Source: Aquibium microcysteis
GTDB taxonomy: Bacteria; Pseudomonadota; Alphaproteobacteria; Rhizobiales; Rhizobiaceae
NCBI RefSeq assembly: GCF_014495845.1
Contig: NZ_CP061080.1
Location: forward strand, 5,322,001 to 5,386,000
DNA: 64,000 nucleotides
Reading direction: 5' to 3'
In this document: one piece after another, positions 1 to 64,000 of the stretch
Layout of the letters: each line of letters begins with the position of its first letter
Position numbering within the stretch: position 1 is the first letter of the stretch
Position numbers and translations under genes: made by a program
Notes under the pieces: generated by a model
The model's database searches: none
The model's input: the letters and a program-made list of their open reading frames with translations, nothing else
Told to the model about the DNA's origin: nothing

Positions 1-2
1 GC

Positions 3-257
3 AAACCGATCCGGCTTCTGTTCGGGCCGGGCAGTTCGTGGAGCGAAACGGAGGTCGAGATCATCGAGGGCCGGGACGGCGACAAGTGGGCCCGCATCTC
101 CGAAGGCCGCAGCGACGGGCCGGGCTTCCTGGACGATGCCATTCCCAATGCGCCTCAGGTCGCGTTCGTCGGTGACAACATCATCCTCGAGACGCCGCTC
201 GATGGCACCAACCGGGCGCTCGACCTGTTCTTCCGATGCAGCGACAAGATCCGATGA
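3..257 (+). CDS. C-terminal part of an unrecognised protein (start outside window)
   Basis: An open frame enters from the left edge and ends at a TGA at 255-257, giving the last 84 residues of a protein. The visible part is moderately acidic and soluble-looking (EVEIIEGRDGDKWARI near the left edge, ending FFRCSDKIR), with no membrane segment and no motif I recognise. Codon use is like the neighbouring genes, with G/C third positions, which supports real coding. It converges on the SDR gene on the other strand; the 118 bases between them hold nothing I can name. Function unknown. Confidence 0.6.
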   Translation, partial: KPIRLLFGPGSSWSETEVEIIEGRDGDKWARISEGRSDGPGFLDDAIPNAPQVAFVGDNIILETPLDGTNRALDLFFRCSDKIR

Positions 258-375
258 GCCCAGGCTGACGCCCGTGCCGCGGCTCTCCGGCCGCGTGCGC
301 GATCGGTGAAACCGCGCCGCGTGCGGCCTTCCGAGGGCTGCACGTCGTCGCGGACCGTCGTCACCGGATCGGCGT

Positions 376-1077
376 TCATACGCTCCGCGTGATCCCCCCG
401 TCGATCCGCAGGTTCTGCCCGGTGATGTAGCTCGACCGCTCCGTCGCCAGGAACAGGATCAGTTCGGCCACCTCGTCCACCGTCCCGTAGCGGCCCATCG
501 GAATGCGGGCGCGGCGGTCTTCCTTCTCGGGCAGGGAATCGATGAAGCCGGGGAGCACGTTGTTCATCCGGACGTTGTCGGCGGCGTACCGGTCGGCGAA
601 GAGCTTGGTGAAGGCGGCGAGGCCGGCGCGGAAGACGCCGGAGGTGGGAAACAGCGCCTCGGGCTCGAAAAGCGCATAGGTGGCGATGTTGACGATCGCG
701 CCGGTCTTCTGCGCCTGCATCACAGGCGTCACCAGTCGCGTCATGCGGATCACGTTGAGCAGGTAGTATTCCATGCCCAGCTGCCAGTCGGCGTCGGAGA
801 TGTCGAGCAGCGGCCCCTTGGGCCCGTGCCCGGCGCCGTTGACCACGGCGTCGATCCGGCCGAAGCGGTCGAGCGTCAGGTCGACGAAACGCTTCAGGTC
901 GTCGGGCTCGCGGTTGGAGCCGGTAAAGCCGAGCCCGCCGAGTTCGGCCGCCAGCGCCTCTCCCCTGCCCGACGAGGACAGGATGGCGACGGCGTAACCG
1001 TCTGCGGCGAGCCTGCGCGCGGCGGCGGCCCCCATGCCGGACCCGCCGGCGACGATCATGGCGACTTTGGCGGACAT
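376..1077 (-). CDS. SDR-fold protein lacking the catalytic Ser/Tyr/Lys
   Basis: The 233-residue protein has the Rossmann fold of short-chain dehydrogenases. It shows a glycine-rich nucleotide loop GGSGMG at residues 11-16, NGAG at 80-83 in place of NNAG, and the C-terminal LPGFID and DGG blocks. Aligned on the conserved AGLAAFTK helix, the usual Tyr-x3-Lys falls on Ser146 and Arg150, and the catalytic Ser falls near Thr133. Normal SDR hydride-transfer chemistry is therefore unlikely by this reading, although NAD(P) may still bind. Length is normal for a classical SDR. It stands alone, divergent from the FYDLN-acid gene. A binding or regulatory role, or an unusual reaction, is inference. Confidence 0.85.
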   Translation of the reverse strand: MSAKVAMIVAGGSGMGAAAARRLAADGYAVAILSSSGRGEALAAELGGLGFTGSNREPDDLKRFVDLTLDRFGRIDAVVNGAGHGPKGPLLDISDADWQLGMEYYLLNVIRMTRLVTPVMQAQKTGAIVNIATYALFEPEALFPTSGVFRAGLAAFTKLFADRYAADNVRMNNVLPGFIDSLPEKEDRRARIPMGRYGTVDEVAELILFLATERSSYITGQNLRIDGGITRSV

Positions 1078-1237
1078 GGCAGCGTCTCCCTCCGGGCGTT
1101 CCGCCGGTCGCGATCCGCACCGCGCCGCGCCAGCGTGTCGCGGGCTTCCCTAGCACGGCTTCCGCCCATGGTCACCCGTGCCGCATCTTGCTTGCTTCGA
1201 GCCCGAAAACACGCTGCGGAAGACTTCTGATTAGCCT

Positions 1238-1266
1238 TTGACAGGACGATGATCTGTGTTTATGGG
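1238..1266 (+). promoter_or_regulatory. Sigma-70-like promoter of the FYDLN-acid gene
   Basis: A perfect TTGACA at 1238-1243 is followed after 17 bases by TATGGG at 1261-1266. It lies about 90 bases before the GTG start at 1358, in the 280-base divergent region between the SDR and FYDLN-acid genes. The -35 box is consensus and the -10 box is weak (TAT only). Confidence 0.5.
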
Positions 1267-1357
1267 GACCGATCTTTCAAGGAAGCAACGCCCGTACCCG
1301 GCGGCTTGCGGCGCGCCCGCCGGTCGGTACGGCTCCACCACCCGACGAGGCTAGGCC

Positions 1358-1735
1358 GTGGCGAAACCCGAACTTGGCACCAAGCGAATCTGCCCCGAGA
1401 CCGGGCGGAAGTTCTACGACCTCAACAAGGACCCGATCGTGTCGCCCTACACGGGAATGACCTATGCGCGGTCCTATTTCGAGGGTGGCTCGGCCGTCCG
1501 CGAGGAGGAAGAGGAAGTCGAGACGAAGGAGCTCGATGCCGAGGAGGGCGCCGAGATCGTGTCGCTGGAGGATGCCGACGAGGAAACCAAGGGCGGCGAC
1601 CTCCCGGATCTCGACGACGACGAGGACGTCGATCTCGGCGATGACGACGACACCTTCCTGGCCGACGACGAGGAAGAGGACGACGACGTCGCCGACATCA
1701 TCGGCGTCGGCGGTGAGGACGACGACGAGGTCTGA
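1358..1735 (+). CDS. FYDLN-acid domain protein (TIGR02300 family)
   Basis: The 125-residue protein has a short basic N-terminus with a two-cysteine-poor ribbon-like start (MAKPELGTKRICPETG) followed directly by FYDLN at residues 19-23. After that comes a very acidic low-complexity tail made mostly of Asp and Glu. This architecture defines the FYDLN-acid family, found widely in alphaproteobacteria and of unknown function. The start is a GTG at 1358 with GAGG seven bases upstream. A sigma-70-like promoter lies about 90 bases upstream and tRNA-Ala follows 150 bases downstream. The acidic tail is disordered by composition; a role in binding basic proteins or metal ions is only a guess. Confidence 0.9.
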   Translation: MAKPELGTKRICPETGRKFYDLNKDPIVSPYTGMTYARSYFEGGSAVREEEEEVETKELDAEEGAEIVSLEDADEETKGGDLPDLDDDEDVDLGDDDDTFLADDEEEDDDVADIIGVGGEDDDEV

Positions 1736-1779
1736 TCGACCCTTTCGAGCCCGACCGAAAAAAAGCGAACGGTACGGGC

Positions 1780-1808
1780 TTGATCTTGCAAACGGGCGGA
1801 TATAGAAG
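1780..1808 (+). promoter_or_regulatory. Possible promoter of tRNA-Ala
   Basis: CTTGATC (TTGATC at 1780-1785) is followed by an A/T-rich block TATAGAAG at 1801-1808, a spacing of 15-17 bases depending on which hexamer is taken as the -10. It lies 80 bases before the tRNA. The match is partial, so this is tentative. Confidence 0.35.
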
Positions 1809-1887
1809 CCGCCAACACGTTCGGCGCCGGTCCCTTCCGGCGCAGTCTTCCCCCCGAAAGGGCGGGTCCCGGCGAAAGCCGGAGCGT

Positions 1888-1963
<76 letters not shown>

Positions 1964-2048
1964 TTAAACCGGATCACGAGCAGACCGACAAAATCCGTCG
2001 ACCCGCAGGAGAGGCCCGCGAAGCCGTCGCCGGGGAACGGATGAGCCG

Positions 2049-2978
2049 ATGACGGAGTCCGCGAAGGACGTTCTTCGACGAGTGCTCGGCGATCACGTCC
2101 CGGACGGCCGCTATGCCATCGTCGACTATCCCGGCTATGCCAATCCCGGCGACGCCGCGATCTGGTGCGGCGCGCGTACGCTGCTCGCGGAACTCACGGG
2201 TCGCCCGCCGTCCTACGTCTCCACCTTGCGCCATCTCGACGCCGCCCGCTGCCGCGAGGCCGTCGCGGGCGGCACGATCTTCTTCCTGGGCGGCGGCAAT
2301 TTCGGATCGCTCTATGCGCGCCACCACCGCCTGCGGCTGCGCGCTCTCGACGCACTGCGGGACGAAACGATCGTCCTCCTGCCGCTGAGCGTCGCCGATG
2401 CTGCCGACCCGGCGGCGGATCGAGACCTGTCGGCGCAGGCGGGGAGCGTATTGCGGCGCTGCGCGCGTCTGACGGTCCTCGCGCGGGAGCATCACAGCCG
2501 GACGGTGCTGGCGCAGGCGTACGGCATCGAGGCAGGCCTGTGCCCGGACACCGCCCATGGCCTGACGCCGCCCGCCGTCCAGCCGGTTCGGGAGACCATC
2601 GCGCTGAGGCGCCGCGACGGCGAGGCCCGCCGCGGCGCGTCCGACGGCCAGCCCGCCGGGGAACCATCGTTCGACTGGAGCGACGACGGGTCGCTGCGGT
2701 GGATCAACCGGATCGGCAAGGCTGCGCCCATCATTCCGTTTCACCGGCTGCGGCTCGCCGCTTTCGACGGCATCGCCCGCCGCAAGGTCGTCCTGGCCTG
2801 CGATCTGCTCGGACGCGGCAGGACCGTCGTGACCGATCGGCTGCACGGCGTCATTCTCGCCTCCACGATGGGCCGGACCGTCCTTGCCCGCGACAATGCC
2901 ACCGGCAAGGTCGGCTCCTATGTCGAGACGTGGGCGGAAATCCTGCCGCGGGTCTCGATCGGCGCCGATCGGGCCTGA
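2049..2978 (+). CDS. Polysaccharide pyruvyl transferase family protein
   Basis: The 309-residue protein carries the hallmarks of the pyruvyl transferase (ExoV/CsaB-like) family: NPGDAAI at residues 32-38, GGGNFG at 81-86, and a C-terminal TDRLHG at 262-267 followed by a hydrophobic helix. Family members add ketal-linked pyruvate from phosphoenolpyruvate to sugars of exopolysaccharides or wall polymers in the cytoplasm. Length is typical. The start ATG overlaps the stop of a tiny upstream frame (ATGAGCCGATGA, 2041-2052), so initiation may be coupled. It lies 85 bases after tRNA-Ala and converges on the GT25 gene. The sugar acceptor is unknown. Confidence 0.85.
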   Translation: MTESAKDVLRRVLGDHVPDGRYAIVDYPGYANPGDAAIWCGARTLLAELTGRPPSYVSTLRHLDAARCREAVAGGTIFFLGGGNFGSLYARHHRLRLRALDALRDETIVLLPLSVADAADPAADRDLSAQAGSVLRRCARLTVLAREHHSRTVLAQAYGIEAGLCPDTAHGLTPPAVQPVRETIALRRRDGEARRGASDGQPAGEPSFDWSDDGSLRWINRIGKAAPIIPFHRLRLAAFDGIARRKVVLACDLLGRGRTVVTDRLHGVILASTMGRTVLARDNATGKVGSYVETWAEILPRVSIGADRA

Positions 2979-2982
2979 CCGT

Positions 2983-3756
2983 TCATCGCTGCAGTCGGCT
3001 GCGCCGCGGGAAGTCGCCCGCATGCAGCCGTCGCATCCGTGCAATGGCGAACTGGTAGCGCAGGTTCGCCGCGAATCGGGCGACCGGACCCGTCCGGCTG
3101 TGCGTCTCGCGGTTGCTGTCCAGCGTGCTGGCGGAGAAAGGGTCGGTCCGCGGTTCGCAGGCGGAGGGAACGACGATGCGCGTGCACAGGCCGTGCACCC
3201 ACCAGCACTTGAGCGCCATGTCCACCGGCTGACCGAAGGGAACCATGGTCGCAGCGAGACGCGCTGCAGCCTGCCGGGTGACGGCGTAGGCGATTGTCGA
3301 CATCGGGTACTTGCGCGACAGCACCGTCCTGAACCGGCCGTGCAGCGTCCGGACGTCCTCGGACCGGACCGGCCTGGGACAGAACAGCCGCACCATGTCC
3401 CAGTCGCGCGGTCCCTCCTCGATCGCCACCAGGGCATCCGACGCACCCGCGGTGAACGACACGTCGTCCTCGAAGACGAAGGCCAGCTCGTCGGTCCCGT
3501 CTGCGATCAGGCGCCAGACCTTCAGGTGCGACAGGAAGCAGGCGACTTCTCCCGGACTGAGCACCCGCTTGAACGGCAGCGGCGGAGCCGGATCGACCGC
3601 CCGGCGGATCGTCTCGCCGTCGAGGTCGCGATAGTCGATCCCCGAGATCCGAGTGTGACGGATCCCCACCGCCCGAAGCTGCGCTGCGGTCGCCTCGCGC
3701 CGCTCGGGATGGCGATCGAGGTTGATGAAGTAGGCGGGGGCGGCCGGCGTCTTCAT
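2983..3756 (-). CDS. Glycosyltransferase family 25 protein
   Basis: The 257-residue protein starts with a GT25 signature, FINLDRHPERR (INLDR at residues 11-15). It has the EDD metal/nucleotide-sugar motif at 96-98 (FVFEDDVSF) and a downstream VDMALKCWW block. GT25 enzymes transfer sugars, often galactose, in lipopolysaccharide or lipooligosaccharide assembly at the inner membrane face. A longer frame runs upstream to 3885, but the ATG at 3756 has a strong GGGAGGT seven bases before it and begins right at the conserved domain. It is part of the surface-glycan/amide locus and converges tail to tail with the pyruvyl transferase gene. Confidence 0.85.
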   Translation of the reverse strand: MKTPAAPAYFINLDRHPERREATAAQLRAVGIRHTRISGIDYRDLDGETIRRAVDPAPPLPFKRVLSPGEVACFLSHLKVWRLIADGTDELAFVFEDDVSFTAGASDALVAIEEGPRDWDMVRLFCPRPVRSEDVRTLHGRFRTVLSRKYPMSTIAYAVTRQAAARLAATMVPFGQPVDMALKCWWVHGLCTRIVVPSACEPRTDPFSASTLDSNRETHSRTGPVARFAANLRYQFAIARMRRLHAGDFPRRSRLQR

Positions 3757-3894
3757 GGAAGCGACCTCCCGCATGCCGGACCGGGTCTCCCCGCCGTTTC
3801 GACAGGCGATCGCGGATCGGCGGCGGGCGTCGCCGCAACCGGCCGGGTGGAATGAACTCTCCCGCCCGGGCGGGACGCGCGCCACGTCGTCCGG

Positions 3895-5181
3895 TCAGAA
3901 GACATTGCGGCGCGGCTCCCGGTAGAGGTGCTTGCAGTGACCGCACGAAAACAGTCGCCGGCAATCCGACAGGCGGCAGGCGACCGGCTTCGACCGATCG
4001 AGCGCGACGCGCTCGAGATGGTCCGCGCCGGACGACTTGATCGAGAGCAGATCGCCCGGACGCAGGGTCTCGTCCAGGAAGGCCATCAGGACGTTGAAGT
4101 CATCGAAGGTGAACAGCCGGCCGGGATAGGTCGGCTTCAGGCGGCTCACGCGTTCGGCATGGGGACCGTAGAAGATCACGATCTCGGCCTCGGCCAGCGC
4201 CTCCTTCGCAGCCGTGACGTATTTCGTCCGGGCCGTGCCGCGATAGTCGGAGATCGTGCCGAAGAGCATGAGCTTCCGCTCCGCCTCGGCCGATGCGAGG
4301 ATTTCGATGCTCGACGCGATCGTCCAGTAGGGGGCCTTGAGCGCGTCGACGATGTAGGTCACCCCCGCATGAACCTCCACCTGATCCTTGAAGGGTTCAG
4401 GCTCCACCGCGCCGATCGCCGCGGCCGCCGCCTGCAGGTCGACGCCGAGCGCATGCGCCGCAGCCATCGCGGCCAGCACGCTCGTCTCCCAGCGCGCACC
4501 GACGAACCGCGTCGGAACCTGGATGTCCTCGCCGTCGACGCGCAGCTGCATGGCGAGGCGCCTCGGATAGCCGCTCGAACGCGACACGAGCCGGACGTCG
4601 GCCCCCTCCCGCCGCCCGTAGGTGATCACCCTGGCCCTCGTGCGCGCCGCCATGGCCGCGACCAGCGGATCGTCGGCGTTCAGGATCGCGATGCCGTCGG
4701 GCGGCAGGACCTCGACCAGTTGCACCTTGGCCTCGGCGATGGCCTCGATCGACTTGTGGTGGGCGATGTGGTCCATGCCGATCGTCGTGACGACACCGAG
4801 GGTCGGGCGCACGAAGGCGAGCGAGGAACGCATGGCCTCGTGCTCGTGGCCGCTGATCTCCTGCACCCAGTATCGCGCCCCGGAAGGGGCCTGGAGGAAG
4901 CGCCGGCGGATGCCGTCGGGGGTGTTGATGCCGACGCCGAGGTGAACGGTGTCGGCCTTTGCCAGCACCGAAGCGACCAGACGGCACGTCGTCGACTTGC
5001 CCGCGCTGCCGGTCACGCCGATCACCGCGTCGAACCGGGCTCTCCGCCGCAGCAGGTTTGCCAGCGGAAGCCGCCATTTCGTCCGCACGAAACGGATGGC
5101 GCGCCGAACCGCAGCATCGCGCGGGACGAGCGTTGCGAGGATGCCGTCGGTCCGGCCGCGATAGCGCTGCTGACGGGTCAC
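3895..5181 (-). CDS. Mur ligase family protein with a C-terminal cysteine cluster
   Basis: The 428-residue protein has the ATP-binding loop GVTGSAGKST at residues 55-64, the central-domain motif TIGMDHIAHHKS and NADD further on, as in MurF/MurC-type amide ligases that join an amino group to an acyl phosphate. The N-terminal UDP-sugar domain of true Mur enzymes is short or missing, so the substrate is probably not UDP-MurNAc. The GTG start at 5181 overlaps the stop of the AMP-ligase gene (GTGA), indicating translational coupling. The tail holds four cysteines at about 402, 407, 413 and 416 with CGHC at the end, a possible zinc site not usual for Mur ligases. The frame stays open upstream to 5727, but that is shadow coding of the neighbour. 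Confidence 0.83.
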   Translation of the reverse strand: MTRQQRYRGRTDGILATLVPRDAAVRRAIRFVRTKWRLPLANLLRRRARFDAVIGVTGSAGKSTTCRLVASVLAKADTVHLGVGINTPDGIRRRFLQAPSGARYWVQEISGHEHEAMRSSLAFVRPTLGVVTTIGMDHIAHHKSIEAIAEAKVQLVEVLPPDGIAILNADDPLVAAMAARTRARVITYGRREGADVRLVSRSSGYPRRLAMQLRVDGEDIQVPTRFVGARWETSVLAAMAAAHALGVDLQAAAAAIGAVEPEPFKDQVEVHAGVTYIVDALKAPYWTIASSIEILASAEAERKLMLFGTISDYRGTARTKYVTAAKEALAEAEIVIFYGPHAERVSRLKPTYPGRLFTFDDFNVLMAFLDETLRPGDLLSIKSSGADHLERVALDRSKPVACRLSDCRRLFSCGHCKHLYREPRRNVF

Positions 5182-6779
5182 CGGGACACCGCCGGAGCGG
5201 GGTCCGCCTCGCCGCCGTCCGGAGTGGCGGCAGGATCGCCGGCGAGGCCGAGCAGCTCGGCGAGCTTCAGGCGCTGGATCTTCCCGGTCGGACCCTTCGG
5301 GATGGCATCGAGGAAGACGACCGTACGCGGCACCTTGTGCGGCGCCAGCACCTCGCCGAGCGCCGACCGGACATCCTGCGCGTTCAGCGTCTCTCCCTCC
5401 GCCGGAACCACCGCCACGGCGACGTCCTCTCCCAGCGACCGGTGCGGCACCGCGAAGGCGATCGCCTCGGCGATGCGCCGGTCGCGCGCCAGCACGGCGT
5501 CGATTTCCAGCGGCGCGATCTTCTCGCCGCCGCGGTTTATGATCTCCTTGGTCCGGCCGGTGATGGTCAGGCACCCCGAGGCGTCGAGAAAGCCCTGGTC
5601 GCCCGTGTCGAACCAGCCGTTGCGGAACGACGCCTCGTTGGCGGCGGGTGCGTTCATGTAGGCGCGGTGCACGTTGTCGCCGCGGATGACGATCGCGCCC
5701 ACCGATCCGGCGGGAAGGTCCTCCCATGCCGCGTCGACGATCCGCACCCCAGTTCCCGTCATGTTTCCCACCGAGCCCGGCCTGCGATGGTCGAGGCCGT
5801 TGCTGGTGATCTGGTGCGCAGCCTCCGTCATCCCGTAGGCCTCGACCACCGGGCAGCCGAAGGTCTGCTCCAGCCCCTCCAGCGTGGCCGGCGCGAGTGC
5901 GGCCGAAGACGATCGCACGAAGCGCAGGCGCGTCGCCGAAGCGACCGCGGCGTTGCGTCGTGCGCGCTGCAGGATCGCCTGGTGCATGGACGGCACGGCG
6001 GAATACCAGGTCGGAGAGAAGTCGCCGAGCCAGCGGAAGAACTTCATGGCGTCGAATCCCTCGGTGCAGACGACTGCGCCACCGGCCCTGAGCGGCGCGC
6101 AGAGCGTGGCGACGAGCCCGTGGATGTGGAACAGCGGCAGGATCGACAGGCCGACGTCGTCTTCGCCGAGGCGCAGCGTCGCCACGATGTTGCGGATCGA
6201 CGCCTCGATGTTGGCACGGGTCAGCCCGACGAGCTTGGGCCGGGCCGTCGTCCCCGACGTATGCAGAAGGAGAACGACGTCATCCGTCCCGTTGCGGTCC
6301 GCGGTCGTGCCCGGCGTCGCCGGAGGCAGATCGACGGAGAGCGCGTCGCAGGCGCCGCCGTCGAACACGACTTCCGCGATCCCTATCCCGCGGGCCTGCG
6401 CCACGGATTTGGCAGCCTCGAAACCCTCACGCGGGCAGATGAGGAGCTTCGCGCCGAGATCGTCGAGAAAGAAGGCGAGTTCCGCTTCCCGATAGGCGGG
6501 GTTCAGCGGCGCCGCAGTCGCGATGGTGGCGACAGCCAGGAAGAGGATCGCCGTTTCGGGTCCGTTGGGCATGGACAGTGCCACGACGTCGCCGCGTTTC
6601 ACGCCGGCTGCGGCAAGGCGTGCCGCCGTGCCGGCGACCGCGGCTGCGAGATGCTGGTGCGAGCAGGCTTGACGGCCCGGCGAAAGCAGTGCCGTCTTGG
6701 AAGCGGTCGCGTCCGTGATCGCAGGCAGGAAAGGGCAGACGATGGCTTCGCTCATGTCTCGCATCATGTCCATGTCCAT
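5178..6779 (-). CDS. AMP-forming acyl-CoA synthetase / adenylate-forming ligase
   Basis: The 533-residue enzyme belongs to the ANL superfamily. The P-loop-like HTSGTTARPK is at residues 173-182, followed by YGMTEAA, GWFDTGD, GRTKEIINRGGEKIAP and the C-terminal PTGKIQR lysine motif, so both half-reactions look intact. Sequence style resembles oxalate-CoA-ligase-like/FadD-like enzymes. It would activate a carboxylic acid as acyl-AMP and then pass it to CoA or another thiol or amine. It is the first gene of a coupled pair with the Mur ligase. Several ATGs (6779, 6764, 6755) are in frame with no clear ribosome site, so the exact start is uncertain. Confidence 0.88.
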   Translation of the reverse strand: MDMDMMRDMSEAIVCPFLPAITDATASKTALLSPGRQACSHQHLAAAVAGTAARLAAAGVKRGDVVALSMPNGPETAILFLAVATIATAAPLNPAYREAELAFFLDDLGAKLLICPREGFEAAKSVAQARGIGIAEVVFDGGACDALSVDLPPATPGTTADRNGTDDVVLLLHTSGTTARPKLVGLTRANIEASIRNIVATLRLGEDDVGLSILPLFHIHGLVATLCAPLRAGGAVVCTEGFDAMKFFRWLGDFSPTWYSAVPSMHQAILQRARRNAAVASATRLRFVRSSSAALAPATLEGLEQTFGCPVVEAYGMTEAAHQITSNGLDHRRPGSVGNMTGTGVRIVDAAWEDLPAGSVGAIVIRGDNVHRAYMNAPAANEASFRNGWFDTGDQGFLDASGCLTITGRTKEIINRGGEKIAPLEIDAVLARDRRIAEAIAFAVPHRSLGEDVAVAVVPAEGETLNAQDVRSALGEVLAPHKVPRTVVFLDAIPKGPTGKIQRLKLAELLGLAGDPAATPDGGEADPAPAVSR

Positions 6780-6858
6780 TCGAGACAGACCGTTTCTTGC
6801 AACACCGATCCGAAACGACGAGTAGTTGAAACCAGAAGAAGCTGCCAGGCCAGTAACG

Positions 6859-7935
6859 ATGGCGGATCGCTATTTCTCCTACGAAGCCATGGAAGAAATC
6901 CAGTCCGGCGAACATGGATCGCAGGTGGTTTTCTACAAGAGAACGCGTCTGGAGGATGCAGGGATCCGCCGGTTTTCGGAACAGGACGTCCGGGAACTCC
7001 TCGGGCTCGGTGCCGCTGCAGCGGCCGCACTACTTCCGGCACGATCCTGGCCCTCGATCTGCCGCTTCTCATCGGGGCTCCGCTACGAGCGCAAGCGCAG
7101 GAAGCACTATGCCGACTACGCCCGTGCCATGGCCGCGGTCCTCAGAGTGGACGACGACGCGATCGTCGAGGCTTCCTTCCGATCGCACCTCGACGTGATG
7201 GCGCGACGCCGCTTCGGCTTGGCGCTCGATCATGTCGCGCCGCGGAGGAATTCGCCGATCGACGTGTCGGGCAGCGAGCAACTCCGCCAGGCGCTCGACC
7301 GAGGGAGGGGGGCGATCGTCTGGGCGTCTCAATTCGCGTTCCAGACGCTTGCCGGCAAGCGCGCGCTGTGGGAGCAGGGTTTCAAAGCGATCCAGATCAG
7401 CGATCCCTATCACGGCTTCACCAGCACCCGTGTCGGCAACCTCACCCACAATCCGGTGCTGAGGCGCGCCGAGGACCGCTATCTCAAGGGCCGGATCATC
7501 TTCGACCGCGAGAGCGGCGCGGCCGTCACGCGCAAGATCGTCGGGCTTCTCGACCAGGGCGAGCTGATCCTCCTGACCAACAACGTCCACGCCGGAGCGA
7601 TGTTCCTCGAGATGCCGATCGGCGCCCGCGGCCACGTCAGCATGCCGACTGCGCCGCTTTCGATCGTCGCGCGCCGCGCCACGCCGTTCTTCTCGATGGC
7701 CATCGTGGAGACCGAACCCTTCGGCCGGTTCGAAGCAGCCATCCGGCCGATCTCCGACGGCACGTCCGACGGCGCCCGAAGCAGCGCGGCGAAGCGGGAC
7801 TACGCCCGCATGGCCGCACTGGCGCTGACCGCCCGCGACCATCTCTTCGAGCACGTCCGCCGCGCGCCTGAACAATACCTGGTGATGGGCAATCTCGGCC
7901 GCAGCATGTTCGGGTCGCCGCGGGGCTCCACCTGA
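6859..7935 (+). CDS. Divergent LpxL/HtrB-like acyltransferase-fold protein with altered active site
   Basis: The 358-residue protein shows the general layout of the lipid A/lysophospholipid acyltransferase superfamily: GRGAIVW followed by ASQFAFQTLAG, then LLTNNVHAG and an EMPIG segment. The invariant HX4D/E catalytic motif should fall in SQFAFQ; His appears to be replaced by Gln and the acid by Thr. The protein may use different chemistry or have lost acyl transfer. The ATG at 6859 is preferred; a TTG at 6826 is also in frame. It is divergent from the AMP-ligase gene and ends just before a large palindrome. The assignment rests on fold-level resemblance. Confidence 0.65.
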   Translation: MADRYFSYEAMEEIQSGEHGSQVVFYKRTRLEDAGIRRFSEQDVRELLGLGAAAAAALLPARSWPSICRFSSGLRYERKRRKHYADYARAMAAVLRVDDDAIVEASFRSHLDVMARRRFGLALDHVAPRRNSPIDVSGSEQLRQALDRGRGAIVWASQFAFQTLAGKRALWEQGFKAIQISDPYHGFTSTRVGNLTHNPVLRRAEDRYLKGRIIFDRESGAAVTRKIVGLLDQGELILLTNNVHAGAMFLEMPIGARGHVSMPTAPLSIVARRATPFFSMAIVETEPFGRFEAAIRPISDGTSDGARSSAAKRDYARMAALALTARDHLFEHVRRAPEQYLVMGNLGRSMFGSPRGST

Positions 7936-7968
7936 TACTACTGGCCTTTACCTTCGACCCTCGCGCCG

Positions 7969-8131
7969 CCCCTCATCCGCCTGCCGGCACCTTCTCCCCG
8001 TAACACGGGGAGAAGAACGCCGTCACCGACGGCTTCGCGGGTCGCAAAGGTCGCCTACCTGGTGCCGATGTCGCGGCCGTGCCTCCTTCTCCCCGCTTGG
8101 GGGGAGAAGGTGCCGGCAGGCGGATGAGGGG
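7969..8131. repeat. REP/RIME-like intergenic palindrome with 31-bp perfect inverted arms
   Basis: Bases 7969-7999 and 8101-8131 are perfect inverted repeats of 31 bp, beginning CCCCTCATCCGCC. Each arm also forms its own hairpin: an 11-bp stem at 7991-8015 (CTTCTCCCCGT/ACGGGGAGAAG) and a 10-bp stem at 8085-8110. The motif family (CTCATCC...CTTCTCCCCG...CGGGGAGAAGG) is a very common intergenic repeat in Mesorhizobium and related genomes. It sits between convergent genes and could act as a bidirectional transcription barrier. In the rest of this gene-free stretch (7936-8268) I see nothing else. Confidence 0.85.
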
Positions 8132-8268
8132 CAGCGCCGTGGGTCAATCGAAAAGACCGCTGGTATGAAGCATTTCGCGCTCTTTCGGATTCGCTCCGCA
8201 GGCGTCAGATCCTGGTGTTCGCGCATGTCTTTCGCCCGAAACCGGTGCCCGCTGTCGGGAGACTTGCT

Positions 8269-9327
8269 TCAACCGCGGCGCCGGCGCCAGGGCAGGAGGT
8301 TCGCGCGGCAGCCGAAGACGGCGCGATGCCGGTCTGCCAGCCGGTTCTTCCAGGCGCTGCTGCCGATCATGAAGTCGATGCTGCCCAGCCTCCGTTCGAT
8401 CGCGAAGCGCACCACCTCGGCGAGCAGGACCCAGCCGGGGGAGAACCGCTCCCAGGCGGGGTTGTGTGCCATCTTCGACAGGTAGAGCGTCCCGTCGCGC
8501 TCGAAGGCGAGGATGCTCGCGATCCAGTCTTCCCCGGAAGCCAGTCGCAGGAGGTGGGTCCGGTTGCGTGCGTCCTCCCGGGCAGCGATGCGCTGGAACC
8601 AGGCTTCGGTCGCGGCCGGCACGATCCAGTCCGACAATCCCTCCTCCTCGACCCACTGCCGCTTGCGCGCGAACAGGCGCGCGATCTCGGCCGACCGCTC
8701 CTGCGGGTCGGTGACCGCATGGACCGGTCCGGCACCTGCCTTCCTCAGGCGGCGGCCGAAATTGCCGATCTGCTGGCGGCGCCTGGCGGGCATCGCGGCA
8801 AGATGGGCCTCGAAGGTCGGGTAGCCGGCGATGTCGAGGCTGGCCGCTTCCGCCTTGCGGACCAGGGGCATGCCGGCCGCGTCGAGGACGCGGTGGAGCG
8901 CCGTGCCCTCGTGGACGAAGCCGACCTTGAAGATCCGCGTCGCGAGCGACGCATGGAGGACATCGAGCAGCACCGCGGCCGCGGCGGCCGTCTCCATCGC
9001 GGGATCGAGAAGCAGCCCGTCATAGAAGGGCGTCCTGGAATCCAGCCAGAGCAGCGAATGCGTGCCGAACAGCTCGCGGCGCCTGATCATGGGCATTCCC
9101 ATGACAAGGCGCCCGCGGTCGCGGATGGCGGCGACGTGCAGGGCGGTGCGGCCATCCTTCCTGTACCTCTCCCAGTTCGCGCGCAGTATTTCCATCCGCG
9201 TGAAGAAGCCTTCCGACGCGCACCGGGCGTCGAGGGCCTCCCATTCGGCGGCGAGCCGGTCGAGCCCCCCTTCGTCGCTGACGATCTCCCACCCGATGCC
9301 CCCGGGAACGCGCATGCCGCTTTCCAT
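8269..9327 (-). CDS. GNAT/FemAB-like acyl or aminoacyl transferase (CelD/BcsL-type domain)
   Basis: The 352-residue protein resembles the acetyltransferase_6 (CelD/FemAB-like) family. It has an N-terminal half with VAAIRDRGRLVMGMP and an LWLDSRTPFYDGLL segment, and a C-terminal GNAT half with GEDWIASILAFERDGTLYLSKMAHN and FSPGWVLLAEVVRFAIE. Such proteins transfer acyl or aminoacyl groups to amines on surface polysaccharide precursors or related molecules. The start at 9327 lies one base after the stop of the ATP-grasp gene, so the two are an operon. An alternative ATG is at 9315. The frame stays open upstream, but that region is the coding sequence of the upstream gene read out of frame. Confidence 0.75.
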   Translation of the reverse strand: MESGMRVPGGIGWEIVSDEGGLDRLAAEWEALDARCASEGFFTRMEILRANWERYRKDGRTALHVAAIRDRGRLVMGMPMIRRRELFGTHSLLWLDSRTPFYDGLLLDPAMETAAAAAVLLDVLHASLATRIFKVGFVHEGTALHRVLDAAGMPLVRKAEAASLDIAGYPTFEAHLAAMPARRRQQIGNFGRRLRKAGAGPVHAVTDPQERSAEIARLFARKRQWVEEEGLSDWIVPAATEAWFQRIAAREDARNRTHLLRLASGEDWIASILAFERDGTLYLSKMAHNPAWERFSPGWVLLAEVVRFAIERRLGSIDFMIGSSAWKNRLADRHRAVFGCRANLLPWRRRRG

Positions 9328-9328
9328 G

Positions 9329-10561
9329 TCAGAAGAGTGCGCGAAGTCTCGCCAGGAACCCGTCCAGGCGAGCAGGCGTGCGGAAGAACTCGATCCCGCA
9401 GGCGGCCAGCGAGGCCTCGCGGCCGTGCAGCGTGCGCCTGTCGGCAGCCATGATCGCCACGCGCAGCCGTGCAGGCCCAGGGCCCAGTCCGCCATGCTCC
9501 GGATCGAACGTGGCGAGCGGCACCAGCCAGCCGTCGCGCAATCCCGGTTCGCACCGCTCCATCATGGTCGCGAGCGACGTGTTCGCCCTGCAGAAGGCAA
9601 GCCGGGCGATGCGCTCCGCGCCCGGGTGCTCCTTCCGGCGGAGCATCTCGTGGACGAAGGCCGTGCTGGACACCGGCCGGAAGTTGAGATCGATAGCGAA
9701 CGGCTTCCCGCCACGATCGACCAGAATGTCGAAGCCGCAGATGCCGCGGAATCCGAGCTGGCTTCCCTTCGCCGCGATCGCCCGCCCGAGCGCCGTCGCT
9801 GCGGGCGGAGGGGAGACGTCGCCGTCGAGGAGATTGCCGGCGTGGACGCCGTTGCGCAGGCAGATCTGCTCCGAGGCCCCGATGTCGAGCACGGTCCCGT
9901 CGGCCATCACCGCATATTGGAGGCACCAGTTCTGGGCAGCGTCGACGAGGCTTTCGGCGATGGCGGCCTCGGCGCCGGCGAAGCGCGACAGCCCGCGCCG
10001 CAGATGCCGCCGGCTCCGGCAGATGGCGACGTCCGTCCCGCCCGCACTCGGGCCGCCCGTCGCCACCTTCAGCACGATCGGGCGCCTGAGCCCCGCGCGC
10101 GCGACCGGATCGGTCAGATCGACGAGCCTGCGTGCAGGAACGTTTTCCGGACCGGCCAGCTGCGCGACGTTGCGCTTGTCGTTCAGGAACGCGAGCAGTT
10201 CGGGCGCCACGAGCGTCGGCCCCTCCTGGGTTGGTCCGCCTGCCGGACCATGCACGTAGGCGGCGGTCTCGCCGCGCCGCTGGCGCCGTCCGACGGCACG
10301 CCGGTAGTCGTCCGGCGAGCCGTAGACCTCGATGGCCGAGCCGACGCGCACGCCGCAGCGCTCCATGGCCGCAAGTCCGGTGGGCGACATGGCGGCTTTC
10401 TGGACCAGCATCGGCAGCCCGCCCGCGCAGGCGACGAGATTTGCCGTCATGAACTCCGTCATGTGCGGCTCGACCGGCGCCCATGCCGGGCCGTCGTCCT
10501 CGCGTCGGGGGGCGAGGAAGGTGCCGGGCGGGAAGAGCGCATCGAGCGTCGGCGGTGTCAT
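9329..10561 (-). CDS. ATP-grasp ligase-like protein
   Basis: The 410-residue protein shows an ATP-grasp arrangement: a central RPIVLKVATGGPSAGGTDV segment (nucleotide-clamping Lys and glycine loop), DGTVLDIGASEQI, and near the C-terminus GICGFDILVDRGG then FAIDLNFRP, which supplies the Asp/Asn metal ligands. ATP-grasp enzymes join a carboxylate to an amine or thiol through an acyl phosphate. The ATG at 10561 overlaps the stop of the PP-loop gene (ATGA) and the GNAT gene follows one base after its stop, so PP-loop, ATP-grasp and GNAT form one tightly coupled operon. Substrate unknown. Confidence 0.78.
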   Translation of the reverse strand: MTPPTLDALFPPGTFLAPRREDDGPAWAPVEPHMTEFMTANLVACAGGLPMLVQKAAMSPTGLAAMERCGVRVGSAIEVYGSPDDYRRAVGRRQRRGETAAYVHGPAGGPTQEGPTLVAPELLAFLNDKRNVAQLAGPENVPARRLVDLTDPVARAGLRRPIVLKVATGGPSAGGTDVAICRSRRHLRRGLSRFAGAEAAIAESLVDAAQNWCLQYAVMADGTVLDIGASEQICLRNGVHAGNLLDGDVSPPPAATALGRAIAAKGSQLGFRGICGFDILVDRGGKPFAIDLNFRPVSSTAFVHEMLRRKEHPGAERIARLAFCRANTSLATMMERCEPGLRDGWLVPLATFDPEHGGLGPGPARLRVAIMAADRRTLHGREASLAACGIEFFRTPARLDGFLARLRALF

Positions 10562-11730
10562 GGGGACGGGCGGCCCACCCGCGCCATGAATCGCCGCTGC
10601 CGCTTGAACCGCTTGAACCGGCGGGCGATTTCGGTCAGCGGGAGGATCCGGTTGAGCAGCTTTTCGCGACGGTACCGCTTCAGTGCCCCGTCGATGGCCG
10701 CGACGATGTCGTCGTCGCCATGAGTTTGCGCCGCTGCCCTCAAGTTGCGCATGTCGGACTGCGAGCCTTCGCCCGTCACCTTCAGCGACCGCTTCCTCGA
10801 CGTCAGGTGCCGGTAGGTCGGCGCCCTGTCGCGCATGTCGAGCACGTCGAGTGCGGCGAGCATGAACTGGCAGCTGTGGCAGACGCCGCAATGCTCGAAG
10901 CGGCGGTTGCAGACGCGCAGATGCTCCATCAGGACGGGCTCGCATGCGATCCGTTGCACCTTGGCGAGCCGGTGCACGAGGCCGTGATGCTCCACGCGCG
11001 CCCCGGCGGTGCCCCACAGGACGTCCAGTGCCGGATGAGAGCCCCAGCGCCGGGTCCAGGAGGACTCGTCGGCCGAGGAGGCGATGATCTGGTTCTCGAA
11101 CCGGTGCGCCAGCATGTGCCGCACCGCCGCCAGCACCGCACCGTGATACTCGACCCAGCCTATCAGCCGATCGGACACCGAGCGGATGTCGGTGGTGACG
11201 ACGATGCGACCCATACCGAATTGGTCTGCGACGTCCGTGACGACCGTCTTCAGTCGCGTGACGCGGGGCTGGTCCGCCGGGTCGACGTCTGCTCCGACAA
11301 GCGTCACCAGTGCCGAGATCCGCTCGCGCGCGGTGGCGAGCGAATAGCCCGAATCGACGCCGCCCGAGAAGAACAGCCCGGTTTCGCGACCGGCGGGATG
11401 GGATCGCCGGACCGGCCGGGCGTCCACCGCGATCCTGCCGTAGCCGGGATACCAGGTGCACAACAGCGACTGGATCTCGCTGGCGTGGTCGAGGAGTTCC
11501 TCGTCGACCTCGTCGTCGATGCGCAGGTCGACGCCGAGTTCCATCGCCGGAACGAGGCCGAGGCACAGGAGGGCGTCCCCCGACGCCGCGAGCCTCGCGC
11601 CGGCCGCCTCGAAGCGGATCGCCGCGTCGTATCCCCCGCATCTCAGCCGCACGGCGAGCGCCGAGCCATCGATCGCAGCTGCGGGAGAGGGCGCAGCATA
11701 GGCAAGGGTCAGGGTACGGGTGCTTCTCAT
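10558..11730 (-). CDS. PP-loop ATPase with QueC-like cysteine motif
   Basis: The 390-residue protein has a PP-loop SGGVDS at residues 122-127, as in adenylating N-type ATPases (QueC, GuaA, asparagine synthetase). A later cysteine group C274, C281, C284, C287 reads C-x6-C-G-x-C-x2-C, much like the zinc site of 7-cyano-7-deazaguanine synthase. The N-terminal 110 residues are unlike QueC. The family adenylates a carboxylate or carbonyl and lets ammonia or sulfur attack. It is the first gene of a three-gene operon. The start is uncertain: ATG 11730 is chosen, ATG 11796 is also in frame, and a GGAGG lies about 19 bases before 11730. True QueC function is unlikely because the rest of the sequence differs. 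Confidence 0.72.
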   Translation of the reverse strand: MRSTRTLTLAYAAPSPAAAIDGSALAVRLRCGGYDAAIRFEAAGARLAASGDALLCLGLVPAMELGVDLRIDDEVDEELLDHASEIQSLLCTWYPGYGRIAVDARPVRRSHPAGRETGLFFSGGVDSGYSLATARERISALVTLVGADVDPADQPRVTRLKTVVTDVADQFGMGRIVVTTDIRSVSDRLIGWVEYHGAVLAAVRHMLAHRFENQIIASSADESSWTRRWGSHPALDVLWGTAGARVEHHGLVHRLAKVQRIACEPVLMEHLRVCNRRFEHCGVCHSCQFMLAALDVLDMRDRAPTYRHLTSRKRSLKVTGEGSQSDMRNLRAAAQTHGDDDIVAAIDGALKRYRREKLLNRILPLTEIARRFKRFKRQRRFMARVGRPSP

Positions 11731-11869
11731 GCGGCGGCCGGATGACGATCCTCCAGGTGCGATGACCCTGATACTATGTCGGGGCAGTTCCACCAATCAC
11801 CATTCCGGGAAGGGTTCGCGGCGCCCGGCGATGATTGCGGGGTTTCAGCCGTTGTGATCAGATGCCGCC

Positions 11870-12928
11870 ATGGGGATAGCGGGGCGACTTCGTTCGTTGT
11901 CGGATCTGGTGGCGGAGGAGTTCCGGCGGACGGTCCCCGGTCCCCTCTGGCGCCTGCGCGCGCTGGCGAGCGGTCACCCATCGCGATCGATCGCGCTGCT
12001 CCCGCCCGAGGTTCGCGCGTCGGGAGCCTATCTGCGCCAGACGCGCTTCTATCGCCGGCGCGCCTACTACAACCGCATGCTCTACGCCGCGCTCCACAAC
12101 AAGATCTCGCAGAAGCTCTGGCTGGACAGGGTCTGTCCCGAGGCTGCCCCGCCGATGACCCACTACGTCGCCGGCGAGCGGCTGGTGCAGATCGGCGGCC
12201 CGGATCGGCCCCAGCGGACGCGTGCAGAAATCCCGTCCCTGCTGCAGCCGGGCCGGCCGCTCTTCGTCAAGCCAGCCGATGCCGGACAGGGAGTGGGCGC
12301 CTTCCATCTCGCCCAGGATGGCGACGGCGTGATGATCAACGGGGTGCGGGTCGATCACGAAGGCTTCCGGGCCTGGCTGGCGGAACAGCCGATCGCGTTC
12401 ACGGTGTCGGGCGTGATCGAGCAGTCGGCCTGGACGCGCCGGATCTTTCCGGGTGCCGTCAGCACCGTTCGCATCATGACCGCGACCTCCTTCGTCGACC
12501 GCAGGGCGGTCGTCCTCGGCGCGGTCCTGAAATGCGCCACCAGCCGGACGGCGCCGACCGACAATTTTCAGAGCGGTCGCGGCGGAACGACATCGTCGAT
12601 CGATCTCACCACGGGGACGGTCGGCCCCTGCGTCGGCTTCGACGAGGACCGGTTCGAACGCACGCTCAGCGACCGCCACCCGGAGAGCGGAGCACCGGTG
12701 GCGGGCGAGACGCTGCCTCACTGGGGCCTGCTGCGCGATACGGTCGCCGGTCTCGCCGCGATCCTCCCGTGCGCAGGCATCGCCGGATGGGACGTCGCGA
12801 TCCGCGACGATGGGATCACCGTGGTCGAGATCAATACGCTTCCCGGTATCGACGTTCTCCAGAGCGCGGTGCCGCTGCTGGACACGGAAGCCAAGCGCGC
12901 AATCCTGACGGAAATGCGGATGTTTTGA
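11870..12928 (+). CDS. Sugar-transfer-associated ATP-grasp protein
   Basis: The 352-residue protein matches the sugar-transfer-associated ATP-grasp type. It has FVKPADAGQGVGAF (ATP-clamping lysine and glycine loop), VIEQSAW, the STVRIMTAT strand, KCATSRT, and the C-terminal GWDVAIRDDG...VVEINTLPG with metal-binding Glu/Asn. Members occur in capsule and teichuronopeptide-like loci, where they are predicted to attach amino acids or peptides to sugars. It is divergent from the PP-loop operon across a 139-base region and precedes the asparagine synthetase gene by 25 bases, so the two are probably one operon. Confidence 0.85.
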   Translation: MGIAGRLRSLSDLVAEEFRRTVPGPLWRLRALASGHPSRSIALLPPEVRASGAYLRQTRFYRRRAYYNRMLYAALHNKISQKLWLDRVCPEAAPPMTHYVAGERLVQIGGPDRPQRTRAEIPSLLQPGRPLFVKPADAGQGVGAFHLAQDGDGVMINGVRVDHEGFRAWLAEQPIAFTVSGVIEQSAWTRRIFPGAVSTVRIMTATSFVDRRAVVLGAVLKCATSRTAPTDNFQSGRGGTTSSIDLTTGTVGPCVGFDEDRFERTLSDRHPESGAPVAGETLPHWGLLRDTVAGLAAILPCAGIAGWDVAIRDDGITVVEINTLPGIDVLQSAVPLLDTEAKRAILTEMRMF

Positions 12929-12953
12929 CGATTGGACACGGGGGAGAGCATCG

Positions 12954-14831
12954 ATGTGCGGGATTGCCGGCGTCTGGCGCTTTGCCGAGCGAACGCAGGA
13001 TGTCGACGACGACGACGTTCGGACCATGATCGCGGCGATCCGGCACCGCGGCCCGGATGGCGAGGGCTACTGGTCGGGCGACAGCCTTATGCTCGGGCAC
13101 TGCCGTCTCGCGATCATCGACACCTCCGACCGCGGTCTCCAGCCGGCCGTCACCGCCGACGGCTCCGGCGTGCTCGCCTACAATGGCGAGGTCTACAACT
13201 TCCGGGAACTTCGCCGGGAACTCGAGGACGCCGGCGGCCGCTTCCTCAGCGGGACCGATACGGAGGTGGTGCTGCGGGCGCTGCACGAATGGGGCGTGGA
13301 AACGGCCGTCCGGCGGTTCACCGGCATGTTCGCCTTCGCCTATTTCGACCGCCGCGAACGGGTGCTCTGGCTGTGCAGGGACCGGCTGGGAATCAAGGGC
13401 CTCTCCGTCGTCCGCAGGGGCGACCGGTTGCTGTTTGCCTCGGAAGACAAGGCGCTGCTGCGCGCATCCGGAGTGGGCACGCGGATCGACACGCGGACGG
13501 TCACGCTGTCGCTTGCGCTCCAGGACGTCGACGCGCACCTCTCGTCCTTCGCCGACGTCCGCCGGCTGCCGCCGGGCGCCTGCTGGCGCGTCGACGGCGA
13601 GGGTATTCGCGAGGGCAGCTTCTGGAATGCCCTCGCCGCCATCGAGACGGAACGCCTCGGCGACCGGCATCGGCCCGTCGCAGAGGCGAAGGTGGAACTG
13701 GAGAACCTCCTGCGCGCCAGCGTCGGGCTTCACTGCGTCTCCGACGTCAGGCTCGCCACCGCCTGCTCCAGCGGGGTCGATTCGGGGCTCGTCACGGCAC
13801 TGAGCCGGGAATTCGTCGATCCCTTCCACGCCTATGTCGTGGCGCCCGACACGGGCGTGAGCGAAGCGCAGGGCGCGCAGCGGACGTGCGACCGCCTCCG
13901 AGTTCCCCTGCAGCGGGTCGGTTTCGACCGCGAGACCTACCTGCGCAATCTCGCGACGGCCATCTACCACGTCGAGAACGGGAACCTCAGCAACTCCACC
14001 GCGGCGTTGCTGGCCATGACGCGGCAATGCAGGCAGGACGGCGTCAAGGTGCTGCTGACGGGCGAGGGATCCGACGAACTCTTCGGCGGATACGGCTGGC
14101 ATGCCGTCTCCGCCGGCCGTGCCCGGTGGGCGAACGTCCTCGCCGCCTTCGGTCCGACGCGCCGCGCCCGCGAACGCCGCAGGAGGCGGATCGCCACGAT
14201 GCCGTTCGCCAACGCCTTCGCCGGTTCCGGCACGGTCGAGCATCGGATCCTGTCGGCCTCGCTCTTCGCGCAGCACATCCTGGCGCCCGAGGCGATCCTC
14301 GAGGCGCTCTCGACGGTGTCTCCGGTCTATGCGCAGGTGTTCGCCGGCAACGGGATCTTCGACCTCTATGGGCACATGGGGTGCATCATCCACCGCCATG
14401 ACCGGATCTCCATGGCCTCCTCCGTCGAACTGCGGGTGCCGTTCCTGGAGAACGCCGTCATCGACTTCGCCCTCAACCTCCATCCGGACTTCAAGCGCAG
14501 GCAGGGTCGGGGCAAATGGCTGCTGAAGGAGGTGGCCTCGAAATACCTTCCGCGCGAGAACATCCTGGCGCGGAAAAAGGGCTTCCCGGTGTCGAGCGAC
14601 TATTTCGCGGGAACCGAATCGACGTTGAGGAGCGGCGCATTGCGGGATCTGATGGCCTGGAGCCGGGCCGAGACGGAGCGGATCGTCGGCCTTTGCGCGG
14701 CGGACGGGGCAATGCGCACGCGCCTGGTCGGCCACGAGATCTTCGGCCGCATCTATGGCTGGGGCGTGTCTCCCGAGCAGACCGGGGAGGCGCTGGTTGC
14801 TGCCGCGGCGGAGCGCGGCGCGGTCGGCTGA
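12954..14831 (+). CDS. asnB: Asparagine synthetase (glutamine-hydrolysing) family amidotransferase
   Basis: The 625-residue protein begins MCGIAG, so Cys2 is the glutaminase nucleophile after Met removal. It continues with the class II amidotransferase domain (RHRGPDGEG, YNGEVYN, SGTDTEVVL). The synthetase half carries the PP-loop SSGVDSG at about residue 270 and GEGSDELFGGY at about 370. It uses glutamine-derived ammonia and ATP to amidate a carboxylate. Length is normal for AsnB, but homologues in polysaccharide loci often amidate sugars or other substrates, and that fits this neighbourhood. It follows the ATP-grasp gene by 25 bases and converges on the LysR gene. Confidence 0.9.
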   Translation: MCGIAGVWRFAERTQDVDDDDVRTMIAAIRHRGPDGEGYWSGDSLMLGHCRLAIIDTSDRGLQPAVTADGSGVLAYNGEVYNFRELRRELEDAGGRFLSGTDTEVVLRALHEWGVETAVRRFTGMFAFAYFDRRERVLWLCRDRLGIKGLSVVRRGDRLLFASEDKALLRASGVGTRIDTRTVTLSLALQDVDAHLSSFADVRRLPPGACWRVDGEGIREGSFWNALAAIETERLGDRHRPVAEAKVELENLLRASVGLHCVSDVRLATACSSGVDSGLVTALSREFVDPFHAYVVAPDTGVSEAQGAQRTCDRLRVPLQRVGFDRETYLRNLATAIYHVENGNLSNSTAALLAMTRQCRQDGVKVLLTGEGSDELFGGYGWHAVSAGRARWANVLAAFGPTRRARERRRRRIATMPFANAFAGSGTVEHRILSASLFAQHILAPEAILEALSTVSPVYAQVFAGNGIFDLYGHMGCIIHRHDRISMASSVELRVPFLENAVIDFALNLHPDFKRRQGRGKWLLKEVASKYLPRENILARKKGFPVSSDYFAGTESTLRSGALRDLMAWSRAETERIVGLCAADGAMRTRLVGHEIFGRIYGWGVSPEQTGEALVAAAAERGAVG

Positions 14832-14858
14832 CACGGCGGGCCGGTCTGGCCGCCGGAT

Positions 14859-15827
14859 TCACTCCACCCAGGCCGTGCCGGGTTTCGCCGCCGCGCAGAA
14901 GAGCGCGGCCGCGCGCCGGCTCTCGTCGACGACGGCGCGGATGAACTGGTGGTGCGTCAGTGCCTGATAGCTCGCGACCACCGGCATCGACGGGAAGTGC
15001 TTCGTCACCTTCATCGACACCAGCCGGCCGTTGGCGAGTTCGCGGCGGATCGCCACCGACGGCAGCGCAGCCACGCCGAAGCCGTCGAGGATCAGGCTGA
15101 CGATGGCGTAGAGCGAGTTGCAGGAGGTCAGCTTCGACGCCAGCACCTGCTCGTCGTGGAAATACGGCGCCACCATCTGGAACGGCGGCGAGTCCTTCGG
15201 GAAGGAGATGATCGGCATCGCCGCGAGATCCTGCGGCGTGTAGGTGCGGTCGGGGTTGATCAGCCGCGGCGAGCCGACCCAGCCCATCTGCAGCACGCAG
15301 GCCGTGAAGCTGCGGAACCCCTCGTCGACCACGGGCTGAATGGCGAAGATGATGTCGAAGAAGCCCTTCTTCAGCCCTAGCGCCAGGGCTTTGGTGCCGT
15401 CGACCGTCAGTTCCACCCGCAGGTGCGGGTAGCGGGCGTGCAGAGTCTCAATGAGGCCGGGCAGCCACGTCGCCGCCACGGTGTCGATCGCGCCGATGCG
15501 CAGGGTCGCCGCCACCGGTTCCGGTTCGCGCCGCAGCCGTGCCGCCAGCCGGTCGAGCTCTGCGAGCACGGTCTCGAAGGTTTCCAGCGCCCGCTCGCCG
15601 GCCTCCGTCAGCCGGAACGCGCCGTCGCCGCGTTCGATCAGCCGGCAGCCCAGCTCCTCCTCCAGGGCGGCGATACGGGCGGAGATCGCGGGCTGGCTGG
15701 TGGCCAGTTCCTCCGCCGCCCGGCGGAAATGCCGTGTCCGCGACAGGACGACGAAGCTGCGCAGGTCGACGCTGCGGACCTGCAGGCCGCGGCCGGCACG
15801 GGTGGGCGGCCGCTCCTCCTCGCTCAT
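14859..15827 (-). CDS. LysR family transcriptional regulator
   Basis: The 322-residue protein has a LysR-type winged helix-turn-helix near residues 20-80 (LRSFVVLSRTRHFRRAAEEL, then TSQPAISARIAALEEELG). A periplasmic-binding-protein-like effector domain follows (LRIGAIDTVAATWLPG onward). Its ATG overlaps the stop of the ABC ATPase gene (ATGA), so it is the last gene of the transporter operon and is probably made with it. It may sense the transported polyamine-like compound. This is unusual, because LysR genes more often lie divergent from their targets. Confidence 0.92.
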   Translation of the reverse strand: MSEEERPPTRAGRGLQVRSVDLRSFVVLSRTRHFRRAAEELATSQPAISARIAALEEELGCRLIERGDGAFRLTEAGERALETFETVLAELDRLAARLRREPEPVAATLRIGAIDTVAATWLPGLIETLHARYPHLRVELTVDGTKALALGLKKGFFDIIFAIQPVVDEGFRSFTACVLQMGWVGSPRLINPDRTYTPQDLAAMPIISFPKDSPPFQMVAPYFHDEQVLASKLTSCNSLYAIVSLILDGFGVAALPSVAIRRELANGRLVSMKVTKHFPSMPVVASYQALTHHQFIRAVVDESRRAAALFCAAAKPGTAWVE

Positions 15828-16849
15828 CCCGGCAGGATCCGGATGCGATCGGGCGCGATGCCGATGCGGGCCTGGGATCCCGGCTCCAGCATCACCGACG
15901 CCGGCGCCAGCACGCTGATCGTCTGGCCGGCGAGATCGAGGATGTAGCGGTTGCGCGATCCGAGATAGACCCGGGTGATCACCGTCGCGATCAGGCCGCC
16001 CTCGTCGAGGAAGTCGACATTCTCCTGCCGAAGCGCGAGCGTGGCCTTGCCGTGGGGTGAACCGGCCGCGACCGGAAGCGCCTGTCCGTCGGCAAGCCGC
16101 GCCGTGCCGTCCGTGATCCGGGCCGGCACGAGGTTGGCGGCGCCCAGGAAGGACGACGCATAGGCCGTCGCCGGCGCGTCGTAGATCTCGCGCGGCGGCG
16201 CCTGCTGCTCGATCGCGCCGGCATTCATCAGCACCACCCGGTCCGACAGCGACAGCGCCTCGTCCTGGTCATGGGTGACGAAGAGCGTGGTCAGTCCGAT
16301 CCGGCGGTGGATCTCGATCAGTTCCACCTGCATCTCCTCGCGCAGGCGGGCGTCGAGGTTGGACAGCGGCTCGTCGAGCAGCAGCACCTTCGGTTTGGAG
16401 ACGATGGCGCGGGCGAGTGCGACGCGCTGCTGCTGTCCGCCCGACAGCTGGCGCGGCGCGCGGTCGGCCAGATGCGTGAGCTGCACCGTCTCCAGCGCGG
16501 CCTTCACCCTGGCGTCCTGCTCCTCGCGCGTGCCGACGCGGCGCATCCGGAGCGGAAAGCGCACGTTCTCCGCCACGCTCATGTGCGGCAGCAGCGCGTA
16601 GCTCTGGAACATCATCGCGATGTCGCGCTTCTCCGGCGGCAGGCCGGTGACGTCCGTTCCCGCGATCTCGACCTTGCCTGAACTGACGCCCTCCAGTCCG
16701 GCGACGATCCGCAGCAGGGTGGTCTTGCCGCAGCCCGACGCGCCGAGCAGCGACACGAACTCGCCGGAGCGGATCGTCAGGTCGATGCCGCGCAGGACCT
16801 CGACCTTGCCGAAGAACTTGGTGATGTTGGTCAGCGTCAGATCGGACAT
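15824..16849 (-). CDS. ABC transporter ATP-binding protein, PotA-like
   Basis: The 341-residue ATPase has Walker A GASGCGKTT (about residues 36-44), a Q-loop in MMFQSYALLPHMSV, the signature LSGGQQQR, Walker [13 protein letters not shown] and the switch histidine in VTHDQDEA. A TOBE domain follows (about residues 260-341). It energises the two permeases encoded just upstream for uptake of a small cationic or amide solute. The gene abuts the upstream permease (one base apart) and overlaps the LysR gene. Confidence 0.92.
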   Translation of the reverse strand: MSDLTLTNITKFFGKVEVLRGIDLTIRSGEFVSLLGASGCGKTTLLRIVAGLEGVSSGKVEIAGTDVTGLPPEKRDIAMMFQSYALLPHMSVAENVRFPLRMRRVGTREEQDARVKAALETVQLTHLADRAPRQLSGGQQQRVALARAIVSKPKVLLLDEPLSNLDARLREEMQVELIEIHRRIGLTTLFVTHDQDEALSLSDRVVLMNAGAIEQQAPPREIYDAPATAYASSFLGAANLVPARITDGTARLADGQALPVAAGSPHGKATLALRQENVDFLDEGGLIATVITRVYLGSRNRYILDLAGQTISVLAPASVMLEPGSQARIGIAPDRIRILPG

Positions 16850-17650
16850 TCAGCCACTCGCGAAACGGGTGAGGCCCAGCATCCGCTCAAGGATCAGCAT
16901 GAGCGCGACCGTGATCAGGATCATCAGCGTCGAGACGGCCGCGACCGTCGGATCGGGCGAGAACTCGAGCTGGCCGTAGATCTGCACGGGCAGGGTGGTG
17001 AGGTTGGGATTGCGCAGGAAGAGCGACAGCACCGCCTCGTCGAACGAGATGTTGAAGGCGAAGAAGGCCCCGGCCAGCAGCCCCGGCCGGCATTGCGGCA
17101 GGGTGACGAACCAGAGCCGCTTCAGCCGCGTGGCACCCATGGTGCGGGCAGCCTCCTCCAGGAACGGGTCGCGCTCCGCCAGAACGGCGAGCGTCGTGCG
17201 GATCACGTAGGGGATGGCTACCACGGTGTGCGCAAGCCAGAGCGCGTTGAACGAAGTGGCACCGAAGACGGCGCTCCACAGCATCAGAAGGCCGATGGCG
17301 AAGACGATGGAGGGCAGCACGAGGGGCGAGAGGAAGAAGGTCTCGGCCGCTCCGCCCGATCGCCGGCCGCGCGAGAGCCCGATCGCGGCCGCACCGCCGA
17401 TCAGCGTGGCCGAGACGGTCACCAGGACGGCGAGGTTCAGCGACAGCCAGAAGGCGCCGAGATAGGCCGGGGAACCCAGCGCGTTCCCGTACCAGCGGAA
17501 CGTGAAGCCCTGCGGCGGGAAGGCGACGAACTGGCTCTCCGACACCGAGACGCCCATGACGACCACGAGCGGCGCCAGCATGAAGACCGCCGCCAGCAGG
17601 ACGAAGACGAAAGCCGCGATCCGCAGCCAGCCGGGAACCGCCCTAACCAT
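16850..17650 (-). CDS. ABC transporter permease, PotC-like
   Basis: The 266-residue membrane protein has about six hydrophobic segments and the EAA loop (EEAARTMGATRLKRLWFVTLP) that docks on the ATPase. It is of the spermidine/putrescine permease II type. It overlaps the preceding permease gene by 8 bases, as is usual for PotB/PotC pairs. Confidence 0.9.
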   Translation of the reverse strand: MVRAVPGWLRIAAFVFVLLAAVFMLAPLVVVMGVSVSESQFVAFPPQGFTFRWYGNALGSPAYLGAFWLSLNLAVLVTVSATLIGGAAAIGLSRGRRSGGAAETFFLSPLVLPSIVFAIGLLMLWSAVFGATSFNALWLAHTVVAIPYVIRTTLAVLAERDPFLEEAARTMGATRLKRLWFVTLPQCRPGLLAGAFFAFNISFDEAVLSLFLRNPNLTTLPVQIYGQLEFSPDPTVAAVSTLMILITVALMLILERMLGLTRFASG

Positions 17651-18473
17651 GCGCGCGCCTCCCCAGCCGGAGGTAGGGGATCAGCAGAAGCGCGATGCCG
17701 GCGAACAGGATCACCGCCTGCGCCGCCGCGAAGTTCCAGTCCAGCGTCTGCGTGACGTTCTTGTAGATCGATCCCGCCAGCATCTCGATCCGCGGGCCGC
17801 CGAGAAGCGCCGGCGTCACGAAGGACGAGGCCGAGAGCGTGAAGACGAGGATGGAGCCGGCAAGCAGGCCGGGTGCGGCGAGCGGCAGCACCACCCTGCG
17901 CATCGTCTGGAGGAAGCTGCATCCCATCGTGCGGGCTGCCTCTTCCAGCCTGGGGTCGAGGCGGATGATGACGCCGAGCAGGGACAGCACCATGAAGGGC
18001 AGCAGCACCTGCACCATGCCGAGGACGATGGCGGTCTCGGTGTGCATGAGCTGGAAGCTGCGGCCGACGAGGCCGAAATCGCGCAGCGTCGAGGATATCG
18101 GTCCGCTGCGCGCCAGGAGCACCATCCAGCCGAAGGTGCGCACCACGACGGAGGTCATCAGCGGCAGGATGACCATGATCACCAGCCATAGCCGGACGCG
18201 CGGCCCGCTGCGCGCCATGATGTAGGCCAGCGGGAAACCGACGACCGCGCAGACGGCGGTGATGAGCGCCGACAGATAGACGGTCCGCCAGAGCACGGAG
18301 GGATAGAAGGAGTCCTGGAAGAACCGCGCGAAATGCTCGGTGGTGTAGCCATCCGGACCCTGTGCCGACAGGACCAGCATGCGGGCGATGGGCAGGACGA
18401 AGCCCAGGACCAGGAGAGCAAGCCCGGGAAGCAGGAGGAGCCAGGTTTCGCGGCGGTCTGTCATGTGGTGCAA
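17643..18473 (-). CDS. ABC transporter permease, PotB-like
   Basis: The 276-residue protein has six likely membrane segments, a first helix at about residues 10-35 (LLLLPGLALLVLGFVLPIAR) and the EAA loop (EEAARTMGCSFLQTMRRVVLP). It is the first permease of a PotB/PotC-type pair and follows the binding-protein gene after a 49-base gap that contains a strong hairpin. Confidence 0.9.
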   Translation of the reverse strand: MHHMTDRRETWLLLLPGLALLVLGFVLPIARMLVLSAQGPDGYTTEHFARFFQDSFYPSVLWRTVYLSALITAVCAVVGFPLAYIMARSGPRVRLWLVIMVILPLMTSVVVRTFGWMVLLARSGPISSTLRDFGLVGRSFQLMHTETAIVLGMVQVLLPFMVLSLLGVIIRLDPRLEEAARTMGCSFLQTMRRVVLPLAAPGLLAGSILVFTLSASSFVTPALLGGPRIEMLAGSIYKNVTQTLDWNFAAAQAVILFAGIALLLIPYLRLGRRAHG

Positions 18474-18486
18474 TCGCGCTGCGGCC

Positions 18487-18513
18487 CCGGCCCGCGCGGA
18501 TGGCGCGGGCCGG
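18487..18513 (-). promoter_or_regulatory. Strong intercistronic hairpin after the binding-protein gene
   Basis: CCGGCCCGCGC (18487-18497) and GCGCGGGCCGG (18503-18513) form a perfect 11-bp stem with a 5-base loop. There is no following T-run. It lies 10 bases after the stop of the solute-binding-protein gene and before the permease start. Such hairpins commonly protect the binding-protein mRNA from 3' decay or partly stop transcription, so that binding protein exceeds permease. That role is inferred. Confidence 0.7.
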
Positions 18514-18522
18514 TCGCCTCGA

Positions 18523-19551
18523 TCAGCGGGCGATCGTCTTGGCGAAGGCTTCGGTCCAGGCCGAACGATTGGCCTCGATCACGCGCGGATCGAAGCGCAT
18601 CAGGCCCTTGGCGGCGTCCGCACCGTAGACCACGTCGGCCGCGACCTCGTCCGACAGCTCGGTCTTGGCGTTGGTCGGCGTGTAGCGCAGCGCTTCGGAG
18701 AAGCAGGCCTGGGCTTCCGGCGAAAGCTCCTTGGCGATGAACTTCGACGCCAGCTCGACATTGTCGCGGCCGGCCACGAGGTTCGCCGTGATGAAGCTCG
18801 CCGGCGTGCCTTCCTCGCCCTGGATGAACTTCACGTTCAGCCCGGCCTTCTTCAGCGTGAAGGCGTAGTCGGAGGCGTAGGGCGCGATCCACGCGTCGTT
18901 CTGCGCGAACTCGGCCTGGATCTCGGGCGACTTCGAGACGACCACCGCGCCGGCGTCGAGCAGCTTGCCGACGGCGTCGAGGCCGGGCTGGATGTTCTCC
19001 AGCGTGCCGCCCGCGACCTGGTTGAGCATCAGCAGGCCGATCATGCCGTAGCCGTTGCTGATGTCGGTCAGCACCAGATGCTCGGCATATTCGGGCTTCA
19101 TCAGGTCGGCCCACTTGGTGGGCTCGCTGGGGACCTTGTCGGACGCGACGACCAGGCCGACGGCGGCGATCTGGTAGGCCGGTCCCTCGCCCTTGGCGAC
19201 ACCCGCCTTGGCGAAGTCGTAGAGGTCGGCCAGGGCCGGCACGAGTTCCTCGGTGACCGGAACGAGCAGGCCCTCGGATGCCGCGACGATCTCCTGGCCG
19301 CCGGAGAAGTGGATCACGTCGTACTGCGGCGCGTCCTTCTGGGCACGCAGCTGTGCGAAGGCGTCGGCCGAATAGGCGGTGACGATGTTCACCTTCGCGC
19401 CGGTTTCGGCCGTGAACGGGTCGATGACGCACTTGCGGTGGGCCTCTTCATAGGCACCGCCGAAGGAGTTGATGGTGATCTCCTGCGCCAGCGCCGGAGC
19501 GGCGACGGCGCAGAGCGAGGCTGCAATTGCAATACGAGCAGTAGCGGACAT
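18523..19551 (-). CDS. ABC transporter periplasmic substrate-binding protein, PotD-like
   Basis: The 342-residue protein starts with a Sec signal peptide (MSATARIAIAASL...ALA, cut near residue 22) and a mature start QEITINSFGGAYEEAHRK, typical of PotD/extracellular-binding-protein family 1 and 2 proteins for polyamines and related compounds. It is the first transporter gene and is separated from the permeases by a strong hairpin. DUF3830 lies 78 bases upstream on the same strand. The exact ligand cannot be told from sequence. Confidence 0.88.
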   Translation of the reverse strand: MSATARIAIAASLCAVAAPALAQEITINSFGGAYEEAHRKCVIDPFTAETGAKVNIVTAYSADAFAQLRAQKDAPQYDVIHFSGGQEIVAASEGLLVPVTEELVPALADLYDFAKAGVAKGEGPAYQIAAVGLVVASDKVPSEPTKWADLMKPEYAEHLVLTDISNGYGMIGLLMLNQVAGGTLENIQPGLDAVGKLLDAGAVVVSKSPEIQAEFAQNDAWIAPYASDYAFTLKKAGLNVKFIQGEEGTPASFITANLVAGRDNVELASKFIAKELSPEAQACFSEALRYTPTNAKTELSDEVAADVVYGADAAKGLMRFDPRVIEANRSAWTEAFAKTIAR

Positions 19552-19629
19552 CTCGGTTCCCTCGTTCTGATTTTTCGTTGAAGCGACTCTTGCGTCTCAA
19601 TGTTCCGGGCGGCGCGAGGCGCAGGCCGG

Positions 19630-20106
19630 CTACTTCACCCGGCCCAGTTCGACCATGCGCTCGCCCTTGCGGCGGATCACACGGCACTGCTCGACGACGG
19701 CGTCGAAGTTCTCGGTGACCTTGCCCCAGAAGTTCGGCGCGGTCCATCCGGTCGGGCCTGCGGTACGGGCGCCCTCGCCGTAGACGAGGCCGATTTCCCA
19801 AAACTCGTCCGGATCCATCTTGAAGTAGTTCTTGGGCTGGTAGAACCAAAGGAGCTCGCCTGCGGCCGGGAAGCTGGTGATGTTCTCCGGTCCGAGCGAG
19901 CGGGGGTCGAAGGTCTGGGCGCTCTCGGGCAGGCCCATCATGATCTCCGGTCCGGTGAAGGACGCATGCAGCGCCGGCCACTGGATCGGCTGGTGCAGCG
20001 CCCCCCAGATCGCGTCGCACGTCTTCGGCGCCACGTCCTCATAAAGAGAGATGATGCCGGTCACGTTGGCTTCGAGAAACTTGATGTAGAGCTTGCGCTC
20101 GGACAT
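19630..20106 (-). CDS. DUF3830 family protein (cyclophilin-like fold)
   Basis: The 158-residue cytosolic protein has the AGELLWFYQP and EIGLVYGEGA motifs of DUF3830, a family predicted to adopt a cyclophilin-like beta barrel. Homologues often sit beside polyamine- or amide-type ABC transporters and amidohydrolases, as here. It heads the minus-strand operon DUF3830, binding protein, two permeases, ATPase, LysR. Function is unknown; binding or processing the imported compound is inference. Confidence 0.75.
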   Translation of the reverse strand: MSERKLYIKFLEANVTGIISLYEDVAPKTCDAIWGALHQPIQWPALHASFTGPEIMMGLPESAQTFDPRSLGPENITSFPAAGELLWFYQPKNYFKMDPDEFWEIGLVYGEGARTAGPTGWTAPNFWGKVTENFDAVVEQCRVIRRKGERMVELGRVK

Positions 20107-20391
20107 AGGTCCTTACTCCCTGTTGATCGACAAATAGGAACAGAAAACGGGGAGTTGGTCCAATTCAATCGCAAGATCGGCGCAATCAGGAAAATTTATC
20201 ACGTCGATCGGCGGACGGCGCCATCAAGGGTTGCAGACGCAGCGACGCCGGCCGCCGCAGGGACGGGCGTCGCGTCTTCCCTTGCGCGAGCCTCCGGCTT
20301 TCGGTCACACTGCACCGACGGCCGTCCGGCTCGCCCGCCTGAGCGCGGTTCCGCCGGGTTCGACCGCATGCCTCGACGGGATGGCGCTTCC
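20107..20391. other. Divergent intergenic region (DUF3830 / LuxR)
   Basis: This 285-base region separates the minus-strand transporter operon from the MalT-like regulator on the plus strand. The part next to DUF3830 is A/T-richer (20111-20205) and probably holds the transporter promoter. I see no clear palindrome or convincing -35/-10 pair. An open frame runs through it, but codon use and the late start of the conserved domain argue against coding. Confidence 0.5.
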
Positions 20392-23154
20392 ATGATCGGC
20401 ACGAAGATGCATCCGCCCCATCTGCGCGCCGCACTGATCGAGCGGGCGCGCCTCCTGCGGCTGCTCGGCCAGGCCGCCGAAGGAAAGCTCACCATCGTCT
20501 CCTCGCCGGCTGGCTTCGGCAAGTCGACGCTGCTTGCGCAATGGGCGCAGTCGGTCGAGGGCGGCCGCGTCGCCTGGCTGTCGATCGACCGGCTCGACAA
20601 CGATCTCGCGCGCTTCCTGAAGTATCTGGCCGGCACCCTCCACCGGGTGGATCCCGAAATCGCCGAGAATGCGGGATCCCTGATCGATTCCAGCCCCGTG
20701 ACGCCGGTCGACTCGCTGCTCACCAGCATCATCAACGATCTTTCCCGCGCCGCGGAGCCGATCTTCCTCGTGCTCGACGACGCGCACCTGATCGTGTCGC
20801 AGGAAATCGCGGCCTTTCTCAACGCTCTCGTCGCCTATGCGCCTCCGGCGTTCCACGTGGTGCTCGCCACCCGCGGCGACCTGCCGATCGAACTGGCGGG
20901 CATGAAGATGAAGGGTCAGGTGGTCAGTCTCGGCGATGGCGATCTCCGCTTTTCGCTGGAGGAGAGCGAGGACTATCTTCTCAACGTCTGCGGCCTCGAT
21001 CTGGCGATCCCGGCGATCGTGTCGCTGCACCGCAAGACGGAGGGCTGGCCGGCCGGCCTGCAGCTCGCGGCGCTGGCGCTGGCCCACGAAGCCTCGCCGG
21101 AGGCCTTCATCGCCGAGTTCTCCGGCAGCCAGCGCGACGTCGCGACCTTCCTCGCGCATGACGTGCTGGCGCGCCAGAGACCCGAGATCCAGGAGTTCCT
21201 GCTTCGGACGTCGGTTCTCGACCGCTTCTGCCTGGGGCTTTCCCGCGCGCTCTGCCCCGACATCGACTGTGCGGCGGCGCTGGAGACGGTCGAACGGTCG
21301 AACCTGTTCCTGATCGCGCTCGACAATTCGGGCCAGTGGTTCCGCTACCACCATCTGTTCGGCGAATTCCTGCGCAACAAGCTCGACGCCCGCGCGGCGG
21401 GAGACCGTGCGCGGCTGCATGCGGCGGCCGCGTCGTGGCTCGCGGCCCATGATCACGTATCGGATGCCGTCGGCCACGCGCTCATGGCCGGGGATACGGA
21501 TTTCGCGGCGAGGCTGGTCGAGACCTGCGCCATGCCGCTCATCATGCAGGGGCACATCCCGCGCCTGACCGAATGGCTGAACCAGCTGCCGGAGGAACTC
21601 GTCTCCGGACGCCCCCGCCTTCTTCTCGCGCGCGTCTGGGCGCAGTTCCACATGAGCCGGCCGCGACAGGCCGTGCGCATCCTCAAGCAGGCCAAGGACC
21701 TGATCGAGCGGCTGGCTGCCGACGACCGGCTCGGACCGGCGGTCGCCCGGTCGCTCAAGGCGGAACTGCGCACCCTGACGGCCGGTGTCATCAGCGCCAG
21801 CGACCGCTCGCGTTCGGCCACCCGCGCAGCGGCGCGCTGGCTGCCGGATTTTCCCGAGGACGAGCCTTTCGCGCGCGGGACGCTCGCCAACATCGCCGCC
21901 TTCTCGCACTACTCGCTCGGCGAACTCGATGCGTCCCGCTTGCTCAGCCTCAAGGCGCGCGACTACCATTCCATGTCGGGCTCGGTCTTCGGCGTCGTCT
22001 ATTCAGACCTGCTGCTCGGGCTGGTGGACATCGCCGCCGGAGACCTGTGCGGTGCGCACGAGCATCTCGACCGTGCCTGCCGCCTCGCCCGCGAGCGGCT
22101 CGGCCAGGGCTCCTACGCGGAAGCCATGTCGGCGATCTTCCTCGTCGAACTCGCCTATGAATGGAACGATCTGCAGGGCGCCGAGCGCATCCTGCACCAG
22201 CATCGCCAGCTGATCGAGGAGTGCGGCCTCGTCGTGCACGAGATGGCCTGCAAGCTGCACCTGGCGCGGCTCGCCGCGGCGCGCGGACGCCACGATGACG
22301 CGCTGATCCACCTCGAAGCGGCCGAGCGGCTCGGCATCGAGAAGCGCTACAGGCGGCTGACGGCCAGTGCGCTCAACGAGCGCGTGCGCATGCTGCTGGC
22401 GCTGGGCGACGTTCGCGCGGCGCGGCTCGCCCTGCGCTCGCGCGGCATCGAGGTCTCGCCGGGAGCGCTGTCGGGGCCGATCCATCCGATGGAGGAGAAC
22501 CTGCGCATCGGCGCCGCCCGCCTGCTGATCGCCGAGGATCGGCCGAAGGAGGCGGTGGCGCTGCTGGAGCGGGTTGCCGCGCGCATGCGCAGCGACGGCC
22601 GCATGCGCGGCTTCATGCAGGTCCGCGCTCTGGTGGCGGTCGCCGCGCGTCGGGCAGGCGAGCCGCTGCTGGCGCTCGCCGCCGCGGTCGATACGGTCAC
22701 GCTGGCGCAGCAGCAGCAGGCCGTGCGCTCGCTGGTCGACGAGGGCGCGCCGATGCTGCAGGTGCTCGATTTCGCCCGTACCCGTATCCCGGCCTGGTCG
22801 GGTACCTCTGAAACCGCCGTCTTCGTCGAGACGCTGTTCCGCGCCTTCGGTCGCTGCGGCATCGACCGGTCGCTGGGCGGTGCTCTCTTTCCCCGCCCGG
22901 GACGCGACCTTTTGAGCCGCAAGGAAATGGAGGTGGCGACGCTGCTGATGTGCGCCTGCACCAACCGTCAGCTGGCAGAGACCCTGGCGATGGCGCCGGA
23001 CACGGTGAAGTGGCACCTGAAGAACATCTTCGGCAAGCTCGGCGTCGCGAACCGCACCGAGGCGGTGCTGCGGCTGCGCGAGATCGGCATCGACCCCGCG
23101 CCGATGCCACCCCCGCCCAGGCATGCGACGACCCCACCCGAACGGGTAGGGTGA
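20392..23154 (+). CDS. MalT-like LuxR family transcriptional regulator (large ATP-binding)
   Basis: The 920-residue protein begins MIGTKMHPP, the usual N-terminus of MalT-type STAND regulators. It has Walker A SSPAGFGKSTLL at residues 37-48, a Walker B-like FLVLDDAH, a winged-helix and TPR-like helical middle (about 350-800), and a C-terminal LuxR helix-turn-helix (about 855-910: LSRKEMEVATLLM...TVKWHLKNIFGKLGV). Such proteins bind ATP and a small ligand, oligomerise and activate transcription. The ATG at 20392 is preferred; the frame is open much further upstream. It lies between two polyamine/amide transport operons and probably controls the downstream deacetylase-ABC operon. Confidence 0.88.
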   Translation: MIGTKMHPPHLRAALIERARLLRLLGQAAEGKLTIVSSPAGFGKSTLLAQWAQSVEGGRVAWLSIDRLDNDLARFLKYLAGTLHRVDPEIAENAGSLIDSSPVTPVDSLLTSIINDLSRAAEPIFLVLDDAHLIVSQEIAAFLNALVAYAPPAFHVVLATRGDLPIELAGMKMKGQVVSLGDGDLRFSLEESEDYLLNVCGLDLAIPAIVSLHRKTEGWPAGLQLAALALAHEASPEAFIAEFSGSQRDVATFLAHDVLARQRPEIQEFLLRTSVLDRFCLGLSRALCPDIDCAAALETVERSNLFLIALDNSGQWFRYHHLFGEFLRNKLDARAAGDRARLHAAAASWLAAHDHVSDAVGHALMAGDTDFAARLVETCAMPLIMQGHIPRLTEWLNQLPEELVSGRPRLLLARVWAQFHMSRPRQAVRILKQAKDLIERLAADDRLGPAVARSLKAELRTLTAGVISASDRSRSATRAAARWLPDFPEDEPFARGTLANIAAFSHYSLGELDASRLLSLKARDYHSMSGSVFGVVYSDLLLGLVDIAAGDLCGAHEHLDRACRLARERLGQGSYAEAMSAIFLVELAYEWNDLQGAERILHQHRQLIEECGLVVHEMACKLHLARLAAARGRHDDALIHLEAAERLGIEKRYRRLTASALNERVRMLLALGDVRAARLALRSRGIEVSPGALSGPIHPMEENLRIGAARLLIAEDRPKEAVALLERVAARMRSDGRMRGFMQVRALVAVAARRAGEPLLALAAAVDTVTLAQQQQAVRSLVDEGAPMLQVLDFARTRIPAWSGTSETAVFVETLFRAFGRCGIDRSLGGALFPRPGRDLLSRKEMEVATLLMCACTNRQLAETLAMAPDTVKWHLKNIFGKLGVANRTEAVLRLREIGIDPAPMPPPPRHATTPPERVG

Positions 23155-23244
23155 AAAAGACTACCCCTTACCCGAAAGTGGCGGGACAGGGGCGCCCGGC
23201 TGCGCGAACATTCCCGGCATCGCGGCAATGGGGCGTGAGGCGTG

Positions 23245-24351
23245 ATGACGACGGGTTTCGTCTTCCATGAACTCTATCTGTGGCACAACACCTGGAACTG
23301 GAACCAGGTGTTTCCGCCCGGCCTGACCATCCAGCCCGGCACCCACGCCGAGAATCCCGAGACCAAGCGGCGCCTGCGCAACCTCATGGAGGTGAGCGGC
23401 ATCCTCGATCACCTCGTCCCCATCAAGCCGCGGCCGGCGACCGTGGACGAGCTCCTGCGCGTCCACACGCCCGGCCATGTCGCCAGGATCAGGGAGATCA
23501 GCGACCGCGGCTATGGCGACGCCAGCACGCTGACGCCGATGGGCGCCGGCAGCTACGAGATCGCGCTGCTGGCGGCCGGCGGCGCCATCGAGGCGGTCGC
23601 TGCCGTGATGGCCGGAAAGGTCGACAATGCCTATGCTCTGGTACGCCCGCCGGGGCACCATGCGACGGCCGACGTCGGCATGGGCTTCTGCCTGTTTTCC
23701 AACGCGGCGGTGGCCATCCGCCACGCCCAGCAGGCGCTCGGCGTCGGCCGGGTCGCCACCGTCGACTGGGACGTCCACCATGGCAACGGCACGCAGTCGA
23801 TCTTCTACGACGATCCGAGCGTGCTGACGATGTCGCTGCACCAGGACAACCTCTTTCCGGCAGCCTCGGGCGCCGTCGAGGAGAACGGCGCGGGCGCCGG
23901 CGAAGGCTACAACATCAACGTGCCGCTGCCGCCCGGCTCCGGTCCCGGCGCCTATGTCGAAGCCTTCGAGAAGGTCGTGCTGCCCGCGCTCCACCGCTAC
24001 CGGCCGGACCTCATCGTGGTTCCGTCCGGCTTCGACGGCTCGGGCGTAGACCCGATGGGCCGCATGATGGTCAATTCCTCGGGCTACCGGGCGCTGACCA
24101 AGATGCTGCTCGGCGCGGCGAAGGAGCTGACCGGGGGCAGGATCGTGATGACGCACGAAGGCGGCTACTCGGAGATGTACGTGCCCTATTGCGGCCTTGC
24201 GGTTATCGAGGAGATGTGCGGGCACTACACCGCCATACCCGATCCGTGGGACCGGCTGATGCAGCAATGGGGCGGCATGGACGTCCAGCCGCACCAGACC
24301 GCGGTCATCGACCGCGCCGCGAGACTCGTCCAGAACATTCGCCAGCCATAA
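23245..24351 (+). CDS. Class II histone-deacetylase-like amidohydrolase (acetylpolyamine deacetylase type)
   Basis: The 368-residue protein is a zinc deacetylase of the AcuC/AphA family. RPPGHHA is at residues 134-140 (catalytic His pair), DWDVHHGNGT at 174-183 (zinc Asp and His) and SGFDGSGVDP supplies the third ligand. Family members remove acetyl groups from acetylated polyamines or other acyl amines in the cytoplasm. The ATG at 23245 is used; a GTG one codon earlier (23242) is also possible. It is the first gene of an operon with a complete branched-chain-amino-acid-type ABC transporter, suggesting that the imported amide is deacylated by this enzyme. Confidence 0.88.
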   Translation: MTTGFVFHELYLWHNTWNWNQVFPPGLTIQPGTHAENPETKRRLRNLMEVSGILDHLVPIKPRPATVDELLRVHTPGHVARIREISDRGYGDASTLTPMGAGSYEIALLAAGGAIEAVAAVMAGKVDNAYALVRPPGHHATADVGMGFCLFSNAAVAIRHAQQALGVGRVATVDWDVHHGNGTQSIFYDDPSVLTMSLHQDNLFPAASGAVEENGAGAGEGYNINVPLPPGSGPGAYVEAFEKVVLPALHRYRPDLIVVPSGFDGSGVDPMGRMMVNSSGYRALTKMLLGAAKELTGGRIVMTHEGGYSEMYVPYCGLAVIEEMCGHYTAIPDPWDRLMQQWGGMDVQPHQTAVIDRAARLVQNIRQP

Positions 24352-24368
24352 CGACAAGGGGAACAGCA

Positions 24369-25718
24369 ATGGATCGTGACCAGAAACTGCAAAAGCCGAA
24401 CGTCATCGCCGGAACCCGGCGCAATTTCCTGATCAAGGGCGGTCTCACCAGCGCCGCCGCGCTCACCGGCATGCCGGCGATGCTTCTGTCGATGAACGGC
24501 GAGGCCCGCGCCCAGGGCGAGCCGATCCCCGTCGGCCAGTGCGGCCCGACGACCGATTTCGCCGCACCCGACGGCATCGAGTTCAAGAACGGGCTGACGC
24601 TCGCCTGCGAGGAGATCAACGCCCTCGGCGGCATCCTCGGCCGTCCGCTCGAACCCTCCTTCGAGGATACCGCCCAGATGGGCGACGCCACCAACGTCCA
24701 GGCGGCGCAGCGCCTCGTCGACCGCTACGGCGTTCACGCGATCATCAACGGATACAACATCGGCTCGGGCGCCGCGATCCAGGAGGTCGCCGCCGATGCC
24801 GGCATCGTCTACGTCCACTACGACACCACGATCGGCCACAACGATCTCGTCAAATCCAATCCCGACCGCTACTGGGGCTCCTTCCAGGGCGATCCGGCCG
24901 AGTACTGGTACGGCCCCGGCTTCCTGAAGTTCCTGCAGGATCTCGAGGCGAACAAGGACTGGACGCGGCCGAACAACAAGATGGCGGTCATCCTGTCCGC
25001 CGGCGTCTACGCCTCCAACATCGCCAACGCGGTCAAGGAGCAGGCCGCGACCTATGGCTGGGAGATCAGCCTGTTCGAGACGGTGAGCGTGCCGGCCTCG
25101 GAATGGGGGCCGACGCTGGCCAAGATCCGCCAGGACCCGCCGGCGGTGATCTGCATCACCCACTTCCTGCCCGCCGACCTCGGCCAGTTCTGCGTCCAGT
25201 TCGCGCCGAACCCGACGCCGAGCCTGATCTACATGCAGTACGGCCCGTCGATCCCCGCCTTCCGCGACATCGCGAAAGAAGCCGCCAACGGCATCATCTA
25301 CGCCACCCTCGTCGGCGCCCTGCAGGACGAGATCGGCACCGCCTTCGAGCAGCGCTACAAGGCGCGCTTCGGCGAGAATGCCGGGCACAATTCCGGCGCG
25401 CAGCCCTATGACGGCGCCTATGTCTGGGCGACCGCGGCGGCGCTAGCGGGCGGGACCGCGGAGCCCGGCGAGTTCGACCAGAACCGCAAGGTCGCGGCCC
25501 GGATGAGCGCGATGATCTGGCGCGGCGTCACCGGCACCACCCGCTTCAAGCCGCTGGAGAACGCCGCCTACACCTACCCGACCGAGACCAACGACTCCTC
25601 GCTCGGAATGCCGCACCAGTTCCTGCAGATCCAGGACTACACCAAAGGTCCGGGCCTGATCGCGCCCGCGCCCTACGGCACCACGAAGTTCATGATGCCG
25701 CCCTGGATCAAGGCCTGA
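24369..25718 (+). CDS. ABC transporter substrate-binding protein (branched-chain amino acid/urea-amide type), Tat signal
   Basis: The 449-residue protein has a Tat signal peptide with TRRNFLIKGG near residue 17 and a hydrophobic stretch ending ARAQG. A type I periplasmic-binding fold follows (IPVGQCGPTTDF, LACEEINALGGILGR, AAQRLVDRYGVHAIIN). It resembles FmdD/UrtA/AmiC-like receptors more than LivJ, so the ligand may be an amide, urea-like or polyamine-derived compound. Start ATG 24369 follows AAGGGGAAC. It lies 17 bases after the deacetylase gene. Tat export implies folding in the cytoplasm first. Confidence 0.88.
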   Translation: MDRDQKLQKPNVIAGTRRNFLIKGGLTSAAALTGMPAMLLSMNGEARAQGEPIPVGQCGPTTDFAAPDGIEFKNGLTLACEEINALGGILGRPLEPSFEDTAQMGDATNVQAAQRLVDRYGVHAIINGYNIGSGAAIQEVAADAGIVYVHYDTTIGHNDLVKSNPDRYWGSFQGDPAEYWYGPGFLKFLQDLEANKDWTRPNNKMAVILSAGVYASNIANAVKEQAATYGWEISLFETVSVPASEWGPTLAKIRQDPPAVICITHFLPADLGQFCVQFAPNPTPSLIYMQYGPSIPAFRDIAKEAANGIIYATLVGALQDEIGTAFEQRYKARFGENAGHNSGAQPYDGAYVWATAAALAGGTAEPGEFDQNRKVAARMSAMIWRGVTGTTRFKPLENAAYTYPTETNDSSLGMPHQFLQIQDYTKGPGLIAPAPYGTTKFMMPPWIKA

Positions 25719-25738
25719 CGGACAGGGGACGCCGAACG

Positions 25739-26527
25739 ATGCCGCTCCTGTCGTGCCGCGGTGTCGGCAAGTCGTTCGGCGCCCTGACGGCCGTCCATGA
25801 CCTCACCTTCGATGTCGAGCCCGGCGAGGTGCTCGGCATCGGAGGCCCCAACGGCGCCGGCAAGACGACGCTGTTCGAGGTGATCTCGGGTCTCAACCCC
25901 GCGACGGCGGGCTCGATCCTGCTCGACGGGACCGACATCACCCGCATGGCGCCCGAACGCATCTGCCATGCCGGCATCGCCCGCACCTTCCAGCTCAACG
26001 CCGGCTTCGAGACGATGACGGCGCGCGAGAACGTGCTGGTCGGCGCCTATTTCGGCCGCGAGAACCGGGGAATGCCTACCCTCCGGGCCGGCCGCGAGAC
26101 GCAGCGCGCCGCCGACGAGGCCATGGCCCTGCTCGGTATCGCAGACAGGGCCGACCGGATCACCGGCCAGCTGCCCGTGCTCGACCGCAAGCTCCTGATG
26201 ATGGCGAGCGCGCTGGCGACGCGGCCGAAGCTCCTCCTGATGGACGAGCCGGTCGGCGGGCTGACCGCGAAGGAAGTCGACCGCGTCATGGAGGCCGTAC
26301 GGGCGATCAGGGCGACGGGCGTGACCATCATCCTGATCGAGCACGTCATGCGCTTTCTCGTCCAGCTCTCCGACCGCGTCCTCATCATGCATCACGGCGA
26401 GAAGATCTTCGAGGGCGAGCCCTCCAGGCTGGTCGAGGACCGCACGGTCATCGACGTCTACCTGGGGCAGGGGGCTTCCGACCGGCTGAAGAGCTTCATG
26501 GGATCGCGGGAGACGGCGCATGGCTGA
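25739..26527 (+). CDS. ABC transporter ATP-binding protein, LivG-like
   Basis: The 262-residue ATPase has Walker A GPNGAGKTT (about residue 38), Walker B-region LLLMDEPVGGLT and switch His in LIEHVM. The usual LSGGQ signature is degenerate (QLPVLDRKLLMM). LivG-type features are present (ARTFQLNAGFETMTARENVLVG). It pairs with the LivF-like ATPase, whose gene overlaps it by 8 bases. Confidence 0.9.
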   Translation: MPLLSCRGVGKSFGALTAVHDLTFDVEPGEVLGIGGPNGAGKTTLFEVISGLNPATAGSILLDGTDITRMAPERICHAGIARTFQLNAGFETMTARENVLVGAYFGRENRGMPTLRAGRETQRAADEAMALLGIADRADRITGQLPVLDRKLLMMASALATRPKLLLMDEPVGGLTAKEVDRVMEAVRAIRATGVTIILIEHVMRFLVQLSDRVLIMHHGEKIFEGEPSRLVEDRTVIDVYLGQGASDRLKSFMGSRETAHG

Positions 26528-27236
26528 GCCGGTGCTGGCGATCCGCGGTCTCGCTGCGGGCTATGACGGGCGGCGCGTCCTCGACGGGGTCGACCTCGTG
26601 GTCCCGGCCGGCAGGCTGACCGCCATCATCGGCCCCAACGGCCACGGCAAGTCGACGCTGCTCAAGGCCATCTCAGGCCTCGTCCGCATCTCCGGCGGAA
26701 CGATCGCCCTGCGCGGCGAGCGGATCGACGGTCTGCGGCCCGACCAGATCGTCGAGCGCGGCGTCATCCAGGTGCCGCAGGGCGACCTGCTCTTCCCCGG
26801 CATGACCGTGCTCGACAACCTCCTGATGGGTGCCTACCGGCGGGATGCCGCACGCGACGCAGCCGCCCGTCTCGAAACCGTGTTCTCCCTCCTGCCCAAG
26901 CTGAAGGAGCGTCGCCGGCAGATCGCCGGCACGCTGTCGGGCGGCGAGCGGCGCATGTGCGGCATCGGCCGCGGACTGATGGCGGGCGACGGGCTCCTGA
27001 TGCTCGACGAGCCGTCGCTCGGTCTCGCGCCCATCGTCATCGACCAGATCTACGACGTCATCTTCGACCTCTGCGCCGCCGGCCGCACCATCCTGCTCGT
27101 CGAGGAGAACGCGCAGCGCATCACCGAGCGCGCCGACAGCATCCACCTTCTCGACAATGGCCGTTTCGTCTGGTCCGGGATCGGCGCCGAATTGATGGCG
27201 CGTCCCGAGATCGTCGAAGCCTATCTCGGAGCCTGA
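26520..27236 (+). CDS. ABC transporter ATP-binding protein, LivF-like
   Basis: The 238-residue ATPase carries Walker A GPNGHGKST, signature LSGGERR, Walker B LLMLDEPSLGLAP and switch residues LLVEENA (the His-to-Glu/Asn form typical of LivF). It works as a heterodimer with the LivG-like protein. The start overlaps the livG-like gene end by 8 bases. Confidence 0.92.
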   Translation: MAEPVLAIRGLAAGYDGRRVLDGVDLVVPAGRLTAIIGPNGHGKSTLLKAISGLVRISGGTIALRGERIDGLRPDQIVERGVIQVPQGDLLFPGMTVLDNLLMGAYRRDAARDAAARLETVFSLLPKLKERRRQIAGTLSGGERRMCGIGRGLMAGDGLLMLDEPSLGLAPIVIDQIYDVIFDLCAAGRTILLVEENAQRITERADSIHLLDNGRFVWSGIGAELMARPEIVEAYLGA

Positions 27237-27239
27237 CCG

Positions 27240-28118
27240 TTGGACGTCTTCATCCAGATCGTCGCTTCCGGCCTCACCCTCGGCGCCATGTACGCGGTGG
27301 CCACCGTCGGCCTGTCCCTGGTCTATGGCTCGCTCAACATGCTCAACATGGCGCATGGTGCGATCCTGACGCTCGGCGGCTATCTCTGCTATGCCGGCAT
27401 CCAGCACCTCGGGCTGCACCCGGCCCTGGCGCTGGCCGGCGCGGCGGCGCTCTGCGCGGTGGTCGGGCTTCTGATCTATCTCGGTGCGGCGCTGCCGCTG
27501 CTGCGCGCCGAGGGCTTCGAGACCAACGTCTTCATCGCCACCATCGGCATCGGTTCGATCCTCGAGAACCTGATGCTCAAGGGCTTCGGTCCCTACCCGA
27601 TCCCGCAGCCGCTCGCGGTGCCGGGCCACGTCGTCCTCGGCAACGTCCACGTTCCGTTGCAGAACCTCTTCATCCTCGGCGTCGCGGTCGTGCTGATGGC
27701 GGCCGTCGCCTTCGTGCTGGAGCGCACCCGCACCGGCCGCGCCATCCGAGCCACCTCGATGAACCGCGAAGCCGCGCAACTGATGGGCGTCCGGGTCGGC
27801 CGCGTCTATGCCCAGGTGCTCGCCGTCTCCGGCGCGCTGGCGGCAGTCTCGGGCGTCATGATCTCGTCGATCGCCACGCTCTCGCCAGTGATGGGCGGCG
27901 ACCCGATGCTGAAGGCCTTCATCGTCTGCGTCGTCGCCGGCCTCGGCAACGTCTACGGCGCGGTGGTCGCCGCCATCGCGCTCGGTCTGCTGGAAGCCGC
28001 CACGCAGTACATCCTCGGCGTCCGCTGGAGCTTCGCGACACTGCTCCTCATCGTCATCCTCGTTCTCATCTGGCGGCCCTACGGGCTCTTCGGGCGGACC
28101 CAGGTGGTGCGGCTGTGA
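27240..28118 (+). CDS. ABC transporter permease, LivH-like
   Basis: The 292-residue protein is highly hydrophobic with about eight membrane segments, begins MDVFIQIVASGLTLGAMYAV and has the LivH hallmarks YGSLNMLNMAHG and VVAGLGNVYGAVVAAI. Translation starts at a TTG (27240), three bases after the livF-like stop. It is one half of the membrane channel. Confidence 0.92.
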   Translation: MDVFIQIVASGLTLGAMYAVATVGLSLVYGSLNMLNMAHGAILTLGGYLCYAGIQHLGLHPALALAGAAALCAVVGLLIYLGAALPLLRAEGFETNVFIATIGIGSILENLMLKGFGPYPIPQPLAVPGHVVLGNVHVPLQNLFILGVAVVLMAAVAFVLERTRTGRAIRATSMNREAAQLMGVRVGRVYAQVLAVSGALAAVSGVMISSIATLSPVMGGDPMLKAFIVCVVAGLGNVYGAVVAAIALGLLEAATQYILGVRWSFATLLLIVILVLIWRPYGLFGRTQVVRL

Positions 28119-29104
28119 CTCCCGTGAAACGCGACATCCTCGTCGGCCTCGTCCTCGTCGCGGCCGCCTGCGCGCTGCCCTTCCTGTTTCCGGGGCGCTA
28201 CGTCGTCACCCAGGCGACGCTGTTCTTCGTCTGGGCGGTCGTCGTGGTGCAGTGGAACCTGGTGCTCGGCGTCGGCGGTATCTTCTCGCTGGCGCAGATG
28301 GCGCTGTTTGCCACCGGCGCCTACGCCACCGCGATGATGGGCTTCTACTGGAAGGTGCCGATGCTGGCGGCGATCCCGCTTTCCGGCGTCGTCACGGTGG
28401 CCGTCGGCATGCTGATCGGGCTCGCCTGCCTGCGCCTGCGCGGCCCCTACGTCGCGCTCCTGACGCTCGCCATCGCGCAGGTCATGTACGTGCTGATCGT
28501 CAACGACACCGCCTGCTTCACCACGACCGGCGGCTGCATGCCGCTCTTCGGCGGCGTGCGCGGCATCGGCCAGTTCGGCGACCTCGGCTTCCGCGCGCTG
28601 ATGCCGAAGACCTGGCACGTCGCGCATTATTTCGTCGCGCTCGGCCTTCTGGTCGTGGCGGTGGCGACGTCGATCGTCATCATCCGCGGCCCGCTCGGCC
28701 TCGCCTTCCGCGCGCTGCGCGACAATCCGGGCTACGCCGTCTCGCGCGGCATCAGCCGCTTCAAGTACCAGCTCTGGATCTTCGCGGTCTCGGCCTTCCT
28801 GACGGGCGTCGCCGGCGGCTTCTACGCCGTGCAGTTCCGCGTCGTCGGCCCGACGGTGTTCTCGTTCCAGCTGCTCCTGTTCCTGATCGCGATGATCGTG
28901 GTCGGCGGGCTCGGCACCATCTGGGGACCGCTGCTCGGCGCCGCGGTGCTGATGCTGGCCGACGAGGGCATGAAGGAACTGTCCGACTACCGCAACATCG
29001 GCCTCGGCCTGCTGCTGGTGCTGTTCATCATCCTGCAGCCGGGTGGGCTAGTGAGGATGTTCTCGCGCAAGGCGAAGGCTCCCGCAGACACGCCACAGGC
29101 CTAG
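28115..29104 (+). CDS. ABC transporter permease, LivM-like
   Basis: The 329-residue protein has about nine membrane segments and the LivM motifs NLVLGVGGIFSLAQMALFA, FRALRDN and GGLGTIWGPLLGA. The GTG start at 28115 overlaps the livH-like stop (GTGA). A second GTG nine bases later is also possible. It is the last gene of the deacetylase/ABC operon and is followed by two hairpins. Confidence 0.9.
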   Translation: MTPVKRDILVGLVLVAAACALPFLFPGRYVVTQATLFFVWAVVVVQWNLVLGVGGIFSLAQMALFATGAYATAMMGFYWKVPMLAAIPLSGVVTVAVGMLIGLACLRLRGPYVALLTLAIAQVMYVLIVNDTACFTTTGGCMPLFGGVRGIGQFGDLGFRALMPKTWHVAHYFVALGLLVVAVATSIVIIRGPLGLAFRALRDNPGYAVSRGISRFKYQLWIFAVSAFLTGVAGGFYAVQFRVVGPTVFSFQLLLFLIAMIVVGGLGTIWGPLLGAAVLMLADEGMKELSDYRNIGLGLLLVLFIILQPGGLVRMFSRKAKAPADTPQA

Positions 29105-29152
29105 CCGCGGCGTCGCTGCGCCAGGCGAGCGGCGATACGCAGGAGTCGGGAG

Positions 29153-29198
29153 GGAGGCCGTCCGGGCCTCCGCCGGTAGCCGTACCGTCGGGGTACGG
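29153..29198. terminator. Tandem hairpins between convergent operons
   Basis: Two 7-bp stems with 5-base loops follow each other: GGAGGCC/GGCCTCC (29153-29171) and CCGTACC/GGTACGG (29180-29198). There is no T-run, so Rho-independent termination is not certain. Their place between the ends of the livM-like and metE-like genes suggests a bidirectional stop. Confidence 0.5.
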
Positions 29199-29201
29199 GG
29201 C

Positions 29202-30239
29202 CTATTGCAGCTCGCGCCTTACGATCGCCGCACCGTCGGCCATCGCCTTCATCTTGCCGAAGGCGACCTCGCGCGGCAGGTATTTCAGGCCGCAGTCCGG
29301 CGCGATCACGATCCGCGCCGCATCGACGTTCGGCAGCGCGCGGCGGATGCGCGCCGCCACGATCTCCGGCGTCTCGATCTCGTGCGTGGAGAGATCGAGC
29401 ACGCCGAGGATGATCTTCTTGTCCGGCAGGGTCTTCAGCACCGAGGTGTCGAGGTTCGACTGCGCCGTCTCGATCGACACCGCCTTGCACGAGCAGCCCG
29501 AGAATTCCGGCAGGAAGGAATAGCCTTCCGGCCGATGGTGGATGATGGCGGCATAGCCGAAGCAGATGTGCACGGCCGTCTCGCCCTCGATCCCGTCCAG
29601 CGCCCGGTTCAGCGCGGCCAGCCCGTACTGCCGCGCCGGCTCCGGCCGCGCCTGCATGTAGGGCTCGTCGATCTGGACGATGTCGGCGCCCGCGGCGAAG
29701 AGGTCGCGGATCTCCGCGTTCACCGCCGCCGCGTAGTCGAGCGCCATCTCGGCCGGGTCGTCATAATAGTCGTTCTGCGCCTGCTGCGACATGGTGAAGG
29801 GGCCGGGCACGGTGATCTTGATCGTCCGGTCGGTGTTGGCCCGCAGGAACCTCACGTCGCCCGCCTCCACGGCATGGCGCCGCGCGATCTTGCCCACCAC
29901 GCGCGGCACCGGGTTCGGGTGCCCGGAGCGGTCGAGCGCGGAACCGGGATTGTCGATGTCGACGCCGTCGAGCGCGGTGGCGAAGCGGTTCGAATAGCTC
30001 TCGCGCCGCATCTCGCCGTCGGTGATGATGTCGAGCCCGGCACGCTCCTGGTCGCGGATCGCAAGCAGCGTCGCGTCGTTCTGCGCCTCCTCCAGGAACT
30101 CCGGCGCGACGCGCCAGAGTTCGCGCGCCCGCACCCGCGGGGGAAAACGCCCGGCGAGTTTGCCGCGGTCGATCAGCCATTCGGGCTGGGCGTAGGAACC
30201 GACGAGCGACGTCGGCAGAAGCGGCAGAGTCCGGGCCAT
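29202..30239 (-). CDS. MetE C-terminal-like (cobalamin-independent methionine synthase II family) protein
   Basis: The 345-residue protein is a single TIM barrel equivalent to the C-terminal domain of MetE. Zinc ligands are visible as HIC (H-x-C) in the AVHICFGY block and Cys in PDCGLKYL; GSY and ITDGEMRRE match the N-terminal family motifs. Stand-alone members act as methyl or alkyl transferases to thiols, or on other C-S chemistry (e.g. epoxyalkane:CoM transferase). The start at 30239 has GGGAGGA upstream. It follows the amidohydrolase gene in what looks like one operon, under the IclR-type operator at 31879. A role in the linked catabolic pathway rather than methionine synthesis is inferred. 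Confidence 0.85.
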   Translation of the reverse strand: MARTLPLLPTSLVGSYAQPEWLIDRGKLAGRFPPRVRARELWRVAPEFLEEAQNDATLLAIRDQERAGLDIITDGEMRRESYSNRFATALDGVDIDNPGSALDRSGHPNPVPRVVGKIARRHAVEAGDVRFLRANTDRTIKITVPGPFTMSQQAQNDYYDDPAEMALDYAAAVNAEIRDLFAAGADIVQIDEPYMQARPEPARQYGLAALNRALDGIEGETAVHICFGYAAIIHHRPEGYSFLPEFSGCSCKAVSIETAQSNLDTSVLKTLPDKKIILGVLDLSTHEIETPEIVAARIRRALPNVDAARIVIAPDCGLKYLPREVAFGKMKAMADGAAIVRRELQ

Positions 30240-30298
30240 CGAAGTCCTCCCTTGCAAAGGCCGTGCCGGCGGCGCCTCCTCGCGCCGCCGGGTAGCGA

Positions 30299-31801
30299 TC
30301 AGGCTCGGAAGAGATCCTGCTCCACGCCCGCCGCCGAGAAGAGATGGTCGCGGCTGGCCTCCAGCTCGCGCTTCAGCTTCGGCAGGTCGACGTCGAGCAG
30401 TTTTCCCTTCCACTTGCGCAGCTTGCCGGCCACCATGACGCTGTCGACGTTCGACCGCTCCATGAGGGTCACGACGGCACCCGGCACGTGGTTCAGCGGC
30501 GTCACGTTGATGGCGCCTGCGTCGAGCAGCACGATGTCGGCTTCCTTGCCCGGCGTCAACGACCCCGTGCGGGAACCGAGCTTCAGACCCTTCGCGCCCT
30601 CCAGCGTGGCGAAGCGGATCACGTCGCGCGAAGTCAGGAGCCGCGGCACGTCGGTGTCGCCGGCGAGCGCCTTCTCGTTGGCGAAGGCGCGCTGCAGGGT
30701 GAAGGCCGAGCGCATCTGGGTGAACGGATCGGCCGTCATGGTGCATTCGACGTCCGACGACAGCGACGGCTGCATGCCCAGGTCGAGCGCCTTCTGGATC
30801 GGCGGCATGCCGTGGCGCATCGCCATCTCGATCGGCACCGCGAGCGACACGTGGCTGCCCGCGTCCGCCGCCTTCTGCCAGGCCATGTCGGACATGCCGG
30901 TCATGTGGATGAAGATGTTGTCGGGGCCGAACATGCCGGCCTCCGCCATCTGGTCGAAGGTCGGGCGCATGCCGAAGGTCCCGACCACGTGCAGCGCGAC
31001 CGGAATGCCGAGTTCGCGGCCGATCTTCCAGGACTCCTCGTAGCCCGGAATGTAGATCTCTCCACCCATGACCATCGTCAGCAGCTGGTCGTCGGAGGAG
31101 AAGTACTGCTCTTTCAGGCGGCGCGCGTCGGCCGGATACTTCGCCCGGTCGCCCCAGCCCTCGAAATAGCCGAAGACGGCGCGGCGCCCGGCGTCCTGCA
31201 GCGCCTTCACCACCGCGTCCGAATGCTCGGGCGAGTGGTGGATCTGCGAGACGTCCATCACCGTGGTCACGCCCGCGTCGAGCTGGGCGATGCCGCCGAA
31301 CAGCTCGTTGATGTAGACGTCCTCCGGCCGGTAGACCATGGAGAACTTCTGCAGGATGTATTCGTAGTAGTTGATGGCGTTCTCGGGCTTGCCGTCGTTG
31401 ACGAGAATGCCGTCCGCCAGGAAGCTCCGCAGCGCCGTCTCGAACTGGTGATGGTGGGTGTCGATGAAGCCCGGCATGACGATCATGCCGCTGGCGTCGA
31501 TGATCTCCGCGTCCCCGGCGTCGAGGTTCGGGCCGATGCCTTCGATCCGCTTGCCGACCACCAGAACGTCGGCCTCGGCGAAGTCCCCTACCTCCGGGTC
31601 CATGCTCAGCACGTGGCCGCCCCGGATGAGGACGCGCCGCCCCTCCTCGCCGGTGCCTTGCGGCGTCTCCTGCGCGGACGCGACGCCGGTCGCCGCGAAC
31701 ACGCCTGCGGCCGCGGCGCCCGCCACCAGCGACGCCTTGAGGAAGTCGCGCCGCGACTCGCAGTCGACCGGCGGACGGCCCTGATCACACATCCTGCACA
31801 T
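30299..31801 (-). CDS. Tat-exported amidohydrolase family protein (SsnA/chlorohydrolase type)
   Basis: The 500-residue protein starts MCRMCDQG, then has a twin-arginine signal SRRDFLKAS and an Ala-rich helix ending ASAQE. The mature enzyme has the amidohydrolase metal ligands: GFIDTHHHQ (HxH), LHVVG, a second His in IHMTG, and Asp in SSDVE. Length and motifs match the cytosine deaminase/atrazine chlorohydrolase group, which hydrolyse amide, amine or chloro substituents. Tat export places it in the periplasm. It is transcribed from the IclR-type promoter/operator about 75-130 bases upstream. Confidence 0.88.
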   Translation of the reverse strand: MCRMCDQGRPPVDCESRRDFLKASLVAGAAAAGVFAATGVASAQETPQGTGEEGRRVLIRGGHVLSMDPEVGDFAEADVLVVGKRIEGIGPNLDAGDAEIIDASGMIVMPGFIDTHHHQFETALRSFLADGILVNDGKPENAINYYEYILQKFSMVYRPEDVYINELFGGIAQLDAGVTTVMDVSQIHHSPEHSDAVVKALQDAGRRAVFGYFEGWGDRAKYPADARRLKEQYFSSDDQLLTMVMGGEIYIPGYEESWKIGRELGIPVALHVVGTFGMRPTFDQMAEAGMFGPDNIFIHMTGMSDMAWQKAADAGSHVSLAVPIEMAMRHGMPPIQKALDLGMQPSLSSDVECTMTADPFTQMRSAFTLQRAFANEKALAGDTDVPRLLTSRDVIRFATLEGAKGLKLGSRTGSLTPGKEADIVLLDAGAINVTPLNHVPGAVVTLMERSNVDSVMVAGKLRKWKGKLLDVDLPKLKRELEASRDHLFSAAGVEQDLFRA

Positions 31802-31877
31802 GTTCTCTCCTCCCGAGACGAAACCGTTTCAGTGGCAGGCGGCGCTTCTCCCCCTCGGGCTGGCGGTCCTGCGTCGA

Positions 31878-31936
31878 ATTTTCGCTATGCGAAAATATTT
31901 TCGGAAAGTGTATGCCGCAGCGTGAACTTCTGTCAA
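31878..31936 (-). promoter_or_regulatory. Promoter and IclR-type operator of the amidohydrolase operon
   Basis: On the minus strand TTGACA (31936-31931) is followed after 18 bases by TACACT (31912-31907). A 19-bp palindrome ATTTTCGC-TAT-GCGAAAAT (31878-31896) then follows, containing TTTTCG-N5-CGAAAA. The operator sits just downstream of the -10 box, where a bound repressor would block transcription. The same arrangement recurs at 33724-33786. Confidence 0.7.
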
Positions 31937-31977
31937 CGACCGTTTCGGCCGCGGTGATGGTTTGGATGACGCCGACT

Positions 31978-32793
31978 TCAGCGCGTGCCGATGATCGATT
32001 CCAGCACCGGGTAGCGCGACAGCGTATGCGCGAGGCGGGCGGCCGATGCCCGCAGCGGCTGGAGCCGCTTCTCGACGAGGTCCTCGGCGGTCACGAGGCC
32101 GGTATAGCCGGAGGTGTTGAGCGCGGCGATCGGACGGCCCGACGCGCCGCGGATCGGCACGGCGAGTGCCGTGATGCCGTAGTCGAGTTGGTCCGTCGAG
32201 GTCGAGTAGTTCTTCTCGCGCACCTCGAGGACGATGTCCTTCAGCGCCGCCTTGTCGACGACCGTCTTCTTGGTGAGCGCCACGGGCTCCACCTCGCGCA
32301 GGTAGCGATCGAAGGCGGCATCGGGAAGCCCCGCCAGAAGCACCCGGCCGAGCGAGGTGGCATGCGCGGGATAGCGCGCGCCGACGACGGCGGTCGGCCG
32401 CCGCGCCCGCTGCTCCGAATAGTGCGCGATGTAGAGCACGTCGTGGCCTTCGAGCGTCGCCACCGACGACGCGTCCCCGAAGGTCCCCACGAGATGACGC
32501 AGTTCCGGCTGCAGGATCTCGTCCACGCGCGCCGAGAAATAGAAGGCAGAGCCGAGGCTCATAACCTTCGGCCGCAGGTGGAAGCGCTTGTTGGTCTGGC
32601 CGACATAGCCCAGCGCCTGCAGCGTGATCAGGCTGCGCCGGGCGGCGGCGGGGCTGAGCCCCACGCGCCGCGCGACGTCGCTCAGCGTCATCTCGGGATG
32701 CTCGGAATCGAAGCTTTCGAGGATCGACAGCCCCTTGGCCAGCGCCTCGACGAACTCCGCCGGCCGGGCCGCGTCCGGATTGTCTTCGAGCAT
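31978..32793 (-). CDS. IclR family transcriptional regulator (PcaR/PobR-like)
   Basis: The 271-residue protein has an N-terminal winged helix (residues about 15-75: FVEALAKGLSILESF, TLSDVARRVGLSPAAARRSLITL) and a C-terminal IclR effector domain (SLGRVLLAGL, YSTSTDQLDYGITALAVPI). This subgroup controls aromatic-acid catabolism, often responding to ring-cleavage products. It lies 11 bases after the dioxygenase gene in the same operon. Its probable binding sites TTTTCG-N5-CGAAAA lie before the amidohydrolase and lyase operons. Confidence 0.92.
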   Translation of the reverse strand: MLEDNPDAARPAEFVEALAKGLSILESFDSEHPEMTLSDVARRVGLSPAAARRSLITLQALGYVGQTNKRFHLRPKVMSLGSAFYFSARVDEILQPELRHLVGTFGDASSVATLEGHDVLYIAHYSEQRARRPTAVVGARYPAHATSLGRVLLAGLPDAAFDRYLREVEPVALTKKTVVDKAALKDIVLEVREKNYSTSTDQLDYGITALAVPIRGASGRPIAALNTSGYTGLVTAEDLVEKRLQPLRASAARLAHTLSRYPVLESIIGTR

Positions 32794-32804
32794 CGAATGT
32801 CTTC

Positions 32805-33662
32805 TCAGTCCCCGGGGGCCAGTACGAAGTCGAACTTCAGCATCGCGTCCGGCTTGCGTTCCAGAGGCAGGTCGCCTGCCATCTCTGCCTTGTAGGGCAC
32901 GATCTTGGCAAGCAGCGACTTGCGGACACCGAAGACAGCGTCATTGTCGACATATTCGGTGTTCGCGAAGAAGACTTCCGTCGTGATCGACCGCATGCCG
33001 GGGGACCGGATCATGTAGTGCAGGTGCGCCGGACGCCAGGCATGCCGGTCGCCCGCCCTGAGCAGTTCGCCGACCGGGCCGTCATAGGGCACGGTGTACG
33101 GCTTGGGCAAGACGGTCGTATAGTAGTAGCGGCCCTGGTCGTCGGCCTCGAAGATGCCGCGCAGGTCGTACTTGTCCTGGCCGGCCTCCTGGATCGGATA
33201 GGTGCCCGACCCGTCGGCCTGCCAGGTGTCGACGATGGCGCCCGGCAGCGGATGGCCGAGCGAATCGCGCACGATGCCGTGGCACAGCACCGACACGCCC
33301 TCGCGCGGCCCGGCGAGATCGGCACCCAGCGCCTTGCGCGGCGCATTGTCGAGATAGAACGGCCCGAGATTGCTGCCCTCCGTCGCCCCGCCGCGCGTGT
33401 TGATCATGTCGACCAGCGCCGACAGCCCGAGCACGTCCGACAGCAGGATGAACTCGTGCCGCTCCGGCGTGGAGATCTTGCCGCAGTCGTAGAGGAAGGT
33501 CAGCATCCGCATCCATTCCTCGTGCGTCATGTTCGTTTCGCGCGCGAAGTCGTGCACGTGGTCGATCAGCGACCGCAGCAGGAACTCGAAGCGCGATCCC
33601 TCCTGCGTCCGGAAGCTCTTCTTCACGGCCTCGGTGATCGTGAACTGGTTGATGTCGGCCAT
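32805..33662 (-). CDS. Intradiol ring-cleavage dioxygenase (hydroxyquinol/catechol 1,2-dioxygenase-like)
   Basis: The 285-residue enzyme has the catechol-dioxygenase N-terminal helical domain (about residues 10-95) and the beta-sandwich catalytic domain (NLGPFYLDNAPR, DTWQADGSGTYP, RPAHLHY). The Tyr/Tyr/His/His iron(III) ligands are accounted for by Tyr in the YPIQ/YYYTT region and the two His of AHLHY. It cleaves a catechol or hydroxyquinol between the hydroxyls to a muconate or maleylacetate-type product. Start 33662 has GGGGAGGA upstream. It is followed by the IclR gene and divergent from the citryl-CoA-lyase-like operon. Confidence 0.9.
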   Translation of the reverse strand: MADINQFTITEAVKKSFRTQEGSRFEFLLRSLIDHVHDFARETNMTHEEWMRMLTFLYDCGKISTPERHEFILLSDVLGLSALVDMINTRGGATEGSNLGPFYLDNAPRKALGADLAGPREGVSVLCHGIVRDSLGHPLPGAIVDTWQADGSGTYPIQEAGQDKYDLRGIFEADDQGRYYYTTVLPKPYTVPYDGPVGELLRAGDRHAWRPAHLHYMIRSPGMRSITTEVFFANTEYVDNDAVFGVRKSLLAKIVPYKAEMAGDLPLERKPDAMLKFDFVLAPGD

Positions 33663-33723
33663 CGGCGCTGGTCCTCCCCTCATCTTCGACGGACGCGCGG
33701 CGTCCGCAACGGGACGCCGGCAC

Positions 33724-33786
33724 TTGACAGAAGCGTAAGGCCGCCCGTACTTTCCGACAAGAGAAAAAATTTTCGGAATGCGAAAA
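33724..33786 (+). promoter_or_regulatory. Promoter and IclR-type operator of the lyase/CoA-transferase/TRAP operon
   Basis: TTGACA (33724-33729), an 18-base spacer and TACTTT (33748-33753) are followed by TTTTCG-N5-CGAAAA (33770-33786), then GGGAGG and the ATG at 33804. The first ten bases TTGACAGAAG and the CTTTCCG near the -10 are shared with the amidohydrolase promoter. The dioxygenase/IclR operon leaves in the other direction from the same region. Confidence 0.7.
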
Positions 33787-33803
33787 ATCATCTGGGAGGC
33801 ACG

Positions 33804-34616
33804 ATGCGGATCGGCAAGCAGGAGGGCGCGTTCACCGCGATAGCGACCTCCGACGCGCATTCGATCACGGTGAGGGGGCATGACCTCTGCGCCGACCTGA
33901 TCGGCAAGATCGATTTCACCGACTATTTCTGGCTTCTCGTTCTTGGACGCAGGCCGACCGACACCCAGCGCGCGGTTGCCGATGCCTGCATGGTGGCCAT
34001 CGCCGAGCATGGGCTCGTGCCGAGCGTCCAGGCCGCGCGGATGACGCTGGCCGCCGCGCCCGAGGCCTGGCAGGGCGCCATGGCGGCGGGACTTCTCGGC
34101 ATGGGCAGCGTGGTCGCCGGCAGTTCGGAGATCGCCGGGCGATACCTCGTCGAGGTGGTCGCGGACGCCCGCCGCGACGGCGTCGACCTGAACTCTGCCG
34201 CCCGCCGCAGCCTCGAAGGGCTGAAGGCGCAGCGCGCCAAGGTGCCGGGCCTCGGCCATCCGCAGCACAGCGCCGGCGACCCGCGCGCCAACGTGCTTCT
34301 CGCCTTCGCCGACGAACGCGGCGTCTCGGGCGACCACGTCGCCTGCCTGCGGGCGCTCGGCGCGGAGGCGCCGGGCATCATGAACCTGCCGCTGCCGATC
34401 AACGTCTCCGGCGCGATCCCGGCGCTGATGCTCGACGCCGGCTGGCCGATCGAGGCGATGAAAGGCATCCCGCTGCTCGCGCGCGCAGCAGGCCTCGTCG
34501 CGCATCTCTACGAGGAATCGCAGCGCTCCATCGGCTTCATCATGTCCCACAAGGCGGACCAGGCGATCGCCTACGACGGACCCGCCGCGCATGGGGCCGG
34601 TGGAAAGACCGCGTGA
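33804..34616 (+). CDS. Citrate-synthase-fold protein (citryl-CoA lyase-like)
   Basis: The 270-residue protein has a short citrate-synthase-like fold. It keeps GLGHPQHSAGDPRA (equivalent of the active-site PGFGHxVY...DPRA loop), a DYFWLLVLGRRPT start segment like the FxExxYLLL region, and a C-terminal RAAGLVAHLYEE (RxxGxxAHxxE). Such short proteins are usually called citryl-CoA lyases and cleave or form C-C bonds next to a CoA thioester. It is too short for a housekeeping citrate synthase. It is first in an operon with a CoA-transferase, so a CoA-dependent cleavage of a ring-fission product is likely by inference. Confidence 0.78.
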   Translation: MRIGKQEGAFTAIATSDAHSITVRGHDLCADLIGKIDFTDYFWLLVLGRRPTDTQRAVADACMVAIAEHGLVPSVQAARMTLAAAPEAWQGAMAAGLLGMGSVVAGSSEIAGRYLVEVVADARRDGVDLNSAARRSLEGLKAQRAKVPGLGHPQHSAGDPRANVLLAFADERGVSGDHVACLRALGAEAPGIMNLPLPINVSGAIPALMLDAGWPIEAMKGIPLLARAAGLVAHLYEESQRSIGFIMSHKADQAIAYDGPAAHGAGGKTA

Positions 34617-34626
34617 GGATCGCCCT

Positions 34627-35772
34627 ATGACCAAGATACTCAAGGACATTCGCGTCATCGAGATGGGGACCTACATCACCGGGCCTGCGGCCGGGATGCA
34701 TCTGGCCGATCTCGGTGCCGACGTCGTGAAGGTCGAGCGGCCGGACGGCGGCGACCCGTTCCGCGCCTTCAAGGGCGGTCTCTACTCGCCGCACTTCCAG
34801 ACCTACAACCGCAACAAGCGCTCGATCGCCCTCGACACCGCGAAAGGCGGCGACCGCGCCGTCTTCCACGAGCTGATCGCGGGCGCGGACGTCTTCATCC
34901 AGAATTTCCGCCCCGGCGTCGCCGACCGTCTGGGCGCCGGCGCCGAGGAACTGCAGCGCATCAATCCGCGCCTCGTCTACTGCGCCATCACCGGTTTCGG
35001 CCAGACGGGACCGGCCCGCGACCGGCCGGCCTTCGACACGGTCGCGCAGGCCGCCAGCGGCTACCTGCGGCTTCTCACCCCGCCGACCAATCCCCGTGTC
35101 ATCGGCCCGGCCATCGCCGATTCCGTGACCGGCCATTATGCCGCCCTCGGCATCGTGGCGGCCCTGCTGGAGCGGTCGACCACCGGCAAGGGGCGCCGGC
35201 TCGACATCTCGATGCTCGAGGCGATGTGCCACTTCAACCTCGATTCCTTTACCCACTACTTCTCGATGGGCGAAGTGATGGGGCCGCTGAGCCGGCCGAT
35301 GGTCTCGCAATCCTACACCTTCCCCTGTTCGGACGAAAAATGGATCGCGATCCATCTGTCCTCGCCGCAGAAGTTCTGGGAGGGGCTCACCAAGTCGATC
35401 GGCCGCGAGGAACTGCGCTTCGACCCGCGTTTCGAGGACAGGCTCGACCGGATCCGGCACCAGCAGGATCTGATCGACATCATGACGCCGATCTTCGCCG
35501 GAAAGACCCGCGACGACTGGTGCGCGATCCTGCTCGCCAACGAGGTGCCCCACTCTCCCGCCTATGATTCCAACGAGGCGCTGGAGGATCCGCAGGCCCG
35601 CCATCTCCACATCGCGGTGGATGCCGAGCACCCGACGATGGGCGCCTTCAGGACCGTGCGTGCACCCTACAGCTTCGACGGTGAGCCGGATCTCGACGTC
35701 CTTCCGCCGCCCACGCTCGACGAGCATGGCGACGAGATCAGGGCCGAACTGTCACGGCGCAGGGCCGGCTGA
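34627..35772 (+). CDS. CaiB/BaiF family (class III) CoA-transferase
   Basis: The 381-residue protein has family III CoA-transferase motifs: RVIEMGTYITGPAAGMHLADLGADVVKVERP near the N-terminus, NRNKRSIALD, QNFRPGV, and an Asp in AIADSVTG that fits the catalytic aspartate. It moves CoA between carboxylic acids in the cytoplasm. The start 34627 lies 10 bases after the lyase gene, with TGAGGA as ribosome site. Together with the lyase it could activate and then cleave the dioxygenase product. Confidence 0.9.
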   Translation: MTKILKDIRVIEMGTYITGPAAGMHLADLGADVVKVERPDGGDPFRAFKGGLYSPHFQTYNRNKRSIALDTAKGGDRAVFHELIAGADVFIQNFRPGVADRLGAGAEELQRINPRLVYCAITGFGQTGPARDRPAFDTVAQAASGYLRLLTPPTNPRVIGPAIADSVTGHYAALGIVAALLERSTTGKGRRLDISMLEAMCHFNLDSFTHYFSMGEVMGPLSRPMVSQSYTFPCSDEKWIAIHLSSPQKFWEGLTKSIGREELRFDPRFEDRLDRIRHQQDLIDIMTPIFAGKTRDDWCAILLANEVPHSPAYDSNEALEDPQARHLHIAVDAEHPTMGAFRTVRAPYSFDGEPDLDVLPPPTLDEHGDEIRAELSRRRAG

Positions 35773-35796
35773 CGCCGGCGAAGGGGGGAGGAGACC

Positions 35797-36180
35797 ATGG
35801 GCATACCCGTCGAAGGCGTGATGCAGGCCAGCAGCGCCATGCTGCAGAAACAGCTCTACGCCATCTTCACCCGTCCGACGGGTGCCATCGAGGCGATCCT
35901 GGCCGGGATGGAGGAGCATCTGGCCTTCCAGGTCTCGCTTGAGAAGGAGGGCATCCTCTATGCCGCCGGTCCGATGTGGTCCGACGACGAGAAGAGCTGG
36001 GACGGCGAGGGTCTCGTGGTGGTCCGCGCCGGCTCGCGCAGCGAGGCGATCGCCATAGCCGAGCGCGACCCGATGCATCGCAGCGGCGCGCGCGCATTCA
36101 CGGTCAGGCCGTGGATGATCAACGAGGGAACGGTGACGGTCCGGCTCGACATGTCGAGCCAGACCTTTTCGATAGTCTAG
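35797..36180 (+). CDS. YciI-like protein
   Basis: The 127-residue protein has a YciI/muconolactone-isomerase-like dimeric alpha-beta fold. It shows AIFTRPTGAIEAI, LEKEGILYAAGPM, a GEGLVVVRAGSRSEAIAIAERDPMH core (family pattern for the Asp/His region) and a C-terminal INEGTVTVRL. YciI proteins of catabolic operons probably act on ring-cleavage lactones or as isomerases. It sits between the CoA-transferase and the TRAP transporter, with GGGGGAGGAG before the ATG. Confidence 0.8.
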   Translation: MGIPVEGVMQASSAMLQKQLYAIFTRPTGAIEAILAGMEEHLAFQVSLEKEGILYAAGPMWSDDEKSWDGEGLVVVRAGSRSEAIAIAERDPMHRSGARAFTVRPWMINEGTVTVRLDMSSQTFSIV

Positions 36181-36200
36181 GTTTCAAGGGAGGAAACGAC

Positions 36201-37277
36201 ATGAAGACGCTTACCGGACTGCTGCTTGCCGGCGCCATCGCCTTTCCGGGCGCCGCGTTCGCCCAGGAGACGATCAAACTCACGGTCGCCTCGAGCCACC
36301 CGCTCGTCATTCCGTGGGTCGGCATGATCAAGTCGCACTTCATGGCGGAGACCGACCGTCTCCTGGCCGAGAAGGGCAACTACAAGATCGAATGGCAGGA
36401 GGCCTTCGGCGGCCAGCTCTACAAGGCCAATGCCACGCTGACCTCCGTCGAGGAAGGCGTCACCGACATCGGCTGGGTGTTCTCCTTCCTGGAAGCCGCC
36501 AAGCTGCCGCTGAGCCAGGTGTCGAGCTACGCGCCCTTCGCCACCGCCAATCCGCCGGTCCAGCTGGCCGTGATGGGCGAACTGCTCGAGACCAATGAGT
36601 CCTTCAAGAAGGAGTGGGAGCAGTACAATCTCAAGGTTCTCGGCCTGACCGGCACCGACAGCTACGACGTCTACACCAAGAAGCCGATCGCCGGCCTGGC
36701 GGACCTGAACGGCATGAAGCTGTCGGCACCGGGCGTTCTCGCCAACTGGCTGCGCGGCACGGGCGCCAACGCGGTCGACGGGGCGCTGACCACCTTCTAC
36801 ACCGACATCCAGACCGGCGTCTCCGACGGCGTCCTGTCCCTGGCCCTCGGTGTGCTGCCGGCCAAGCTCTACGAGGTCGCGCCCTACATCACCCGCGTCG
36901 ACATCGGCACGGCCTTCTCCGGCGCGGTGGCGATCAACCGCGACTCCTGGAACGATCTGCCCGAAGAAGTGCAGAACGCCATGGTCGCGGCCGGCAAGTT
37001 CTACACCGAGGCGCACGGCAAGGACCTGCTCGAGCGGCACGAGGCGGCCTTCGCCAAGATGCAGGAGATCGGCGCCGGCCAGAACCCGCCCGTCACCATC
37101 TCGCAGATGTCGGCGGCCGATCGTCAGGCCTGGGTCGACGGCCTGCCGGACATCGCCGGCGAATGGGCGGCCGATGCCGAAGCGCGCGGCCTGCCCGGCA
37201 AGGCCTTCCTGGCGGCCTACATGGAAGGCCTGCGTGCGCGCGGCGAAAAGCCCGCCCGCGACTGGGACAAGCAGTAA
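36201..37277 (+). CDS. TRAP transporter periplasmic binding protein (DctP-like)
   Basis: The 358-residue protein has a Sec signal peptide (MKTLTGLLLAGAIAFPGAAFA, cut near residue 22) and a TRAP-type C4-dicarboxylate-binding fold: LTVASSHPL, GGQLYKANATLTSVEEGVTDIGW, MKLSAPG, and NRDSWNDLPEEVQNAM. It captures an organic acid, probably an aromatic or related carboxylate that feeds the linked catabolic genes, and delivers it to the DctQM membrane pair. AGGGAGGAAAC precedes the ATG. Confidence 0.92.
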   Translation: MKTLTGLLLAGAIAFPGAAFAQETIKLTVASSHPLVIPWVGMIKSHFMAETDRLLAEKGNYKIEWQEAFGGQLYKANATLTSVEEGVTDIGWVFSFLEAAKLPLSQVSSYAPFATANPPVQLAVMGELLETNESFKKEWEQYNLKVLGLTGTDSYDVYTKKPIAGLADLNGMKLSAPGVLANWLRGTGANAVDGALTTFYTDIQTGVSDGVLSLALGVLPAKLYEVAPYITRVDIGTAFSGAVAINRDSWNDLPEEVQNAMVAAGKFYTEAHGKDLLERHEAAFAKMQEIGAGQNPPVTISQMSAADRQAWVDGLPDIAGEWAADAEARGLPGKAFLAAYMEGLRARGEKPARDWDKQ

Positions 37278-37301
37278 GTCGTCGACGACGGGGCGATCGC
37301 C

Positions 37302-37871
37302 ATGGACGAGGGCAGGAACAAGGGAGGCGCCGCCGCCGGGCGGCGCCCGCCCTCCGCGGTCGCACGGCTCTGGGGCCGCTCGGTGGACGGCCTTGCGGCG
37401 CTGGGCACGGTGATGATCCTCGTGCTCATGGCCATGATCGCCTGCGACGTCGTCGCGCGGAACATGATGGGCGCGTCGCTGCCGCTGGTCTCCGAGCTCG
37501 GCGCGCTCACGCTCGTGATGATCGTCTATCTCCAGCTCGGCACGACCATCCGCAACGAGCGGCTGGCGCGGACCGACTTCTTCTTCACGCTCATGGAAGG
37601 GCGCAGTCCGCGCATGGCCGCTTTCGTCTCCGGCCTGTGGGACCTGTTCGGCATCGCCGTCTGCGCCGGGATCGCCTGGTCGACCTGGGGCATTCTCGCC
37701 AAGGATTTCGACCACGGCGAGTATATCGGCGTCACCGGCGTGGCCACTCTGCAGACCTGGCCCTTCCGGGCCCTGATCCTGATCGGTGCGGCCGTCGCCG
37801 CCGTTCAGTTCACCGTCCAGGCAGCGCGCTCCTTCGCGACCGCCGCACGCCGGCCGGGGGAACGGGCATGA
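37302..37871 (+). CDS. TRAP transporter small permease (DctQ-like)
   Basis: The 189-residue protein has four membrane segments and the DctQ motif around MIACDVVARNMMGASLPLVSE. It bridges the binding protein and the large permease. Its stop overlaps the DctM start (ATGA). Confidence 0.9.
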   Translation: MDEGRNKGGAAAGRRPPSAVARLWGRSVDGLAALGTVMILVLMAMIACDVVARNMMGASLPLVSELGALTLVMIVYLQLGTTIRNERLARTDFFFTLMEGRSPRMAAFVSGLWDLFGIAVCAGIAWSTWGILAKDFDHGEYIGVTGVATLQTWPFRALILIGAAVAAVQFTVQAARSFATAARRPGERA

Positions 37872-39190
37872 CCGGCATCGAGATCGGCATGATCTGCGTG
37901 GCAGCCCTGATCCTGCTGATCTCGCTCGGCATGCCGATCGGTATCGGCATGATCGTCGTCTCCTTCGCCGGCGTGACCCTGATCCGCAACGAGACCGTCG
38001 CCATGCGCATGATGGGATCGGTCGCCAACGACAGCCTGGAGGAATATCTCTTCGCGGTGGTGCCGCTGTTCGTGCTGATGGGGCTGCTCGTCACGGTATC
38101 CGGCGTCGGCAAGGACACGTTCGACCTCTTCGAGCGGCTGCTACGGCGCGTCCGCGCCGGGCTCGGCGTCGCGACCGTCTTCGCCAACGCCGTCTTCGCC
38201 TCCATCACCGGCATCTCGATCGCCTCCGCATCGGTCTTCTCGCGCGTTGCGGTGCCCGAGATGACCCGCCACGGCTACCGGCGCAGCTTCTCCACCGGCG
38301 TCGTCGCGGGCAGCTCGGTGCTCGGCATGCTCATCCCGCCGTCGCTGCTGATGATCGTCTATGCGGTGCTGGCGGAAGAATCGGTGGGGCGCATGTTCCT
38401 GGCCGGAATCGGGCCCGGCATCCTGCTCGCTTTGCTCTTCTCGGCCACCATCGTCATCATGGCGACCTTCCGGAAGGACAGCGTCTTCGAACGATCGCCC
38501 GACGTCGACGCCCCCGTGGCGGACGATCGTCCGCTGGGCGTCTTCGTCCTGTCGAAGGGAACGCCGATCATCGCGCTGGTGGCCCTGGTGCTGGGCGGGC
38601 TCTATGGCGGTTTTCTCAATCCGACCGAGGCCGGCGCCATCGGCGCGCTGGGGGCCCTCGTCATCGCGCTGGCGCGCCGGTCGCTCGGCGGCGGCAGGAT
38701 GTGGTCGCTGCTGGTCGAGACCGGTCAGGTCACCGTCTCGGTGCTGTTCCTGATCATGGCCGCGACCTTCTTCTCGCGGATGCTGGCCATGTCCGGCCTG
38801 CCGGCGATGCTGGCGGAGACCCTGCTCGACAGTTCGATCGGGCCTTACGGCTTCCTGGTGATATTCATCGGCCTGATCATCCTGATGGGCTGCCTGATCG
38901 ATTCCATCTCGATCATGCTGATCCTCTTGCCGATCGCGCTGCCGGTGGCGAAGGCGGCGGGATTCGACCTGATCTGGTTCGGCGTGCTGACCGTGGTCGC
39001 GGTCGAGATCGGCCTGCTGACACCCCCCTTCGGCCTGTCGGTCTACACCATCAAGTCGGCGATCGACGATCCGACGCTGAAGGTCGGCGAGATCTTCCGC
39101 GGCACGCTGCCCTTCGTCTTCGCCATGGTCGTGGCGCTCGCCATCCTCGTCGCCTTCCCGCCGATCTCGGTGTGGCTGGCCCGGCTGTGA
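37868..39190 (+). CDS. TRAP transporter large permease (DctM-like)
   Basis: The 440-residue protein has about 12 membrane segments and DctM features: MPIGIGMIVVSFAGV, FASITGISIASASVFSRVAVPEM, GMLIPPS, NPTEAGAIGA and LTPPFGLSVYTIKS. It carries out Na+- or H+-coupled solute uptake. Its ATG overlaps the small permease stop by four bases. It is the last gene of the operon, followed by a hairpin. Confidence 0.93.
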   Translation: MTGIEIGMICVAALILLISLGMPIGIGMIVVSFAGVTLIRNETVAMRMMGSVANDSLEEYLFAVVPLFVLMGLLVTVSGVGKDTFDLFERLLRRVRAGLGVATVFANAVFASITGISIASASVFSRVAVPEMTRHGYRRSFSTGVVAGSSVLGMLIPPSLLMIVYAVLAEESVGRMFLAGIGPGILLALLFSATIVIMATFRKDSVFERSPDVDAPVADDRPLGVFVLSKGTPIIALVALVLGGLYGGFLNPTEAGAIGALGALVIALARRSLGGGRMWSLLVETGQVTVSVLFLIMAATFFSRMLAMSGLPAMLAETLLDSSIGPYGFLVIFIGLIILMGCLIDSISIMLILLPIALPVAKAAGFDLIWFGVLTVVAVEIGLLTPPFGLSVYTIKSAIDDPTLKVGEIFRGTLPFVFAMVVALAILVAFPPISVWLARL

Positions 39191-39196
39191 GGGCTT

Positions 39197-39217
39197 CCGG
39201 GCGGCGCAGCCGCCCGG
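39197..39217. terminator. Bidirectional hairpin between TRAP operon and sox operon
   Basis: CCGGGCGGC (39197-39205) and GCCGCCCGG (39209-39217) form a perfect 9-bp stem with loop GCA, between the convergent dctM-like and soxF genes. No T-run on either side, so termination may be weak or Rho-assisted. Confidence 0.55.
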
Positions 39218-39236
39218 CTCCGATCATGGGCTGGTG

Positions 39237-40526
39237 TCAGCCGAACATGTCGGCCACGATGCCGTCGTACCAGCCGATCGATTCCTCGTAGGTCGCCTTG
39301 CGCAGCGCCGCGTCCTCGCCCGTCTGCGAGACGAAGCCTTCGACGGAGGCGATCCTGCCGTCCTTCGGCTCGTACTGCGCGCCGACCTTGACACCGTCGT
39401 CCGTGTCGATCAGCGACCAGCAGGTGTTAGCGTATTTCGCCGGGAAGGCCTTCGACCCGGTCAGGTCGGCCCGGATGATCATGGCCGCCACCTTGGCCTG
39501 GCTGTTGGCCGAGAAGCCGGACTTCGGCATGTCGCCGGCGATCGACGCATCGCCGATGACGAAGATCGCCTCGTCCATGGTCGAGCGCATCGAGGCCGCG
39601 TCGATCGGGCAGAAGCCGCTGTCGCCCGCGACGCCTGCCGCCGCGGCGATCGCGCCGGCCTTCTGGGCGGGGATGACGTTGAGAAGCGCGCCCGCGAAGG
39701 TGTCGAGGTCCGTTTCCACCGTGCCGGCCGCGACGTCCACGGACTTGATGCCGCCATGGACGTCGGGGCCGTACCATTCGACCATGCCGGGGTAGTGCCT
39801 GTCCCAGCCCTCCTGGAACAGGCCCTGCTTGGAGAACTTGTCCTTGGGGTCGATGACGAAGATCTTCGAATTCGCGAACCCCTTCGCTTTCAGCACATGC
39901 GCCATCATCGACACCCGTTCGTAGGGGCCGGGCGGGCAGCGATAGGGGTTGGGCGGAGCGATCATGACGATGGTCTGCCCGTCCGTCAGCGCATCGAGCC
40001 TGGCCTTCAGGAGTTCGGTCTGCGGCCCGGCCTTCCAGGCATGCGGCGCAATCTGCGCTGCCTCTTCGGAATAGCCAGGCACCGAGTCGTAGACGATGTC
40101 GATGCCGGGGGAGAGCACCAGCCGGTCGTAGGGCACGACGGCGCCGTCGGCCATGGTGACGGTCCTGGCCGCGCGGTCGACCGCCATCGCCATGCCGGTG
40201 ATCTTGCGGACGCCATAGGCGGAGACGAGCGTGTCGTAGCCGTGGGTGATCGAGGCGAAGTCGCGGTAGCCGCCGAGATAGAGATTGGAGAAGAAGCAGG
40301 TCGTGAACGTGTCGCTGTCCTCGATCAGCGTCACGTCGATCGCGCCCTTCGAATCCTTCGCGACATATTTGGCCGCGGTCGCGCCGCCGGCGCCGCCGCC
40401 GACGATGACGACGCGCGGCTTGCCCTGCGCGCGCAGATAGGTGGGCAGGGCAAGCGACGCGACCCCCGCGCCCGCGAGCCGTCCGAAGCTCCGTCTCGAG
40501 ATCGGGCCCGTTCTTGTCGTGCTCAT
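39237..40526 (-). CDS. soxF: SoxF, flavoprotein of flavocytochrome c sulfide dehydrogenase
   Basis: The 429-residue protein has a Tat signal (SRRSFGRLAGAG), a Rossmann FAD loop VVIVGGGAGGATAAKY, a TCFFSNLYLGGY block, the second disulfide cysteine in YRCPPGPYER, and GFCPIDAASM near the C-terminus, as in FccB/SoxF. In the periplasm it oxidises sulfide (or reactivates SoxY) and passes electrons to the SoxE cytochrome. Start 40526 has GGGAGGA. It is the last gene of the sox operon, 28 bases after soxE. Confidence 0.9.
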   Translation of the reverse strand: MSTTRTGPISRRSFGRLAGAGVASLALPTYLRAQGKPRVVIVGGGAGGATAAKYVAKDSKGAIDVTLIEDSDTFTTCFFSNLYLGGYRDFASITHGYDTLVSAYGVRKITGMAMAVDRAARTVTMADGAVVPYDRLVLSPGIDIVYDSVPGYSEEAAQIAPHAWKAGPQTELLKARLDALTDGQTIVMIAPPNPYRCPPGPYERVSMMAHVLKAKGFANSKIFVIDPKDKFSKQGLFQEGWDRHYPGMVEWYGPDVHGGIKSVDVAAGTVETDLDTFAGALLNVIPAQKAGAIAAAAGVAGDSGFCPIDAASMRSTMDEAIFVIGDASIAGDMPKSGFSANSQAKVAAMIIRADLTGSKAFPAKYANTCWSLIDTDDGVKVGAQYEPKDGRIASVEGFVSQTGEDAALRKATYEESIGWYDGIVADMFG

Positions 40527-40554
40527 GGTTTCCTCCCGGGTGAGCCGTTTCGGA

Positions 40555-40971
40555 TCAGTCTTCCATGCCGGCGATGTAGACGGCCAATGCCGCGATCTCC
40601 TCGTCGGAGAGCCGGGCGGTCATCAGCTTCATGACGGGGTTTGGACGGGCGCCGAGCTTGTACTCGACCATCGCCTGCACGGCGTAGTCGAACGGCAGCC
40701 CGCGGATCGGCGGAATGCCGCTCGCGGCACCCGACGCCTGGTGGCAGGTCACGCACGCGCCGCCGAGATACTCCCCGTAGGCCGCATCGCCATTGATGGC
40801 GAGGACCCGCGTCACCGCGTGCTCGACCTCGAGCGCCAGCGCCGCATCGTCGGAAGCCCTCGCCGATGCAGGCAACGCCAGAACCGCGACGGCAGCGACG
40901 ACGGTCGCGCGGCGCCAGGCCATCCGGGCGATGGCGCTGCCCGGCCGGGCCGGCATGCCGTGTCGGTTCAC
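40555..40971 (-). CDS. soxE: SoxE, c-type cytochrome partner of SoxF
   Basis: The 138-residue protein has a signal peptide (RATVVAAVAVLALPASARA) and one haem c site CVTCH. A distal Met is available in the VMKLMTARLSDEEIAAL region. It accepts electrons from SoxF. The start is a GTG at 40971 with GGGAGGAG six bases upstream. It lies between soxD and soxF. Confidence 0.87.
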   Translation of the reverse strand: MNRHGMPARPGSAIARMAWRRATVVAAVAVLALPASARASDDAALALEVEHAVTRVLAINGDAAYGEYLGGACVTCHQASGAASGIPPIRGLPFDYAVQAMVEYKLGARPNPVMKLMTARLSDEEIAALAVYIAGMED

Positions 40972-41008
40972 CAGGCGCTCCTCCCAAAGGCCCGGGCCGG
41001 CGGGATCG

Positions 41009-42118
41009 TCAGTCGATGCCGCCCCCGGATGCGTTCTCTTCGCCGCCGTCCTCCGGCGTCACGTCCAGCACGGCTGCATGCATGGTGATGGCGGCAGCGC
41101 CCGGCTTGCAGTCGGTCATGCAGGGCTCCGACTTGTCGGCGTAGAACGGCTCCTGCGCCCGGTCGTCGTCGAAGAAATTCTCCTCGTTCGGCAGCCGGAT
41201 CGAGGTGAAATTGTCCTTCGACAGCTCGAAATCCTCGTCGTCGACGATGTCGTTCAGATAGAGCAGGTAGGCGGTCAGCGCGTAGACGTCGTCATTGCTC
41301 AGCGAGCGCGCGTCGCCGAACGGCATGGCCCGGTGCACGTAGTCGAAGACGGTGGACAGGTAGGGCCAGTAGGAGCCGATGGTCTTTTCCGGCCGCTCGG
41401 CCTGCAGCGTGCCCTGGCCGCCGGCGAGCACGGGCCAGCGGCCGACCGCCTCGCCGAAATCGCCATGGCAGGTGGCGCAGCGCTCGTCGTAGATCTCCAT
41501 GCCGTGTGCCACGGTGCCCGACCCTTCGGGAAGCCCCACGCCATCCGGCCGCACGTCGGTGTCCCAGGCGGCGATCTCCTCGGGCGTGGCCGCACGACCG
41601 AGCCCCAGCCCGCCGTCGGCGACGCTCCCCGTCGTCTCCGGCGAGGGCGCGGCGGGTTCGGCCGTTGCCGTCTGCGTCGCATCGGGTGCGGGCGCAGCCG
41701 ACTGCTTGCCCGGGACGGCCGGCTTCCCGTCGGCGTCGAAGCTCGCGAGATAGGCGATGACGTTGACGACGTCCTCGTCCTTCTTGAGCCCCGCGAAGGC
41801 CATCTTGTTGCCCTTCAGGTAGCCTTTCGGGTCGTGCAGATAGCCGGTCAGGCTGGCCTCGTCCCAGACGAGGCCCTCGGCTCCCGCCTTGGTCATGGCG
41901 GGCGAGTACTTGAAGCCTTCGACGCTCCCGGCGGCGCGGCCGACGATGCCGTTCAGGACGGGTCCGACGCGGTTCTTCGCGGCGTCGCCGACCATGTGGC
42001 AGGCCTTGCACTTGCCGAACACCTTCTCGCCTGCGGCAATGTCCTGCGCCTCGGCCCCGCCGACGGCGCCGGCGACGACGGATGCGGCCAGAAGGATGGA
42101 TTTAGGAGATTTCCACAT
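41009..42118 (-). CDS. soxD: SoxD, dihaem cytochrome c subunit of sulfane dehydrogenase
   Basis: The 369-residue periplasmic protein has a signal peptide (residues 1-24), a first haem site CKACH in a cytochrome c550-like domain, a Pro/Ala/Thr-rich linker (about 155-185), a second haem site CATCH, and an acidic C-terminal tail. With SoxC it oxidises the SoxY-bound sulfane sulfur and sends six electrons to cytochrome c. It overlaps soxC by 17 bases. Confidence 0.92.
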   Translation of the reverse strand: MWKSPKSILLAASVVAGAVGGAEAQDIAAGEKVFGKCKACHMVGDAAKNRVGPVLNGIVGRAAGSVEGFKYSPAMTKAGAEGLVWDEASLTGYLHDPKGYLKGNKMAFAGLKKDEDVVNVIAYLASFDADGKPAVPGKQSAAPAPDATQTATAEPAAPSPETTGSVADGGLGLGRAATPEEIAAWDTDVRPDGVGLPEGSGTVAHGMEIYDERCATCHGDFGEAVGRWPVLAGGQGTLQAERPEKTIGSYWPYLSTVFDYVHRAMPFGDARSLSNDDVYALTAYLLYLNDIVDDEDFELSKDNFTSIRLPNEENFFDDDRAQEPFYADKSEPCMTDCKPGAAAITMHAAVLDVTPEDGGEENASGGGID

Positions 42119-43373
42119 TCTCGATCACTCCGTCGGAATTGACGTGCCAGGTCTGGATGCCGTTGTTGTGATAGATCGAATTCGCGCCGCGCACGGAGCG
42201 CAGCTGGTCCTTCGTCGGCTGCAAGAAACCGTGTTCGTCGATCGCCCGCGACTGCAGGAACAGCTCCGAACCGTCCCAGTCGAACTCGTGGTAGAAGCGG
42301 TGCAGCGCCTTGGGCAGGCTCGGTCCGTCGAGCCGCGCCGTCGTCCAGTTGCGTCCGCCGTCGGTCGTCACGTCGACGCGGCTGATGCGCCCCTTGCCCG
42401 ACCAGGCCAGGCCCGACAGCACCAGCGGTCCGCGTCCGTGCAGGATCGGCGCCTGCGGGCTCGGATTGGTGATCACCGACTTCACGTCCATCTCGAAGGT
42501 GAAGCGCCGCGCCTTCCCGTTGGCCATCAGGTCGGTGTATTTCGAGGTCTCCTCGCGGTGCTGCCAGGGCTGGTCGCCGATCTCGAGCCGGCGCAGCCAC
42601 TTGACCCACATGTTGCCTTCCCAGCCGGGAACCACCAGGCGGATCGGATAGCCCTGTTCGGGCCGCAGCGCCTCGCCGTTCATGCCGAAGGCCACCAGGC
42701 AGTCGTCCATCGCCTTGTCGAGCGGGATCGACCGGCTCATGCCGGACGCATCCGCGCCTTCGGCCAGCAGCCACTTGCCCTCCGTCTTCACGCCTGCCTC
42801 GTCCAGCAGGTGCTTCAGCCGCACGCCGGTGTACATCAGGCAGTGCAGCATGCCATGCGTGAACTGGCAGCCGTTGAGCTGCGCGCCGCGCCATTCCATG
42901 CCGGTGTTGGCCGCGCATTCGAGGAAATAGACCCGGTTCTCGCGCGGGAAGCGCTTCAGGTCGGCCATGGTGAAGACCAGGGGCCGTTCCACCAGCCCAT
43001 GGATCATCAGGCGATGATCGGCCGGGGCGATCTCGGCGACACCCGAGTGATGGCGCTCGAAGCAGAGCCCGCTCGGGGTGATGATGCCGTCCAGTTCGTG
43101 CAGCGGCGTGAAGTTGATCGAGGAGATCGTGTCCGACGTCAGCCAGGGCACGTTCTTGCGCACCACATGCGCCTCGAACTGCGACGGCGTGCCATAGGGC
43201 CGCGCATCGACGCCGTCGCCGGGATAGCGGTTCCAGTCCTGGATCTCGGTGATCACGCTTTCGCCGGCGGCCGCGCGGCTGGCTGCTGCACCGCCCGCCA
43301 ATGCGGCTGCGCCCATGAGCCCGCCCTTCAGAACGGCGCGGCGCGACGCGCCCGGACGCGCATTCGATGTCAT
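42102..43373 (-). CDS. soxC: SoxC, molybdopterin subunit of sulfane dehydrogenase
   Basis: The 423-residue protein has a Tat signal (SRRAVLKGG) and a sulfite-oxidase fold. The molybdenum cofactor Cys is in the FLECAANTG motif; GWEGNMWVKWL and an Ig-like dimerisation domain (about residues 290-420) follow. With SoxD it forms sulfane dehydrogenase, which lets thiosulfate be oxidised fully to sulfate without sulfur globules. A 130-base gap with an operator-like palindrome separates it from soxB. Confidence 0.93.
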   Translation of the reverse strand: MTSNARPGASRRAVLKGGLMGAAALAGGAAASRAAAGESVITEIQDWNRYPGDGVDARPYGTPSQFEAHVVRKNVPWLTSDTISSINFTPLHELDGIITPSGLCFERHHSGVAEIAPADHRLMIHGLVERPLVFTMADLKRFPRENRVYFLECAANTGMEWRGAQLNGCQFTHGMLHCLMYTGVRLKHLLDEAGVKTEGKWLLAEGADASGMSRSIPLDKAMDDCLVAFGMNGEALRPEQGYPIRLVVPGWEGNMWVKWLRRLEIGDQPWQHREETSKYTDLMANGKARRFTFEMDVKSVITNPSPQAPILHGRGPLVLSGLAWSGKGRISRVDVTTDGGRNWTTARLDGPSLPKALHRFYHEFDWDGSELFLQSRAIDEHGFLQPTKDQLRSVRGANSIYHNNGIQTWHVNSDGVIENVEIS

Positions 43374-43404
43374 CGGCTCCTCCCAGATACCAGAAGATAG
43401 TTAC

Positions 43405-43427
43405 ATATGAATTTTTATATGTATTGG
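43405..43427 (-). promoter_or_regulatory. Candidate SoxR operator before soxC
   Basis: The 23-base block starting ATATGAATTT and ending TATTGG lies 32 bases before the soxC start and contains ACATAT-N8-ATATGT. It matches 47583-47605 at 18 of 23 positions. Gap 43374-43503 also leaves room for an internal promoter. Confidence 0.55.
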
Positions 43428-43503
43428 CGCGACAGTCAATCGGTTTGTTCGGCACCTGCCGGACGATCCGCCGCCGCGACTTGTGCGGCCGCGCCCGGAT
43501 CCG

Positions 43504-45204
43504 TCACATCACGATCCTGACGGTCCTCTCGTCGGGAACGCGCACCGTTCCCTTGCCACGGATATGGTCTTCCATCAGGTCGTAGATGGCCGGGCCCTCG
43601 ACGCCCTCGTTCACCGAGGCCCAGCCGCCCACGACATAGGTCCGGGTGGGGTCGATCGGCTCCCCGGTCGCCGAAAGCCGCATGTCGGAGATGCGGTTTC
43701 CGATCGTGCCGTTGACGGCGCAGCTGTAGGTCATGCCGCCGACGCGCACCATGTCGCCGCCCTGCTGCAGGAAGGGATCGGGATTGAAGAGGTTGTCGCA
43801 GACGTCCTCCAGCACCTCCTTCAGCTGCTGGCCGGTCATCTCGTTGCGATAGACCGCCGGGTAGCTCATCGACGTCTCGGTGTAGAGGTCGTCGCGGGTG
43901 ATGTCCTGTCCGGGAAGCAGCGTCGTACCCCAGCGGAAGCCGGGCGACAGAGCGATCTGCGTGTCGCGCTGCTCGATGATCCCCTGGCAGATCAGGTCGT
44001 CCCAGGTGCCGTTGAAATTGCCGCGCCGGTAGAGCAGCGTTTCGGTGCGGCCCAGCACCTCGGCGGTCTCGGCCGCGTAGGGCGCCCGCACCTCGGCGAT
44101 CTTCGCCGCCATTTCGGGATCCGATGCGACGACGTCGGAAAAGACCGGGATCAGCTTCGAGCTCGATCCCGTGACCTTCCCGTCGGACACTTCGAGGTCG
44201 ACGCGGCCGAGATATTTTCCGTGCGAGCCCGACGACAGGATCAGCGTCCCGCCCACCCGCACGGCCTCCGGCACGGCGTCATGCGTGTGCCCGGTCAGGA
44301 TCACGTCGATACCGGAGACAACGGTGGCGAGCTTGCGGTCGACGTCGAAGCCGTTGTGCGAGATCAGCACCACGACCTCGGCGCCCGCCGCGCGGGCGGC
44401 GTCGACATTGGCCTGCAGCACGTCGGGGCGGATGCCGAACGACCATCGCGGGAACATCCAGCGCGGATTGGCGATCGGCGTGTAGGGCATCGCCTGGCCG
44501 ATGACCGCGACCTGCACGCCGCCCTTCTCGACCATCTTCGTGTGCTCGAACACCGGCTCGTCCCATTCGGCATCGAAGATGTTGGAGGCGAGGAACGGGT
44601 AGGACTGGCTCTCGACGATCTCGGTGAAGCGGTCCTCGCCGAAGGTGAACTCCCAGTGGCCGGTCATCGCGTCCGGCTTCAGCAGCGCCATGCAGTCGAC
44701 CATGTCCTGGCCGGCGGTCCTGAGCGAGGTGTAGGAGCCCTGCCAGGTGTCGCCGCCGTCGAGGAACAGCACCTTGTCGTCGCCCCGGTCGGCGCGGATC
44801 GCCTTGACGAGGGTGGCCGTGCGGTCGAGGCCGCCGAGCCGGCCGTAGCTGCGCGCGAGATCGACATAGTCGAGGAAGGTGTGCGCATAGGCATAGGCGC
44901 TGCCGCGCGCGATGCCGAATTCCTTCAGGAAGGCCTCGCCGACCAGATGCGGCGGAATGCCGGCGAAGGCGCCGACGCCGATGTTGGTGTCCGGCGGGCG
45001 GAAATAGACCGGCAGCAGCTGGGCGTGCACGTCGGTGAAGTGCAGCAGCGTCACCTGGCCCTTCGCGTCAAAGCGCAGCAGGTCGTCCTGCGTCAGCTTC
45101 TGCTGGGCGAGTGCCCGCAGCGGGTTGGCCGCATAGCCGGCCGCGCCGAGCGCGACGCTCGCATTGAGGGCGAACTGGAGGAAGTCGCGTCTTGTGTGGC
45201 TCAT
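43504..45204 (-). CDS. soxB: SoxB, thiosulfohydrolase
   Basis: The 566-residue protein has a Tat-like signal TRRDFLQFAL and a dinuclear-manganese metallophosphatase fold. LHFTDVHAQL, FLDGGDTWQGS, GHWEFTFG (the SoxB form of the GNHE motif), ISHNGFDVD and GHTHDAVP supply the metal ligands; a 5'-nucleotidase-like C-terminal domain follows from about residue 400. In the periplasm it hydrolyses sulfate from SoxY-S-sulfonate. ATG 45204 lies 86 bases after soxA, across a hairpin. Confidence 0.95.
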   Translation of the reverse strand: MSHTRRDFLQFALNASVALGAAGYAANPLRALAQQKLTQDDLLRFDAKGQVTLLHFTDVHAQLLPVYFRPPDTNIGVGAFAGIPPHLVGEAFLKEFGIARGSAYAYAHTFLDYVDLARSYGRLGGLDRTATLVKAIRADRGDDKVLFLDGGDTWQGSYTSLRTAGQDMVDCMALLKPDAMTGHWEFTFGEDRFTEIVESQSYPFLASNIFDAEWDEPVFEHTKMVEKGGVQVAVIGQAMPYTPIANPRWMFPRWSFGIRPDVLQANVDAARAAGAEVVVLISHNGFDVDRKLATVVSGIDVILTGHTHDAVPEAVRVGGTLILSSGSHGKYLGRVDLEVSDGKVTGSSSKLIPVFSDVVASDPEMAAKIAEVRAPYAAETAEVLGRTETLLYRRGNFNGTWDDLICQGIIEQRDTQIALSPGFRWGTTLLPGQDITRDDLYTETSMSYPAVYRNEMTGQQLKEVLEDVCDNLFNPDPFLQQGGDMVRVGGMTYSCAVNGTIGNRISDMRLSATGEPIDPTRTYVVGGWASVNEGVEGPAIYDLMEDHIRGKGTVRVPDERTVRIVM

Positions 45205-45243
45205 CGTCAGTCCTGTGGCCGGCGCCGGGATGTGCGTTTCAGG

Positions 45244-45266
45244 CCCGGCGGACGGATCCCGCCGGG
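45244..45266 (-). promoter_or_regulatory. Hairpin between soxA and soxB
   Basis: CCCGGCGG (45244-45251) pairs perfectly with CCGCCGGG (45259-45266) over a 7-base loop in the 86-base soxA-soxB gap. It has no T-run. It may stabilise the upstream soxXYZA message relative to soxB; this is inference. Confidence 0.45.
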
Positions 45267-45290
45267 TGCGGCCGGTGCGGGGCCGCGCGC

Positions 45291-46151
45291 CTACTGGCGG
45301 ACGGCCGGCGTCTCGACCGACAGGCCGGTGCCGCGCCAGGTCACGTAGACCTCGAGCGCCATCAGTTCGTCCGAGAACGCCTTCGGCATCTCCGCGCGGG
45401 TGTCGCGGATGCAGCCGCGGAAACGGTTGTGCAGCGACACCATGCCGGCGGTGTTGAAGCGGTAGGTCGGGAAGCCGTTCACCTGGCCCTGGCTCAGATG
45501 ATCGGCCCGGATGTACTTGCCCATCGAGGCCTCGTGGCACGAGGCGCAGGCGAAATCGAGCTGGCCGGTGCGCGTGTAGTACAGGTCCTTGCCCTTGTCC
45601 CACCACGCCTGCAGGTCGCCCTGCGAGAGGTCGACGCTCATCGGCGCGCCGAGCGACTGGTGCTTGATGAAGGTGGTGAGCGCCTTCTGGTCTTCGTCGT
45701 CGAACTTGTAGGCCTCCGCGCCCATGTTCTCGACGCGGCACTTGTCGATCTGCAGTTCGACGTTGATCGGCCGCTTCGCGTCCGCATCCCATTTGGGATA
45801 GGCCGCCCCGACGCCCTTCATCGAAACAGCCGCGTCGTCGTGGCAGGACGCGCAGGACTTGCCCGCCGTTCCCTCGACCGTCTCCCAGATCTCGGCGCCG
45901 CGCTCCACGGCGAGCATGCCGGGGTTCTCGAAGGAATCGGCTTCCGTCGCCCGCGTTTCCGCCTCGCGGAACAGCCAGCCCGACAGCACCTCGTCGAAGG
46001 GATGCCCCTCCGGCGCCGGTGCCCGGGTGATCATCGGCACGCCGTCGATCTCGAGCGTGTCGTCCACCGGGTCACCGAAGGCCTTCCCGACGGCCAGTCC
46101 GGTCAAGAGCAGACACAGGGCCGTACCGGCCGCCAGTGAAATCCTGTCCAC
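45291..46151 (-). CDS. soxA: SoxA, dihaem cytochrome of SoxAX
   Basis: The 286-residue protein has a signal peptide and two CASCH haem sites. The axial cysteine ligands are visible: DKCRVENMGAE (haem 1 region) and FRGCIRDTRAE (active-site Cys of haem 2). With SoxX it conjugates thiosulfate to the SoxY cysteine. The start is a GTG (46151) with GGGAGGA before it. Confidence 0.94.
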   Translation of the reverse strand: MDRISLAAGTALCLLLTGLAVGKAFGDPVDDTLEIDGVPMITRAPAPEGHPFDEVLSGWLFREAETRATEADSFENPGMLAVERGAEIWETVEGTAGKSCASCHDDAAVSMKGVGAAYPKWDADAKRPINVELQIDKCRVENMGAEAYKFDDEDQKALTTFIKHQSLGAPMSVDLSQGDLQAWWDKGKDLYYTRTGQLDFACASCHEASMGKYIRADHLSQGQVNGFPTYRFNTAGMVSLHNRFRGCIRDTRAEMPKAFSDELMALEVYVTWRGTGLSVETPAVRQ

Positions 46152-46196
46152 GTTCGTCCTCCCGCTGCACCGCGGCCGCTGCGCCGCGGTTCTGGC

Positions 46197-46526
46197 CTAT
46201 TCGACCTTGATGGATTGCTCGTCGGTGTAGACGGAGCCGTCGTCGTCCACCCAGGTGAACGTGAAGGTTCCGCTTTCGGGCACCCTGGAGCTGAACTCGA
46301 AATAGGGGTTGGCCGAAACGGCCGGGTCGAGGTCGCAGGAAAAGACCGGCTGGCCGTTGAATGCGCACGAGAACTTGTTGATGATCTTGCGCGGGATCGG
46401 GTTGCCGTCCTTGTCCTTGCGCTGACCGGACTCCATCTCGTGGCTGATGAGCGTCTTGATGACGATCACCTCGCCGGCGGATGCGGTCTTGGGTACCTTG
46501 ACCCGAGGCTTGGGAGCAGATGCCAT
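46197..46526 (-). CDS. soxZ: SoxZ, sulfur carrier partner
   Basis: The 109-residue protein has the SoxZ Ig-like fold: VKVPKTASAGEVIVIKTLISH, GNPIPRKIINKF, ANPYFEFSSRV, and SGTFTFTWVDD. It forms the SoxYZ heterodimer that carries the sulfur substrate and lacks a signal peptide, moving out with Tat-exported SoxY. It lies 27 bases after soxY. Confidence 0.95.
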   Translation of the reverse strand: MASAPKPRVKVPKTASAGEVIVIKTLISHEMESGQRKDKDGNPIPRKIINKFSCAFNGQPVFSCDLDPAVSANPYFEFSSRVPESGTFTFTWVDDDGSVYTDEQSIKVE

Positions 46527-46553
46527 GTCGTCGTTCCTCCGGAGTTCGCCGCC

Positions 46554-47009
46554 TCAGCCGCCGCAGCCGCCGATGGTGACCTTCACTTCCTTCTTGTCCA
46601 TGTAGACCGAACCGTCCGCCATCCGGGCCAGCGCGATCACGTTCTGGGTCCGGGCGAGGCGCATGCGCGTGGTCGCGGCCGCACTCCCGCTCATCGCGGT
46701 GAAGTGGAAGGTGGCGACCTCCGGCCTCGGATTGCCGTCGGCCAGGATCATCACCGCGTCCACCATGTCGGCGCCGTCCATGGCGCTGTCGACGTCGACC
46801 GAGATCGGAACCGTATTGCCGTTCTCGGCGATCTCGGGGGCCGTCAGCGTGATCTTGCCGGTCTGCGGCTCCTTGCCGCCCGAAAAGTCCGCCATCATCT
46901 TGGCAACGTCCTCGGCCGCGGCGAAGGCCGCGCCCGGAAACAGCTGCAATGCGGGAATGGCCGCCGCTCCGGCGGCCAGCATCAGCACACGACGCCTGGA
47001 CAGTGTCAT
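46554..47009 (-). CDS. soxY: SoxY, sulfur carrier with C-terminal GGCGG
   Basis: The 151-residue protein has a Tat signal (SRRRVLML) and ends in VTIGGCGG, the flexible arm whose Cys holds the sulfur intermediate during the cycle. It pairs with SoxZ. The start ATG 47009 is followed by soxZ. Complete and normal in length. Confidence 0.96.
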   Translation of the reverse strand: MTLSRRRVLMLAAGAAAIPALQLFPGAAFAAAEDVAKMMADFSGGKEPQTGKITLTAPEIAENGNTVPISVDVDSAMDGADMVDAVMILADGNPRPEVATFHFTAMSGSAAATTRMRLARTQNVIALARMADGSVYMDKKEVKVTIGGCGG

Positions 47010-47026
47010 GCGAACCTCCTCTCGTG

Positions 47027-47491
47027 CTATTCCTTGAGCGTGGCCAGGAAGGCCACGACGTCCTCGACCTGCTGCGCCGTCAGGATCGTCTTGCCGACCA
47101 GATCCTTGCGCACGTTGATGCCGACGTTCAGGCTGTAGAAGGCCGGCATCATGGTGTCCTTCGTGAAGACCTGCTTCGAATCCACGACGATGGCGCGCAG
47201 CTCCTCGACCGACCAGCGGTCCGCCGCGCCGTCGAGGGCAGGCGCCACGTCGCCGTGGAACTGCTCCTTCGAGAGCGCCGTGACGGCATGGCAGGCGAGG
47301 CAGTTGCCGAGGCCGCGGTTGGCGAGCGTCTTGGCGCCTTCGTCGGGATTGCCGGGTACGCCCGTCAGCGAAGTCGTCACCTTCATGTCCTCGAAGGCGA
47401 CGTCGCCCGGGGCGATCTCGCCCGCCATTGCCGCCAGCGGATGGACGGTCAGCGCTGCGGCACAGGCCGCGCCCGCGATGATGCGCCTCAT
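47027..47491 (-). CDS. soxX: SoxX, monohaem cytochrome c of SoxAX
   Basis: The 154-residue protein has a signal peptide (MRRIIAGAACAAALTV...AMA) and one haem site CLACH. It partners SoxA. ATG 47491 has GGAGGG eight bases before it; the longer frame to 47575 starts before that site. It is the first gene of the core soxXYZABCD run, with its own promoter region. Confidence 0.94.
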   Translation of the reverse strand: MRRIIAGAACAAALTVHPLAAMAGEIAPGDVAFEDMKVTTSLTGVPGNPDEGAKTLANRGLGNCLACHAVTALSKEQFHGDVAPALDGAADRWSVEELRAIVVDSKQVFTKDTMMPAFYSLNVGINVRKDLVGKTILTAQQVEDVVAFLATLKE

Positions 47492-47546
47492 GGTGTCTTC
47501 CCTCCAACCTGTCGGATCGCCGGGGCGCTCCGTTCCTCCATTTGCG

Positions 47547-47605
47547 ACGATAGATCGGCACGCTGCGCTAATCAATACAAAAATATGAATTTCTGCATAT
47601 ATTGG
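47547..47605 (-). promoter_or_regulatory. soxX promoter and SoxR-type operator (wx region)
   Basis: The block 47583-47605 starts ATATGAATTT and ends TATTGG, with ATATG-N8-CATAT symmetry. Eight bases below it on the minus strand lies TTGATT (47575-47570), then 17 bases and TATCGT (47552-47547). The soxW-soxX gap is a known SoxR-binding site in Pseudaminobacter salicylatoxidans. Confidence 0.6.
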
Positions 47606-47657
47606 TTTGGCGAGCCCGCAGCCAACCGCTGAGGGGCTTCGCCCGGACCGGCGGCGG

Positions 47658-48254
47658 TCAGTCCTCCGCCTCGCCGAGCCGGCCTTGCGCGCGCAGTTCG
47701 GCGATGATCCGGGCGTGGTAGTGCTGGAAGTGCTCGCCGCTCTCGTAGCCCTTCTCGTTGACCCATCGGAACATGTTGAGGAAGGTCCACTTGCCGAAGG
47801 CCCCCGGCATCGTCGCCACCGCGGCCTGCGCCACCGTGCCGCTTTCGGGTGCCACGTCCGGGAGGAACACGATGGTCGGCGTGAAGACGTAACCCCATTT
47901 CCGGGCCGCCGTCTTCTCCGTCAGCACCTCTCCGTCGAGATCGGTGACCTCCTCGTCGCCGAACATGTTGTACTGCACGACCATGAAATGCTCGCGGATG
48001 TAGTCGCGCACCTCCGGGTCGGAGAGAAGCTTCTCGTGCATCGCGCGGCAATAGATGCAGCCGCGCTGCTCGAAGGTGATGGCCAGCCGCTTGCCCTCGC
48101 TGCGGGCCTGTTCGATGTCCTCCGCCATGTCGCGGAAGGTCATCGTGAACCAGGCCTGCTTGTGGAGCCCGTCCTCGCCCACCTCGACGGCCATGGCGGG
48201 CAGGGCGATGAAGACGGCAAGAACGGCGATAACGAACGATGCGATCCGGGACAT
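47658..48254 (-). CDS. soxW: SoxW, periplasmic thioredoxin-like protein
   Basis: The 198-residue protein has a signal peptide (residues 1-22) and a thioredoxin-fold active site CIYC. It reduces oxidised SoxY or other Sox cysteines in the periplasm with electrons passed by SoxV. Start 48254 has AGGAGG upstream and is 10 bases after soxV. Confidence 0.9.
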   Translation of the reverse strand: MSRIASFVIAVLAVFIALPAMAVEVGEDGLHKQAWFTMTFRDMAEDIEQARSEGKRLAITFEQRGCIYCRAMHEKLLSDPEVRDYIREHFMVVQYNMFGDEEVTDLDGEVLTEKTAARKWGYVFTPTIVFLPDVAPESGTVAQAAVATMPGAFGKWTFLNMFRWVNEKGYESGEHFQHYHARIIAELRAQGRLGEAED

Positions 48255-48263
48255 GATGACCTC

Positions 48264-48998
48264 CTATCCGATGGTATGGAAGATCGGGAACGTTTCGAGG
48301 AGCCAGAACGAGATGATGGACATCTGGCCGGTGATGAACAGGATGCCGGTCACCACCAGCAGCCCGCCCATCGCCATCTCCACCTTGTGCATGTGGCGCT
48401 TGAAGCGCGAGGCCCAGCCGAGGAAGCGGCTGGCGAAGACCGCGGCGAGCACGAAGGGAATGCCGATCCCCAGCGAATAGGCGGCAAGCAGCAGCGCGCC
48501 CTGCGCCGCACTTCCCTCGCTGCCGGCGATGAACAGGATGGCCGCGAGCACGGGCCCGACGCAGGGCGTCCAGCCGAAGGCGAAGGCGAGCCCGATGACA
48601 TAGGCGCCGACCATGCCGGCCGGCTTTCTCGCCACCTGGACGCGGGCTTCGCGATACAGCATGCCGATCCGGAAGACGCCGAGGAAGTGCAGGCCCATGA
48701 CGATGATGATGATGCCGGCGACGACCGACAGCGTGTCGAAATACTGCGCGATGGTCTTGCCGACGACGCTCGCCGTCGCGCCGAGCGCGATGAACACCGT
48801 GGCGAAGCCGAGCACGAAGGCGATGGCGGCGACGACCACGCGGCGGCGCTGTTCGGCGCCCGGCTCCGTGTCCTTCAGCTCGTCGAAGCTGACCCCCGCC
48901 AGCCACGCCAGGTAGGGCGGCACGATCGGCAGGATGCAGGGCGAGACGAAGGACAGGAGCCCCGCCAGCAGCGCTCCCCCAAGACTGACATCCAGCAT
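48264..48998 (-). CDS. soxV: SoxV, CcdA-type thiol-disulfide membrane protein
   Basis: The 244-residue membrane protein has about six helices and the two redox cysteines in FVSPCILP and GWTPCVGPV, as in CcdA/DsbD. It carries reducing power across the membrane to SoxW. ATG 48998 with GGGAGGA is preferred over the longer frame to 49049. It is divergent from soxS across a 90-base operator region. Confidence 0.92.
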   Translation of the reverse strand: MLDVSLGGALLAGLLSFVSPCILPIVPPYLAWLAGVSFDELKDTEPGAEQRRRVVVAAIAFVLGFATVFIALGATASVVGKTIAQYFDTLSVVAGIIIIVMGLHFLGVFRIGMLYREARVQVARKPAGMVGAYVIGLAFAFGWTPCVGPVLAAILFIAGSEGSAAQGALLLAAYSLGIGIPFVLAAVFASRFLGWASRFKRHMHKVEMAMGGLLVVTGILFITGQMSIISFWLLETFPIFHTIG

Positions 48999-49040
48999 CG
49001 TTCCTCCCAACGCCACCCGGTCCGGCATCACCTTGGCAGA

Positions 49041-49070
49041 AGCATTCAAAGAATGCTATATTTATATGCG
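49041..49070. promoter_or_regulatory. soxS/soxV divergent operator (sv region)
   Basis: A perfect palindrome AGCATTC-AAA-GAATGCT (49041-49057) is followed directly by TATATTTATATGCG. It lies between soxV (minus) and soxS (plus). The soxS-soxV region is a known SoxR target in Pseudaminobacter salicylatoxidans; that SoxR binds these exact bases is inferred. Confidence 0.6.
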
Positions 49071-49088
49071 ATGAGGGAGCATTGGACC

Positions 49089-49457
49089 ATGAAGCGTGCA
49101 GGATTGGCCCGGTGGGGCCTCGTCGCGGCGGGAATCCTGGCACTGTCGGCAAGAGCGCAGGCGGCGGAACTGCTGATGCTGGAACAGCCGGGCTGCGTCT
49201 GGTGCGCGCAGTTCGACGCGCAGATCGCGCCCGCCTGGCCGAAGACGCCGGAGGGACGCCTGGCGCCGCTCAGGCGCGTCGACATCACCAGGCCGTGGCC
49301 CTCCGACCTCGCGGGGGTTGCGAAGGAGCGGTTCACGCCTACCTTCGTCCTGATGGACGACGGCCGCGAGATCGGCCGCATCCGGGGCTATGTCGGCGAC
49401 GAATTCTTCTGGTATCGTATCGGAGAGTTGCTGGCGCTGCTGCCGGTCCGTCCCTGA
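49089..49457 (+). CDS. soxS: SoxS, periplasmic thioredoxin
   Basis: The 122-residue protein has a Sec signal peptide (cut near AQA|AEL) and a CVWC thioredoxin active site, as in SoxS, which keeps SoxYZ active. ATG 49089 has GAGGGAG ten bases upstream; the earlier ATG at 49071 overlaps that site. It is first of the soxSRT run. Confidence 0.9.
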   Translation: MKRAGLARWGLVAAGILALSARAQAAELLMLEQPGCVWCAQFDAQIAPAWPKTPEGRLAPLRRVDITRPWPSDLAGVAKERFTPTFVLMDDGREIGRIRGYVGDEFFWYRIGELLALLPVRP

Positions 49458-49582
49458 TTTCCGCCCTTGGGGCCGGGAATTGCTGATCGCTTGACCTGGA
49501 TCATGCTGCACGATCTGGACATTTGGCACGCTTCGCGCCATGTCCAACGACGCCGAAGAGACCAAGGGTGCTGTCCGTTCTC

Positions 49583-49969
49583 ATGAGCTTGCCCAACATC
49601 AAGGATGCGCAGACGCCTGAGCAGTTCGACGAACTGCTGGCGCAGGCGCGCGAAGCCAGCGAACTCTTGAAGGCGCTCGCCCATGAAGGACGCCTGCTGA
49701 TCCTGTGCCTGCTTTCGGAAGGCGAGAAGTCGGTTTCCGAGCTCGAGGAGGCGATGCGCCTGCCGCAGGCGGCGGTGTCGCAGCAGCTGGCGCGCCTGCG
49801 CTTCGACCGGCTGGTGAACACGCGCCGTGACGGCCGCGTCATCTACTATTCGATCGCCAGCAAGGAAGTGTCCTCCGTGATCGAAACCCTGTACAATCTC
49901 TTCTGCGCTCCGGTGCGGAAACCGGAGGGAAACGACAAGGGCGTCGCGTCGGCAAACGGCGCCGACTGA
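49583..49969 (+). CDS. soxR: SoxR, ArsR-family repressor with two persulfide-sensing-type cysteines
   Basis: The 128-residue winged-helix protein of the ArsR family has its DNA-reading helix near QAAVSQQLARLRFD. Counted from ATG 49583 it has cysteines at 42 (LLILCLLSEGE) and 108 (LYNLFCAP), 66 residues apart, the spacing in reactive-sulfur sensors of the SqrR/BigR type. Sulfane sulfur would link them and release DNA. Known SoxR represses the sox genes. A GTG at 49568 is an alternative start. The stop is inside a 23-bp tandem repeat. Confidence 0.9.
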   Translation: MSLPNIKDAQTPEQFDELLAQAREASELLKALAHEGRLLILCLLSEGEKSVSELEEAMRLPQAAVSQQLARLRFDRLVNTRRDGRVIYYSIASKEVSSVIETLYNLFCAPVRKPEGNDKGVASANGAD

Positions 49970-50019
49970 CGGCGGCAAACGGCGCCGACAGACGGCGGCA
50001 AACGGCGCCGACTGAAGGC
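49951..50019. repeat. 23-bp tandem repeat, three copies
   Basis: Units 49951-49973, 49974-49996 and 49997-50019 are near identical (GGCAAACGGCGCCGACTGAC... with single base changes in units 2 and 3). The array covers the last codons and stop of soxR and runs to within 50 bases of soxT. Each unit has an internal GGCGCC. It may be slippage-prone; no function known. Confidence 0.9.
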
Positions 50020-50066
50020 GGCAGGCTGGAGACCTGCCGTCGGGCGCGAGCCCGCGGGAGGGAAAG

Positions 50067-51158
50067 ATGAGCCTGGCCACCTATGCGTGGTTTCTTCCGG
50101 CGGCCGGCCTGTGCGCCGGCGCTGTGCTCGGCTTCGCCGCCCGGGCCAATCATTTCTGCACCATGTCCGGGCTCGAACGCTACTGGTACGCCGGTGACGG
50201 GCGCGGGCTGCGAACCTGGATGCTGGCGGCCGTGGTCGCGCTGGTCGCGACCCAGACGCTCCAGGCGACCGGCCATGTCGAGACGGCCGACAGCTTCTAC
50301 ATCCGCTCCGATTTCGCCTGGATCGGCGCCATCGCCGGCGGAATCGCCTTCGGTTTCGGCATGGCGCTCGTCGGCACCTGCGGTTTCGGCGCGCTGGTGC
50401 GGCTCGGCGGCGGCAGCCTCCGTTCGCTGATCGTGCTGATCGTGCTCGGTCTCTCCGCCATGTCGGCGCAGAAGGGCGTCATCGCCCAGGGCAGGGTGGC
50501 GCTGTCCGACGATTTCGCCATCGATCTCTCCGGCGTCGGCGGCCAGTCGCTCGGCGCCATCGCCGGACATTTGGCCGGCACGGACCTCACCCTGGCCGTC
50601 ACCGCGCTCGTCGCCCTTGCCATGCTGGCGTGGATCTTCGCCTCGGCCGACTATCGCCGCCGCTTCGGATCGATGGCGACGGGCGCCACCGTCGGCCTCG
50701 TCATCGCCTTCGGCTGGTGGGCGACCAGCCTCGCGGCGGCACAATCCTTCGAGATCGTCCAGATCGAGGCGGGGTCCTTCGTCGTCCCGGTCTCCGACAC
50801 GATCCTGCAGTTCGTCACCTTCACCGGCGTCCTGCCGGACTATGGCGTCGGGCTCGTCGTCGGCGTGGTGCTCGGCGCCGCCGGCTGCGCCCTGTGGAAG
50901 CGTGACGTGCGCTGGGAGGCCTGCGACGACGCCCGCGAACTCGGCCGCCATCTGGCGGGCGGCCTGCTGATGGGGGTGGGCGGCGTCTTCGCCATGGGCT
51001 GCACCATCGGCCAGGGCGTCACCGCCGTCTCGGCGCTGGCGATCTCGGCGCCGGTCGTTCTGGCCTCGATCTTCCTCGGCGCGCGCATGGGGCTGGCCTA
51101 TCTCATCGAGGGCTCGCCCTTCGGCGCCTTCCGCGCCGCGAGCGCTCCCGCCGAGTGA
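50067..51158 (+). CDS. soxT: SoxT, YeeE/YedE-type sulfur transporter
   Basis: The 363-residue membrane protein has about nine helices and the repeated YeeE/YedE motifs with cysteines: NHFCTMSG, GFGMALVGTCGFGALVRLGGGS and MGCTIGQGVTAVS. Family members import thiosulfate or other sulfur species. Here it completes soxSRT and probably supplies the cytoplasmic signal for SoxR. It abuts, tail to tail, the MBL-fold gene. Confidence 0.88.
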   Translation: MSLATYAWFLPAAGLCAGAVLGFAARANHFCTMSGLERYWYAGDGRGLRTWMLAAVVALVATQTLQATGHVETADSFYIRSDFAWIGAIAGGIAFGFGMALVGTCGFGALVRLGGGSLRSLIVLIVLGLSAMSAQKGVIAQGRVALSDDFAIDLSGVGGQSLGAIAGHLAGTDLTLAVTALVALAMLAWIFASADYRRRFGSMATGATVGLVIAFGWWATSLAAAQSFEIVQIEAGSFVVPVSDTILQFVTFTGVLPDYGVGLVVGVVLGAAGCALWKRDVRWEACDDARELGRHLAGGLLMGVGGVFAMGCTIGQGVTAVSALAISAPVVLASIFLGARMGLAYLIEGSPFGAFRAASAPAE

Positions 51159-52106
51159 TCAGACCGGAACGTAGCGGTAGCCGCCGTCCTTGCGTTCGAC
51201 GTGCCCCGCGCCCGGATGCGGGAAGTGGAAGCCGATCGCGCGGGCCCGGTCGCCGGCCAGCCGGTCGAGCAGCGCCAGCCGCGTCCGCGCGCCGAGCGTC
51301 GCATCCTGGTCGCTGCCCGACGGCCAGTCGGGCCGCGCGAACGAGATCACCGCATTGGAGATCGCGTCGCCGACGATCAGAACCGGCTCCGCGCCCTGGA
51401 TCATGAACGACAGGTGTCCCGGCGTGTGGCCCGGCGTCGCCACTGCCTCGATGCCCGGCAGCACCTCCTGCCCGTCGTCGATGAAGATCACGCGGTCCTC
51501 GATTGCCGCGAAGCGGTTCTGTGCCCCGATCACGAAGGTCTGGCGGTCCGCGGGAACCTTGGAGAGCGCGTCCGGCGCCGACCAGAAGTCCCATTCCGCC
51601 CGGCCGATCCGGTACTGCGCGTTGGCGAACACCAGTTCGTCGAAATCGTCGGTCAGTCCCCAAAGATGATCGGGATGTGCATGCGTGAACACGACGTCGG
51701 TCACGTCGGCGGGATCGATCCCCGCCGCGGCGAGGCCGTCGGCGAGCTTGCCGGCGGTCGGCATGAAATTGGCGCCGGCCCCGACGTCGAAGATGACCAG
51801 ACGGTCGCCGATCCTCGCCAGCGTCACGTTGCAGTCGGGCAGGAGCGCATCGGCGGGCATGGCGTTCTCGGCGAGAAGCGCCGCCAGGTCGTCCGCCGGC
51901 GCCTCCGGATAGGCGAAGCCCATCGGCAGCACGAGATGGCCGTCGCTGACGACAATCATCTCCGCGGCGCCGGTCGACAGCGTCTGCGCGCGGACGGCGC
52001 GTGTCCCGGCGAGCCCGCCGGCAAGCGCGACGAGGGCGGTCGAGCCGCTCGCCGCGAGAAATCGCCGGCGGTCGAGGGCCGGCAGTGAAACGCGCCTTGC
52101 AGGCAT
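51159..52106 (-). CDS. Tat-exported metallo-beta-lactamase-fold hydrolase (SoxH-like)
   Basis: The 315-residue protein has a Tat signal (DRRRFLAAS) and the MBL metal motif THAHPDH, then GHTPGHL and a final His in FHFPHPGAGHV. This is a periplasmic MBL-fold enzyme. SoxH of other sox loci has the same fold; its reaction is unknown. ATG 52106 has GGGAGGA upstream. It converges on soxT and is divergent from the DUF302 gene across an operator-like palindrome. Confidence 0.85.
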   Translation of the reverse strand: MPARRVSLPALDRRRFLAASGSTALVALAGGLAGTRAVRAQTLSTGAAEMIVVSDGHLVLPMGFAYPEAPADDLAALLAENAMPADALLPDCNVTLARIGDRLVIFDVGAGANFMPTAGKLADGLAAAGIDPADVTDVVFTHAHPDHLWGLTDDFDELVFANAQYRIGRAEWDFWSAPDALSKVPADRQTFVIGAQNRFAAIEDRVIFIDDGQEVLPGIEAVATPGHTPGHLSFMIQGAEPVLIVGDAISNAVISFARPDWPSGSDQDATLGARTRLALLDRLAGDRARAIGFHFPHPGAGHVERKDGGYRYVPV

Positions 52107-52123
52107 GTCGTCCTCCCATGCAA

Positions 52124-52144
52124 ACATATTATTTTTTGCATATT
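52124..52144. promoter_or_regulatory. Candidate SoxR operator between MBL-fold and DUF302 genes
   Basis: CATATTATTTTTTGCATATT (52125-52144) has the same ATATG/CATAT half-sites as the soxX and soxC sites, and its reverse complement aligns with the soxX site from ATATGCA onward. It is the only A/T-rich stretch between the two divergent genes. Confidence 0.45.
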
Positions 52145-52198
52145 TATGAGAACTCGGCTATGCTTGTCGAGGGGCATTGAGCCCGAAGGGAGGAAAAG

Positions 52199-52657
52199 AT
52201 GCGCGGATGCGGATTGCCGGCGGCTCTGGCCGCACTCGTCTGGCTGCCGGGCCCGGCGCTGGCGGAAGAAGCCGTCACCACGCGGGAGACGGCGGCGCCC
52301 TTTGCCGACGTGATCGCCGATCTCGAAGACGCGGCGGTGAACCGTGGCTACAAGATCGACTATCACGGCCATATCGGCGAGATGCTGAAGCGGACGGCAG
52401 GCGATGTCGGCGCTGCGGGGCCTCTCTACCGGGAGGCGGAGTTCCTGCAGTTCTGTTCGGCGGTCGTCTCGCGCAGGGCCATGGAAGCCGATATCGGCAA
52501 CATCGCCTTCTGTCCCTATGTCCTTTTCGCCTACGAGGCGGAAGCGGAACCAGGCATTGTGGTGGTCGGTTTCCGGCGCCTGCCGGCCGGTTCGGGGCGC
52601 GACGACGTCAACGCCCTGCTCGAAGAGATCGTCGAGGACGCAGCCGAGGGGTTCTGA
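52199..52657 (+). CDS. DUF302 domain protein, exported
   Basis: The 152-residue protein has a signal peptide (ALAALVWLPGPALA) and a DUF302-like domain ending GRDDVNALLEEIVEDA. DUF302 proteins occur in sulfur-oxidation loci but have no proven function. GGGAGGAAAAG precedes the ATG. It is divergent from the MBL-fold gene and shares its candidate operator, so it may belong to the sox regulon. Confidence 0.82.
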   Translation: MRGCGLPAALAALVWLPGPALAEEAVTTRETAAPFADVIADLEDAAVNRGYKIDYHGHIGEMLKRTAGDVGAAGPLYREAEFLQFCSAVVSRRAMEADIGNIAFCPYVLFAYEAEAEPGIVVVGFRRLPAGSGRDDVNALLEEIVEDAAEGF

Positions 52658-52673
52658 CCCGCCGGCTCGCGCC

Positions 52674-54620
52674 TCAGAACTCTTCCCAGCCGTCGGCCTC
52701 TGCCTCTATGTCGAGCGCGGTGGCGCCATGGGTGGCCGCACGCGCACGCGCCGGCTCCCGCCAGGCATTCGCCGGTTCGGGCCGGCGCGCGGTTGCGACG
52801 GCCGCAAGCGACGGCGCACGGCGGACGGGAGCGGGCGGAGCGGCGGCACGATCACCGTCACGGCTCTCGGCCCCGCGGAAATGCGCCATCAGCCGATTGA
52901 GCTCCTCGCCGTCGCGGGCGAGGCTGCGGCTCGTCGACGTGAACTGCTGCGCCATCGCCGCGCCCTGCTGGGTGGCGGTGTCGATGCCGTTCATGGCGGA
53001 GTTGATTCCCCGCAGCGTCGCGGCCTGTTCCTCGGCGCCGCGCGCGATCTCGGTCACGAACCCGCTGATGCTCTCCACCCGCGCCGCGATCCGCCCGATG
53101 ACGTCGCCGGTTTCGCCGACGAGCTTGGCGCCGGTCTTGACCTGGGTCGCGGAGGCCTGGATGAGCTGCTTGATCTCGCGCGCGGCATCGGCCGACCGCT
53201 GCGCCAGGCCGCGCACCTCCTGGGCGACGACCGCGAAGCCGCGGCCGGCCTCGCCCGCGCGCGCCGCCTCCACGCCCGCGTTGAGCGCCAGCAGGTTGGT
53301 CTGGAAGGCGATCTCGTCGATGACGCCGATGATCTTGGAGATTTCCTCCGACGATTTCTCGATGCCGCCCATGGCGGCGATCGCCGCGCCCACCACCTTG
53401 TCGCTGTGGCCGGTGTCGGTGGTCATCTCCACCACTGCGGCTCGGGCCTGTCCGGCACCGGCGGCGGTCGCCGAGACGGAACGCGTGATCTCGCCGACGG
53501 CTGCCACGGTTTCCTCGATCGTCGCGGCCTGCCTTTCGCTTCGGCGGGCCAGTTCGTCTGCGGCACGGCTGATCTCGTCCGTGCCCAGTTCGAGCTGCCG
53601 GCCCGTCGCGGCGATCTGCTGCATGGCGTCCTGCAGACGGTCCATCGCCGTGTTGAAGTCTTCCTTGATCTTGCGGTAGTCCGGCGGGAAGTCGACCTTG
53701 AGGCGCGTCGTCAGGTCCCCGTCGGCGAGACGCGCGAGCGCGGCGCCGATCAGCTTCACGACGGCGGCCTGCAGCTTGGCGGCGGAGGCGCGCGAGGCGT
53801 CGTTCTCGTCGCGCTGCTCCTCCATCTGGCGCCGCTGTGCGTCGAGTTCGCGGTCGGCCTCGAGCTTTTCCAGCGAGGCGGTGCGGAAGCCCTCCAGCGA
53901 CCGTGCGATGATCCCGACCTCGTCGGAGCGGTCGAGGTGCGGCACGGCCGACTGCAGGTCGCCGTTCGAGAGCTTCTCGATGCGCGACGTGATGGCCTCC
54001 ATGGGACGGCCGATCACGAAGCGGATGCTGAGGAAGAGCAGGGCCATGAGAAGCAGCGCCGAGACGGCCTGCACGCCGGACGCGCCCAGCCGCAGCGAGG
54101 ACCGGGCATCCTCGACCGGCCCGGTGTTCCAGGCGACGGCGACGTAGCCGAGCGGCTTGCCCTCGGCACTCGTCCCGGACGGCGCGACCATGAGCACGTT
54201 GCCGTCGATCGCCTCGACCGCCGTGCCGTCGCGCGGCGCGGCGAGCAGGCGGCGAAGAGAGGCGTCGATCCCGCCGGCGGCGACGCCCGGCGCCGTGAAC
54301 TCGGCGATCACGTTGCCCGTGGGATCGAAGGCGATGGCGCGCGACAGGATCCGGTCCTCGTTGTCGAGGTAACCCGCCCAGGCGTCCGCCACGACCTCCG
54401 GCTTCTTCCATTTGATGCCGCCGGCTGCGGCGGTGGCGATCTGGCCGGTCTGGATCACCCAGGCGTCGGTTGCGAGATCGTAGAGGCTGGCCTGCGCCGT
54501 CCTGTCGATGAGGGCCACGGAGGCGCCGAGCCCGGCGAGGCTGACGCCGAGCGCCGCCACGACGAGCTTGAACGTGATCGACCTTTTCCCGAACATTCCA
54601 GACACCACCCCCGTACTCAT
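52674..54620 (-). CDS. Methyl-accepting chemotaxis protein
   Basis: The 648-residue receptor has TM1 at about 18-38, a periplasmic sensor (about 40-185), TM2 at about 187-207, a HAMP domain, a second HAMP-like segment ([21 protein letters not shown], about 285-310) and a signalling domain with the hairpin tip [21 protein letters not shown]. It ends DGWEEF, a C-terminal docking tail for the methyltransferase CheR typical of alphaproteobacteria. It lies 29 bases after the periplasmic Cache-like protein gene and should signal together with it. Confidence 0.93.
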
Positions 54621-54649
54621 TGCTCGATGCGACGCGTCCCGCGAAGGCC

Positions 54650-55231
54650 TCAGAGGCCTTCGACGTCGATGCCGAGCGTGATGGCGCCGATGACCTGGCC
54701 CGTGGCCGGATCGCTGATCGCCACGCTCACCTGCGACTGCAGCGTCTGGGTGGATTCGTCCTTCTCAACCTCGTCGACGAAGATGGCGCCGGCGCCCGCG
54801 CCGAAGGATTTCTGCCATTTCGCCTCGTCGCCCTGCCAGTAGTCGGACGTGATGTCGCTCTGGCCGACGTTGAGGCCCTTGTTGTCCATGACGAAGGCTT
54901 CGGTGATCATCCCGCCGGCTTCTGCCTGTCGGGCGGCGAGGAACTTCGACAGGGCGTTGCCGAGCACCTTGTCGATCATCGGCTTGCTTCCGGCCTCGAC
55001 CTCGGCGCGCCACTGCTTGTCGAGCGTGTCGATGTCGGCCTGAGACAAGCCGGCATGGGCTGCGTTCTGCTCGTTGATCGCGCCGATCACCACCGGATCG
55101 GACAGCCATGTCGCCACGTTCGCCTTCACGTAGTCGGTGATCGGGCCGACGTGATCCTGTGCCAGGGCCTGTCCGCCGAACGCGCTCGCCCAGATGACGG
55201 CCGACAAGGCCGACGCTGCAAGAATCTTCAT
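54650..55231 (-). CDS. Periplasmic Cache-like sensor protein
   Basis: The 193-residue protein has a signal peptide ([12 protein letters not shown]...ALA) and a single Cache/PAS-like domain: [11 protein letters not shown], a [14 protein letters not shown] block, [10 protein letters not shown] and [19 protein letters not shown]. It has no membrane anchor beyond the signal, so it is probably soluble in the periplasm. Just before an MCP gene, it probably binds a ligand and presents it to the receptor. ATG 55231 has GGGGTGG before it; the longer frame to 55324 is not needed. Confidence 0.8.
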
Positions 55232-55328
55232 GTTCCACCCCCTTGGTGCCTTGCGGCAGATCCCGGTCGCGAGGCATCGCGTCCGCCTTGCGAATCGCCG
55301 CACGATCCGCAGCATCGGGGACAAAGGT

Positions 55329-55342
55329 TTAACGATGCTTAA
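55329..55342 (-). promoter_or_regulatory. Weak CtrA-like box before the chemoreceptor operon
   Basis: TTAA-N6-TTAA about 98 bases before the Cache-like gene resembles the CtrA site TTAA-N7-TTAA, one base short. Motility genes in alphaproteobacteria are often CtrA-controlled. Tentative. In the rest of the 55232-55393 gap I see nothing clear. Confidence 0.22.
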
Positions 55343-55393
55343 TCAAATATGAACGATACCGTACACAGGTGGAATTCAAATGGTTTGAGTGCG

Positions 55394-55420
55394 AAAAAAC
55401 CCCGGCGCGGCGCGCCGGGG
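55394..55420 (-). terminator. Rho-independent terminator of the potABCD operon
   Basis: On the minus strand the 9-bp stem CCCCGGCGC/GCGCCGGGG (55400-55420) with a 3-base loop is followed by six T residues (55399-55394). It lies 25 bases after the substrate-binding-protein stop. Confidence 0.9.
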
Positions 55421-55445
55421 CTCCCGTCTGGCCTTGATCCGGCTG

Positions 55446-56480
55446 CTACTTCTGCAGTTCGGTCCAGATCGCGGTGTAGAGGTTGCGGGCTTCTTCCGGG
55501 CAGGTCTGGGCGACGGTGCCGGCAGCCTGCAGGTCCTCCGGAACCACGATCTCCGGCGCATCGCTCATGCTGGCTGGCATGAACGCTTCCGAGCCGTCGA
55601 TACCGTTCGCATATTTCGCGAAGGCCGAGATCATGGCCGCGTTCTCCGGATCCATGATGAAGTTCATGAACAGCTTGGCGTTCTCGACGTTCTTGGCGTC
55701 CTTCAGCACCGCGACGTTGTCCATCCAGATCGGGTAGCCTTCCTTCGGATAGCCGTACTTGATGTTCGGGTCCTGCTCGCGCATGCGCAGCGACGCGCCG
55801 TTCCAGTTCACCGTCGCCAGGAAGTCGCGCTTGGTCATGGCTTCGATGTTGCCGTAGTTCATCGAGATCCACTTCGGCTTGGCTTCCAGCAGCTTGTCGC
55901 GCACCTTCTTCAGGATCGTCTTGTCAGCCGTGCAGGGCTCGCCGCCCATGTAGGTGATGGCGAGGTGCATCACGTCGGCCATTTCCGGGATGACGTTGAT
56001 CTTGCCTTCGAGCTCCGGCGGCGGATCGAGGAAGATGGCCGAGGTGTTGATGTCGCCCTTGTAGTCGGCGGTGTTCACCGACAGGCCGACCGTGCCCCAC
56101 TGCCACGGCACGGTGTACTTGCGGCCCGGATCGAACGGCACGTCCTTCCAGCGTTCCGCGACGTTCTTGAAGTTCTCCATCGCGTTCGGGTTGGTTTCGA
56201 GCAGCAGCCCCTCGTTGATCCAGATCGGGATCACGCTGGCGGACGGCACGACGATGTCGAACCCGTGCCCGCCCTGGCGGATCTTGGCCAGTGCCGTGTC
56301 GTTCGAGTCATAGTCGGTGAGCGTCACCTTGACGTCGTGTGTCTCCTCGAACTTCTTGATCAGCTCGGGACTGGTGTAGTTGCCCCAGTTGTAGATGTTG
56401 AGTTCGCCTGCGGCGCTGGCGAGGCCGGTGGTTGCCAGCATCGCGAGGCTGACGGCGGTCGCTGTCAGTTTCCAGTGCAT
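55446..56480 (-). CDS. potD: Spermidine/putrescine ABC transporter substrate-binding protein (PotD/PotF-like)
   Basis: The 344-residue protein has a signal peptide ([12 protein letters not shown]...ASA, cut near residue 23) and mature start [23 protein letters not shown], a polyamine-binding-protein signature. Start 56480 has GGGAGA; an upstream ATG at 56522 overlaps the permease stop (ATGA) and may help reinitiation. Downstream amidase and deacylase genes support a polyamine substrate. Confidence 0.92.
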
Positions 56481-56518
56481 CGTCGTTCTCCCATTGTCCT
56501 GCGTCGTTGCGTTGTCGT

Positions 56519-57319
56519 TCATGTCTTCCTCCGGCTGATCAGGAAGAAGACGGTGACGATGGCGACCGAGATCACGAGGAAGGCGGTCGATATCGCGTTG
56601 ATCTCGGGCGTCACGACGCGACGCAGTTGCCCGAGCATGTAGGTGGGCAGTGTATCCTGACCGGCCGATTTCACGAACTCGGTGATGACGACGTCGTCGA
56701 GCGAGATCACGAAGGCCAGCATCAGGCCGGCGATGATGCCGGGCCAGAGCAGGGGCAGCGTCACGCGCCGGAAGGCCTGCCACGGCGTAGCGTAGAGGTC
56801 GGCGGCGGCCGTCTCCAGAGCGGTGTCCATGCTCTCGAGCCGTGCCCGGATCGGCAGGTAGGCGAAGGGGATGCAGAAGGCCGCATGCGCGATCATCAGG
56901 TAGCCGAGGCCCGAATAGCCGGTGGCGATCTTGATGCGCGAGAAGAAGATCAGGAGCGCCACCGCGGTGACGATCTCCGGCACCATCAGCGGCTGGTTGA
57001 TGAAGGCGTATTTGAAGGTGAGCCCGCGATAGGGCCGTGTCCGGGTGGTGGCGAGTGCCGCCATCGTGGCCGCCACGGTCGCCAACACGGCAGCCACGGC
57101 TGCGATCTGCACCGACCGGATCGATGCGTCGACCACCTGCTGGTTGCTCCAGGCCTGGACGAACCAGCGCAACGAGAAGCCTTCCCACACCGCGATCGAC
57201 GTGCCGGCGTTGAAGGCGAAGATCACCACCACCGACAGCGGCAGGTAGAGCAGGAAGAAGCAGAACAGCGCCACCGTCGGGAAACCGGTCTGGCGGCGGA
57301 CGTCGAACCGGCTAGCCAT
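56519..57319 (-). CDS. potC: Polyamine ABC transporter permease (PotC/PotI-like)
   Basis: The 266-residue permease has six helices and the EAA region [21 protein letters not shown]. It starts at ATG 57319 with GGAGG seven bases upstream and overlaps the preceding permease by 8 bases. Confidence 0.9.
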
Positions 57320-58232
57320 GGTTGCGCCCTCCGGTGCCGGCATAGCGGATGTAGACGAGCAGCGCCGCCATCACGATGACGAGGAGGGTGATCGACAGCG
57401 ACGCGCCGAGCGGCCAGTTCCGTCCCTGTCCGAACTGCAGCTCGATCAGGTTGCCCAGCATGAGGTTGCGCCCGCCGCCGAGGATGCGCGGCGTGACGTA
57501 GGCGCCGAGCGAGGGGATGAAGACCAGGATCGAGCCGGCGACGATGCCGGGCTTCACCATCGGCAGGATGATCCGCCGCAGCACCTGGAAGCGGGTGGCG
57601 TAGAGGTCGTAGCCGGCCTCGACCAGCCGGAAGTCCAGCTTCTCCATCGAGGCGTAGAGCGGCAGGACCATCAGCGGCAGGTAGACGTAGAGCATGCCGA
57701 TCATGATGGCGGTGTCGGTGTAGATGATCTGGATCGGGCTCGAGATCAGCCCGAGCTTCATCAGCGCGACGTTGAGCAGGCCTTCGTTGCGGATCACCTC
57801 CTGGATCGCGAAGGTGCGGATCAGGAGGTTGGTCCAGAACGGAATCGTGATCAGGAACAGCCAGAGCGCCCGCGTGCGCTCCGGCCGCGTGGCGATGAAA
57901 TAGGCCGTGGGAAAGCCGAAGAGGAAGGCAAAGACCGTGGTCGCGAGCGACAGCACGACCGACCGCCAGAAGATCGCCACATGGGCATCCGCGATCGACA
58001 GCGTCTCGTCGAAGATGTCGCGCTGCAGGATGACGCTTACCCAGGCGTCGGTCGAGAAGGTCCAGCGCACGTCGCCGTACGAGCCCGGCTCGAGGAACGA
58101 GTAGATCACCACGATGCCGAGCGGACCGACCGCGGCGAAGAAGATGATCAGCAGCGCGGGAGCCGACAGCAGCCATCGTCTGCGGATGTCGGCGCGCTCG
58201 GCCCTGCGGGCGGTCTCTGCGGCGCCGGCCAT
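57312..58232 (-). CDS. potB: Polyamine ABC transporter permease (PotB/PotH-like)
   Basis: The 306-residue protein has six helices and an EAA-like loop (RLVEAGYDLYATRFQVLRRIILP), with SLGAYVTPRILGG typical of PotB. It lies 4 bases after the ATPase gene. Confidence 0.92.
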   Translation of the reverse strand: MAGAAETARRAERADIRRRWLLSAPALLIIFFAAVGPLGIVVIYSFLEPGSYGDVRWTFSTDAWVSVILQRDIFDETLSIADAHVAIFWRSVVLSLATTVFAFLFGFPTAYFIATRPERTRALWLFLITIPFWTNLLIRTFAIQEVIRNEGLLNVALMKLGLISSPIQIIYTDTAIMIGMLYVYLPLMVLPLYASMEKLDFRLVEAGYDLYATRFQVLRRIILPMVKPGIVAGSILVFIPSLGAYVTPRILGGGRNLMLGNLIELQFGQGRNWPLGASLSITLLVIVMAALLVYIRYAGTGGRNHG

Positions 58233-58236
58233 CCGG

Positions 58237-59331
58237 TCAGTCCCTCAGCACCTGGGCGGCGTCGTCCGCGATGACGACGCCGACCCTGTCTCCGGTCTGG
58301 AAGCCGCAGTCGGCGCTGCGCCGGTTCTGCTGGCGCACGATGAACAGATCCCCGTCGTCGAGGCGGACGTGGATGTTGGTGTCCGTGCCGAAATAGACGA
58401 TGTTCTCGATCTTTCCGTCGAGATGCCCCGACCCGGTCTGCAGGCGGGCATGCTCCGGGCGCACCACGATGGTGGCGCGGTCGGACGGCGCAAGGCCGTC
58501 GGCGACGGTCGCCGGCAGGGTTTTTCCCGACGACAGTGTCGCGGTCGCCCTTCCTTCGGCGACGGCGCTGATGCCGGCCGTCAGGAAGTTCGTCTCGCCG
58601 ATGAAATCGGCCACGAAGCGGACCGCGGGCTTGTCGTAGATGTCAGAGGGCGACCCCACCTGCAGGATGTCGCCCGCCGACATCACGGCGATCCGGTCCG
58701 ACATCGTCAGCGCTTCTTCCTGGTCGTGCGTGACGAAGATGAAGGTGATGCCGGTCTCGTGCTGCAGGCGCTTCAGCTCGATCTGCATTTCCTTGCGCAG
58801 CTTGTAGTCGAGCGCCGAGAGCGGCTCGTCGAGCAGGAGCACCTTTGGCTGCGGCGCCAGCGCGCGGGCGAGCGCGACGCGCTGCTGCTGGCCGCCCGAG
58901 ATCTGCGCCGTCGAGCGGTTGCGCAGCTCTTCCATGCGCACGAGCTTCAGCATCTGGGTCACGCGCGCGTCGATTTCCGCCTTCGGCCGGCCGAGCATCT
59001 CGAGCCCGAAGGCGATGTTCTGCGCCACCGTCAGGTGCGGGAACAGGGCATAGCTCTGGAAGACGGTGTTGACCGGTCGCCTGTAGGGCGGCAGCGGTGC
59101 GATGTCCTGTCCGTGCAGCAGGATTTCGCCATCGGTCGGAAAATCGAACCCGGCGATCAGCCGCAGCAGCGTGGTCTTGCCGCAGCCGGAGGGGCCGAGC
59201 AGCGTGAAGAACTCGTTCTCGCGGATGGCCACGGAGACGTCTTTGAGAGCGAAGACCCGATCCGGTCCGAAGCCGAACACTTTCGTGACGTGCCTGACGT
59301 CGATGGCGACCTGATCCGGTGTGTCCGGCAA
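58237..59331 (-). CDS. potA: Polyamine ABC transporter ATP-binding protein (PotA/PotG-like)
   Basis: The 364-residue ATPase has Walker [22 protein letters not shown], signature ISGGQQQR, Walker [13 protein letters not shown] and VTHDQEEA, then a TOBE domain. Translation starts at TTG 59331 with AGAGAGGTG upstream and no closer start. It is first of the potABCD-like operon. Confidence 0.92.
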
Positions 59332-59487
59332 TCTGCACCTCTCTCAGCTGCTCCGCCCGCCATGCGGCGACCGGTCTCGCACCGATCTGCTGATGTCACC
59401 ACATGGCCGGGGCCTTGGCAACCTGTCCGCTGCGCCGCGCGCTGTCGCGCTTGCGACGCAAGGAGCGTGCCGGTCCGCTGGCCGGCG

Positions 59488-61155
59488 TCAGGCCCGGTAG
59501 GTGACGCGACCGCCGCAGATCGTGGCCACCGGCCGGATCTCGTGCAGGCTTTCCGCGGGAACGGCCTCGACGTCGCCCGACAGCACCACGATGTCGGCCA
59601 TGTAGCCCGGCTTCAGCCGGCCCTTGCGGTGCTCCATGAACTCGGCATAGGCGCCTTCCACGGTATAGCCGGCGATGGCTTCGTGCAGGGTGAAGGCCTG
59701 GTCCGGCAGGTCGTCTGCCCATCGCTTGCGCACCACCGCCGCCTGAATGCCCGCGATCGGGTCGATCGGCGACACCGGCCAGTCGGATGCGAAGACGACG
59801 TGCGCCCCGGTCTCCTTGATCGTCCGCCAGGCATAGGACAGCCGCCAGCGGTCGCGCCCGATCTTCGACACCGTGGGTTCGAGCGGCAAGCCCATCGACC
59901 CCGGGGGGTGCGGCGGCTGCATCGAGGCGATGACGCCGAGGTCGGCGAAACGCGGAATGTCGGCGTCGGTCGTCACCTCGATATGCTCGATGCGGTGCCG
60001 GCTGTCGCGCGGCCCGTTCGCGTCCCGCGCCGCCTCGTAGCCGTCGAGCACCGTCCGCACCGCCGCGTCGCCGATCGCATGGACCGCGATCTGCAGCCCC
60101 CGCCGGTCGATCTCGGTGGCGAGTGCGGCGAATTCGGCATCCGAAAAATAGGGCTCGCCGCGCCAGTCCGGCGTGTCGCCATAGGGCTCGATCATGTGGG
60201 CAGTGCCCGAATCGAGCACGCCGTCCATGAACACCTTGACCATGCCCGACGACACCCATTCGGACCGGTAGGTCTCGGCCATCCGCGAGGCCTTCTCGAG
60301 GTCGGCCAGCGTCATGAACGGCTTGAAGTGGAAGGGAACCTGCGCGCGGCAGAGCAGCCCTCCCTCCTTCTCGATCTCGGCCAGGATCTCGAGCTGGTAG
60401 AGATTTCCGTCCATGTTCTGGAACGAAGTGATGCCGTGGCTCGCGGCATAGTCCAGGCCGCGGCGCATGATCGCCTTGTCGGCCTCCCATTCTTCCGGCG
60501 TCGGCCGGCGTTCCGGCTCGCCGCCGGTCTGGATGCCGAGGCGGACCCGGCTTTCGCCCGCGAGATGCACCACCGGCGTCATCGCCTCGGATTCGCGCAG
60601 TTCGCCCGTGGCGAGCCCGTCGGCGCCCATGACCACCTCGTTGCCCGGATTGCACTCCTTGCCGTTCAACAGCCCGGCCATCTCCAGCGCCTTCGTGTTC
60701 GCCCACATCGTGTGGTGGTCGGGCGCCACCAGCGCCACCGGCCGGTCTGCGACGATGCGGTCGAGGTGGTGGCGCGTCAGCGGCGCGCCCACGCCGAGGA
60801 TCGTGTAGTCGCAGGACTGGCCGAACAGCACCTTGTCGCCGGGCCGCTGCGCGGCATAGGCCTTGAGCGCCGCGCTCAGCGCCTCGAAGCCATGCACGCC
60901 GAAGAGCTGCAGGTGAACGAGTTCCGCCGCCCCCATGAACAGGTGGACGTGGCTCTCGATGAAGCCCGGCAGCACCGAGCCGCCCCTGGCGTCGATCGTC
61001 CGCGTGTCCGGCCCCGCCCAGGCCGCCGCGTCGGACGCGCTGCCGACGAAGACGATCTCGCCATCCTTCGAGGCCAGCGCTTCGGCGCGAGGGTTCGCCT
61101 CGTCCATGGTCAGCACGCGGGCATTGGTGACGATGAGGTCGGCAGGCATCGGCAT
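59488..61155 (-). CDS. YtcJ-like amidohydrolase
   Basis: The 555-residue cytosolic enzyme is of the amidohydrolase superfamily: LPGFIESHVHLF (HxH-type metal site), a long insert with GDKVLFGQSCDYTI, HAIGDAAVRTVLDGYE, RIEHIE and FASDWPVSPIDP (metal Asp). It is YtcJ-like and probably hydrolyses an amide or ester. It lies just upstream of the potABCD-like genes on the same strand and divergent from the deacetylase gene. ATG 61155 is chosen; 61149 and 61194 are also possible. Confidence 0.85.
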   Translation of the reverse strand: MPMPADLIVTNARVLTMDEANPRAEALASKDGEIVFVGSASDAAAWAGPDTRTIDARGGSVLPGFIESHVHLFMGAAELVHLQLFGVHGFEALSAALKAYAAQRPGDKVLFGQSCDYTILGVGAPLTRHHLDRIVADRPVALVAPDHHTMWANTKALEMAGLLNGKECNPGNEVVMGADGLATGELRESEAMTPVVHLAGESRVRLGIQTGGEPERRPTPEEWEADKAIMRRGLDYAASHGITSFQNMDGNLYQLEILAEIEKEGGLLCRAQVPFHFKPFMTLADLEKASRMAETYRSEWVSSGMVKVFMDGVLDSGTAHMIEPYGDTPDWRGEPYFSDAEFAALATEIDRRGLQIAVHAIGDAAVRTVLDGYEAARDANGPRDSRHRIEHIEVTTDADIPRFADLGVIASMQPPHPPGSMGLPLEPTVSKIGRDRWRLSYAWRTIKETGAHVVFASDWPVSPIDPIAGIQAAVVRKRWADDLPDQAFTLHEAIAGYTVEGAYAEFMEHRKGRLKPGYMADIVVLSGDVEAVPAESLHEIRPVATICGGRVTYRA

Positions 61156-61423
61156 GATGGATCTCGTTCTCCTGTTTGGAAGCAAGGCTAGCACCGACCA
61201 GCGAAGCGGCGCCAGACCCGCCCGCCGGCGCTTTTTTTTGGCCCAGCCGATTCTCCGCCTGCCTCACTGGCAGGCGCCCGGGGATTTCCGCAGAACGGTA
61301 GCGCGGGTTTTCCTCCCGAAAACCCCGGTGTCTTCGGGACTTGCGTCGAGTCCGGCGTTGGCGGAGCCGCGCAAGTCTGCTTTAGGGTTTCTTCCGGAGA
61401 GACGATCGCGCAGCGGGGGACGC
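61156..61423. other. Divergent regulatory region with hairpin
   Basis: Between the amidohydrolase and deacetylase genes lies a T8 tract (61232-61239) and an 8-bp perfect inverted repeat CGCCTGCC-TCACT-GGCAGGCG (61256-61276), with a second small one CCCGAA/TTCGGG (61315-61338). One may be an operator or attenuator. I see no convincing -35/-10 pair. Confidence 0.4.
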
Positions 61424-62461
61424 ATGAAGACCATCTATTCGCCGAAGCACGCCGGCCATGCCGGCAATGTCGAGCTGATGACGGGCAGGATCATGCCGGC
61501 CTTCGAGATGCCCTCGCGCGCCGAGTTCATCCGCGCGCGGGCGCAGGAGGTCGGCCTCGGCCCGATCCTGCCGCCCGACCCGTTCGACCTCGACACTGCC
61601 CGGCGGGTCCACGATCCGGCCTTCGTCGACTTCATGCCGACGGTCTGGGAGCGCTGGACCGCGGCGGGCTTCGACGGCACCGCGCTGCCCTACACCTGGC
61701 CGACCCGCGGCCTGCGCGGTGACGTCGTGCCGGACGTCATCGAGGCCCAGCTCGGCTACTATTCGATCGACGCCGGCGCCGGCTTCGTCGAAGGCACCTG
61801 GGAGGCCATCAAATCGTCGCACGACGTGGCGTTGACGGCCGCCAGCCTCGTCTCCGGCGGCGAACGCGCCGCCTTCGCGCTCTGCCGGCCGCCCGGCCAT
61901 CACGCCGGCCGTGCCTTCATGGGCGGCTACTGCTACCTGAACAACGCCTCCATCGCCGCGCAATGGCTGCTCGACAACGGCGCCCAGAAGGTCTCGATTC
62001 TCGACGTCGACTACCATCACGGCAACGGCACGCAGGAGATCTTCTACGCGCGGAGCGACGTCCAGGTGCTCAACCTCCACGGCGACCCGAAGATGGAGTA
62101 CCCCTACTTCCTCGGCTATGCCGACGAGCGCGGGGAGGGGGAGGGCGAAGGCTTCAACCACAACTACCCGCTGCCCTGGGGCACCGGCTGGGACGGCTGG
62201 GGCGCGGCTCTGGTCGACGCCTGCCTGAAGCTGGTGGCGTTCGGTCCCGACGTGGTCGTCGTGTCGCTCGGCGTGGACACGTTCGAGCGCGACCCGATCT
62301 CCAAGTTCAAGCTCGTCACCGAGGACTATCCCAGGATCGGCCGCCGCATCGCGGCGCTCGGCCTGCCGACGCTGTTCGTCATGGAGGGCGGCTACGCCGT
62401 CGAGGAGATCGGCGTCAACGCGGTCGGCGTGCTCACGGGCTTCGAGGAGGGCAACGCGTGA
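61424..62461 (+). CDS. Histone-deacetylase-like acetylpolyamine amidohydrolase
   Basis: The 345-residue zinc enzyme has RPPGHHAGRAFMGGYCYLNNA, DVDYHHGNGTQEIFY and a zinc Asp in SLGVDTFERDP. It begins MKTIYSPKHAGHAG as in bacterial acetylpolyamine amidohydrolases, which hydrolyse N-acetylputrescine and related compounds. The start 61424 has CGGGGGA. Its stop overlaps the amidase start (GTGA), so the two are coupled. Confidence 0.9.
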   Translation: MKTIYSPKHAGHAGNVELMTGRIMPAFEMPSRAEFIRARAQEVGLGPILPPDPFDLDTARRVHDPAFVDFMPTVWERWTAAGFDGTALPYTWPTRGLRGDVVPDVIEAQLGYYSIDAGAGFVEGTWEAIKSSHDVALTAASLVSGGERAAFALCRPPGHHAGRAFMGGYCYLNNASIAAQWLLDNGAQKVSILDVDYHHGNGTQEIFYARSDVQVLNLHGDPKMEYPYFLGYADERGEGEGEGFNHNYPLPWGTGWDGWGAALVDACLKLVAFGPDVVVVSLGVDTFERDPISKFKLVTEDYPRIGRRIAALGLPTLFVMEGGYAVEEIGVNAVGVLTGFEEGNA

Positions 62462-63327
62462 GCGGGATCGTCACCCTCGGCGTCGTCCAGTTCGCCTGTT
62501 CGGACGACGTGGCCGAAAACGTCGCGACCGCCTCGCGTCTGGTGCGCGACGCGGCCGCGCGCGGCGCCAATGTCGTGCTGGTGCAGGAACTCTTCGAGGG
62601 CCTCTATTTCTGCCAGGAGGAGGAGGCCGTCCATTTCGACCGCGCCCGGCCGCTGGAGGGGCATTTGACGATCGCCGCCTTCGCGGATCTCGCGCGCGAA
62701 CTCGGGGTGGTGATCCCGGTCTCCTTCTTCGAGCGCCGCAACCAGGCCTTCTTCAACTCCGTCGCCATGGTCGACGACACGGGAACAGTGCTCGGCGTCT
62801 ACCGCAAGTCGCACATTCCCGACGGTCCGGGCTACGAGGAGAAATTCTACTTCAGGCCCGGCGACACCGGCTTCAGGGTCTGGCAGACCCGCTTCGGCGC
62901 CATCGGCGTCGGCATCTGCTGGGATCAGTGGTTTCCCGAGGCGGCCCGCGCGATGGCGCTGACGGGTGCGGAGATGCTGCTCTATCCGACCGCCATCGGC
63001 TCCGAGCCCGGCCGGCCGGACTTCGATTCCATGGAGCACTGGCGCATCACCATGCGCGGCCATGCGGCGGCCAACCTGATGCCCGTGGCCGCCGCCAACC
63101 GCATCGGCGCCGAGACCGTCGGCGGCAAGACCCAGACCTATTACGGCTCCTCCTTCATCGCGGGTGCTGCGGGCGAACTCCTGGCCGAGGCCGGCCGCGA
63201 CGGCGAGGCGGTTCTGACCGCGCGTTTCGACCGCGCCGCACTCGCCCGCCAGCGCGCCGCCTGGGGCCTGTTCCGCGACCGCCGCCCCGATCTCTACGGC
63301 GCGATCGCCACGGCCGACGGCGGCTGA
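62458..63327 (+). CDS. aguB: N-carbamoylputrescine amidase (nitrilase superfamily)
   Basis: The 289-residue enzyme has the Glu-Lys-Cys triad of the nitrilase family: Glu44 (QELFEG), Lys117 (RKSHIPDG) and Cys154 (GICWDQWFPE), with the N-carbamoylputrescine amidase sequence style. It turns N-carbamoylputrescine into putrescine, CO2 and ammonia. GTG 62458 overlaps the deacetylase stop by four bases. No agmatine deiminase gene is in the window. Confidence 0.92.
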   Translation: MSGIVTLGVVQFACSDDVAENVATASRLVRDAAARGANVVLVQELFEGLYFCQEEEAVHFDRARPLEGHLTIAAFADLARELGVVIPVSFFERRNQAFFNSVAMVDDTGTVLGVYRKSHIPDGPGYEEKFYFRPGDTGFRVWQTRFGAIGVGICWDQWFPEAARAMALTGAEMLLYPTAIGSEPGRPDFDSMEHWRITMRGHAAANLMPVAAANRIGAETVGGKTQTYYGSSFIAGAAGELLAEAGRDGEAVLTARFDRAALARQRAAWGLFRDRRPDLYGAIATADGG

Positions 63328-63512
63328 GGGGATGGGACGGAATGCCCGTATGCCTGCCCAGGCCGGGAAGCGCCAGGATTTCAGGGAGCGTTCTTTCGCA
63401 TCCTCGGTCGATCCACACACTCTGACCGCTTCGTGATGCCTGCCGCGCGGCGGGGTGCTACCGCCCGTCGCGCAACTGTGGTGTATCGAGGGCTCAGAGC
63501 AGGGGAACCGGC

Positions 63513-64000
63513 ATGGCGGCAGAGGCGGGCGGCAACGAACTGGTCCAGGTGGTGGCGCTGCTGGCCGCGGGCGTCGTGGCCGTGCCGATCTTCAAGCGCC
63601 TCGGCCTCGGCTCGATCCTCGGCTATCTCGCCGCCGGCCTGACCATCGGCCCCTTCGGCTTCGGCCTCTTCGACGATCCGGAAGCGATCCTGCACGTCGC
63701 CGAACTCGGCGTCGTCATGTTCCTCTTCATCATCGGGCTGGAGATGCGGCCGTCCCGGCTCTGGGGTCTGCGCAGGGAGATCTTCGGTCTCGGCCTGCTG
63801 CAGGTCGCGGCCTGCGCCGCACTTCTGACCGGCGTCGGCGTCGCGCTCGGCCTTTCCCCCATGGTCGCCTTCGTCGCCGGCTCCGGCTTCGTGCTCACCT
63901 CGACCGCGATCGTCATGCAGCTGCTCGAGGAGCGCGGCGACATCGCCACCGCGGCCGGCCAGCGCATGGTCTCGATCCTGCTGTTCGAGGACCTGATGAT
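63513..64000 (+). CDS. Start of a KefB/KefC-type K+/H+ antiporter
   Basis: The first 162 residues are seen; the gene runs off the right edge. Start ATG 63513 follows AGGGGAACCGGC. The sequence VPIFKRLGLGSILGYLAAGLTIGPFGFG and FIIGLEMRPSRLWGLRREIFGLGLLQ is the CPA2 family pattern of glutathione-gated potassium efflux proteins, with SGFVLTSTAIVMQLLEERG in the core. It is separate from the polyamine operon. Confidence 0.9.
   Translation, partial: MAAEAGGNELVQVVALLAAGVVAVPIFKRLGLGSILGYLAAGLTIGPFGFGLFDDPEAILHVAELGVVMFLFIIGLEMRPSRLWGLRREIFGLGLLQVAACAALLTGVGVALGLSPMVAFVAGSGFVLTSTAIVMQLLEERGDIATAAGQRMVSILLFEDLM

Follow-up and report, generated by a model that had tools for sequence, protein, structure and literature searches.

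The window analysed in this work is a stretch of 64,000 nt from Aquibium microcysteis (contig NZ_CP061080.1, positions 5,322,001 to 5,386,000). Ten genes, here named g1 to g10, occupy its positions 2049 to 14831, and all of them were confirmed where the initial annotation had placed them; their families were established by sequence or model searches. The gene g1 (2049 to 2978, plus strand) encodes a ketal pyruvyl transferase, which scored 61.6 bits against PF04230 (cut-off 25.3) and matched Pvg1p (5ax7) with an E value of 5.5e-13. On the minus strand follow g2 (2983 to 3756, with a possible alternative in-frame start at 3774), a glycosyltransferase of family 25 (GT25; PF01755, 73.1 bits versus 24); g3 (3895 to 5181), a Mur-type ligase (PF08245, 114.8 bits) that is without the N-terminal domain and has four conserved C-terminal Cys; and g4 (5178 to 6779), an adenylate-forming enzyme of the acyl/aryl-CoA ligase type (PF00501, 236.5 bits, plus PF13193), whose stop overlaps the GTG start of g3 by 4 bases. 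The gene g5 (6859 to 7935, plus strand) encodes a PatA/LpxM-fold protein and is separated from g6 by a 37-nt inverted repeat (7963 to 8137; arms 7963-7999 and 8101-8137), which is probably a palindromic element outside the pathway. Three further minus-strand genes are g6 (8269 to 9327), an Acetyltransf_6/FemAB-like transferase (PF13480, 81.1 bits versus 22), g7 (9329 to 10561), an ATP-grasp enzyme resembling amino-acid ligases (NCBIfam LdmS, E 1e-40; 7r8p, E 5.8e-24), and g8 (10558 to 11730), a PP-loop ligase of the QueC/QatC fold with a four-Cys site; g7 and g8 also overlap by 4 bases. The cluster ends on the plus strand with g9 (11870 to 12928, the start of which may be 11897), a sugar-transfer-associated ATP-grasp enzyme (PF14397, 86.1 bits versus 31.4), and g10 (12954 to 14831), a glutamine-dependent asparagine-synthetase-like amidotransferase that exceeds the curated score of TIGR01536 (asparagine synthase; 382.1 bits versus 267.1). 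A tRNA-Ala gene (1888-1963) abuts the cluster, and the G+C content is even; a mobile island was considered.

No polymerase, flippase or initiating transferase was found among the ten genes by Pfam search, and a Wzx/Wzy polymer locus was rejected for the window since these required components are absent from it. Genes of these kinds are located elsewhere in the same genome, Bac_transf at C1:0.11 and 5.92 Mb and Wzy_C at C1:0.11, 2.45 and 2.82 Mb, all of them more than 0.5 Mb from the window. The earlier statement that known capsule clusters do not fit holds for the window, but in another genome part of the module is found in such a locus (see below).

Pyruvate ketals confer negative charge on surface glycans and also serve as recognition groups. 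The residues with which Pvg1p, a pyruvyl transferase of yeast, binds PEP and its acceptor are retained in g1, with identity at 11 of the 12 Pvg1p positions checked, and N32, D35, R146, R264, L265, H266 and K287 of g1 are invariant in 16 aligned sequences. The PEP-binding residues R217, R337, H339 and K361 of Pvg1p (PMC10435577) correspond to R146, R264, H266 and K287 of g1, an equivalence that uses a numbering offset of 53 worked out by us. By its family score and its PEP-binding Arg/Arg/His/Lys, g1 belongs to the ketal pyruvyl transferases, and transfer activity is predicted for it.

As to the other enzymes, E96-D97-D98 of g2 is invariant in 14 sequences, and C402, C407, C413 and C416 of g3 are present in at least 90% of 21 sequences. 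In the alignments of g4 and of g10, the motif columns show no variation; the nearest NCBIfam model of g4 is a FadD7-type ligase, under the cut-off of that model. The LdmS dipeptide ligase model gave g7 only 139.7 bits against its cut-off of 475. No match was obtained for g6 in a PDB sequence search, and PDB sequence searches with the g5 and g8 profiles gave nothing useful. The LpxL/LpxM/PatA acyltransferases, the fold of which is present in g5, use HX4D/E as a catalytic dyad. In the g5 alignment, at most 1 of the 10 sequences has HX4D/E at any given column. A lipid A acyltransferase role was therefore rejected for g5, and the acyl group that had been proposed as part of the product is weakly founded because g5 has lost this dyad.

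The g8 protein has a QatC-type fold with the N-terminal extension, and its best VIA-align match was QatC over 288 residues, the N-terminal region included, with Cap9 close behind. It lies below every curated family cut-off tried; with PF06508 (QueC), the window's g8 scored 10.4 bits against a cut-off of 22, and 12 of the 26 g8 members matched this model at E values up to 1, the best being 0.0047. The S[GA]GxDS loop, corresponding to the SGGxDS loop of QueC, is present in 26/26 members, and so are four Cys, which in the window's g8 are spaced by x6 where the QueC zinc motif reads C(x)8CxxCxxC. The QueC motifs YPDC, VPxRN and YxQxHxxE (PMC13329287) were each found in none of the 26 members. The only PF06508 match in the genome is partial (positions 2-61 of 210) and barely above the cut-off (22.6 versus 22 bits), so it is doubtful that the genome has a canonical QueC. 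Because of the missing motifs and this single partial match, deazaguanine chemistry is unlikely for g8. A defence system was likewise rejected, as the window's g8 had no PADLOC match; three PADLOC models each matched one of the 26 members weakly. None of the Qat defence neighbours qatA, qatB and qatD was named among the ten genes by Pfam or NCBIfam, qatB being without a Pfam model.

Presence of the genes in other genomes was scored by six-frame searches, because our own gene caller missed or mis-started some genes. The same families were found in the same order, as the initial annotation had proposed to examine: a second Aquibium (L010) has 10/10 genes in order, an Ahrensia MAG (L011) has 9/10, with g2 reduced to its C-terminal 61 residues, and a Hoeflea (L015) has 9/10, with g4 absent. 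Seven genes are present in L012, L018 and L020, the latter two being rearranged yet still together, and six in L013 and L014; Mesorhizobium and further Rhizobiaceae have subsets, some of them rearranged. In a set of 61 whole genomes, g5 was found in 4 and g7 in 3, invariably beside g8, where the 4 strong g6 matches also lie. The unit g8-g7-g6 is carried by L016, L019 and L023 with no PF04230 gene in the flanks examined.

The pairing of the PP-loop gene with pyruvyl transferase genes, which the initial annotation overlooked, is the strongest signal in the data. A PF04230-like gene was detected in the flanks of 27 of 59 g8 loci, 24 of them above 100 bits and 3 below 50 bits, with a profile partly seeded from these loci; four (L024, L033, L051 and L058) were confirmed with Pfam itself. 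For the other 32 loci, several of which are short contigs, none was found in the flanking DNA examined. The 59 loci total 1.02 Mb, compared with 36 Pfam matches in 100 whole genomes, an approximate control that used another profile and one phylum only. In plasmids, a pyruvyl-transferase-like gene lies directly beside g8 in 9 of 15 records, 5 of the 9 being from Azospirillum (15 of the 21 records with a g8 match were counted, on flanks spanning 4-20 kb and from a gene table that was not complete). The relatives of g8 in these 15 records, from alphaproteobacteria, cyanobacteria, Bacillota and haloarchaea, are labelled "hypothetical protein". PF04230 was annotated within about 4 kb of g8 in none of the 5 haloarchaeal records, 3 of which have instead an ATP-grasp, GNAT or carboxylate-amine ligase gene nearby. 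A rough tree places the g8 proteins of type I and type II as sister groups, but their PF04230 partners differ (RLH in 10/10 and SLH in 10/10, respectively) and fall far apart in their tree. The comparison of the two trees (Mantel 0.42, 0/2000 permutations) is confounded by shared species history, was made without support values and left out loci with a PF04230 domain of 50 bits or less. We concluded that g8, the key enzyme of the set, is an uncharacterised ligase which often adjoins pyruvate-adding enzymes in unrelated bacteria.

Genes of glycan synthesis accompany several of these loci. A polysaccharide locus on a plasmid of Gemmobacter aquarius closes with homologues of g5-g8 and g1; ahead of these lie genes for a sugar transferase and a tyrosine autokinase, two genes of the O-antigen ligase family and GDP-sugar genes. 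In A. carbonis an RgpF-type gene and two methyltransferase genes border g8, and in G023 two glycosyltransferase genes are the neighbours of g9-g10. The Gemmobacter locus, the A. carbonis neighbours and the g1 active site support in outline the first proposal of a surface sugar bearing amidated amino acids. On balance, we consider it probable that the ten genes form a pathway that decorates a glycan at or outside the cell surface, the backbone of this glycan being encoded at another place in the genome. The GT25 enzyme g2 would add a side sugar, perhaps galactose, onto which g1 would transfer pyruvate from PEP as a ketal, creating a new carboxylate. Next, g8 would adenylate a carboxylate, for which the ketal offers the simplest candidate, and join it to ammonia or an amine in a putative linkage; g3, g7 and g9 may attach amino acids as amides, with g10 making or delivering the amide nitrogen, and g6, g4 and g5 may supply and transfer one further acyl or aminoacyl group. 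The finished unit would be exported by whichever route for polysaccharide or LPS the host already has. This reading is opposed by the 32 g8 loci at which the flanking DNA examined showed no PF04230 gene, by the haloarchaeal records, by the P450 genes and three- to four-gene versions described below, and by the lack of polymer machinery in the window.

More tentatively, and with the balance against rather than for it, there may be a previously undescribed two-enzyme glycan modification in several phyla, in which a sugar would receive a pyruvate ketal from a PF04230 enzyme, and a PP-loop ligase with the QueC fold would then adenylate the carboxylate of this ketal and attach ammonia or an amine to it. 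In clusters of the Aquibium type, the Mur, ATP-grasp, GNAT and AsnB enzymes would extend this anchor into a short peptide-like side group. With the terms tried, no amide of a pyruvate ketal and no relevant title on QueC with a pyruvyl transferase were among the matches listed, and no literature was found on ATPgrasp_ST or combining Mur, ATP-grasp, pyruvyl transferase and exopolysaccharide. In a term search of a review of pyruvylation (PMC6801904), "amide" occurs twice, neither time on a ketal, and "amidat" never. If true, surface glycans would have a new control point in an enzyme that masks or extends the carboxylate of the ketal, and the g8 family would have its first function hypothesis, adding a glycan role to the QueC fold.

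It is unlikely, although worth weighing, that the product is instead a small molecule that diffuses away, for example a peptide-like metabolite with sugar and amide groups, which free-standing ligases would assemble and a general transporter would export. The window's lack of polymer genes would suit such a product, as would an MFS transporter adjoining the cluster in L018 and L020, P450 genes at L021 and L022 (Hoeflea group), NRPS genes near the g8-pyruvyl transferase pair in two Gloeothece plasmids, and three- to four-gene versions in L027 and L028 (Rhodobacteraceae by name) and L060 (Nitratireductor), beside which no glycan operon was noticed, most neighbours being judged by eye. However, a polysaccharide-type pyruvyl transferase and a GT25 enzyme are central to the cluster, the ten genes include no dedicated exporter, and part of the module ends the Gemmobacter polysaccharide locus. 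That copy, sitting in a polymer locus, also argues against decoration of the LPS core or lipid A, by which GT25 and the LpxM-like g5 would act on lipid A-core and the ligases would amidate uronic acids. In its favour, Pfam names GT25 after LPS biosynthesis, the fold of g5 is that of LpxM and no polymerase would be needed. However, g5 is without the dyad, and the g8-pyruvyl transferase pair also occurs near GalU and glycosyltransferase genes in Priestia, which is Gram-positive and has no LPS; we regard this explanation as rather improbable.

Two further explanations seem very improbable. One takes g8 for a QatC/Cap9-like enzyme conjugating a nucleobase-like group to a protein or glycan partner, possibly in defence, as its alignment with QatC and Cap9 would suggest; it is opposed by the motifs missing from all 26 members, although the CDG residues are missing from QatC as well (PMC13279940), by the doubtful QueC of the genome and by the weak, single PADLOC matches. 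The other, hardly to be expected either, joins g6, g9 and g10 in an N-acetylglutaminylglutamine-like osmolyte pathway with the remaining genes as unrelated neighbours. TIGR03104 (N-acetylglutaminylglutamine amidotransferase) is indeed the second-best NCBIfam match of g10, but at 295.4 against a cut-off of 570.1, for which this pathway was rejected; moreover, no acetylglutaminylglutamine-synthetase model was among the NCBIfam matches of g6, g7 and g9, and in L010, L011 and L015 g10 keeps its place in the gene order of the cluster.

The preferred reading, decoration of a glycan, can be compared with several known systems. Unlike the QueC/QatC/Cap9 family, the window's g8 falls under the PF06508 cut-off, and its family lacks the QueC substrate motifs and has glycan neighbours at many loci. 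Iyer and Aravind (2009) reportedly predicted ATP-grasp/Mur/GNAT amidoligase operons. The present cluster seems similar in uniting free-standing peptide ligases in one operon; the part of PMC2922099 consulted mentions operons predicted to synthesise peptides, with ligases of the Mur, GNAT-fold and ATP-grasp types, but the QueC-like and pyruvyl-transferase core is not in it ("pyruvyl" occurs 0 times). With the LpxL/LpxM/PatA acyltransferases g5 shares the fold but not the dyad. The WbpG-type N-sugar amidotransferases are PP-loop enzymes of surface-glycan synthesis (PMC13329287), and g8 is alike in enzyme type and setting, whereas they have CxxC(x)6CxC and a YDC triad and g8 has C(x)6CxxCxxC without Y.DC. 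From the polysaccharide loci with ketal pyruvylation (succinoglycan ExoV, xanthan, CsaB, Pvg1p) the window differs in having no polymerase or flippase and at least five amide-forming ligases; like them, it has a PF04230 enzyme with the PEP-binding residues of Pvg1p and a glycosyltransferase beside it, and in Gemmobacter five homologues of the cluster stand at the end of just such a locus.

The ten-gene cluster proposed in the initial annotation was recovered at 2049-14831 of the window (C1:5322001-5386000 of the 6.1 Mb, single-contig genome), where all of its genes were found and assigned to families by Pfam and NCBIfam or by predicted structure. The cluster uses both strands. A tRNA-Ala gene lies before the first gene, and LysR regulator-like and ABC-transporter-like genes, named by eye, follow the last. 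The PP-loop ligase (g8), ATP-grasp ligase-like (g7) and FemAB-like (g6) genes, and likewise the adenylate-forming (g4) and Mur-type ligase (g3) genes, are close-set on the minus strand, with 4-base overlaps and a 1-base gap. The ATPgrasp_ST (g9) and asparagine-synthetase-like (g10) genes form a pair on the plus strand, on which the pyruvyl transferase (g1) and PatA/LpxM-fold (g5) genes stand singly. Between g5 and g6, at 7963-8137, there is a 37-nt inverted repeat, 97% complementary, of which the tested core sequence occurs once per strand within the window.

The g1 protein belongs to PF04230, for which Pvg1p is a relative of solved structure, and with an inferred numbering offset of 53 it is identical to Pvg1p at 11 of the 12 positions treated in the accessible part of PMC10435577; the PEP-binding four, N103 and D106 are all invariant in an alignment of 16 sequences. 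The g3 ligase lacks the Mur N-terminal domain and has four well-conserved C-terminal cysteines. Neither g5 nor g8 matched any Pfam or NCBIfam family. The predicted structure of g5 (pLDDT 81.3) resembles PatA and LpxM, and the HX4D/E motif is conserved nowhere in its aligned relatives. For g8 (pLDDT 92.6), VIA-align matched QatC, QueC and Cap9, and QueC was the single match at E 0.001 or better in plain Foldseek. The ATP loop and four cysteines are kept in all 26 aligned g8 members, and the three substrate motifs of QueC, as the available text of PMC13329287 defines them, are present in none of the 26. According to the accessible text of PMC13279940, the CDG-recognition residues are lost in QatC as well.

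Scanning genome contigs with the aligned g8 sequences turned up 59 loci. PF04230-like ORFs were found at 27 of them (24 scoring above 100 bits), in 1.02 Mb of DNA in all, about a quarter of one genome; the control, 36 PF04230 matches in 100 whole genomes of the phylum, is approximate, as it used the Pfam model and the g8 loci span further phyla as well. Two of the three PF04230 genes of the Aquibium genome lie no more than 12 kb from its two g8 genes. In a rough tree the g8 proteins of type I and type II are sister groups and their PF04230 partners, which carry RLH in 10 of 10 or SLH in 10 of 10 according to g8 type, stand far apart. An exchange of partner with the association kept suggests that g8 and PF04230 are functionally linked. 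Against the link count the 32 of 59 loci with no PF04230 gene within the DNA of the locus, and the five haloarchaeal records, none of which has a pyruvyl transferase annotated within about 4 kb of g8.

The complete cluster, in the same order, occurs in a second Aquibium. An Ahrensia MAG has nine genes and a 61-residue remnant of the GT25 gene g2 (residues 195-255 of 257; L011:17510-17692) between g3 and g1, which suggests recent g2 loss in that lineage; an RHS-repeat protein adjoins its cluster (L011:3556-4701). Hoeflea has nine genes, with g4 absent and a formyltransferase inserted between g3 and g2, and an XendoU-domain protein adjoins (L015:14539-15831). Both families are frequent in contact-toxin systems. 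At locus L012, g7, g9 and g10 are absent from the flank examined, and that end carries RgpF-type and methyltransferase genes; L018 and L020 keep g1, g2, g3, g5, g6, g7 and g8 clustered in changed order. In Flavimaribacter, g5-g8 and g3-g4 are close to each other, and g9-g10, adjoined by two glycosyltransferase genes, lie on a separate contig. Of 61 genomes, that of the window among them, 6 have g8, 4 have g5, 3 have g7 and 5 have g9, three of the g9 matches being strong. Proteins resembling g6 are found in 39, with four strong matches, all within the cluster. At 1e-10, g8 matched 4 of 289 genomes of the class, again including that of the window. From these counts and the partial and split versions, the cluster is therefore rare and occurs as modules.

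At type II loci (L024, L025, L029), a formyltransferase and g8 are accompanied by two Mur ligases, GT25 and a PF04230 protein of shorter length, with g5 and g4 in addition at L024. The Aquibium genome has one too, at C1:2.50 Mb, where UDP-sugar dehydrogenase, 2-epimerase, heparinase II/III and group-1 glycosyltransferase genes lie between formyltransferase-g8 and GT25-PF04230. At a third ligase locus of this genome (L078:7534-11023, G000:C1:5413533-5417022), genes for a Mur-type ligase and an ATPgrasp_ST protein come immediately after a GT2 gene. Elsewhere, a Nitrospirales contig (L067:4086-11770) bears a tight group of g8-family genes, four of them full-length and a fifth a fragment, adjoining a Mur fragment and an ATPgrasp_ST-like gene. 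In the Hoeflea group (L021:7982-9896, L022:7868-9840), g8 homologues are preceded by genes for a cytochrome P450 and for a protein of some 240 aa that has no Pfam match. On a Verrucomicrobia contig (L035:109-5052), g8 is followed by three g3-Mur-profile matches, one weak. Haloarchaeal plasmid homologues (L086, L088, L097) have ATP-grasp, GNAT or carboxylate-amine ligase genes nearby, and their flanks contain no annotated pyruvyl transferase.

In Gemmobacter aquarius (plasmid NZ_CP028919.1), a glycan locus, probably of Wzy type, with a sugar transferase, two O-antigen ligase-family genes, a tyrosine autokinase and GDP-mannose/fucose genes, ends in homologues of g5, g6, g7, g8 and g1; a type II cluster about 80 kb off adjoins more glycosyltransferases. 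Glycosyltransferase, pyruvyl transferase and g8 are consecutive on two plasmids of Gloeothece and one of Priestia, and five Azospirillum plasmids have pyruvyl transferase and g8 only, as a bare pair.

From the observed families, active-site residues and associations we infer all substrates and the order of steps of a pathway in which GT25 and g1 would make a pyruvylated side sugar; g8 would activate a carboxylate, most simply that of the ketal; g3, g7, g9 and g10 would attach amino acids through amide bonds or supply amide nitrogen; and g6, g4 and perhaps g5 would add one further group. Rival readings are that the product is a small metabolite, that the cluster decorates an LPS core, that it is an osmolyte pathway, or that it performs a QatC-like conjugation. 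The original proposal of a surface sugar decorated with amidated amino acids or an acyl group pointed in the right direction and was unspecific. Read as a glycan-decoration pathway, the cluster would belong to a known class, with one enzyme step that is possibly new.
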